Part shown: piece after piece, positions 1 to 35,007 of the stretch | Numbering within the stretch: position 1 is the stretch's first letter | Layout: each line of letters opens with the position of its first letter | From: Candidatus Duberdicusella sinuisediminis | GTDB taxonomy: Bacteria > Omnitrophota > Gorgyraeia > Duberdicusellales > Duberdicusellaceae | Length of the DNA stretch: 35,007 bases | Assembly: GCA_003644445.1 (NCBI GenBank) | Contig: QNCG01000005.1 | Span: forward strand, 1 to 35,007 | Reading direction: 5' to 3' | Notes under the pieces: model-generated | The model's input: the letters and a program-made list of their open reading frames with translations, nothing else | What the model was told of the DNA's origin: nothing | Database searches by the model: none | Program-made: the position numbers and the translations under genes

Positions 1-159
1 CATCCTGCCTTTAAATATCTACTTACTCATCTTAAAGAGACAACCCCATTTTATAAACTGCCTTATTCTTTAAGGCCCATAGCTAAAACTGCCGATAGAT
101 TAGAAAGATTATTTCGAGAGATAAGAAGAAGAGTCAAGGTGTTTTTCCAGATTCCCTAA
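1..159 (+). pseudogene. C-terminal fragment of IS256/Mutator-type (Transposase_mut) transposase, 5' truncated by the window edge
   Basis: Frame 1 from base 1 to TAA at 157-159: HPAFKYLLTHLKETTPFYKLPYSLRPIAKTADRLERLFREIRRRVKVFFQIP*. The 'LER-x-x-REIRRR-x-(R/K)V-x-x-x-P' ending is typical of the IS256-family transposase C-terminus. Whether the full gene is intact cannot be seen. Confidence 0.7.
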
Positions 160-290
160 CTCCTTAAGCTGTCAGACAAGGCTTAGGCATTAATAACAGA
201 AGGGTTAATCCCTAAATACAGGGGGTTAGCTTTAATAGAAAAGTATAACGATAAAATAAAAAGTCCACAATTTTCTTGACACTATGCCAG
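160..290. mobile_element. Probable right end of the IS256-family element, terminal sequence ...CCACAATTTTCTTGACACTATGCC
   Basis: Lies directly 3' of the transposase fragment and ends with an ACAA...CTTGACACTA motif resembling IS256-family terminal inverted repeats. The exact boundary is uncertain because the left end is outside the window. Confidence 0.45.
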
Positions 291-366
291 GAAAATAGAC
301 CTTGCCTGAATCTGAAGAAGTATGGTAAAATTAAGAGGTAACCTTTATATAAAGAAAGGAGGGAGG

Positions 367-1062
367 ATGAGGAAGAGTTTTACTCTTATGGAGACGATAA
401 TGGTTGTGGTTGTAATAGGGATTCTTTCTACTTTAGGTATTGCCACTTACCGGCAGCTTTTAGATAATGCCCGCCAGAAAGTCTGTGAGACTAACCTTAA
501 GACCTTAGAGACAGCAGTAGAGATGTATGCCTTAGAAAACGATGCCTTACCGGCTAGCTTAGGAGATTTAAAGCCTTCTCAGGTTAAGAAAGCTTATGCC
601 AAAGTAATGAGAAAGGAAGGTTGGTTTACTAAATTTGCTTATTTCTTTGTGAAGTTAAATACTCCCCGGGAAGTTTATGCTCAATTCTTAACTTATGATA
701 ATTTAGATAAATATGGAGCAGCTTCTCAAGTTTTTCATTGCCCGGCTGATACTAATGGAGGGGTTTCTTACGGGATAAATGCCCAATTGGCTGGAAAGAG
801 ATGGAGAGATATATCTGAGAATACATGGATAGTAGCTGATTGCGATAATTATACCTTCAGCTCATCTGGAGCACTTGCTTACCGGCACATTAAGAATTTA
901 GGAGTTAGAAGAGTTGCTCTGGGAGTAAAGAAGAATAAGAAAATAGGAAGAGAAGAGAGGAGAGGCGGAGGAGGAGATGGTTTTTATAATGGAATGGTCG
1001 GATGTGGAGGAGAATCTCAGGGAGGAAGGGATCCTGGAGAAGGAAGAGGCTCGCATAGATAA
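367..1062 (+). CDS. Type II secretion / type IV pilus-like pseudopilin (N-terminal methylation domain)
   Basis: Tracked ORF 322-1062. ATG at 367 follows a good SD (aaaggaggagggagg) and gives MRKSFTLMETIMVVVVIGILSTLGIATYRQL, a class III signal/prepilin N-terminus with Glu at +5. The Arg/Gly-rich tail after about 925 looks non-native. Confidence 0.75.
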   Translation: MRKSFTLMETIMVVVVIGILSTLGIATYRQLLDNARQKVCETNLKTLETAVEMYALENDALPASLGDLKPSQVKKAYAKVMRKEGWFTKFAYFFVKLNTPREVYAQFLTYDNLDKYGAASQVFHCPADTNGGVSYGINAQLAGKRWRDISENTWIVADCDNYTFSSSGALAYRHIKNLGVRRVALGVKKNKKIGREERRGGGGDGFYNGMVGCGGESQGGRDPGEGRGSHR

Positions 1063-1112
1063 AATCCTTGAAGAAGATTAAAATAGATAATGACTGGAAT
1101 TTTTAGATTGTC

Positions 1113-3446
1113 TTGATAGTAAGATTTTGGCAAGATAAAAATTTCACCTATCCTTTTATATGCTGGCTTCTTTTTATCTGTTGGTATGAATTCTTCTCTC
1201 TGGGCGCTTTTAATTCCTTTATTCTTCAGGGCAAAGACCTCTTTACTCTCTTAAACTACTCTCTTGAAAAATCTACCTCTTCTTCCGAGGTTACTATTGT
1301 GGCTATAGATGAAGGCTCTTTATCTAAAATTGATTTTAAATGGCCCTGGAAGAGAAGTCTTTTTGCTGAACTTCTAAGAAAGATTGAATCGAGCCACCCC
1401 AAAGTAGTAGGGTTTGATTTTGTTTTTTCAGGAGAATCTCCCAATAAAGAAGATGACCAGAAGTTTATCGGAGTCCTTAAAGATTTTGACAATATTTTTT
1501 TAGCCTATTACTGGCAGACAAAGAATAAAAAACTCTTACCCTTAGAGGAGTTTAGAGCTTTGGCAAGAAGTATAGGATTTGTAAACAAGCCCAGAGATTT
1601 TGATGGGGTAATAAGAAAAACCAGGATTTTTATCGGAAGTAAAGAAAATTTCTATTTTTCTTTAGAAACAAAGATAGCTTCTTTTTTTCAAGGTATTAAC
1701 CCTGAGATTATTAAAGGAGAGGAAGGGTTAAGAATTTTAGAGAGAAGGCTTTTTCTTCCTTCTTCTAGAGAAGGGATTATTTCTTTGAATTATTCATTAC
1801 TTCCCAAAGATTTAGAAATAATTCCAGCCTATAGAGTTTTAGAAGGAAATTTTCCTTCTTTGAAAGATAAAATAGTCCTTGTAGGTTCAACAGCTTCTAT
1901 CTTACATGATGAACATCCTACTCCTTTAGGAAATCTGCCCGGTGTAGTAATCTTAGCTAATTCTTTAGATATGATTTTAAAGAAGAATTACCTCTTCTCT
2001 TTGGGAGCTCATTTTTATTATCCTTTAATCTTACTCTTAGGAGTTTTAGTTTTGGGAATTAATAGAACTTATTCCTTTTTTAAGAACTCCCTTCTTACTT
2101 TTTCAGTAATACTTTTTACATTTATAGTTTTACTTTATTTAAGGTTTAGGAATATAGAACTTGACTATTTTACTTTGTTTTTTCTCCTATTTGGTGGCTA
2201 CGCTATTTCTAACATTTACAAATATAGCTATTTAATCTTTATTACCAATAAGATAAAAAATTTGGCTATAACTGAACCGACAAGTGGATTTTATACTTTA
2301 CGTTATTTTTCTTTAAGATTAGGAGAAGAATTGAGAATGAATAATAGGATTTTTTTGATAGGAGTGGCTTTGGCAGATTTTAGAAAATTAACTAAGGAGT
2401 GTGGGATTGAAGAGATAAATTCTCTTCTAAAAAGTGTATCTAATTTCTTAAAAATAAATTTAGAAAAGAGATTTAAGAGATTATTTTTTAGCCGTTTGGG
2501 TGAAGATTCATTCTTAGTATACATAGGAGATAAGAGAAAAGATAAGGTCAAAGAAGTCTTTAACTATCTTTTAGCAAGAATAAAAGATACTAATTTTGAG
2601 GTAAGAGATAAATTGTTGAGTATTTCTTTAAAGGTTGCAATAGTTTCTAACTCTTTAAAGAACACCTCAGCCGGAGGGCTTATCTATTTTACCAGGAATT
2701 TACTACAAGAGTTGAGGTCTAAGGAGGATTTTTTTATCTATAGAGAATTTAAAGAAGAAGTAGTCAAAAATAAAGAACTTCTCCTAAAAGATACATTTGA
2801 TTTCTTAATCTATGATTTAGGGGCTCGTAATAAAGAGTTGGAAGAGAGTTTAGAAAGAGTTAAGAGAGCTCAAAAGAAAACCGAAGAGACTTACTTTGAG
2901 GTTATTTTTTCTTTAATAAAGGCTTTAGAGGAGAAAGATACTTATACTCAAGGTCATTCGGAGAGAGTGGCCAGATACGCTAAGGCCATAGCTGAGGAGG
3001 CTGGGTTATCTGAGGAGGAGTGTGAGGATATTTATAAGGCCGGGCTTCTTCACGATATTGGAAAGATCGGTCTACCAGAGTATATCTTACATAAGAAAGA
3101 GAAACTTACTCCCGAAGAGATTGGGCTGATAAGAAAACACGAGATTATGAGTGTAGAGATTTTAAAGCCTATAAAAGCTTTTAAAAAACTATTTCCTATA
3201 ATTCTGCATCATCATGAGCGTTTTGATGGAACCGGCTATCCTTATGGGTTAGCGGGAGATATGATTCCTCGGGGAGCTCAAATTCTGGCTGTTGCTGATA
3301 GTTTTGATGCTATTACTTCTGGTCGAGGTTATAAAAAAGGTCTTCAGGTTGAGGAAGCTCTCAAAGAGCTCGAGAAAAATAGTGGTAGCCAATTTAACCC
3401 TTTTTATGTAGAGATTTTAAAAAGAGTGGTTAAAAAGAAATTTTGA
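1113..3446 (+). CDS. Membrane sensor: CHASE2 + three TM segments + degenerate GGDEF-like region + HD-GYP phosphodiesterase domain
   Basis: CHASE2-like N-terminus (VTIVAIDEGSLSKI...WPWKRSLFAELLRKI...VVGFDFVF), TM cluster, then HDIGKIG...HHHERFDGTGYPYGL...ADSFDAITSGR (HD-GYP). TTG start. Confidence 0.85.
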   Translation: MIVRFWQDKNFTYPFICWLLFICWYEFFSLGAFNSFILQGKDLFTLLNYSLEKSTSSSEVTIVAIDEGSLSKIDFKWPWKRSLFAELLRKIESSHPKVVGFDFVFSGESPNKEDDQKFIGVLKDFDNIFLAYYWQTKNKKLLPLEEFRALARSIGFVNKPRDFDGVIRKTRIFIGSKENFYFSLETKIASFFQGINPEIIKGEEGLRILERRLFLPSSREGIISLNYSLLPKDLEIIPAYRVLEGNFPSLKDKIVLVGSTASILHDEHPTPLGNLPGVVILANSLDMILKKNYLFSLGAHFYYPLILLLGVLVLGINRTYSFFKNSLLTFSVILFTFIVLLYLRFRNIELDYFTLFFLLFGGYAISNIYKYSYLIFITNKIKNLAITEPTSGFYTLRYFSLRLGEELRMNNRIFLIGVALADFRKLTKECGIEEINSLLKSVSNFLKINLEKRFKRLFFSRLGEDSFLVYIGDKRKDKVKEVFNYLLARIKDTNFEVRDKLLSISLKVAIVSNSLKNTSAGGLIYFTRNLLQELRSKEDFFIYREFKEEVVKNKELLLKDTFDFLIYDLGARNKELEESLERVKRAQKKTEETYFEVIFSLIKALEEKDTYTQGHSERVARYAKAIAEEAGLSEEECEDIYKAGLLHDIGKIGLPEYILHKKEKLTPEEIGLIRKHEIMSVEILKPIKAFKKLFPIILHHHERFDGTGYPYGLAGDMIPRGAQILAVADSFDAITSGRGYKKGLQVEEALKELEKNSGSQFNPFYVEILKRVVKKKF

Positions 3447-3454
3447 GATATTGA

Positions 3455-3938
3455 CTACCTGAACCTAATTCTTATCCAATCCCCAAGATAGTGAGCCAGG
3501 ATTATTACTGCTCCACTTACCAAGAGATGTTCTCCTATTACTTTCCAGGCTTTTACATTTTGGCGTTTAGCTATAAGAAAGCTGAAAGTTGTGAGAAGAA
3601 ATATCCCCCAGGTTATGCTTAAAAACATCCCTATAGGGAGATTGAAGAATAAAAAAGGTAGAATAAAGGTAGAGGAGAAGAAGAATTTAGAAAAGAATGT
3701 AGAGGCGGTAGCTTGCCAGATTTGAGAGGGAGTATGTTTGTTTTCAGTTTCTTCAGAAATATGGATACCCAAAGCGTCAGAGAAGGCATCAGCTATAGCA
3801 ATAAAATTAGTATCCCCCCAATAACCGCAGGCTTAGAGAGTGTAGATGAGTATAAGCCTACGATTAACCCTAAGGTAGTAATAACTCCTGAAGTTAGGCC
3901 AAACTAATACCTACTTTAATAGGGTGCTCTATCTTCAT
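3455..3938 (-). pseudogene. VIT1/CCC1-family (vacuolar iron transporter-like) membrane protein broken by two frameshifts
   Basis: Intact C-terminal ORF 3455-3772 (GIHISEETENKHTPSQIWQATASTFFSKF...). Upstream minus-strand sequence from ATG at 3938 encodes MKIEHPIKVGIS(F)GLTSGVITTLGLIVGLYSSTLSKPAVIGG(DTNF)IAIADAFSDALGIHISEE only if one base is added at the AAA tract (3901-3903) and one at the CCCCCC tract (3814-3819). Confidence 0.7.
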
Positions 3939-3960
3939 CTACAGGGGATTTTTAAAACAA

Positions 3961-4045
3961 TGCCGAGGGCGGGAGTCGAACCCGCATCCCGACGAGCAGG
4001 ACCGGTTTTTGAGACCGGCGCGTATGCCAATTCCGCCACCCCGGC
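3961..4045 (-). tRNA. tRNA-Leu (anticodon CAA)
   Basis: Reverse complement GCCGGGG...CCGGT-CTCAAAA-ACCGG...GGGTTCGACTCCC...CCTCGGC-A folds as a class II tRNA with a variable arm; anticodon CAA. Confidence 0.95.
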
Positions 4046-4103
4046 AGACAACTCTTTTCTTATTCAGTTTTAACAATATAGCAACCCTAATTATCTTTGT
4101 CAA

Positions 4104-4132
4104 TTGACAATTTCCTTATTAGGTGATATAAA
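4104..4132 (+). promoter_or_regulatory. Sigma70-type promoter TTGACA-N17-TATAAA upstream of tRNA-Ala
   Basis: TTGACA at 4104-4109, 17-bp spacer, TATAAA at 4127-4132, about 77 bp upstream of the tRNA. Confidence 0.65.
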
Positions 4133-4208
4133 ATAGTCTTAAGTAGTAAGCGGTAATTTTTAAGATTTTTTTAATTTATAACTCTAGGTTAATTCAGAGT
4201 AAAATTGC

Positions 4209-4284
4209 GGGGCCGTAGTTCAGCTGGGAGAACGCTACGCTGGCAGCGTAGAAGTCAGGGGTTCAAATCCCCTCGGCTCCACCA
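4209..4284 (+). tRNA. tRNA-Ala (anticodon GGC), encoded CCA end
   Basis: GGGGCCG...CTACG-CTGGCAG-CGTAG...GGGGTTCAAATCCCC...CGGCTCC-ACCA; full cloverleaf, anticodon GGC. Confidence 0.95.
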
Positions 4285-4370
4285 CAGTTAAATTGCTAAA
4301 TTCTCATACTATTAAAGTTATTTTTAATCACCAATTTTTAGAAGTTTGAGAATTGGGCAAGATAGATTAG

Positions 4371-4457
4371 CAGGGGATGTTATCTTGGCAAAGTAGAAGT
4401 CAGGGGTTTCCGCCAGAGGCGGACCCGCCTTAGGCGGGCAAATCCCCTCGGCTCCAC
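4371..4457 (+). pseudogene. Decayed tRNA-Ala copy (3' half) with a 30-bp insertion in the T-loop
   Basis: 'GTAGAAGTCAGGGGTT' + 30-bp insert + 'CAAATCCCCTCGGCTCCAC' matches the intact tRNA-Ala 3' half exactly on both sides of the insert. The 5' part is only weakly similar. Confidence 0.8.
4409..4438. repeat. Tandem double palindrome TCCGCCAGAGGCGGA + CCCGCCTTAGGCGGG
   Basis: Two adjacent 15-bp near-perfect palindromes located exactly between GGGGTT and CAAATCCCC of the tRNA-Ala pseudo-copy. Confidence 0.85.
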
Positions 4458-4564
4458 GAGTTTATTTTTCGCTATTTTATCGGATAAAGGTGGAGGTTCT
4501 CGGTTAAATTCACTTTGCTTATTGGAAATTTTTCTACTCCATCCTAAACTTAAACATAAACAAC

Positions 4565-5413
4565 TTGTTAAGACTAGGAGTTCAAGTTTCAATCTCGGGC
4601 AGGCTTTCTAAAGCTGTAGAAAGAGCTAAGGTGTTAGGCTGTAATACTATTCAGATTTTTTCTCGTAATCCCCGTTCTTTTAAAAGGGTTTTACGGGCAG
4701 AAGAAGAGATAGAAGAGTTCAAGAAGAAGAGAAGAGAGGCCAGAATTTACCCTTTATTTATTCATACAGTCTATACTTTAAATTTAGCTAGTTCTGATAC
4801 AAGATTTTATAGACTTTCTATCCGTGATTTTATAAGAGATTTAAGAGATGCCCAAGATTTAGGAGCTGAGTTTATAGTAACTCACATTGGCAGTTTTAAA
4901 AGAAGTTCCCGGCAGAAAGGAATTAAGAGGGTAATTAGAGCTTTGGAGAATATCTTGGGTAAGATGCCTTCTTCTTTAACCCTTCTCTTAGAAAATACTT
5001 CCGGAAGTGGCCATTGGTTAGGTGCAGATTTTAAAGAGATAGCTTATATAATTAACAGCCTGGGTAAGCCTAAAAAAATAGGTGTATGTTTAGATACTTG
5101 CCATGCTTTTTCTGCTGGCTATAATTTAAGAGAAGCAAAGGGGCTTAGAGAACTTCTTAGAGAGATAGACTGTTATATTGGGTTAGACAGACTCAGGCTG
5201 ATACACCTTAATGATTCTCAGGATAAATTAGGCTCTTATAAAGACAGACACTTCCATATTGGAGAAGGGTATATTGGCGAAGAAGGCTTCAGAAGAATAA
5301 TAAACCACACTCAACTCAAGAATTTACCTTTTATTTTGGAGACACCCAAGAAGAAAGAAGAAGACGATTTTAGGAATTTGGAAAAGGTAAGAAGACTCTA
5401 TAAGAACTTATGA
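4565..5413 (+). CDS. nfo: Endonuclease IV (AP endonuclease family 2)
   Basis: LGVQVSISGRLSKAVERAKVLGCNTIQIFSRNPR, LLENTSGSG, GVCLDTCHAFSAGY, IHLNDSQDKLGSYKDRHFHIGEGYIG: metal-ligand motifs of endonuclease IV. Confidence 0.93.
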   Translation: MLRLGVQVSISGRLSKAVERAKVLGCNTIQIFSRNPRSFKRVLRAEEEIEEFKKKRREARIYPLFIHTVYTLNLASSDTRFYRLSIRDFIRDLRDAQDLGAEFIVTHIGSFKRSSRQKGIKRVIRALENILGKMPSSLTLLLENTSGSGHWLGADFKEIAYIINSLGKPKKIGVCLDTCHAFSAGYNLREAKGLRELLREIDCYIGLDRLRLIHLNDSQDKLGSYKDRHFHIGEGYIGEEGFRRIINHTQLKNLPFILETPKKKEEDDFRNLEKVRRLYKNL

Positions 5414-7878
5414 GTTACAACTTTAAAGAGATTGAGAAAAAGTGGCAGAAGTATTGGGAAGAAATTGGTCTCTTCTCTGTAGATAATAAAGACAGAAGCA
5501 AATCCAAATATTATTGTCTAGTTATGTTTCCTTATCCTTCTTCTGAGCTTCATGTAGGGCATGCCCGCAACTACATAATTGGAGATGCTGTTGTCCGCTA
5601 TAAGATTATGCAAGGTTATAAAGTTTTGTCTCCTATGGGCTGGGATGCTTTTGGTTTACCTGCAGAAAACCAGGCTATAAAACACAACATCCCTCCCCGG
5701 GTCTGGACTTATAACAATATAAGAAGAATTAAACAACAACTTAATAGTTGGGGTATAGGCTATGATTGGAAGAGGGAGGTTACTACCTGTGAGCCTTCTT
5801 ATTATAAGTGGACCCAATGGTTTTTTTTAAAACTCTTTGAAAAAGGTTTAGCCTACAAGAAGAAAGCAGAAGTTAATTTTTGTCCTAGCTGTCAGACGGT
5901 TTTAGCCAATGAACAGGTTATAAATGGCCAGTGTGAAAGGTGTTCAGCTGAAGTTGTTCAAAAAGAACTTGAACAGTGGTTTTTTAAGATTACTGCTTAT
6001 GCAGAAAGGTTATTAGAGGATTTAAAGTTATTAGAGCATTGGCCAGAAAGAGTGAAAATAATGCAGGAAAATTGGATTGGGAGGTCAGAAGGGGTAGAAA
6101 TAGACTTCTCCTTAAAGGGCAAGGACTTTAAAATAAGATGTTTTACTACCCGGGTAGATACTATCTTTGGGGCAACTTTTTTAGCTTTGTCCTGTGAACA
6201 TCCTTTAGCTGGAGAGCTTATAAAGGATTCTCCTAATTTTCAAGAACTTAAAAAGTTTGTAGAGAAAGTTAGAAATCAGCCTAAATCAGCAAGATTGCAG
6301 GAGAGCTTTGAGAAGGAAGGAGTATTTACCGGCAAATTTGCTATAAATCCTATGACTGGCGAGGAAATCCCGGTGTGGTTGGCTAATTATATTTTGACTG
6401 AATACGGCACAGGCGCTATTATGTGTGTGCCTGCTCATGATAGAAGAGATTATGAGTTTGCTAAAAAGTATAATCTTCCTATAAAAGAAGTGATTAAGAA
6501 ACTTAAGGCAAATTCTAAAGATTTAGAACCTGTTTATGAAGGAGAAGGGGTTTTAGTTAATTCCGGAAATTTCTCAGGGTTAACTTCAGCAGAAGCTAAA
6601 GAGAAGATAGCTTTATATATGGAGGAACATAATATAGGTAAGAGAGCAGTAAATTATAAATTGAGAGATTGGCTTATCTCCCGCCAGAGATATTGGGGAG
6701 CTCCCATCCCTATAGTTTATTGTAAAGAATGTGGGATTGTCCCTGTGTCTGAAAAGGATTTACCTGTGCTTTTGCCCGAGAATGTAGAGTTTAAACCCAC
6801 TGGAGAATCTCCCCTTAACTTTGTAGAAGAGTTTTTAAAGTGTGAGTGTCCTAAGTGTGGGCAGAAAGCTCAAAGAGAGACTGATACTATGGATACCTTT
6901 GTAGATTCCAGCTGGTATTATCTAAGATATATTTCTTCTCAAGATAATGAAAAGCCTTTTGATTCTGAAGATGTAAATTACTGGTTACCGGTTGACCAGT
7001 ATATTGGGGGCGTAGAACATGCGATTTTACATCTGATGTATTCCCGGTTTATAAACAAATTTTTATATGATTTAGGTTTAGTTGATTTTAAAGAGCCTTT
7101 TAAAAGGCTCTTTACTCAGGGGATGATTGTAAAAGATGGAGCTAAGATGTCCAAATCTAAGGGTAATGTGGTTTCTCCTGACTATATAATTGACAGATAC
7201 GGCGTAGATACTATGAGGCTTTATATTCTTTTTATGGGGCCTCCTCAAAAAGATGCTGAATGGCAGGATGAAGGTTTAACCGGTTGTTTTAGATTTTTAA
7301 AAAGAGCTTTCAGACTTTTAGAGTTAGTAAAAGATTTAAAACTTAAACCACAATCTTCAATTTCTCAGCCCCAGAGTTCAGAAGAGAGAGATTTGTTGAA
7401 GAAGCTACACTTTACTATAAAAGAAGTAACCCAGGATATGGAAGGAGATTTCCAATTTAATACTGCCATAAGTAAAATTATGGAGTTAGTTAACGAGATA
7501 TATAAGAAGATTCAGAGCCCTCATTTTAAAATTCAAATAAATACATTAACAGAAGCAATAAAAACTGTATTTTTATTATTAGCTCCCTTTTCTCCCCACA
7601 TAGCTGAAGAAGCTTGGCGGATTTTAGGGGGTAAAGATTCCATATTCAAGGAGAAATGGCCTGAATATGACGAGAAATATCTGGTAGAGGAAGAATTAGA
7701 ATTAGCAGTAATTATAAAGGGTAAAGTAAGAGCCCGGGTGAAAGTAGCGGCAAACATTTCTGAAGAAGAATTGAAAAATAAAGTTTTATCCTTAGAGAAG
7801 GTAAAACACCACCTTAAAGGAGAATCTCCTAAAAAGGTAATTTATATAAAAAATAAATTAGTGAATATAGTAGTTTAA
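5410..7878 (+). CDS. leuS: Leucyl-tRNA synthetase
   Basis: HIGH-like PYPSSELHVGHARNY, editing domain, Zn-type CxxC motifs, KMSKS (DGAKMSKSKGN); 822 aa; ATGA overlap with nfo. Confidence 0.97.
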   Translation: MSYNFKEIEKKWQKYWEEIGLFSVDNKDRSKSKYYCLVMFPYPSSELHVGHARNYIIGDAVVRYKIMQGYKVLSPMGWDAFGLPAENQAIKHNIPPRVWTYNNIRRIKQQLNSWGIGYDWKREVTTCEPSYYKWTQWFFLKLFEKGLAYKKKAEVNFCPSCQTVLANEQVINGQCERCSAEVVQKELEQWFFKITAYAERLLEDLKLLEHWPERVKIMQENWIGRSEGVEIDFSLKGKDFKIRCFTTRVDTIFGATFLALSCEHPLAGELIKDSPNFQELKKFVEKVRNQPKSARLQESFEKEGVFTGKFAINPMTGEEIPVWLANYILTEYGTGAIMCVPAHDRRDYEFAKKYNLPIKEVIKKLKANSKDLEPVYEGEGVLVNSGNFSGLTSAEAKEKIALYMEEHNIGKRAVNYKLRDWLISRQRYWGAPIPIVYCKECGIVPVSEKDLPVLLPENVEFKPTGESPLNFVEEFLKCECPKCGQKAQRETDTMDTFVDSSWYYLRYISSQDNEKPFDSEDVNYWLPVDQYIGGVEHAILHLMYSRFINKFLYDLGLVDFKEPFKRLFTQGMIVKDGAKMSKSKGNVVSPDYIIDRYGVDTMRLYILFMGPPQKDAEWQDEGLTGCFRFLKRAFRLLELVKDLKLKPQSSISQPQSSEERDLLKKLHFTIKEVTQDMEGDFQFNTAISKIMELVNEIYKKIQSPHFKIQINTLTEAIKTVFLLLAPFSPHIAEEAWRILGGKDSIFKEKWPEYDEKYLVEEELELAVIIKGKVRARVKVAANISEEELKNKVLSLEKVKHHLKGESPKKVIYIKNKLVNIVV

Positions 7879-7879
7879 G

Positions 7880-8212
7880 GTGTTTTCTCTTACGGTTTCT
7901 GAGAGGAAAGCTTTATTATTTTTAGGTTTTCTCTTAATCTTAGGAGCTTTTCTTAAAAACCTGCCTTCTCAAAGGCTTCCTTCCTTTATCTCTGAAGAAG
8001 CAGTTTCATCCTCTTCTTTTAAAGTAAACATCAATAAAGCTAAGTTTAAAGATTTGATAAAACTCCCTTATATAGGAGAGGTTTTAGCCAAGAGAATAAT
8101 TTCTTATAGAGAAAAAAACGGACCCTTCCAAAGTATTGAGGAGTTAAAAAAAGTAAAAGGTGTAGGAGAGAAGAAGTTAAAGGCTATTAAAAATTTTATT
8201 TCTTTAAATTGA
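7880..8212 (+). CDS. comEA: ComEA-type helix-hairpin-helix DNA-binding protein with N-terminal TM
   Basis: VNINKAKFKDLIKLPYIGEVLAKRIISYREKNGPFQSIEELKKVKGVGEKKLKAIKNFI: tandem HhH as in ComEA; GTG start. Confidence 0.88.
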   Translation: MFSLTVSERKALLFLGFLLILGAFLKNLPSQRLPSFISEEAVSSSSFKVNINKAKFKDLIKLPYIGEVLAKRIISYREKNGPFQSIEELKKVKGVGEKKLKAIKNFISLN

Positions 8213-9633
8213 ATTATATACTTATATGGATATTCTTATCTTTTTTAGCCGGAGAAGTATTTTGTTTTTTGCTAAAGCCTGGTTTTTCCCTCCTTCTTTG
8301 GCTAAGTAGCGCTTCTCTTTTAGCTTCCTATATTTTCTACAAAAAGAAGAAACTGGCCCTTTCTGATTTTTCCCTTCTCTCCTTTTTCTTTTTTCTATCC
8401 GCTTTATATTTTAAGCCTTATAGTTTGAGTATACCTGATTACTTCTTAAAAGAGAGAACAGAAGTTATAGGAAAGATAACCGAACTCCCAATCTCTTATT
8501 CTAGCTACAACCTTTATAAAATACGCTCTAACTATCTAATTTTAAGAGATAAAAAATTCTATTTTCCCGGGTCTATTTTAGTTAAAGACTACTCATTTAG
8601 AAAGCCTTCTTTATTAGATATATATTTATTTGAGGGAAGACTTAGAAAGAATTATCAAAAGAAGGGGTATGTTCTTTATCTTAAGAAAGATAACCCTCCC
8701 CTTAAACTTTACACTTCTAAAGATTTTCGTAAATTTCCCCTGAGGGTTTCGGAAAGGATTTCTTCTTTATTTAAAAAGAATTTTTCTCGGCAAATTTTCA
8801 GTTTTAGCTCAGCTGTATTTTTGGGTAAGAAGGAAGAGTATTTTTCACAAATTAGGAAGATTTTTGTAGAGGCAGGAACCTGCCACATTTTAGCTATAAG
8901 TGGTTTACACGTAGGGATTGTTTCTACAGTTTTTCTTTTTATCTTTAAACTCGCAAGATTTAAGAGGAGAACCCGTTTTATTTTAACTATACCTTTAGTC
9001 CTATTTTATGCTTTTCTTTCTGGAGCCAGGCCCCCGGTTTTGAGAGCAAGTCTTATGTTTTTAGTCTATGCTTTAAGTTTTCTTTTAAGAAGAAAGTTTT
9101 TAATTTTTAATTCTTTAGCTTTGGCCGGATTAATAGACCTTTTTATTAAGCCTGATGATTTTTTAACTGTTAGTTTTCAGCTTTCTTTTTTAGCTGTTTT
9201 TTCTATAAGTTTAGGTTTCAGGTATTTCTATGTAAAAAGAAAGCTTACTCTTTTAGAAAAGATTAGAATTCTCTTTCTGGTCTCTCTTTTTGCCAACTTA
9301 GGTTTAGCCGGCCTTTTAAGCTTCTACTTTGGCAAGGTCTATATTTTAAATCTTTTTACCAATATATTAGTTATACCTTATCTGGGGTTGATTTTTTACT
9401 CTTTGTTTGTATTTTTAGGTCTTTCTTTTATCGGCCCTTTAAGAGAGGTACTTTGTTTAGCTTGTTCTTTCTTAATTGGTTTATTTTTGAAGATAAATTA
9501 TTTTTTCTCAAACTTTCCTCTGAGCTACCTTAACTATAGGTTCTCTTTTAAAGAGTTATCTTTCTACTATTTATTTCTCTTGTTGATTATTACTTTTAAA
9601 ATAAGGAGAAATAAGATACCCCGCCCTTTTTAA
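8209..9633 (+). CDS. comEC: ComEC/Rec2-family competence channel protein, short form without C-terminal metallo-beta-lactamase domain
   Basis: DUF4131-like N-terminus plus competence domain (AGTCHILAISGLHVGIVSTVFLFIF...LSGARPPVLRASLMFLVYALSFLLRRK); 474 aa; overlaps comEA. Confidence 0.85.
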   Translation: MNYILIWIFLSFLAGEVFCFLLKPGFSLLLWLSSASLLASYIFYKKKKLALSDFSLLSFFFFLSALYFKPYSLSIPDYFLKERTEVIGKITELPISYSSYNLYKIRSNYLILRDKKFYFPGSILVKDYSFRKPSLLDIYLFEGRLRKNYQKKGYVLYLKKDNPPLKLYTSKDFRKFPLRVSERISSLFKKNFSRQIFSFSSAVFLGKKEEYFSQIRKIFVEAGTCHILAISGLHVGIVSTVFLFIFKLARFKRRTRFILTIPLVLFYAFLSGARPPVLRASLMFLVYALSFLLRRKFLIFNSLALAGLIDLFIKPDDFLTVSFQLSFLAVFSISLGFRYFYVKRKLTLLEKIRILFLVSLFANLGLAGLLSFYFGKVYILNLFTNILVIPYLGLIFYSLFVFLGLSFIGPLREVLCLACSFLIGLFLKINYFFSNFPLSYLNYRFSFKELSFYYLFLLLIITFKIRRNKIPRPF

Positions 9634-9643
9634 AGAGCGGGGT
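9618..9643. terminator. GC-rich hairpin ACCCCGC-CCTTTTTAAAGA-GCGGGGT spanning the comEC stop codon
   Basis: Perfect 7-bp outer stem plus inner CTTT/AAAG pairing. Position at the operon end suggests a terminator, but there is no long U-tract after it. Confidence 0.5.
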
Positions 9644-9745
9644 CCGTGGCTTTTCCCGCCTAAAAGCGAGACACTTAAAGTATAACCTAAAATCTTTTAT
9701 TTTTTCTATCCTTAAAGAAGTTTTTCTGGAAGCGTTTTCTTTAAT

Positions 9746-9774
9746 TTGACATTTTCTATTTATTTTGTTATAGT
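9746..9774 (+). promoter_or_regulatory. Sigma70-type promoter TTGACA-N17-TATAGT
   Basis: TTGACA 9746-9751, 17-bp spacer, TATAGT 9769-9774, about 10 bp upstream of the bamD-like ATG (9785). Confidence 0.65.
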
Positions 9775-9784
9775 TTAAGAGCCG

Positions 9785-10729
9785 ATGAGAAAGATACTGA
9801 TATTATTTATAGGAGGAGTTTTATTTTCTAATTTAGCCTATCCTTTTTGGATTTGGTCTCCTAAATCTAAAAAATGGAGAAATCCCGAATATTCTCCTTT
9901 AGCTTCTCCCCAGGCTCAATTAGAAAAGGCTCTTAAATTTTATAAGGCTAAAGATTATCCTCAGGCTCTTAAAGAATTTAAAAAGTTAGTAGCCCATTTT
10001 CCTGATGCCAAACAAGCCCCCTTAGCTCAGTATTATATAGGAAGGGTTTTAGAAGATATGGGAAAGCCTTACCAGGCTTTTAAAGAATACCAGAAGGTAA
10101 TAGATTCTTATCCTTATAGTGAGAAGATAACTGAAATTATAGAGAGAGAGTATAAGATAGGAGAATTTTTTTTAAATAGGCCAGAGAAGAAATGGCCAGC
10201 TCAGATTTTAGAAGAATTATTTGAACATCCCTCAATTGAGATATTTAAGAAAGTGATTGATAATGCTCCTTATTCTGAATATGCTTCTAAGAGTTTATAT
10301 AAATTAGGTCTTCTCTATAAAGCTTTAGGTAGATATGATGAAGCCATAAAGTCTTTTAGGGAATTGGAAGAAAAGTATCCTGAAAGTGAGTGGGCAGAGC
10401 CTGCTAAGTATCAGCTGGCCTTGTGTAGTCTAAGGGCTTCACCAGGAAGTGATTATGACCAAACTTTAACTCAGGAGGCAAAGAAGCGTTTGGAGGAACT
10501 TATAGCTGACCACCCCGAGTTAGAAATTTCTCAGCAAGCTCAAAGACAGTTAAAGATGTTAAGGAATAAAGAAGCAAAAAAATTTTTTGATATTGCCCAG
10601 TTTTATTATAAACAGAGAGAATACTTGAGTGCTAAAGTTTATTATGAGTATGTATTAAAAAACTATCCTCAGACTCTCTGGGCAGAGGAATCAGAAAAGA
10701 TGTTAGAGAAAATAAAGGAGTTGAAATGA
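9785..10729 (+). CDS. bamD: BamD/YfiO-like TPR outer-membrane assembly factor (no lipobox cysteine)
   Basis: Signal peptide followed by TPR-like repeats (ALKFYKAKDYPQALKEFKKLVAHFPDAKQAPLAQYYIGRVLEDMGKPYQAFKEYQKVIDSYPYSE...), followed by lptE. Confidence 0.65.
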   Translation: MRKILILFIGGVLFSNLAYPFWIWSPKSKKWRNPEYSPLASPQAQLEKALKFYKAKDYPQALKEFKKLVAHFPDAKQAPLAQYYIGRVLEDMGKPYQAFKEYQKVIDSYPYSEKITEIIEREYKIGEFFLNRPEKKWPAQILEELFEHPSIEIFKKVIDNAPYSEYASKSLYKLGLLYKALGRYDEAIKSFRELEEKYPESEWAEPAKYQLALCSLRASPGSDYDQTLTQEAKKRLEELIADHPELEISQQAQRQLKMLRNKEAKKFFDIAQFYYKQREYLSAKVYYEYVLKNYPQTLWAEESEKMLEKIKELK

Positions 10730-11262
10730 GAAAGCGGTTGTTATTAAGCATTTATTTTCTTTTAGTTGTTAGTATTTTGGGTTGTGGCTATACTACCCGG
10801 GGGTTTTTGAATCCTGATTATAAAAGTATTTTTGTAAAACCGGTCTTAAATAAATTAACCTTTACTAAGGAAACTCAGGAATATAGAGATTTTAGGAGTA
10901 TCCCTCCTCTTTTGGAGGATTCTTTTACTAAAGCTTTAATATCCCGATTTAATCTTGATGGTAATCTAAGAGTAGATAGAGAAGAGACCGCAGATTTGAT
11001 TTTGGAGACTGAAATTACTGACTTTTTGCGAGAAACCTTAAGATATACTGACCAAGATAGGGTCCAGGAATACAGATTAAAAATTTACTTTACTTACAAG
11101 CTTTATGACAAGGCTGACAACCTAGTAAGAAAAAAGAGTTTAGTTAGTGATACTGCTTATGCTTTAGAGGGGAAATCTGCTAAGAGTGAAGATTCTGCTA
11201 TTTCAGATTTATTGGATGATGCTGCTCGAAGAATAGTCGAAGATATTGTTGAAGAGTGGTAG
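10726..11262 (+). CDS. lptE: LptE-like LPS-assembly lipoprotein
   Basis: Lipobox SILGCGYTTRG, then IFVKPVLNKLTF...LLEDSFTKALISRFNLDGNLRVDREETADLILETEITDF: typical LptE pattern. Confidence 0.8.
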   Translation: MRKRLLLSIYFLLVVSILGCGYTTRGFLNPDYKSIFVKPVLNKLTFTKETQEYRDFRSIPPLLEDSFTKALISRFNLDGNLRVDREETADLILETEITDFLRETLRYTDQDRVQEYRLKIYFTYKLYDKADNLVRKKSLVSDTAYALEGKSAKSEDSAISDLLDDAARRIVEDIVEEW

Positions 11263-11930
11263 AAAAGAGGATTTTAGTAATCTTCGGGAGAGATTTCTCT
11301 ACCAAGAAGAAGCATATTGAGGAATTTAAAAAAGTCCTTTCTCTACATTACCCTTCCTTAGCCTTAGTAAACTTGTTTTCTCAGGATATTTCTTTGCTCC
11401 AGCTTCAAAAGGAAATGGAAAATATTTCTTTCAGCAAAAGGTTGTTTATCTTTAGAAATTCTGAAAAACTTTCTCCAGAAATAAAAGATTATCTTAAAAA
11501 GGTTATAAGAGGGAAGAGGCTGAGAGATTTTCTCATATTTGATTTTGCTTTAGACTCTTCTCAGCGGGAAAGAATAAAGAAAGATAGATTTTTTTCTTTT
11601 CTTTTCCGTATAAGCCCCCCTTTTAAGACCGGGGGAGGCCTCAAAGACTATACTTTTAACGATTTACGGTTGGCTTTGGTAAGAGGTTTACCTCTTCGGG
11701 CTTTAGAGATTATTGATTACTTCCTTAAAAAAGGAAGAAAAGATAGGATTTCTTTACAGATTTTAGGTCTTATGGTTAAGGTATTCGTGGATAATGCTCC
11801 TTATCCTTTAAAAGGTAGAAACCTTAAGTATATATTTGAAATAGAAAGGTTAATCAAGGAAGGTAAGATTTCCTTCCAGTTAGCTTTAGAGCTGTTAGTT
11901 TTTAAGCTCCTCCTTAAGCAGAGAGCTTAA
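11256..11930 (+). CDS. holA: DNA polymerase III delta subunit-like protein (short HolA)
   Basis: N-terminal VIFGRDFSTKKKHIEEF, C-terminal LRALEIIDYFLKKG...LQILGLMVKVF...IEKLI/GKISFQLALELLVFKL resembles HolA domain III. Genomic context lptE-holA-rpsT is common. 224 aa, shorter than typical. Confidence 0.55.
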   Translation: MVEKRILVIFGRDFSTKKKHIEEFKKVLSLHYPSLALVNLFSQDISLLQLQKEMENISFSKRLFIFRNSEKLSPEIKDYLKKVIRGKRLRDFLIFDFALDSSQRERIKKDRFFSFLFRISPPFKTGGGLKDYTFNDLRLALVRGLPLRALEIIDYFLKKGRKDRISLQILGLMVKVFVDNAPYPLKGRNLKYIFEIERLIKEGKISFQLALELLVFKLLLKQRA

Positions 11931-12176
11931 TTTTTGAGAAAGACGAGATTTTTTCCGACTGGCTTTATTTTTGTGGATATATTTTTTAGCTGCAGCCTTG
12001 TCTAAAGCCTTATAGAGCAGGCTTTGAGTTTTTTTGGCTTCTTCTATATTTTTCTCTTTTATTGCCCGTAAGAATCTTTTTTTAGCCTGCTTTATCTTAT
12101 TTTTTAGGGCTAAGTTTCTTAGTCTTCTTTTTTGGTCAGCGTTTAATCTTTTTTTTGCTGATTTTCTTTGAGGCAT
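11895..12176 (-). CDS. rpsT: 30S ribosomal protein S20
   Basis: MPQRKSAKKRLNADQKRRLRNLALKNKIKQAKKRFLRAI...LDKAAAKKYIHKNKASRKKSRLSQKL: classic S20. Confidence 0.95.
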   Translation of the reverse strand: MPQRKSAKKRLNADQKRRLRNLALKNKIKQAKKRFLRAIKEKNIEEAKKTQSLLYKALDKAAAKKYIHKNKASRKKSRLSQKLSSLLKEELKN

Positions 12177-12225
12177 TTTAACTCCTTTTTGGAAAGTTAG
12201 AAAAATTAAATCAGAAATTTAGAAA

Positions 12226-13761
12226 ATGTCAAGGATTTTTAAGAAAATAATTAAAAATACCTTTATTATTTCTTTGGGAACTTTGGCTTCCCGAATTTTG
12301 GGGTTTTTCCGAGATATCCTTATAGCCAACTTCTTTGGAACTTCTTTTCTCATTGAAGCCTTCCTGGTAGCCTTTAGACTCCCCAATATTTTCCGGTCTC
12401 TCTTAGGAGAAGGAGCTGTGGATTCAGTGGTTATTCCGGTAATTTCCGAGTATAAAGAGAAAGATTTTATAAGAGTATGTAGTCATTTGATTACTACTTG
12501 TTGTTTTCTTTTATCGATAGTAGTAGTCTTGGGAATAGTTTTTGCTAAGTATATAGTAGTATTAACTGCTCCAGGGTTTCTCCTCTCTCCAGAAAAATTT
12601 GAGTTAACTGTAAGGTTAACACGAATCGTTTTCTCTTATCTTCTTTTTATAGGGTTATCAGCTAATTTAGGAGGCATCCTCTATACCAGAGGAAATTTTT
12701 TTGTTCCTTCCTTTTCTCCTTTACTGCTTAATCTTACAGTGATTCTCGGTATATGTTTATTATCTGTCTTTAAAGAAGAGCCGATATATACTCTCTCCTA
12801 TTTTGTAATATTAGCAGGGCTCTTGCAATTTCTCTGGAATTTTTTGGCTTCTCGGAGATACTTTAACCTAACTTTTAATCTTAAGAAAGCTTTATTAGAT
12901 AAAGCTACGCTTAAGATGGGTAAACTTTCTTTACCCAGGATTTGGTCAGTAGCAATTTATCATATAAATGTTTTTTTGGATACATTTTTGGCTTCTTTTT
13001 CTAATATAGTAGGAGAAGGAGCTGTAGCCGGGATTTATTACTCCAATAGGTTAATTCAATTTCCTCTGGCTCTTTTTAGCTTGAGTATTTCCCGGGCTGT
13101 TCTTCCCCAATTGTCTAACCTTAGTGCTGAAGAAAAATTTGAGGAGTTTAATTCTACTCTCTCTTTTTCTTTGAAGAACCTCTCTTTCTTTATGATTCCT
13201 TTTAGCCTGTTTTTTCTATTTTTTTCTTCTCCTTTAATAGAGGTAATTTTTAAACGGGGAGTCTTTGACAGTTATTCAGTTAATATTACATCTTCAGCTT
13301 TATTCTTTTATTCTTTAGGGCTTTTTTTCTTTTCTTCATCAAGGCTTTTAATTAGTGCTTTTTATTCTTTAAAAGATACTAAGACTCCGGCTAAGATTTC
13401 TACTTTTGTCCTACTAATTAACTTTATATTAAGTATAATATTAATGAGGCCTCTTAAAATTGGGGGGTTGGCTTTTGCTAGTAGTATTTCTTCAACTGTA
13501 GGGTTTTTATTTCTCTTAAAGGTTTTGGAGAAGAGAATAGGGGTTATTAAAGGGTTAGGAGTTTCCTGGCTTAAGTTAACTGGAATTAGTATAATTAGTG
13601 TAGGGATAGGCAAGGTTTATTTTGTTCTGAGTGAATTTGCTCTTTTACCTAAGATAGTTTTAACTATGGGGATAATTATGGTAATCTTCTTTATTCTCTG
13701 TTCTTTAGGGAAGATAGAGCCTTTACCCAGGATTGGGAGATGGATATTCGGGGGAAAATAA
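12226..13761 (+). CDS. murJ: Lipid II flippase MurJ (MviN)
   Basis: NTFIISLGTLASRILGFFRDILIANFFGTSFLIEAFLVAFRLPNIFRSLLGEGAVDSVVIPVISEY: canonical MurJ N-terminus, 14-TM-like profile. Confidence 0.95.
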   Translation: MSRIFKKIIKNTFIISLGTLASRILGFFRDILIANFFGTSFLIEAFLVAFRLPNIFRSLLGEGAVDSVVIPVISEYKEKDFIRVCSHLITTCCFLLSIVVVLGIVFAKYIVVLTAPGFLLSPEKFELTVRLTRIVFSYLLFIGLSANLGGILYTRGNFFVPSFSPLLLNLTVILGICLLSVFKEEPIYTLSYFVILAGLLQFLWNFLASRRYFNLTFNLKKALLDKATLKMGKLSLPRIWSVAIYHINVFLDTFLASFSNIVGEGAVAGIYYSNRLIQFPLALFSLSISRAVLPQLSNLSAEEKFEEFNSTLSFSLKNLSFFMIPFSLFFLFFSSPLIEVIFKRGVFDSYSVNITSSALFFYSLGLFFFSSSRLLISAFYSLKDTKTPAKISTFVLLINFILSIILMRPLKIGGLAFASSISSTVGFLFLLKVLEKRIGVIKGLGVSWLKLTGISIISVGIGKVYFVLSEFALLPKIVLTMGIIMVIFFILCSLGKIEPLPRIGRWIFGGK

Positions 13762-14969
13762 AAGACTTACCTCAACTTCCGGGAGTATATATTTTTAAAG
13801 ATAAAAAGGGTAAGGCTCTTTATATTGGGAAAGCAGGTTCTTTAAGAAAGAGAGTTTCAGCGCATTTCCAGAAAAACAGTTCTTTATTAAATAGAGGCTT
13901 TTCTTTAGAAGAGATTGCCGATATAGATTTTGTAGTCTGTGATTCTGAAGCCAAAGCTCTTATTTTAGAGAATACCCTCATAAAGGAGAGAAAACCCAAA
14001 TACAATATTCTTTTGAGAGATGATAAAAGTTTTCCCTGGGTAGAGATAAGTAAAGAAGCTTTTCCTAAGGTAAGTATGACCAGAAAGAAAAAAGAGGGGT
14101 TTATTTATTTTGGTCCTTACCCTCAGGCTAAACTTCTTAAAAAAGCCTTAGAGGTTATAAGAAAAATATTTCCTTTTAGGACTTGTTCTAAGCTCCCTAA
14201 GAAAGAATGTTTATATTATCATCTGGGGTTTTGCCCCGGACCCTGTATAGGGAAGATTTCTAAGAGAGATTATTTAAAAAATATAAAGATGCTTTCTCTA
14301 ATATTAGAAGGTAGAAGAAAAAGATTGATAGAGCTTTTAAGCAGGGATATGGAGAAGGCAGTTTCTTCCTTAGAATTTGAGAAGGCGTCTTTAATCCGGA
14401 ATAAACTCTTTGCTTTGTCTTCTCTTTATGGCACTACTAAAGAGTTTCAGCAGTTAATCTCTCTTAAAGAAGTCTTAGGTCTTAAGAAACTCCCTCGCCG
14501 GATTGAGGCTTTAGATATTTCTAATATTCGGAAGGAAGCAGCTACAGGTTCAGTTGTAGTTTTTGAGGACGGTCTTCCCTTAAAATCTGAATACCGGCGC
14601 TATAAAATAAAGAGAAAGGTGGATAGCGATTTAGGGAGGATGGCTGAAGTTGTGGAGAGAAGAATAAGGAATATTTTACAGAGGAAAAAATTTCCCGATT
14701 TGGTGATAGTTGATGGAGGCATAGCCCAAGTCAATTTATGTAGCGATAAATTTAAAAAAGCAAAACTTTCTAATATCCCGGTAATAGGCATTTCTAAGAA
14801 GAACGAAGAAATTTGGTTTGCTTATCAGAAAAAGCCTTTAAGGTTAGAAAGAACTTCTTTGGCCTTAACTCTTATCCAGAGGTTGAGAGACGAAGCCCAT
14901 AGGTTTGCTCATCAGTACTATTCCTATTTAAGAAAGAAGGCTTTGTCTCAGAATAGGACTAATAAGTGA
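13740..14969 (+). CDS. uvrC: Compact UvrC-like excinuclease (GIY-YIG + RNase H-like; no C-terminal HhH)
   Basis: LPQLPGVYIFKDKKGKALYIGKAGSLRKRVSAHF (GIY-YIG), CxxYHLGFCPGPC, UVR-like, RRIEALDISNIRKEAATGSVVVFEDG...PDLVIVDGG...LIQRLRDEAHRFA. 409 aa. Confidence 0.88.
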   Translation: MDIRGKIKDLPQLPGVYIFKDKKGKALYIGKAGSLRKRVSAHFQKNSSLLNRGFSLEEIADIDFVVCDSEAKALILENTLIKERKPKYNILLRDDKSFPWVEISKEAFPKVSMTRKKKEGFIYFGPYPQAKLLKKALEVIRKIFPFRTCSKLPKKECLYYHLGFCPGPCIGKISKRDYLKNIKMLSLILEGRRKRLIELLSRDMEKAVSSLEFEKASLIRNKLFALSSLYGTTKEFQQLISLKEVLGLKKLPRRIEALDISNIRKEAATGSVVVFEDGLPLKSEYRRYKIKRKVDSDLGRMAEVVERRIRNILQRKKFPDLVIVDGGIAQVNLCSDKFKKAKLSNIPVIGISKKNEEIWFAYQKKPLRLERTSLALTLIQRLRDEAHRFAHQYYSYLRKKALSQNRTNK

Positions 14970-15031
14970 GGGTTGGAAATTAGTTTTCAATCTTTGATTT
15001 TTAGGATAAAATTAAAGAAAATCAGTTCAGG

Positions 15032-15433
15032 ATGAGAAGGTCAAAGAGGAAAAGACTTACTGGTTTTGAAAAGAAAGTTTTAAAATGTGTAGCTAAGATA
15101 CCCTTAGGAGAGGTCCGCAGTTATAAATGGGTAGCTAAGAAGATAGGTAAACCCAATGCTTTTCGAGCAGTAGGCAGGGTTTTAAACAAGAATCCTTTTC
15201 CTTTCTTTATACCCTGTCACCGGGTAATAAAGAGTAACCAGGATATCGGAGGATATTCTTTAGGAAAAAATTTGAAAAAAGAATTGTTAGAATTAGAGAA
15301 GGCTATAAAGAAAAGTTTATTTACCCCGCACCACCAGAGAGCCACGGGTGTAAACCTGCAGATGAAGAGAAAAATATTCCGAAGGGTAATGTCCAAAAGC
15401 CACCTCGCCCTTTCAAGGAAAGGGCGAGGTTAA
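15032..15433 (+). CDS. O6-methylguanine-DNA methyltransferase, DNA-binding/active-site domain (PCHRV), C-terminus extended by an insertion element
   Basis: FEKKVLKCVAKIPLGEVRSYKWVAKKIGKPNAFRAVGRVLNKNPFPFFIPCHRVIKSNQDIGGYSLG; active-site Cys retained. The tail after SLFT is encoded by the 15324-15446 element. Confidence 0.88.
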   Translation: MRRSKRKRLTGFEKKVLKCVAKIPLGEVRSYKWVAKKIGKPNAFRAVGRVLNKNPFPFFIPCHRVIKSNQDIGGYSLGKNLKKELLELEKAIKKSLFTPHHQRATGVNLQMKRKIFRRVMSKSHLALSRKGRG

Positions 15434-15446
15434 GCGGTGGTGGGGG
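15324..15446. mobile_element. 123-bp MITE-like element with imperfect TIRs and TTTA direct repeats
   Basis: Left CCCCGCACCACC (15324-15335); right GGTGGTGGGGG (15436-15446; reverse complement CCCCCACCACC); flanked by TTTA at 15320-15323 and 15447-15450; contains the internal hairpin 15403-15429. Confidence 0.65.
15403..15429. repeat. Perfect 12-bp inverted repeat CCTCGCCCTTTC-AAG-GAAAGGGCGAGG
   Basis: Direct reading; 12-bp stem, 3-nt loop. Confidence 0.95.
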
Positions 15447-15471
15447 TTTACCTAAAATTAAGGAGGAGGCA

Positions 15472-16533
15472 ATGATTATAGATAAGTGGTTAGGCAAAAT
15501 GGTGGAGGCAGGAGGTTCAGATTTATTTTTAAGAGCAAAGTCTTTTCCCAAAATAAGATTATTTGGAGAGGTAGTCAACTTAGAGGAGAAGGAACTTGAG
15601 CCTTCAGATTTAGTGGAGATAATAAAAGAGCTCCTTACTCAGGAGGAATTCAATGAACTTTCTCAAAAGAAAAGTTATGAAGGGGCTTTTTATTTTAGAG
15701 AGAATTGGCGGATGAGAATAAGTATTTTTTATCAAAGGAATTCTTTAGCTTTAGTAATAAGGGCAATAAATCTAAATATTTTGAGTTTTGAGGAACTTAA
15801 TCTTCCTTCCAAAGTTTTAAAATCTTTATGTGAAGAAAAAAGAGGGTTAGTTCTTCTTACGGGAACTACTGGTAGTGGAAAATCTACAGCTATTGCTTCG
15901 ATGATAGAATATATAAATAAAAACCATAGGAGACACATCCTTTCTATTGAAGAACCAATTGAATTTACCTTTACTGATAAAAATTCAATTATTAATCAGA
16001 GAGAGATTGGCAAAGATGTGGATAGTTATTTAGGGGCATTAAGACAATTTGCTTTACATTCACCTGACGTTATATTTATAGGAAACATAAGAGATGAAGA
16101 AACTATGCGTGCAGCTTTAGACGCTGCTGAAACCGGAGTGTTGGTATTTTCCACCCTTCACACAGTTAATGCTTCTCAGACTGTGGAGAGGATAATAAGT
16201 TTTTTCCCTCCATATCAACATCCTCAAGTTTTAATGCAATTATCCCAGCTTCTTAAGGGCGTGGTTTCTTTGAGGCTTCTTCCTAGTAAAGATGGTAAAA
16301 GTCTTATCCCTGCTTATGAAGTTATGGTTTTAAGTCCCTCTATTTCCAGGCTTATTCGGGAAAATAAAATTTGGGAGATACCTTCTTATATTGAACAGGG
16401 TGAAATTTATGGAATGGTGAGTTTTGAGCAGATGTTTTTGAAGTTAGTGAAAGAAGGAAAAGTTAATAAGGAGACTGCCATAAGTTTTTCTGATAAAAAA
16501 GAAGAGTTAAGGATGAGGATAGAAAATGAATAA
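15472..16533 (+). CDS. PilT/PilU-like twitching-motility secretion ATPase
   Basis: Walker A GTTGSGKSTAIASMI, IEEPIEF (Asp box), SPDVIFIGNIRDEETMRAALDAAETGVLVFSTLHT, His box. Divergent Walker B region. Confidence 0.88.
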   Translation: MIIDKWLGKMVEAGGSDLFLRAKSFPKIRLFGEVVNLEEKELEPSDLVEIIKELLTQEEFNELSQKKSYEGAFYFRENWRMRISIFYQRNSLALVIRAINLNILSFEELNLPSKVLKSLCEEKRGLVLLTGTTGSGKSTAIASMIEYINKNHRRHILSIEEPIEFTFTDKNSIINQREIGKDVDSYLGALRQFALHSPDVIFIGNIRDEETMRAALDAAETGVLVFSTLHTVNASQTVERIISFFPPYQHPQVLMQLSQLLKGVVSLRLLPSKDGKSLIPAYEVMVLSPSISRLIRENKIWEIPSYIEQGEIYGMVSFEQMFLKLVKEGKVNKETAISFSDKKEELRMRIENE

Positions 16534-16580
16534 AATAATCTTATTTAAGGGTAAGACTCAAAACTTATAGAGGAGGAAAG

Positions 16581-17667
16581 ATGAGGGATTTAGTTAGAGC
16601 TCAGCAGGAATTACAGAAGAAAATTAAAGAGTTAGGGGACTATCTTTGAAATACCCCTTTTAAAGAAACGGATTAAAGAGTTAGAGAATCAAATGAGTTC
16701 TCCTTCGTTCTGGGAGAGTAGACAGAGCCAGAAAAGAGTAGAAGAACTTAAAGAATGTAAAGAGAAATATGAGATGTGGGAAAAGCTTAATAAAGATACC
16801 GAACAACTAAAAGAGTTTATTGACTTAGTTAAGGAAGACCCTTCTTTTCGGGAAGAGGTAGACAGACAATTACAGACTTTAGAAAGAGAAGTCAGTAATT
16901 TTGAGACTAAAGTTCTTCTTAGAGATAAATTTGACAAAGAAGATGCTATCGTAAGTATAAATTCAGGTGCAGGAGGTTTAGAGGCTTGCGATTGGGCGGG
17001 GATGCTTTTTAGAATGTATAGTCTTTGGGCCGAATCTAAGAATTATAAAGTAGAAGTTGTAGATTGTCTACCTGAAGAATCCGCTGGTTTTAAAAATATT
17101 ACTTTTTTAGTTAAAGGCAAGTACGCTTATGGGTATCTTAAGGCTGAAAAAGGAGTCCATAGATTAGTAAGAATCTCCCCTTTTGATGCTAATAAAAGGA
17201 GACACACTTCCTTTGCTTCTGTAGATGTTATTCCCCAGGTCAGTGAGGAGGTAGAAATAGACATAAAGTCTCAGGACCTAAAGATAGAAACTTTCCGGGC
17301 TTCTGGTCACGGAGGTCAGCACCTGAATGTTACGGATTCAGCAGTAAGAATTACCCATCTTCCTTCGGGGATTGTAGTTTCTTGCCAGGCTGAGCGTTCT
17401 CAGTATCAAAATAAGCAGACAGCTCTTAAGATATTAAAGTCTAAGCTTTATAATAGACTTCAAGAAGAAAAAAGAAAGGAGTTAGAAGAGATTTCCGGAG
17501 AAAAAAAGAGAATAGAGTGGGGTTCTCAGATTCGTTCTTACATCCTCCATCCTTATTCTTTAGTCAAGGACCATAGAACTGAATACGAAACCTCTCAAGC
17601 TTTAGCTGTTTTAGATGGAGAATTAGACGGGTTTATAGAGGCATATTTAAAAACCAAAGATGTTTAA
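16581..17667 (+). CDS. prfB: Peptide chain release factor 2, +1 programmed frameshift (join 16581-16646, 16648-17667)
   Basis: SD aggaggaaag; ATG 16581; in-frame ...TTA GGG GAC TAT CTT TGA at 16647; after +1 shift CTT GAA ATA CCC CTT continues into the 16693-17667 ORF with ISPFDAN and GGQ motifs. Confidence 0.96.
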
Positions 17668-20485
17668 GGCCCATTTTATAAAATATTATCAGAGAAAAAT
17701 AGATAAACTAACTCCCAAAGTAAATATAACTTTGGATAAAGAAATCCCCTTGCCTTCGGCTTCTCAAATTGCTAAATATGCTAAGATAGTTTCCCAGGTA
17801 AATTCTTTAGAAGAGGAGCTGAGGAAAAAATCCGATAGTTTTTTCTCCCAGAAGACTCAGGAGTTTCGGGAATTAATTTATGAACGGACTAAAAATATTC
17901 AAGATGAAGAAGAAAAATACCTCGTTTTTCAAAAAACTTTAGAGGAAATCCTCCCTTTAGCTTTCGCTTTAGTGCGGGAGTCTTCACTAAGGACTATTGG
18001 TCTGCGCCATTTTGATGTTCAGATTTTAGGAGGAATAGTTCTCAATAACTGCGGGATTGCTGAAATGGCTACTGGTGAAGGGAAAACTCTGGTAGCAACT
18101 CTGCCTGCTTATCTTAATGCTCTCCTGGGAAAAGGAGTCCACATTGTTACGGTAAATGACTATTTAGCCAAAAGAGATAGAGAGTGGATGGGCCCAATTT
18201 ACGAATTTTTAGGATTATCAGTAGGAGTTATCCAGCAAGGAATGCCTCAAGAGGAGAGAAGGCTTGCTTATTCTTGCGACATAACTTATGGGACTAATAA
18301 CGAGTTTGGCTTTGACTATTTAAGAGATAATATGGTCTTGCACTTAGAAGATATGGCCCAGAGGGGCCATTTTTATGCTATAGTAGATGAAGTTGATTCT
18401 ATTCTTATCGATGAAGCCCGAACCCCTTTGATTATTTCTGGGCCGGCTGAAGAGTCTACTGACAAATATTATCTTGCAGAAAAAATTGCCTCCAGACTTA
18501 AAGGAAGAAGAATTTTAGAAAAAGATGAAATAGAAGCTAAGTATAAAGGTATAGATTTGGGAGAAGGCGTCGATTATTTAGCTGACGAAAGAACCCAAAC
18601 CGTGACATTAACTGAGCAGGGCTTAAGGAAATGTGAGGAGTATTTGGGTTTGGATAATCTCTTTGAAGATATTTTCAGCGAATGGCCTCATCACATAAGA
18701 CAAGCCTTAAGAGCTAAAGAATTTTTTAAAAGAGAAAGAGATTATATTGTTAAGGAAGGAAAGGTAATTATTGTGGATGAATTTACCGGAAGATTAATGC
18801 CGGGAAGAAGATGGTCGGATGGCCTCCATCAGGCAATTGAGGCTAAAGAAGGTTTGAAGATTCAGGAAGAATCTCAAACTTTAGCTACTATTACTTTACA
18901 GAACTATTTTAAGATGTATAAAAAACTTGCGGGGATGACCGGGACAGCTTATACTGAGGCTGCCGAGTTTAAACATATATATAATTTAGATGTGGTAGTT
19001 ATCCCCACTAATAAACCTCTGCGAAGGACTACTTTCCCTGATAAGATATACAAGACCAAAGAAGTAAAGTTTAAAGCTGTGGTTTCCGAAATTGAGGAGT
19101 TTTATAAGATAGGCAGGCCTATCTTAGTAGGGACCACTTCAATTGAGAATTCAGAGTATCTTTCAACCCTTCTAAAACAGAAGGGAATCCCTCACCAGGT
19201 TCTTAATGCTAAGTATCACGAGAGAGAAGCATATATCGTAGCTCAGGCGGGAAGATTAGCTCAAGTTACTATTGCCACTAATATGGCTGGAAGAGGAACC
19301 GACATAATTTTAGGAGGAAACCCCGAATATTTAGTAAAGAGTATTTTAAAACAAAAAGGCTTAGACCCTCAAGATGAAAATTATCCTGAAGAATTTAAAA
19401 AACTTTTAGAAAAATATAAGAAAGAGTTTGATGCCGAACACCAGAGAGTAGTAGAATTAGGAGGTTTACATGTAATAGGCACAGAGCGTCACGAAGCTCG
19501 CCGGATTGATAACCAGTTAAGAGGAAGAGCAGGCCGTCAGGGAGACCCGGGGTCGTCGCGTTTTTATATATCTTTAGAGGATGATTTGATGAGGTTGTTT
19601 GGCTCAGAAAGGATTATGTATTTGATGGAGAAGTTTGGTTTTCCTGAAGATGAACCTATAGAGCATCCCTGGGTGGGCAGGTCTATTGAGGTAGCTCAGA
19701 GGAGAGTAGAAGCTCATAATTTTGAAATCAGAAAACAGCTTTTAGAATTTGACAATGTAATGAATAAACAAAGAGAAGTAATTTATTCTAAAAGAAGAGA
19801 GATTTTGGAAGGTAAAAATTTAAAAGAAGATATTTTAGATATGCTTAGAGAATCTTTAGAGGAGAGGATTGAATTTTTATTCTCCAAAGAAGTTGATAAT
19901 TTCTCTGCAGAAGAGGAGAAATTTATAAATGAGCTAAAGTTTAGATTTGCTATAGATTTAGACAAGGCTATTTTGAAAGATAAAACTCCCCAGGAACTTA
20001 AAGAGATAATTTTTGATTTGGTAAAGAAGAGTTATCAGGAGAGAGAAGCTAAGTTAGGGGACAAGCTTCGTTATTTAGAGAGAATAGTTTCTTTACAAGT
20101 TATCGATTCCCGCTGGAAAGAGCATCTTTTAACATTAGATAATTTAAAAGAAGGTATTCACTTAAGAGCCTATGGCCAAAGAAACCCTATTGATGAATAT
20201 CAACAAGAAGCTTTTAGAGCTTTTTTAGATATGCTTTCTTCTGTAAGAGAAGGAATTTTAGATTTAATCTTCAGAGTAGAGATAAAAGAGCCTCCTCGTT
20301 TAAGAACTGCTTTAGCCGGAACTCCTCAGAGTTTTCAGCATGAAGAATATTCACCCTTGAGAAGAGAGGAGAGCAAGAGAAAGCCTCCTCCTAAACAGAT
20401 TTCTAAGAAGAAGATAGGAAGGAATGACCCTTGCCCCTGTGGAAGCGGGAAGAAGTATAAGAAGTGTTGCGGAAGAAATTTTTAA
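17660..20485 (+). CDS. secA: Preprotein translocase subunit SecA
   Basis: [71 protein letters not shown]-terminal SEC-C zinc motif [19 protein letters not shown]. Confidence 0.98.
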
Positions 20486-20572
20486 AATTAGTAATCTTTA
20501 GATCTCCACAGTCTCCTTTTTTAGCTTAGTTTATCCGTTATTACTGAAGGAAGTTATTATTTTAAAGTCTTA

Positions 20573-22069
20573 ATGGATGTGATGATAAACTCCAGGGTTA
20601 ATATCCAAAATTTTGGAGTTAAAAATTTACTCCAGATTTTATTCTTCTCAAGTTTATCCGGTTTTTTAACTGGGTTAAGCTTTAATTCTCCTAACCTTTC
20701 CTTTCTTATCTGGTTTTCTCTAATTTTTTTATTAAGAGTATTAAAGAATAATTCTTATCCTAAGAGTTTTTTTTATAGCTTTATAGCCGGATTTATTCAT
20801 TTTTTAACTGTAGTCTTCTGGATAGGTTTTGTAACCCGTCTGGGTCTATTTTTCCTTCTTTTATACCTTTCTTTATATTGGGCTATTCCCAGTTTAGGGA
20901 TTAAAAAACTTTTAGAGAAAAACTTTAATTTTTTATTAGTTCCTCTTCTCTGGGTTGTATTTGAGTACCTAAGGGCAAAGTGGGGAGGTTTTGGCTGGGC
21001 TCTCTTTGGTTATAGTCAGTTTAAAAATATAGCCCTTATTCAGATAGTTAACTTGCTGGGGGTATGGCCTGTTTCTTTTTTAATAGTCTTATTTAATGTG
21101 GTTTTGTTTAATTTTTTAGAAAAGAGGAAGTTAAGCCAGAGTTTATTGAGTTTATTAGTATTTTTATTTTTATTATCTTCCTTCTTCTTCTACGGTTATT
21201 CTTCTTTGAAGAGGCCCTCTTTTAAGGATAAATCCAGTTTAGTAAGTTTAGTTCAACCCAACATAGCTCAAGAAAAAAAGTGGCAAACTATTTATTATCA
21301 GGAAATAAAAGATAAATTAGTTTTTCTCCTGAGACAGGCTCCTCCAGGAAGTTTAGTTATTTTTCCTGAAGCCAGCTGGCCTTATTCAGCAGGAAAAGAT
21401 TTTGCCGAATTAAAGCTCTTAGCTAAAACTTTTAAGAGAGACATTCTTATGGGAGTAGTAGAGAAGAGTGAGGAAAATTATTTTAATACAGCTGTTCTTA
21501 TTTCTAAACAAGGACGGTTTTCTAAGTATAGAAAACTTAAATTAGTTCCTTTTGGAGAATATATTCCTTTAAGGAGGTTTTTAAGTTTTATCTCAGTGGT
21601 AAATTCTTTTGGGGATATCTCTGCGGGTAAAGAAGTTGTTTTATTGAATTATAAAAATTTGAGAATAGCTACTCTTATCTGCTTTGAAGATTTATTTCCC
21701 GACTTAGTAAGAGATTTTGTCAGAAAAGGAGCAAATGTATTGGTAAATATTACTAATGATGCCTGGTTTAAAGGTTATCCTCAAGTAATTCAGCATCTTC
21801 AACCAGCGGTATTTAGAGCTATTGAGGAGAGAAGATATTTACTACGGGCAGCCAATACTGGTATAAGCTGTATAATTTCTCCCCAGGGAGAGATAGAAAA
21901 AATTCTCAGAGTCAACAATAAAAAAATATTTGTAGAAGGCTTATTAAATGGTAAAATCTTTCTTTCTCAAGATGAGACTTTTTATTCTCAGTGGCCAGAT
22001 ATATTTATTTATATAGGAGGGATTTTGGGGTTAGTATTGTTAGTCTTTGATAAGAAAATAAAGTTTTAA
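20573..22069 (+). CDS. lnt: Apolipoprotein N-acyltransferase
   Basis: Multi-TM N-terminus plus CN-hydrolase domain with IFPEASWPY (Glu), KLKLVPFGEYIPLR (Lys), ATLICFEDLFP (Cys). Confidence 0.92.
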   Translation: MDVMINSRVNIQNFGVKNLLQILFFSSLSGFLTGLSFNSPNLSFLIWFSLIFLLRVLKNNSYPKSFFYSFIAGFIHFLTVVFWIGFVTRLGLFFLLLYLSLYWAIPSLGIKKLLEKNFNFLLVPLLWVVFEYLRAKWGGFGWALFGYSQFKNIALIQIVNLLGVWPVSFLIVLFNVVLFNFLEKRKLSQSLLSLLVFLFLLSSFFFYGYSSLKRPSFKDKSSLVSLVQPNIAQEKKWQTIYYQEIKDKLVFLLRQAPPGSLVIFPEASWPYSAGKDFAELKLLAKTFKRDILMGVVEKSEENYFNTAVLISKQGRFSKYRKLKLVPFGEYIPLRRFLSFISVVNSFGDISAGKEVVLLNYKNLRIATLICFEDLFPDLVRDFVRKGANVLVNITNDAWFKGYPQVIQHLQPAVFRAIEERRYLLRAANTGISCIISPQGEIEKILRVNNKKIFVEGLLNGKIFLSQDETFYSQWPDIFIYIGGILGLVLLVFDKKIKF

Positions 22070-22086
22070 AGAGAAGGGAGGCTATT

Positions 22087-22569
22087 ATGGAGATAAAGGT
22101 AGTAAAAGTAGAAAAACCTGAGGATGTGAACATTATAATTGGTCAAGCCCACTTCATAAAGACAGTAGAAGATTTATATGAAGTTTTAATCTCAGCATCT
22201 CCTAATATAAAGTTTGGGTTTGCTTTTTGTGAATCTTCAGGAAAGACTTTAGTAAGGGCTGAAGCAAACTCCGAAGAGCTTAAGAGGATTTCTATAGAGA
22301 ATGCTTTAAATATAGGTGCTGGCCACACTTTTTTTATTGCTTTGAGAGAGGCCTTTCCCATAAATGTTTTAAATGCAGTAAAGATGGTTCCAGAAGTATG
22401 CCGAATTTTTTGTGCTACTGCTAACCCGGTAGAAGTAATCGTAGCAGAAACTTCACAGGGAAGAGGTATTTTAGGAGTAGTTGACGGTTTTTCTCCTAAA
22501 GGAATAGAAGCTGAAGAAGATGTAAGCTGGAGGAAGGATTTCCTAAGAAAAATAGGGTATAAGCTGTAA
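22087..22569 (+). CDS. Adenosine-specific kinase family protein
   Basis: VEKPEDVNIIIGQAHFIKTVEDLYEVL...NIGAGHTFFIALREAFPINVLNAVK...CRIFCATANPVEVIVAETSQGRGILGVVDG: characteristic of the family. Confidence 0.85.
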   Translation: MEIKVVKVEKPEDVNIIIGQAHFIKTVEDLYEVLISASPNIKFGFAFCESSGKTLVRAEANSEELKRISIENALNIGAGHTFFIALREAFPINVLNAVKMVPEVCRIFCATANPVEVIVAETSQGRGILGVVDGFSPKGIEAEEDVSWRKDFLRKIGYKL

Positions 22570-22621
22570 GGGCTAATTTTCAATCTTCTATTTGATTTAT
22601 ATTTAACCTATTTTTATAATT

Positions 22622-23569
22622 ATGGATAAAGAAAAGAAGAAATTTTTAAGGAGAAAAGCAGGGTGGGTTCTTCTTAAATTAAGTTCTCAACTGGTTAAGA
22701 TTCTACCCTTTAAATTTATTTTGTTTTTGGGAAGAGGTTTTGGTTTGTTAGGTTATGTTTTTTCACCAAGACACAGAAGAATAGCCTTAGAAAGTTTAAG
22801 TACAGCCTTTGCTGAAGAAAAGACCCCCTTAGAAATTAAAAGAATTGCCAAAGATTCCTTTAAATTTATGGGGGAGGCAGGATGGGAGATGTTTTATTTT
22901 CTTAATAATCCCGGTAAAGTTAAACAGAGAGTAGGAATTAAAGGCTTGGAGAATTTAGAAAAGGCCTTGGAGAAAAAGAGAGGGGTAATTGCCTTAACTG
23001 CTCATTTTGGTAATTTCCCTTTAATGTGTTTAAGGCTTAAAGAGGAAGGGGTTATAGTCAATACCATGGCCAGGCCTATGAGAGATGAAAAGGCAGGAAA
23101 TTTTATCCATAATTTGAGAACCCAGGCGGGAATTAAAACAATTTTTTCCTATCCTAAGAGAGAAGCTGTTTTTAACTCCCTTAAAGCCTTGGCTAATAAC
23201 GAGGTTTTAGTTATTCAGATGGACCAGAATTATGGCACAGGAGGAGTATGGGTTAAGTTTTTTGGAGAGTTAGCAGCTACTCCCGTAGGTCCTATAGTTT
23301 TGGCTTTAAGGAGTAAAGCAAGTATTGTGCCTATGTTTATAGTAAAACAAAGAGAGGGTTTCCATACTATTTTTATAGAAAAGGAAGTACCTTTAGAGAG
23401 GAAAGAGGATAAAGATGAAATAATACTTGTAAATGCTATAAAATTTACTAAAATAATAGAAGACTGGGTAAGGAAATATCCCTATTTGTGGAGTTGGATT
23501 CATCGACGTTGGAAGTCTCGGCCCCCAGAAAAAGTTTTTAACTTGAAATTTAGGGTTCAAAAAGATTGA
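22622..23569 (+). CDS. LpxL/HtrB-like lysophospholipid/lipid A acyltransferase family protein
   Basis: GVIALTAHFGNFPLMC...NTMARPMRD...VIQMDQNYGTGGVWVKFFGELAATPVGPIVLALRSKASIVPMF...WSWIHRRWKSRPP. Confidence 0.85.
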   Translation: MDKEKKKFLRRKAGWVLLKLSSQLVKILPFKFILFLGRGFGLLGYVFSPRHRRIALESLSTAFAEEKTPLEIKRIAKDSFKFMGEAGWEMFYFLNNPGKVKQRVGIKGLENLEKALEKKRGVIALTAHFGNFPLMCLRLKEEGVIVNTMARPMRDEKAGNFIHNLRTQAGIKTIFSYPKREAVFNSLKALANNEVLVIQMDQNYGTGGVWVKFFGELAATPVGPIVLALRSKASIVPMFIVKQREGFHTIFIEKEVPLERKEDKDEIILVNAIKFTKIIEDWVRKYPYLWSWIHRRWKSRPPEKVFNLKFRVQKD

Positions 23570-23577
23570 TTTTTTGG

Positions 23578-23583
23578 TATAAT
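23578..23583 (+). promoter_or_regulatory. Extended -10 element TGGTATAAT
   Basis: TGG-TATAAT about 57 bp upstream of the 23640 CDS; no good -35. Confidence 0.4.
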
Positions 23584-23639
23584 ACTGTTTTTTCACCAGA
23601 AGTTTCAGGGTTATTTATTTGAAAAAGAGGAGGTGCTAA

Positions 23640-23870
23640 ATGGCTGAAGAGGTAAAACAGACTGAACAAACTCAACAACCAGAAGAGAAGAAGTCTGCTG
23701 GAGAAGCAGGCAAGATGGTTCTCAAGATAGCCTTAGGAGTTGTTTTGGTAGGATTAGGTATCTGGGCGATTATAGCCTGGTGGAAAGATTTATTGTTAGT
23801 GGTTAAAGGTTGTATAGGTCCGTTCTTAATTTTAGCAGGAGCAATTACTATAGCCATAGCTAAAGACTAA
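23640..23870 (+). CDS. Small hypothetical membrane protein (hydrophilic Gln/Glu-rich N-terminus, two TM helices)
   Basis: SD aaagaggaggtg before ATG; MAEEVKQTEQTQQPEEKKSAGEAGKMVLKIALGVVLVGLGIWAIIAWWKDLLLVVKGCIGPFLILAGAITIAIAKD. Confidence 0.75.
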   Translation: MAEEVKQTEQTQQPEEKKSAGEAGKMVLKIALGVVLVGLGIWAIIAWWKDLLLVVKGCIGPFLILAGAITIAIAKD

Positions 23871-23952
23871 AAGATAGAGAGAAAGAATCTACTTTACTGT
23901 TAAGAGAGAAATTTTTGCCGGAAAGAGTTTGGTTGTTATTTGGTAATACTAA

Positions 23953-24858
23953 GTGAAGATTGGTTTAGCTTTAGGAGGTGGGGGAGCAAGAGGTCTTGCT
24001 CATATCGGAGTGTTAGAGGTTCTGGAGAAGGAGAAAATACCTATTGATTTCATCTCGGGAACCTCGATGGGAGCAGTAGTAGGAGCCTTCTATGCTAAAA
24101 AGGGGAAGGTTGATTATTTAAAAAGTAAGATTTTCCCTTTTTTAAAAAGGGAGCTAATTAAGGAATTAGAAGAAAGATTCAGTTTAGCTTCTCAGAAAGA
24201 TATAAGTAAAAATCCTAAAGTCAAAAAGGCTTTTCTTTTTATTCGGGAATTTTATCTCTGGAATATCCGAATAGTTAAAAAAGGGCTCATAGATTATCGT
24301 CCTTTTGAGGTTCTTTTTAAGGAAGCCTTAGATGAGTGGAAATTTTCGGATTGTAAGATTCCCTTTCTCTGCGTAGCAGTAGACTTGGTAAAGGGAGAAG
24401 AGGTTTATTTAGGAGAGGGTCTTTTGTATAAGGCTTTGCTTGCTTCCTGTGCTTTACCGGGAGTTTTTCCTCCCTTAAGAGAAGGAGAAAAGTATTTAGT
24501 AGATGGCGGAGTATTGGAAGCTCTTCCTACTTTAGCTTTACGCAAGAAAAAAATAGATTTTATCCTGGGAGTAAGTTTAGAAAAGAAAAGACAGGAAAGA
24601 GTGGGCAGAAGTAGTATAGATATTCTTTTAAATGTAGATGAGATAAGGTACAATAGATTACTGGAAATTTTTAAGAATTTAGCTGATTTTATTTTTGAGC
24701 CTGAAGTTTCCGATTTTGGCTGGGCTGATTTTTCTAAGGTAGATACAATTATCGAGAGAGGAAGACAAGAAGCTTTGGAAAAACTCCCCCAGCTTAAGAA
24801 GAGATTAAAACGCAGGCGATTTTTTCCTTTCTTTAGGAAAGGAGGTTGCTATGGTTAA
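23953..24858 (+). CDS. Patatin-like phospholipase (RssA/NTE family)
   Basis: LALGGGGARGLAHIGVLEVLEKEKIPIDFISGTSMGAVVGAFYA (oxyanion hole and GXSXG), YLVDGGVLEALP (DGG). Confidence 0.92.
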   Translation: MKIGLALGGGGARGLAHIGVLEVLEKEKIPIDFISGTSMGAVVGAFYAKKGKVDYLKSKIFPFLKRELIKELEERFSLASQKDISKNPKVKKAFLFIREFYLWNIRIVKKGLIDYRPFEVLFKEALDEWKFSDCKIPFLCVAVDLVKGEEVYLGEGLLYKALLASCALPGVFPPLREGEKYLVDGGVLEALPTLALRKKKIDFILGVSLEKKRQERVGRSSIDILLNVDEIRYNRLLEIFKNLADFIFEPEVSDFGWADFSKVDTIIERGRQEALEKLPQLKKRLKRRRFFPFFRKGGCYG

Positions 24859-26236
24859 CAGGATAAAGCAATTTGTAGCTGAACAAGCCATTAAGAATAT
24901 TATAAGGCTTCTTCCCCGCTTTTCTAAAAATACTTTGATAAAGCTTACCTATTTAGCAGAGAGAGTGATGACCAAAGAAGACCCTGTGGTTTTAAAAGCT
25001 ATTAGAGAGACCAGGAAGTATTTCTTAGAGAACCATCCTTCTATAGAGATTGCCCGGAAAGTCTTTACTCAGCTTTCTCCTCATTGTCGGAGAAAATTTG
25101 TCGAGAATCTATTTATCAATGCTATGTTTAAGGGGGTAGATAAGGCTAAAGAGTTTAAAGAAGAGTATGGTTTTGAACCTCCCTGGTTTTTGGTCTTATC
25201 TCCTACTATGAGATGCAATCTTAATTGTCTGGGTTGCTCTACTCGTAAATACTCTAAGTCCGAGGATTTAGATATAGAGATAGTAGATAGGATTTTGACT
25301 GAAGCTAAGCAGAAGATGGGTATTCACTTTATAGTTACTCAGGGCGGGGAGATGTTTGTCTATGAGGATATGTGGAAGCTCTACCAAAAACACAACGATG
25401 TTTATTTTCAAGTCTATACTAACGGTACCCTTATTGATAAGGAAGCAGCCAGAAGGCTTGCTGAGTTGGGTAATGTTGCTCCTATTATAAGTTTAGAGGG
25501 TTTTAAAGAACAAACCGATGCTCGCCGAGGTAAAGGAGTTTTTGATAAGTGTATGCAAGCTATGGATAATTTGAAAGAAGAAGGAGTTTTGTTTGGAGCT
25601 TCTATTACTCATACCCGGGTTAATTCTGATATAGTTACTTCCTTAGATTTTATGGATATGCTGATTTCCAAAGGAGCATTTATAGTCTGGTATTTTCAGT
25701 TCCTTCCTATTGGTAAAGACCCTGATGTCAACCTTATGCCTACGCCTCTTCAGAGACAGAGGCTCCGAAACTTTGTAGAAGAAGTAAGAGCGACTCGTCC
25801 AATATTTATTGGCGATTTCTGGAATGATGGTCCTTTTGTGGGAGGGTGTATTGCTGCTGGAAGGAGGTACGTCCATATTAATCATAAAGGAGATGTGGAG
25901 CCATGTGCTTTTGTCCATTTTGCTGTAGATAATATAAGAGAAAAATCTCTAATTGAGGCTCTGCAGTCAGATTTCTTTAAATTCTTGCGGTCAAAACAAC
26001 CCTTTGCTGAAAATCTCTATGCTCCCTGTATGATTATTGATAATCCTTATATTTTGAGAGAGGCAGTGAAGAATTTTAAAGCCTACCCTACTCACGAAGG
26101 AGCAGAAAAAGTATTAGAAGGAGAGGTTGCCCAACACTTAGATAGATACTCTTCTGAGCTTAAAGAGTTGACTAAGTCTGCCTGGGAAGAATGGAAAGCT
26201 TCCCGGGAAAGTCCGGAGATTTCTCAACCTGTTTAA
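24851..26236 (+). CDS. Radical SAM protein (CX3CX2C) with C-terminal SPASM-like region
   Basis: VLSPTMRCNLNCLGCSTRKYS, VTQGGEMFVYED, GCIAAGRRYVHINHKGDVEPCAFVHFAVDNIREKSL; overlaps patatin ORF by 8 bp. Confidence 0.9.
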   Translation: MVNRIKQFVAEQAIKNIIRLLPRFSKNTLIKLTYLAERVMTKEDPVVLKAIRETRKYFLENHPSIEIARKVFTQLSPHCRRKFVENLFINAMFKGVDKAKEFKEEYGFEPPWFLVLSPTMRCNLNCLGCSTRKYSKSEDLDIEIVDRILTEAKQKMGIHFIVTQGGEMFVYEDMWKLYQKHNDVYFQVYTNGTLIDKEAARRLAELGNVAPIISLEGFKEQTDARRGKGVFDKCMQAMDNLKEEGVLFGASITHTRVNSDIVTSLDFMDMLISKGAFIVWYFQFLPIGKDPDVNLMPTPLQRQRLRNFVEEVRATRPIFIGDFWNDGPFVGGCIAAGRRYVHINHKGDVEPCAFVHFAVDNIREKSLIEALQSDFFKFLRSKQPFAENLYAPCMIIDNPYILREAVKNFKAYPTHEGAEKVLEGEVAQHLDRYSSELKELTKSAWEEWKASRESPEISQPV

Positions 26237-26799
26237 TGAGTATATTTTTAAGAAAGGTTTATAGACTCTCTGCTTTGATTTTTCCTTTAACCTATTTTTT
26301 TTCTTCCAAGGCTTTTATCTTAGGCATAACCGGAGTTATTCTTCTGGGACTACTCATTTTAGAAATAGTTAGATTTAAAAACCCTTCCTTTAATAGGAAA
26401 ATATTTTCTTCTTTTTCTCGCCTTTTAAAAGACAGAGAAAGAGAGAGAATTTCCGGGACTACTATTTTTTTTATAGGAGTTTTTATTACGGTTTTAATTT
26501 TTCCTAAGGAGATAGCCATAATTTCTTTACTTTACTTAATTGTAGGAGATGCTCTCTCAGGGATAGTCGGGTTTAACTGGGGAAGATTTAAGATAGGTAA
26601 AAAATCCTTGGAAGGATTTTTAGCTTGTTGGTTAGGTTGTTTGGGTATAGGTTTAATTTTAAGAATTTTTTTTCTCTTTTCTTACCCGGCACTGATTTTA
26701 TCTTCTTTGGCTGTAGCTTTAGTAGAATTATTCCCCTTTATTGACGATAATTTAACTATACCTCTAATAGGAGGGGCTATTCTCTATGTTCTTAGATAG
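26236..26799 (+). CDS. Diacylglycerol/polyprenol kinase (SEC59/VTE5/dolichol-kinase-like) family membrane protein
   Basis: ATG at 26236 overlapping the upstream TAA (tracked ORF begins 26191); SGTTIFFIGVFITVLIFPKEIAIISLLYLIVGDALSGIVGFNWGRFKIGKKSLEGFLACWLGCLGIG...VELFPFIDDNLTIPLIGG. Confidence 0.78.
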   Translation: MSIFLRKVYRLSALIFPLTYFFSSKAFILGITGVILLGLLILEIVRFKNPSFNRKIFSSFSRLLKDRERERISGTTIFFIGVFITVLIFPKEIAIISLLYLIVGDALSGIVGFNWGRFKIGKKSLEGFLACWLGCLGIGLILRIFFLFSYPALILSSLAVALVELFPFIDDNLTIPLIGGAILYVLR

Positions 26800-28105
26800 G
26801 TATTTTAAGTTTAAAGAAAATAATACTAATTTAAAAAGAGAAATTTTAGGAGGATTAACTACCTTTTTTACTATGGCTTATATTATAGTAGTTAATCCAG
26901 CTATTTTGGAAGCTTGCGGTATTCCTAAGCCAGCCTCTTTTACTGCCACTGTGCTTTCAGCTTTTCTGGGAACTCTTTTAATGGGAGTTTATGCTAAAAG
27001 ACCTTTTGCTATTGCTCCTTATATGGGAGAGAATGCTTTTATTGCCTATACAGTATGTAAAGTCTTAGGTTTCCCCTGGCAAGTAGCTTTGGGGGCTGTG
27101 TTTTTAGGAGGAGTTTTATTTTTTTTCCTTACCGTATTTAAGTTAAGAGCCTGGTTATCTAAATCTATCCCTCAGTCTTTAAAGTATAGTTTTTCGGTAG
27201 GGTTAGGACTTTTCTTAGCTTTTATTGGTTTAAATATTTCGGGGTTTATAAGTTTAGGCACAGCTTCAGCTCCAGTGAAGTTAGCCAATTTAAGAACACC
27301 CGATACTTTATTAGCTGTTTTTTGCCTTCTTTTGATTTCTCTCTTGATGATTAAAAAAGTAAGAGGAGCTTTTTTATTAGGTATGCTTTCAGTTACTTTT
27401 TTAGGGGTTTTTTGGGGAAAGATAAAAATAGATTCTTGGTGGAGTTTGCCTCCTTCTTTAGCTCCGACTTTTTTAAAATTTACTGAATTTTTTAAATATC
27501 CGGGATTGGTCTTAACCTGGGGGATGTTTTCAGTGGTTTTAACTGTATTTGTTATGGATTTCGTAGATACTATGGGTACTTTAATTGGGGTTTCAGCCCG
27601 AGCAGGTCTTTTAGATAAAGATGGGAACCTCCCGGAGATTGAGAAACCTATGTTAGTAGATGCTTTAGCTACAATATTTTCGGCAAGTTTAGGAACCACT
27701 ACTGCTGGTACTTATATAGAGTCAGCCTCAGGCGTAGAAGAAGGAGCTCGCACCGGCTTTTCCAGTGTGGTTTGTGCTTTCTTATTCTTATTAGCTTTAT
27801 TCTTTTCTCCTCTGCTTACCCTGGTTCCTCCCTATGCTTATGGCCCGGTTTTAGTTATTGTGGGCAGTTTAATGATTTTCCCTGTGGCCAGAATAGATTT
27901 TTCTGACTATACTGAGTATATCCCTGCGTTTTCAGTAATTGTATTTAGCTGTTTTACCTATAATTTAGGAGTAGGGATTACTGCAGGGTTTTTGTTCTAT
28001 CTTTTGCTTAAATTATTTTCAGGAAGATTTAAAGACTTAAATTTGGGGAGAATTCTTTTGGGAATAGTTTCTCTTTTATTCTTTTTATTTTATCCTTATA
28101 ACTAA
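26786..28105 (+). CDS. AzgA/NCS2-type purine permease
   Basis: LKREILGGLTTFFTMAYIIVVNPAIL...APYMGENAFIAYTV...FVMDFVDTMGTLIGVSARAG...SASLGTTTAGTYIESASGVEEGARTGFSSV. Confidence 0.92.
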   Translation: MFLDRYFKFKENNTNLKREILGGLTTFFTMAYIIVVNPAILEACGIPKPASFTATVLSAFLGTLLMGVYAKRPFAIAPYMGENAFIAYTVCKVLGFPWQVALGAVFLGGVLFFFLTVFKLRAWLSKSIPQSLKYSFSVGLGLFLAFIGLNISGFISLGTASAPVKLANLRTPDTLLAVFCLLLISLLMIKKVRGAFLLGMLSVTFLGVFWGKIKIDSWWSLPPSLAPTFLKFTEFFKYPGLVLTWGMFSVVLTVFVMDFVDTMGTLIGVSARAGLLDKDGNLPEIEKPMLVDALATIFSASLGTTTAGTYIESASGVEEGARTGFSSVVCAFLFLLALFFSPLLTLVPPYAYGPVLVIVGSLMIFPVARIDFSDYTEYIPAFSVIVFSCFTYNLGVGITAGFLFYLLLKLFSGRFKDLNLGRILLGIVSLLFFLFYPYN

Positions 28106-28117
28106 AGGGAGGGGGTT

Positions 28118-28660
28118 ATGTTGGTTAAGAGTTTAGGTCTAAGATTTAGTTTTTTGAAACTGGTGAGAGAAATTTTAATAGTGAGTATTTTTGTTTTTCT
28201 TTTAACTCTTTCTTCTAAAGCAAGAATTTATTTCCCTTTCTCTCCTGTTCCTGCGACTTTGCAGACTTTAGTTATTTTTTTAGGTGTAGTTTTCTGGAGA
28301 GAGAAAGCAGTTTTTTCTCAGCTTATCTGGATTTTCTTAGGTATTTTAGGTCTTCCTCTCTTTTCTCGGGGAGGAGGGTCTCTCTATATTTTTTCTCCCA
28401 CTTTTGGATATATATCAGGATTTTTAGTAGCCAGCTTATTCTTAGTTAAGTTTTTATTTTTAAAAAAGAATTTTTATTGGTACCTTCTTTCTTTCTCCTT
28501 AGCTAATCTAATCATTTATATTTTGGGAGTGGTAGGGATTGTTTTGAGTTTAAAGATTTCTTTTCTTTCAGCAATAGGGATTGGGGTTTTTCCTTTTATA
28601 TATGGAGATTTTTTGAAGATAGTCTTAGCTAGTTTAATAACTAAGTTAAGCAAAGTTTGA
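28118..28660 (+). CDS. bioY: Biotin transporter substrate-binding subunit BioY
   Basis: ARIYFPFSPVPATLQTLVIFLGVVFWREKAVFSQLIWIFLGILGLPLFSRGGGSLYIFSPTFGYISGF. Confidence 0.9.
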   Translation: MLVKSLGLRFSFLKLVREILIVSIFVFLLTLSSKARIYFPFSPVPATLQTLVIFLGVVFWREKAVFSQLIWIFLGILGLPLFSRGGGSLYIFSPTFGYISGFLVASLFLVKFLFLKKNFYWYLLSFSLANLIIYILGVVGIVLSLKISFLSAIGIGVFPFIYGDFLKIVLASLITKLSKV

Positions 28661-29262
28661 TTATGTTGCGACGCTGGTTTTTTACCGGATTAGTAGTTTT
28701 AGTGCCTGTGGTTATTACTATCTATGTAGTAATAGGGCTCTTTAACTTTGCTGATTCTATTTTAGGTAAGTATATAAATCGTTATATTTTCCTTTATTTT
28801 GGTTATAAAATCCCGGGTTTAGGGATAATCTTTTCGGTCTTGATAATTGTTTTGGTAGGAATTATTTCTTCTTTTCTCAGGTGGAGGATTTTTAAGCGGT
28901 TGGAATTATTAATTTTAAAATTTCCTTTAGTGGGCAGAATTTATGCCCCTACCAAAGAAATTGTAAGATTTTTATTTTCTCCCTCTAAACCTTCTTTTAA
29001 AAGAGTTGTGTTAGTAGAATTTCCTAAAGAGGGTATATATTCTTTAGCTTTTATAACTGGAAAGTCTTCTAAGATTAATCAAAAGACTGGTAAAAAAATG
29101 ATAAGCATCTTCATTCCTTCTTCACCTTCTCCTCTCACCGGCTTTACTTATTTTATATCTGAAGATAAACTCATCTATTTAGATATCTCTGTAGAAGAGG
29201 CAGTTAAGATTATAGTTTCGGGAGGAATGTTGAGTTCTTCAGAAAATTTCTCTCAAAAATAG
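28657..29262 (+). CDS. DUF502 family membrane protein
   Basis: RRWFFTGLVVLVPVVITIYVV...IPGLGIIFSVLIIVLVGIISS...PLVGRIYAPTKEIVRFL...VLVEFPKEGIYSLAFITG...FIPSSPSPLTGFTYFI. The true start may be ATG 28663. Confidence 0.87.
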   Translation: MIMLRRWFFTGLVVLVPVVITIYVVIGLFNFADSILGKYINRYIFLYFGYKIPGLGIIFSVLIIVLVGIISSFLRWRIFKRLELLILKFPLVGRIYAPTKEIVRFLFSPSKPSFKRVVLVEFPKEGIYSLAFITGKSSKINQKTGKKMISIFIPSSPSPLTGFTYFISEDKLIYLDISVEEAVKIIVSGGMLSSSENFSQK

Positions 29263-29315
29263 TTGCCTATTTTTAAAATTTAGATAAAATATATCTCTAT
29301 TTTATTTTCTAAATT

Positions 29316-32300
29316 ATGGCTAAGTATAGTTTAAACAAAGAAGAGTTTTTCATAGAAGACTACAACAAGGCAAAAAGTTTTTGTAGTTTCTTGCCCGGTA
29401 TTTCTGGTAAGTTTGGCCTTCCTCTTTGGTGCTTTTATGTAAATAGGGCTCAGGGAGTAGTAAGTTTGGGGATAAAAGATAAGGACCACTCCCTTTTAGA
29501 ATTTTTACCGGCCAATAAGTCTCTATTTTCAGTATTTTACCGGGGGTTCAGGACATTTTTAAAAATAGACTCTAAATTTTATGAGCCTTTCCGCATCCCC
29601 CAGAAGAACCAGGTGAGGCAGGTTATGAAAGTGTCTTCCTCTTTTCTGGAGATTGAAGAGGAAAATAAAAAGAGGGGTTTGGATATAAGGGTAAGGTATT
29701 TTACTCTGCCTTCTTCTGAATTTGCTTCTTTAGTAAGGATAGTGGAGTTAAAAAATATTACTACCCGGCCCAGAGATTTAGAAATTATTGATGGTTTGCC
29801 AGGTATACTTCCCTATGGTTGTAAGAACCTTTTTCTTAAAGATTTAGCCCGGACTTTAGAGGCTTGGATGCAAAGTTATCTTAATAAAGATTTAGCCTTT
29901 TTTAAGTTGAAGGTTTCTCCTCAGGATATTGCTCAGACTATTTATATCCAAGGAGTAAATTTCTATTTTTCTTGTTTTTTCTCTAAGAAAAACGAGATTA
30001 AATTTTTAAGGCCAATCATAGATTCCCACCTTCTTTTTGGCGAGGATTCAGACTTAAGCCTCCCTTTTAATTTTGCAGATAAAAAGTTTAATTATGTAAA
30101 GAAAGACCTTCTTCTGGGAAGGACTCCCTGTGCTTTTTCCTTCGTCAAACTGAGGCTTAATCCCCAGGAGAGTTTTAGATTTTTTAGCTTTATTGGTTCA
30201 GCAGAAAGAGAGGAAGAGGTTGTTAATTTTTCTAAGAAGCTAAGTTTGAGTTGGATTGAGGATAAGTTTGAAGAGAATAAAAAAATTATAAAAGAGATTC
30301 AGCAAAAGGCTTTTATAAATTCTTCATTAAAAACCCTTGACTTCTATACTCAGCAGAATTTCTTAGATAATGTTTTAAGGGGAGGGTTTCCTCAAAGGTT
30401 TGGAGATAAAGTCTTTTATCTCTATAATAGAAAGCACGGAGATTTAGAAAGAGATTATAACAGATTTAAATTTGAACACAACTTCCTTTCTTCAGGAGAA
30501 GGAAATTACCGGGATATAAATCAGAATAGACGCCAGGATGTATTTTTTGAGCCCAAAGTTTTTGAAGAAAATATCCGGTTATTTTTTAATCTTCAGAGGT
30601 TAGATAGTTATAATCCTTTAGTAGTTAAGTCTCCTAAGTTTATTTTTAGGGATAAAGAGTCTTTTAAGAAGGCTTTTTTTGAGTTTTTCGTTTCAGAATT
30701 GTTAAAGAAGTTAGAAGGAATGGTGTTTTCAGAATTTTCTCTCTCGGAGTTTATGAGGTTTTTGAAGGAAAATAAAGTATCTTCTAAATTGTGGGAGGAA
30801 TTAATTAAAAGAGTTTTGAGTTTTTCTAAGAAGGTAGAACAGGCTGATTTTGGAGAGGGTTTCTGGATAGACCACTTTACTTATAATTTGGATTTGGTAG
30901 AGAGTTTTTTAGCAGTATTTCCTGATAAAGAATCAGAGCTCTTATTTAAAGAAGAGTATTCTTTCTATGATGATTTCTGCAAACTGACCCCCCGGAGGAA
31001 AAGATATTACCTTAAAGATGGCTATATTTTGCAAAAAGATTTTCTGGGGTTTGACGGGGAAAAAGCCAATTTGATAAATTCCCGTCAGTATTTTAAACAC
31101 CAGTTAAGAATAAGAGATAAAGACGAAGTTTTCTATACTAACTTATTAGTTAAGCTTTTGGTAGTAGTTTTGAACCGGATTTCTACCCTTGACCCTTTTG
31201 GCAGGGGCGTAGAAATGGAGGCAGGAAAACCGGGCTGGTGTGATGCCCTTAATGGTTTACCTTCTCTTTTAGGCTCCTCTTTGGCCGAGACCTTTGAGCT
31301 TTTGAGGATAATTCTCTTTCTTAAAGAAAAGGTTGGAAAATACAGAGAAAAGAAGATATCTCTGCCTTCAGAAATATTTAACTTTTTTAAAGACTTAAAA
31401 GAGCTTCTTCAGGAAAGTAAATCGGAGGGTTTTAAAGATAGTCTGGATTTCTGGGAGAGGAGCCATACTCTTAAAGAAGATTTCCGGGAAAAAGTCTTCT
31501 GGGGAGTAAGTTCTGAATTTTATTCACTATCTTTAGGAGAGGTAGAGGAGTTTTTAGAGCTGAGTGAGGAGAAGATTTCTTTAGGGTTAAAAGATATAGA
31601 TTATAAGAGATTGCCTACTTACTTTATAAATGAAGTAGTGGAATACCAGGAAAAGCAGGGTTTTATCTTTCCTTTAAAGTTTAAACAGAAGGAACTCCCT
31701 ATCTTTTTAGAAGGCTTTGTGAGAGCTATGAAGATATCGCCCCCAGAAACTATTAAACTAATCTACAATTCTTTAAAGAAAAGTTCCCTCTATGATAAGA
31801 ATTTAAAGATGTACAAAATCTGTACTTCTTTGAGAAAAGCACCTTTGGAAATAGGAAGAATAAAAGTATTTCCTCCGGGCTGGTTAGAAAATGAATCTAT
31901 CTGGGTGCATATGGAGTATAAGTATCTTTTGGAATTAATAAAGGCTGGACTTTATGAAGAGTTCTATAAAGAATTTTTTAACTGTTTTATCTGTTTTTTA
32001 AAACCTTCAATTTATGGGAGAAGTAATTTAGAGAATTCTTCTTTTATAGTAAGTTCAGCTAATCCCGATAAGAAGCTCTGGGGGAGAGGTTTTGTGGCTC
32101 GACTTACTGGAGCAACTTCTGAAGCTTTAAATATACTACTTTTTATGTGTTTAGGAAAAAATCCTTTTTATCTGAAGCAAGGGAAATTAATATTAGAGTT
32201 TAAGCCTTTGTTAAAGAAAGACCTTTTTACTAAAAAAGAAGATGCTGTCTTTATCTTAGATAATAAAGGAAAACCCCAGGAATTTACTCTCCCTAAAAAT

Positions 32301-32519
32301 ACTTTTTCCTTTATGTTTTTAGGCAAGACTTTGGTTATCTATCATAATCCCCAGAGAATTGATACTTATAACCGGAAAGCAAAAGTAGAAAAAATAATAG
32401 TTAGATATGCCAACCAGGAGGAATTTGTATTTAATTCTTCTCAGATAGAAGAACCACATTCTTTAAGGATAAGAGACCAGAAAGCCTGGATTATTGAAGT
32501 ATTTATTACTTCGGGTTAA
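29316..32519 (+). CDS. GH94-like (cellobiose-phosphorylase-related) 1067-aa protein of uncertain substrate
   Basis: NKAKSFCSFLPGISGKFGLPLWCFYVNRAQGVVSLGIKDKDHSLLEFLPANKS... and EMEAGKPGWCDALNGLPSLLGSSLAE (WxDxxN reminiscent of the GH94 WND catalytic segment). Substrate not inferable. Confidence 0.7.
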   Translation: MAKYSLNKEEFFIEDYNKAKSFCSFLPGISGKFGLPLWCFYVNRAQGVVSLGIKDKDHSLLEFLPANKSLFSVFYRGFRTFLKIDSKFYEPFRIPQKNQVRQVMKVSSSFLEIEEENKKRGLDIRVRYFTLPSSEFASLVRIVELKNITTRPRDLEIIDGLPGILPYGCKNLFLKDLARTLEAWMQSYLNKDLAFFKLKVSPQDIAQTIYIQGVNFYFSCFFSKKNEIKFLRPIIDSHLLFGEDSDLSLPFNFADKKFNYVKKDLLLGRTPCAFSFVKLRLNPQESFRFFSFIGSAEREEEVVNFSKKLSLSWIEDKFEENKKIIKEIQQKAFINSSLKTLDFYTQQNFLDNVLRGGFPQRFGDKVFYLYNRKHGDLERDYNRFKFEHNFLSSGEGNYRDINQNRRQDVFFEPKVFEENIRLFFNLQRLDSYNPLVVKSPKFIFRDKESFKKAFFEFFVSELLKKLEGMVFSEFSLSEFMRFLKENKVSSKLWEELIKRVLSFSKKVEQADFGEGFWIDHFTYNLDLVESFLAVFPDKESELLFKEEYSFYDDFCKLTPRRKRYYLKDGYILQKDFLGFDGEKANLINSRQYFKHQLRIRDKDEVFYTNLLVKLLVVVLNRISTLDPFGRGVEMEAGKPGWCDALNGLPSLLGSSLAETFELLRIILFLKEKVGKYREKKISLPSEIFNFFKDLKELLQESKSEGFKDSLDFWERSHTLKEDFREKVFWGVSSEFYSLSLGEVEEFLELSEEKISLGLKDIDYKRLPTYFINEVVEYQEKQGFIFPLKFKQKELPIFLEGFVRAMKISPPETIKLIYNSLKKSSLYDKNLKMYKICTSLRKAPLEIGRIKVFPPGWLENESIWVHMEYKYLLELIKAGLYEEFYKEFFNCFICFLKPSIYGRSNLENSSFIVSSANPDKKLWGRGFVARLTGATSEALNILLFMCLGKNPFYLKQGKLILEFKPLLKKDLFTKKEDAVFILDNKGKPQEFTLPKNTFSFMFLGKTLVIYHNPQRIDTYNRKAKVEKIIVRYANQEEFVFNSSQIEEPHSLRIRDQKAWIIEVFITSG

Positions 32520-32567
32520 TTTATCAATATCCGTATAATACTAATTAGGGTTAAAAGGAGGCGGTTT

Positions 32568-33701
32568 TTGAGGGTGTTTAAAAGAACCCTGAAAGCATTT
32601 TCTATCCTTTTCTTAGTCTATGTCTTCCTTCTAAGTATTAAGCTGATTAGTAAAGGAGCCCATTTTTTAGGTGAAGACTTTGCTCGCAAACTCATCTCTA
32701 CCACTTCAGACCCTTTTGTCGGGCTTTTTATTGGTATCTTAGTTACAGTAGTGGCTCAGTCTTCTTCTTTAACTACTTCTTTGGCGGTGGCTTTAGTGGG
32801 TGCTGGTACTTTAAATATTAACTGTGCTATCCCCATTATTATGGGAGCTAATATTGGCACAACCGTTACTAACACTTTGGTTTCTTTAGGTCACATTTCC
32901 TGGAGAGCAGAGTTTAAAAGAGCCTTTCAGGCGGCTACAGTCCATGATTTTTTTAATATTTTGACAGTGATAATCCTTTTTCCTCTTCAGCTTAAATTTG
33001 GGTATCTTACTAAGATTTCTCTATTCTTTGAAAGGTTATTTGAGGGAGTAGGAGGAGTTAAGTTTAGCAGTCCTGTAAAAGTTCTTCTTTCTCCAGCAAT
33101 TTCTTTTTTTAAGAAGGTATTTATAGAAAATCTTTCTTTTTCAGAAAACTGGGCAGGGATTTTATTTATTATTCTGGGATTAGTCTTTTTATTTTCCTCT
33201 CTGTTTTTCTTAGTTAAAATATTAAGAAAGCTCTTTATTGGGAAGGCTGAGGTTTTAATAGATAAGTATATATTTAGAAATAATTTTTTAGCTATGAGTT
33301 TAGGGTTTTTAATTACAGTAATAGTTCAGTCTTCTTCTTTAACTACTTCAGTGATGGTTCCTTTAGCTGCCGCTGGGGTTTTAAGTTTAGAAAAAGTCTT
33401 TGTTTATACTATGGGGGCAAACGTGGGTACTACCTTTACTGCTCTCTTAGCTTCTTTGGCTGTGGTCGGAGAAGGTAGAACTGCAGCTTTAACCGTAGCC
33501 TTAGCTCATTTATTCTTTAATCTTTCGGGGATAGCTATATTTTATCCTTTTAAGAAGATAAGAAATATTCCCCCAGCTTTGGCTAAGAAGCTTTCTCAAC
33601 TCTGTTATAAGCGGAGGTACTTTTCTTTAATCTATACTTTAGTAATTTTTATGGTTTTACCTTTGTTCCTTATTTTTTTAAGAAAGCTCTTTGTAAAATG
33701 A
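32568..33701 (+). CDS. Na+/phosphate cotransporter (NptA/PNaS) family protein
   Basis: Internal repeat VVAQSSSLTTSLAVALVGAGTLNINCAIPIIMGANIGTTVTNTLVS / VIVQSSSLTTSVMVPLAAAGVLSLEKVFVYTMGANVGTTFTALLAS. TTG start after aaaaggagg. Confidence 0.93.
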   Translation: MRVFKRTLKAFSILFLVYVFLLSIKLISKGAHFLGEDFARKLISTTSDPFVGLFIGILVTVVAQSSSLTTSLAVALVGAGTLNINCAIPIIMGANIGTTVTNTLVSLGHISWRAEFKRAFQAATVHDFFNILTVIILFPLQLKFGYLTKISLFFERLFEGVGGVKFSSPVKVLLSPAISFFKKVFIENLSFSENWAGILFIILGLVFLFSSLFFLVKILRKLFIGKAEVLIDKYIFRNNFLAMSLGFLITVIVQSSSLTTSVMVPLAAAGVLSLEKVFVYTMGANVGTTFTALLASLAVVGEGRTAALTVALAHLFFNLSGIAIFYPFKKIRNIPPALAKKLSQLCYKRRYFSLIYTLVIFMVLPLFLIFLRKLFVK

Positions 33702-33713
33702 TGTAGGTGAGAA

Positions 33714-34379
33714 ATGTTTAAAGATATTTTAAATATTTGGAAAGAAGAAGAGTTTTTAAAGAAAGTAGTAAAAGATTTTGAGAATATGCTCAAAGAAGCT
33801 CAAGATATCTTTGATAAGGCAACTTCTGTATTTTGGAAGAAGATACCTTCTCAGGAAGTTCATGCCTTAATATACTCAAAAGATAGAAAGATTAATGAAG
33901 AAGAGCAGAAAATAAGAAGAAGACTCATTGAACACTTAGCTATTAATCCCCGTAAAGATTTTACTGCCTGTTTGGTTTTTATGAGTGTAGTAAAGGACGC
34001 TGAAAGAATCGGTGATTATTGTAAAAATATTTTTGAGCTAAGTTATATCTTGAAAAGTTCACCCCAGGACAACTTAACCAGTAGTTTCCAGGATTTAGAA
34101 ACCCAGATAAGAGAGAGCTTGCAGGAGATTCCTTCAGCTTTCATTTCTGCAGATAATGAGAAGGCAGTTACTCTGATGCAGAGGCACGGAAAAATTTCTT
34201 CTCAATGTGAGAGTATGATTCGTTCAATGATTGACCAAAATTTTTCTGCTGATAAGACCGTAGCTTACACTTTGCTTTTACGCTACTACAAGAGAATCAG
34301 TGCTCATATAGCTAACATAGCCTCAGCTATAATAAACCCTATAGAAAAAATTGATTATGTAGCTGAAGGGCTTCTTTAA
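33714..34379 (+). CDS. PhoU-domain protein
   Basis: Helical PhoU-like pattern (INPRKDFTACLVFMSVVKDAERIGDYCKNIFELS) adjacent to the Na/Pi transporter. Confidence 0.8.
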   Translation: MFKDILNIWKEEEFLKKVVKDFENMLKEAQDIFDKATSVFWKKIPSQEVHALIYSKDRKINEEEQKIRRRLIEHLAINPRKDFTACLVFMSVVKDAERIGDYCKNIFELSYILKSSPQDNLTSSFQDLETQIRESLQEIPSAFISADNEKAVTLMQRHGKISSQCESMIRSMIDQNFSADKTVAYTLLLRYYKRISAHIANIASAIINPIEKIDYVAEGLL

Positions 34380-34439
34380 ATTATTAGTTCTTTTGTTTTA
34401 TTGTTCAGGCGGTTATTAGTTAAAGAATAAAGGGGTAAG

Positions 34440-34520
34440 ATGTCTAAGAGAAAGAGGAGAGGAAAACTTTCCTGGAGAAGCAAGAGAGCAAACCACGGAA
34501 GAAAACCCTGTAGAGGTTAA
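34440..34520 (+). CDS. 26-aa highly basic microprotein MSKRKRRGKLSWRSKRANHGRKPCRG
   Basis: ATG 34440, SD-like aaaggggtaag, TAA 34518-34520; below the ORF-track length cutoff. Confidence 0.6.
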   Translation: MSKRKRRGKLSWRSKRANHGRKPCRG

Positions 34521-34532
34521 CTCCAGCCGCTT

Positions 34533-34550
34533 TCTATTCTAATGAATAGA
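34533..34550. terminator. Hairpin TCTATTC-TAAT-GAATAGA between convergent genes
   Basis: Perfect 7-bp stem with tetraloop between the + microprotein and the - strand CDS; AT-rich, no U-tract. Confidence 0.35.
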
Positions 34551-34569
34551 TAAACTATCAAACTAAAGT

Positions 34570-35007
34570 TCAGAATTGGTAGGGGTTATTTAAGTCTCGC
34601 CAGGCAGTAATCTGAACTGAGGCTTCTATTCCTAAATTTTCAATAGCAGACATATAGTCAGCATTATAGGCAAGATGGGCATTGCCATTTATCCTTACTT
34701 CTTGGGCCCAGACTCCTCCATCTACATTTAGACCTCCTCCGCCCCCATTTATCCGGAATTGACCCCGAGTATAGATTACCCCGTCAATCTGGCCATTACC
34801 ATTAATTACTATATCATCGGTATCATCAGGATCAGTTATAATATCCCCTGCTACTACAAAGAAACCTCCAATAGTTCCGATATTACCGTTAAGTTCTAAA
34901 TCAGTAGTTACATAGACTACATTAGGGACTCCTTCGGAGTACCAGAAAGAAGATGGGAAACTATCATTCCCATTTTTTACTTCCTGAAGACGAGTTTCAT
35001 CATAGAC
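34570..35007 (-). CDS. C-terminal part of a PilX-N/DUF7305-like surface or pilus-assembly protein (5' end outside window)
   Basis: Minus-strand open frame from 35007 to stop at 34570-34572: VYDETRLQEVKNG...LELNGNIGTIGGFFVVAGDIITDPDDTDDIVINGNGQIDGVIYTRGQFRINGGGGGLNVDGGVWAQEVRINGNAHLAYNADYM...DLNNPYQF*. Confidence 0.6.
   Translation of the reverse strand, partial: VYDETRLQEVKNGNDSFPSSFWYSEGVPNVVYVTTDLELNGNIGTIGGFFVVAGDIITDPDDTDDIVINGNGQIDGVIYTRGQFRINGGGGGLNVDGGVWAQEVRINGNAHLAYNADYMSAIENLGIEASVQITAWRDLNNPYQF

Follow-up and report, generated by a model that had tools for sequence, protein, structure and literature searches.

The 30-nucleotide insert that interrupts a second, decaying copy of a tRNA-Ala(GGC) gene in the window (the whole 35,007-nucleotide stretch of Candidatus Duberdicusella sinuisediminis DNA that was analysed) is probably a copy of a dispersed double-hairpin repeat, kept in a tRNA copy that had become redundant. 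The repeat unit favours the loops of redundant tRNA copies, and no description of this preference, or of such palindromes or hairpins in bacterial tRNA genes, was found in the literature searched (subscription papers were not covered).

An interrupted tRNA-Ala copy beside an intact gene

The locus begins with an intact tRNA-Ala(GGC) gene on the forward strand (positions 4209-4284; ARAGORN, and Infernal RF00005 with 66.1 bits), which is the empty paralogue of the interrupted copy. The second copy, the satellite, is delimited by alignments to positions 4363-4457 of the same strand, its 5' part being eroded, and the spacing between gene and copy is only about 80-110 bp. Within the satellite, GTAGAAGTCAGGGGTT is followed by the 30-nt insert at 4409-4438 and then by CAAATCCCCTCGGCTCCAC. 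The insert consists of two abutting perfect 15-bp palindromes, TCCGCCAGAGGCGGA at 4409-4423 and CCCGCCTTAGGCGGG at 4424-4438, and the whole 30-mer is itself a near-palindrome. When the 30-mer is folded with the T-stem alone, the predicted RNA prefers one long hairpin over two short ones, and the predicted fold of an 88-nt context contains two hairpins. The downstream gene, on the forward strand at 4565-5413, encodes deoxyribonuclease IV (nfo; NCBIfam TIGR00587) and is mentioned for context only.

A double 15-bp palindrome in the T-loop of a decaying tRNA-Ala copy had been described at 4371-4457 in the first-pass annotation, and the sequence there is as claimed. The accompanying statement that both flanks are identical to the intact tRNA, with the boundary resolved to the base, is equally accurate: positions 4393-4408 and 4439-4457 are identical to the intact tRNA-Ala(GGC) on the two sides of the insert, which occupies the T55|C56 bond of the T-loop and cannot be shifted by one base. 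No target-site duplication was found at this insert. The description of the copy as a 3' half is right for the 3' part and wrong for the 5' limit, as the decayed 5' part can be aligned from about position 4363 when the corresponding copy of the congener G001 is used as a bridge, so that the satellite is a near full-length tRNA copy. Likewise, the idea of a natural before/after pair is sound for the insertion boundary and not as a literal pre-insertion allele, since the intact neighbour is a paralogue. A remnant of an integrative element, with the two pieces as attL and attR, was considered for the locus and rejected, because the gap of about 80-110 bp between the two tRNA pieces holds no integrase gene and no element.

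The congener G001, a separate assembly from the same genus, also has the interrupted Ala copy, inside a contig; its insert lies at the corresponding bond and differs in a single loop base. An assembly chimera had been named at the outset as a possible refutation, and contigs of these metagenome assemblies do often end at such loci; however, the same structure inside a contig of an independently assembled genome excludes a chimera in practice. As the insertion is common to the window's own genome (G000) and to G001, it predates the species split, assuming that it was not acquired twice. Between the two genomes, the Ala satellite with its insert has 0 substitutions in 65 positions, against 29 in 168 for the flanks; for the insert alone, the conservation relative to the flanks reaches p of only 0.01.

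Dispersal of the repeat

The proposed search for further copies of the palindrome in the genome was fruitful, with 11 occurrences of YCCGCCNNNGGCGGR in G000 and 0 of the reversed control. The unit, of the type YCCRCC-N3-GGYGGR in two abutting 15-bp palindromes, is present in its 30-bp double form in 51 of the 237 Omnitrophota genomes surveyed (those 85% complete or better), with 0 control matches and at most 48 copies per genome. Lying at several unrelated places and above chance, it is a generic dispersed palindromic repeat, and from this dispersion we infer that it moves as DNA. A viral carrier was considered and rejected, the T-loop pattern having 0 matches in viral contigs.

Most copies in the own genome sit within broken tRNA copies, which were assigned by eye and in several cases confirmed by BLAST. 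The rRNA operon's intact Ile and Ala genes are followed by a broken Ile copy and a second broken Ala copy; a broken Val copy lies behind Val(GAC), and a broken Tyr copy with inserts in both its anticodon loop and its T-loop lies behind Tyr. A Ser(GCT) copy with a D-loop insert stands in front of its intact gene, and Ser(TGA) has an insert in the anticodon loop. Relatives from other families share the 35|36 position of the Tyr insert and have a Ser(GCT) copy with a D-loop insert, together with further sites in Thr(TGT) (35|36), Arg D-loops, Val T-loops and Ser(TGA) (35|36); in G171, two tandem Arg copies with D-loop inserts precede the intact gene. The insertion points in the spare tRNA pieces fall in D-loops, anticodon loops (35|36) and T-loops (55|56 and 56|57), and the bodies of most interrupted copies are truncated or eroded. 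The first-pass annotation had missed that several other broken tRNA copies of this genome, and similar copies in other phyla, also carry the unit in their D-, anticodon- and T-loops.

Sites taken without selection give the same picture. tRNA-like sequence surrounds the unit at 15 of 84 such sites, against 71 of 3366 local control positions (2.1%; p = 8e-9, computed with 14), and as many controls were drawn near tRNA genes, this enrichment is probably understated. Nearly all of the 15 occupy the central part of a D-, anticodon- or T-loop, usually with an intact version of the gene alongside; one, L075, lies in a stem, and the weakest matches are uncertain. The idea that the unit generally occupies hairpin loops was dropped as weak outside tRNA, a flanking stem of at least 4 pairs being present at 28% of sites versus 14% of control positions. 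The flanks in the list of sites are often T-rich before the unit and A-rich after it.

The unit also enters reading frames. An open frame runs across it at 54 of the 84 sites, and in 37 of these 54 the frame is the same one (TCC), reading SAxGGSAxGG (p = 1e-7); some of the cases in other frames are probably spurious frames. The in-frame host proteins include what we take to be GlnA, MurB, DapA, NadA and DapF.

Across GTDB, a scan for the T-loop form returned 55 stretches in Omnitrophota, Patescibacteria, Margulisiibacteriota, Melainabacteria, Planctomycetota and others. Judged by eye, about two thirds of them resemble 3' parts of tRNAs, most of which directly follow an intact tRNA gene, and the remainder are other hairpins or ORFs. 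In Patescibacteria group bacterium STA_35 (L203:4950-5130), the 3' end of tRNA-Met is present three times in tandem 68-bp repeats, each with the double palindrome in its T-loop. On several contigs of one Chloroflexota genome, C20_metabat.bin.54 (L168, L181, L185 and L207), the double palindrome lies within a dispersed hairpin GCGGGTT..AACCCGC.

Satellites with other hairpins or none

Double hairpins unrelated to the unit occupy the same kind of loop in Pro(GGG) of the own genome, Arg(TCT) of G171 and Ser(CGA) of G003. In the Pro(GGG) satellite (L052; G000:C55:310-450), the T-loop holds the hairpin pair CCCAGAACC..GGTTCTGGG and CCCAGCACC..GGTGCTGGG, which occurs at no other place in the genome and was for that reason set aside as a second dispersed family. 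Given these unrelated double hairpins and the undispersed Pro hairpins, one repeat family does not explain everything. A rule that every tRNA satellite has a hairpin pair was also tried; it holds for those found in G000 and fails in G001, G005, G006 and G280.

Several further arrangements were seen. On two contigs of G171 (L332 and L333; C12 and C29), the intact gene is preceded by serial tRNA-Arg 5' halves whose D-loops each hold a hairpin pair, and in L332 two successive Arg 5' halves have mutually unrelated pairs. On the reverse strand of L058 (about 950-1190; G000:C1), the inverted repeats CCCGCACTTTTT and AAAAGTGCGGG enclose an intact tRNA-Cys that is embedded in decayed sequence resembling tRNA-Cys. 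In G005 (L300 and L341; C20 and C64), only the first 14-16 bases of tRNA-Leu, followed by a hairpin AACAACT..AGTTGTT, are found upstream of tRNA-Leu genes.

Origin of the interrupted copy

If a stretch is duplicated in tandem and one of the breakpoints falls within a tRNA gene, an intact gene and a spare piece result; such an event would explain the redundant tRNA-Ala(GGC) copy downstream of the intact gene at this locus. The repeat would then have entered the T-loop of the spare copy at T55|C56, before the split of the two sequenced species of the genus, and the interrupted copy would have decayed thereafter. Insertion may favour symmetrical sites that are T-rich on one side and A-rich on the other, tRNA loops among them. 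Within tRNA genes the repeat would survive only where an intact copy remains, and within ORFs mostly in the one frame, where it would encode a flexible SAxGGSAxGG linker. A repeat that enters loops and is tolerated only in a spare piece explains why an intact gene adjoins, why the insertions lie in loops and why the copies decay. The facts that this duplication-plus-repeat view does not settle are the unrelated hairpins, the conservation of the Ala satellite, and tRNA-Ser(TGA), of which G000 has yielded interrupted copies only.

Alternatively, the satellite may itself be functional, its shape (a tRNA arm with extra hairpins) being kept beside an intact tRNA gene and acting either in the tRNA precursor, through processing, decay or termination, or as folded DNA, with the palindrome family as one of the means of forming it. 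What speaks for this possibility is that these loops can also hold unrelated double hairpins, that the Ala satellite is more conserved than its flanks, and that such satellites recur beside intact tRNAs in several phyla. It is nevertheless rather unlikely: gene conversion from the intact gene could explain the conservation of the tRNA part and palindromes can self-correct, the signal for the insert alone is modest, the majority of tRNA genes lack a satellite, and no paired hairpin is present in several of the satellites of G001, G005, G006 and G280. The spare pieces could instead be left by homing (GIY-YIG) or integrase events at the anticodon loop or T-loop, with the palindromes marking the site. 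The anticodon loop and the T-loop are indeed the classical sublocations for integrases in tRNA genes, and small GIY-YIG ORFs (PF01541) directly adjoin tRNA genes, mostly Ser and Tyr, at L064 (G000:C33:10500-12300), L119 (G006:C53), L102 (G003:C34), L110 (G002:C38) and L335 (G005:C61). In G006 and G003 the far side of the GIY-YIG ORF is flanked by a second tRNA 5' half, the stop codon of the G006 ORF lies within the tRNA, and in G000 such an ORF stands between interrupted Ser(TGA) copies. By hand count, roughly 6 of 14 small GIY-YIG genes are near a tRNA gene (p about 5e-7 against an estimated 2.4% of the genome). The GIY-YIG gene looks like a tRNA-associated homing-type gene, and these genes are a lead on the origin of the spare tRNA pieces, not a demonstrated source of the palindromes. 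Yet several points leave a site-specific footprint quite improbable. Neither a nuclease nor an integrase gene lies close to most satellites, that of the window included; a position in the D-loop is at odds with integrases; the palindromes are also present in ORFs and at a distance from tRNA genes; and the intact gene in G003 retains the same flank and would still be cut.

More remote is an intron-like insert that is removed from the transcript of functional tRNA genes. What recommends this notion is Ser(TGA) (L064:880-975; G000:C33), which is complete except for the double palindrome in its anticodon loop and, after removal of the insert, is recognised as a tRNA by ARAGORN; an intact tRNA-Ser(TGA) was not found in G000 or G001, incomplete assemblies from which several other tRNAs are also missing. 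The D-stem of this copy is weak, however, and most interrupted copies, the window's Ala copy among them, are truncated or eroded, with an intact copy adjoining; this makes the notion very unlikely. Classical REP elements moved by a RAYT transposase are more improbable again. The label of a REP-like mobile unit suits a short dispersed palindrome with copies in the genome and the phylum and fails in the RAYT sense: the suggested look-up of PF01797 (Y1 transposase) gave 0 hits in G000 (92% complete) and 0 in G095, which has 22 copies of the repeat, and elsewhere the domain is present in genomes with the repeat and in genomes without it, so that it does not track the repeat and the RAYT idea is not supported. 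The unit is also not mainly extragenic, given the open frames noted above, and is often in frame within them. No recurring GTAG/CGTC tag, a feature of large REP super-families (PMC3733652), was seen at the hairpin foot in the site flanks inspected.

Relation to known systems and outlook

The unit appears to work like a dispersed palindromic element of the kind of the Rickettsia palindromic elements (RPE) or the mitochondrial double-hairpin elements. RPE are inserted into reading frames in a tolerated frame and also into non-coding sequence, and the likeness lies in the in-frame insertion with a preference for one frame and in the additional non-coding sites. The unit differs in its 30 bp (RPE are about 100-150 bp), its two palindromes, its preference for tRNA loops and its occurrence in unrelated phyla. 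The tyrT locus of Escherichia coli offers a similar arrangement, an intact tRNA gene followed directly by repeated tRNA 3' ends; these are not known to have a T-loop hairpin pair, which is the feature of the present satellites. The mitochondrial elements of Allomyces and sponges, which include double-hairpin and further repetitive hairpin-forming types, are short and GC-rich, lie in spacers and in RNA and protein genes, and have no transposase of their own (PMC2800124). They share the two abutting GC-rich hairpins, by analogy only, whereas the unit lies in bacterial chromosomes, has another sequence and occupies loops in spare tRNA copies that neighbour intact ones. In the tRNA-Thr of Caldiarchaeum, a putative mobile element has left a 5' tRNA fragment upstream of an intact or interrupted tRNA, in a setting of archaeal introns and a recombinase-bearing 1.8-kb element (PMC3293823); a leftover tRNA fragment is common to both cases, and here it comes with a 30-bp palindrome pair without genes.

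A bolder proposal is that, in several uncultured phyla, partial tRNA copies with varied hairpin pairs in their loops form a hitherto undescribed structured element kept by selection, acting in tRNA precursors or as folded DNA, for which the palindrome family would have been recruited, possibly with intron-like removal in the apparently single-copy tRNA-Ser(TGA); this is speculative and improbable.

For the dispersed repeat favoured here, the sites described provide base-resolved insertion points for a bacterial palindromic repeat without a known transposase, many of them with the empty paralogous site adjoining, and reveal a strong preference for tRNA loops. They make testable how miniature repeats spread and what effect hairpin-bearing satellites may have on tRNA production in bacteria known only from metagenomes.

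Follow-up and report, generated by a model that had tools for sequence, protein, structure and literature searches.

The MGMT locus and its inserted segment

The window analyzed here, a stretch of 35,007 nucleotides, belongs to an Omnitrophota genome (G000, a MAG of 1.2 Mb in 117 contigs, 92% complete) and carries an MGMT-like gene with uvrC on one side and a pilT-like ATPase gene on the other. Its product matches the O6-methylguanine-DNA methyltransferase DNA-binding domain over residues 12–90 (PF01035, E=4e-30). The reading frame runs into a segment with imperfect inverted ends, TTTA flanks and an internal hairpin, all directly visible in the window sequence. The features of the locus, with their assignments under the reading that we favor, are as follows.

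15032–15433, + strand: MGMT-like ORF, DNA-binding domain, 133 aa plus stop, lengthened by the insertion
15320–15324, + strand: left boundary TTTAC (core TTAC), retained target and putative left cleavage site
15324–15335, + strand: left arm of the imperfect terminal inverted repeat, CCCCGCACCACC, pairing with the right end
15325–15451, + strand: body of the mobile element, 127 bp in this copy (126 or 129 bp in frame-keeping copies)
15326–15430, + strand: element-encoded C-terminal tail of 35 residues, from translation
15338–15341, + strand: putative left guide tetranucleotide AGAG, mutated from the consensus AAAG (alignment)
15342–15361, + strand: left-end subterminal hairpin CCACGGG TGTAAA CCTGCAG, weakened in this copy; consensus CCACGGGTGTAAACCCGTGG (covariation and single-stranded DNA fold of the consensus)
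15396–15399, + strand: putative right guide tetranucleotide AAAG (alignment)
15400–15440, + strand: right-end subterminal hairpin, in the subfamily of the window copy with a perfect, G+C-rich inner stem of 13 bp (15402–15414 / 15418–15430)
15436–15446, + strand: right arm of the imperfect terminal inverted repeat, GGTGGTGGGGG (sequence)
15447–15451, + strand: right boundary TTTAC, right cleavage site in an IS200/IS605 model and target duplication in the first reading
15453–15455, + strand: original MGMT stop codon TAA, not used in this genome

Virtual excision of 15325–15451, leaving one TTTAC, yields ...AAA AGT TTA TTT ACC TAA and thus a protein of 98 aa ending in ...KKSLFT*. In related genera, MGMT orthologues that lack the element stop at roughly this position, near residue 94–98 (...LEKKIKxMLK*). 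Both results agree with a preliminary description of this DNA, which had proposed that excision restores an in-frame stop and had named orthologues ending at the pre-insertion position as support. Two of its counts need correction: the tail comprises 35 residues, not 29, and the perfect hairpin inside the element is present but 13 bp long rather than 12. Elsewhere in the window, an ORF at 322–1062 has a prepilin-motif-like N-terminal sequence and an odd glycine/arginine-rich C-terminus (...RRGGGGDGFYNGMVGCGGESQGGRDPGEGRGSHR), possibly the product of a frameshift; a Pfam search with this ORF gave no match.

Copies, empty sites and age of the insertion

The window genome holds about seven short copies of the segment, including the one in the window. 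Five others are full-length (80–87% identity, E values from 7e-39 to 5e-28) and one is internally deleted; several more copies occur in the sister species G001, also of the Omnitrophota. All full copies start at TTTA(C), and the flank preceding it is unrelated among them. Searches with the flanks of G000 and G001 gave five clean pairs of filled and empty sites, in a TrpG-type gene, an ABC permease gene, mfd/surA, hisF/glmS and a prepilin gene. The empty sites hold a single TTTAC-type sequence and the filled sites read TTTAC-element-TTTAC, with TTCA at mfd and TGTG at the diverged hisF site. Since there are five other full-length copies, and empty sites for five other insertions, the repeat is not due to chance and the insertion in the MGMT gene is confirmed; the earlier view of a multicopy non-autonomous mobile element is thereby upheld. 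At one further site (G001:C3, position 39883), 13 bp of element remain where G000:C7 has a full copy at 26545, which shows loss by deletion.

A longer form of about 414 bp, its length taken from contig overlap, is present in at least two copies in G000 (start of contigs C72/C61 and end of contigs C19/C60). It shares the ends of the short copies and has a different interior, with AACTTGACA/TGTCAAGTT hairpins. It was considered as a parent element and rejected, as the approximately 330 bp inside are non-coding.

The MGMT copy occupies the same place in G001, and the insertion therefore predates the split of the two species. Counted on the alignment, 22 of 287 positions differ in the gene part (92% identical), compared to 19 of 122 in the element part (84% identical, with two indels). 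In G001 the frame is open through the whole element and stops at the original TAA (...GLSHGTEFT*), whereas the copy in the window has a deletion that changes the frame, and its ORF ends at an internal TAA. The frames differ between the two species, so the tail is not conserved as protein; it would be a neutral extension. Of the two scenarios offered previously, a very recent insertion is contradicted by the shared site and the divergence of the element, and domestication finds no support in a tail that is frame-shifted between the species.

The family extends beyond the sister pair. The consensus matched in 13 of 384 Omnitrophota genomes, and a left-end pattern with the target site left free matched in 15 Omnitrophota genomes, compared to none for the control. 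Among GTDB genomes a left-end pattern was found in a Thermodesulfovibrionales MAG, in the unclassified 0.6-Mb bacterium AUK207 (at least six copies), in AUK048 and in Omnitrophica 4484_213. Phage, plasmid and viral collections gave no match for the queries tried. Wider relatives keep hairpins of the type CCACGGG-TGTAAA-CCCGTGG on the left and CCACGGC-TGTxAA-GCCGTGG on the right, while tips and interior vary. In the copies from AUK048 and Omnitrophica 4484_213 (L132, L138) an extra palindromic segment of about 60–70 bp (CCGTTAGAGATA...TATCTCTAACGG) sits in the loop of the left hairpin, much like the small mobile repeats in PATEs. Two of the AUK207 copies (L129, L137) lie a few bases behind tRNA genes, and the first of these is followed by a partly duplicated tRNA 3' end. 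Another member (L162, G073:C104) lies inside a perfect inverted repeat of about 30 bp (GGGGACACAATACTTAATTCACCCCGCTCC).

Hairpins, guide letters and the mode of movement

The segment folds with an energy far below that of shuffled sequences (z = –5.75 as RNA, z = –4.0 as single-stranded DNA). As single-stranded DNA the family consensus forms two subterminal hairpins and a short stem, with the 5' foot 17 nt from the left tip, so that imperfect palindromes lie close to both ends; this layout is weakened in the window copy. Among 16 family members the left hairpin covaries: 84.8% of cells are paired, compared to at most 46% in slid controls, and 13 cells carry double changes, compared to 3.9 in shuffles. 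Over the outer seven pairs of the terminal inverted repeat, 90% of cells are paired.

IS200/IS605 elements normally lack terminal inverted repeats, and here the window subfamily departs from them, with inverted tips of 11–12 bp. The remaining architecture closely resembles that of IS608 from Helicobacter pylori, which has subterminal hairpins at both ends, guide tetranucleotides at the hairpin feet (left site TTAC with guide AAAG, right site TCAA with guide GAAT) and inserts 3' of TTAC, with a C at position +1 (PMC5934647). The present element shares the hairpins, the AAAG guide, the insertion point and the C; it differs in lacking a transposase, in its inverted tips and in a right site that is TTAC or TCAC, not TCAA. 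Both IS608 pairs are reproduced by a rule in which a site XYAZ matches the guide comp(Y)-comp(X)-n-comp(Z), and we tallied the family by eye against this rule. A tetranucleotide 5' of each hairpin matches the cleavage site, with some exceptions. The consensus has AAAG at both hairpins, and TTAC goes with AAAG at most left ends and at right ends of the window type. In G001:C71, L162 and L175 the left end combines TCAC with GAAG; right ends combine TCAC with GAAG, GATG or GAGG (L159, L164 and L175) and CCAC with GGTG (L166). In most of the 15 pattern-matched Omnitrophota genomes an A-A-n-G guide follows TTAC at a distance of 11–19 nt; G334 is one of them (ten listed copies read out of 31). In G400, TTAC is retained although the sequence ahead of the guide is otherwise completely different. 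Mismatches occur at the right ends of L160, L172 and G001:C71 and in single copies in G113, G241 and G163, and the AGAG left guide of the window copy also speaks against the model.

We conclude, with a probability of about 0.77, that positions 15325–15451 are one copy of a non-autonomous IS200/IS605-like element. The figure is kept at this level because the search for a partner transposase sharing these ends was negative and the tally was made by eye. Since guide and site letters agree across the family, the most suitable interpretation of the second TTTAC is a right cleavage site rather than a duplication. The mobile hairpin element, of roughly 130 bases, is apparently moved by the single-strand "peel-and-paste" route of IS200/IS605. 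A Y1 (HUH) transposase acting in trans would bind single-stranded DNA at both subterminal hairpins, the AAAG at the base of the left one would act as a guide by pairing with TTAC of the target, and the element would be pasted 3' of TTTAC, bringing its own right cleavage site and creating no true target duplication. In the common ancestor of the sister species, the site struck would have been the last two codons (TTT ACC) and the stop of the MGMT gene. The protein would have been lengthened rather than cut, given that the element has an open frame when read in the TTT-AC phase; drift of the element would have followed, with a 1-bp deletion in the window genome moving the frame onto the internal TAA.

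The first reading of the locus was a classical MITE, in which a DDE transposase recognizes the CCCCGCACCACC ends and duplicates 4 bp (TTTA). Its descriptive part stands, namely inverted ends, TTTA flanks and non-autonomy, and much of the flank evidence fits it: 11–12 bp inverted ends, TTTA bordering almost all full copies on both sides, single TTTA in the empty sites, and an mfd copy with TTCA on both sides whose empty site reads TTTCACT. Indeed, the five empty sites suit a 4-bp duplication equally well. However, L159, L160 and L164 combine a left TTTAC with a right TTCAC, an asymmetry that duplication would not produce, and they lack inverted ends. Furthermore, the target is TTAC-like in almost all copies, guide letters within the element vary together with it, and it is the two subterminal hairpins, not only the tips, that are conserved. 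No partner with CCCCGCACCACC ends was found either, and the preliminary description's idea of a transposase with similar terminal repeats elsewhere in the genome found nothing to match it in our search. We therefore regard the duplication mechanism as unlikely and replace it by the IS200/IS605-like one. A structured regulatory RNA or terminator instead of a mobile element would account for the strong fold and the conserved unpaired segments, but it is refuted as the main explanation by the exact empty sites and sits poorly with in-frame insertion within proteins and a patchy distribution across phyla; an Rfam search returned nothing near threshold, and this reading can practically be set aside.

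As to the enzyme, a search for Y1_Tnp (PF01797) covered the own genome, relatives and carrier genomes; it gave no match in the host MAG or in G059, which has about six copies of the element. No transposase gene bounded by the ends of the element was found. G400, a carrier of a left end, has an IS200-type tnpA between hairpins with the same TGTAAA loop, with tips not identical to those of the element. A match in L236 was rejected as a chance match inside a gene. RAYT-length Y1 proteins are abundant in related and carrier genomes, and a REP/REPIN-type element moved by a RAYT (TnpA-REP) transposase would, like the studied element, be a short, hairpin-based, non-autonomous sequence mobilized in trans by a Y1 transposase. 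The RAYT genes inspected, in G001 and on a Thermodesulfovibrionales contig, have different flanking palindromes, however, and none flanked by the element's own repeat was found among the RAYT genes and carrier genomes inspected. Together with the missing Y1_Tnp match in the own genome, a different layout, and insertion exactly 3' of TTAC with an AAAG guide, this makes such an origin very improbable. The G001 gene (L186 1441–2340, G001:C45) is of RAYT type and lies between near-identical REP-like repeats, TTAATGCAACAAAAyAGTyCGGGACATTTTTGTCGCATTAA, unrelated to the studied element; the gene on the other contig (L128 84–810) encodes a 217-aa Y1 transposase-like protein with the palindrome TTACACCTCCGAGGTGTAA on both sides.

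In-frame insertions inside genes

All intragenic copies with coding sequence on both sides are open and in frame, and the host proteins were confirmed by Pfam. A TrpG-type glutaminase reads EITAF-[42 aa]-TEDREI, an ABC permease has a copy at its N-terminus, a prepilin of the window genome carries GSFTLHHQ...GAGFTLIEVLIAIA, a Thermodesulfovibrionales prepilin has two tandem 25-residue copies at GFT-LVEILI, and a RACo-like protein has gained 16 residues. The C-terminal ends of HisF, Mfd and FumB are encoded by the element. The counted net lengths of the internal insertions are multiples of three (126, 126, 126, 75 and 48), a pattern for which selection against insertions that break the frame is a sufficient explanation; we do not claim special frame targeting. 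In two different phyla the prepilin insertions lie exactly at the GFTL(I/V)E motif, presumably because the TTTAC(T) target encodes Phe-Thr in the open phase. On balance, we favor the view of a translation-compatible IS200/IS605-derived mini-element in Omnitrophota, Nitrospirota (Thermodesulfovibrionales) and the unclassified 0.6-Mb bacterium, which adds peptides of 16–43 residues in frame, has GFTLIE as a recurrent landing site via its TTAC target (TTT-AC, Phe-Thr) and resembles the Rickettsia palindromes while following a known guide-directed chemistry.

The best-known case of selfish DNA being translated within functional genes is that of Rickettsia, and to our knowledge how the palindromes move there is not known. 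Rickettsia palindromic elements (RPE) are hairpin elements of about 100–150 bp, found in frame in unrelated genes and giving a conserved translated peptide (reviewed in PMC10969869). The present element shares in-frame insertion with a conserved peptide (TrpG-type, permease, RACo-like, two prepilins and MGMT). It differs in occurring in other phyla, in fewer copies and also outside genes, and the rules for its target, guide and hairpins indicate a chemistry of the IS200/IS605 type; we would not file it as an RPE, the likeness drawn here being one of behavior in genes. PATEs (palindrome-associated transposable elements) of Haloquadratum are transposase-free, too short to code, make no duplication and have near-terminal palindromes related to IS605-type transposons (PMC3119063). 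The present element works like one, being transposase-free with near-terminal palindromes, but it has an open frame inside coding genes and occurs in bacteria of several phyla rather than in haloarchaea, and because the window subfamily has inverted tips it is not a strict PATE. We found no description of such an element from Omnitrophota in the literature searched, which is no proof of absence.

The same behavior is thus seen in phyla unrelated to Rickettsia, with rules from which transposase type and insertion site can be predicted. Both movement and protein effect thereby become testable; peptides such as ATGVNLQMK or GLSRGAGFTLIEVL, if detected, would show translation. Insertion of the element is a concrete way for prepilins and other proteins to gain extra segments. 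For annotation, the MGMT "tail" and others like it are better treated as mobile-element remnants than as domains.
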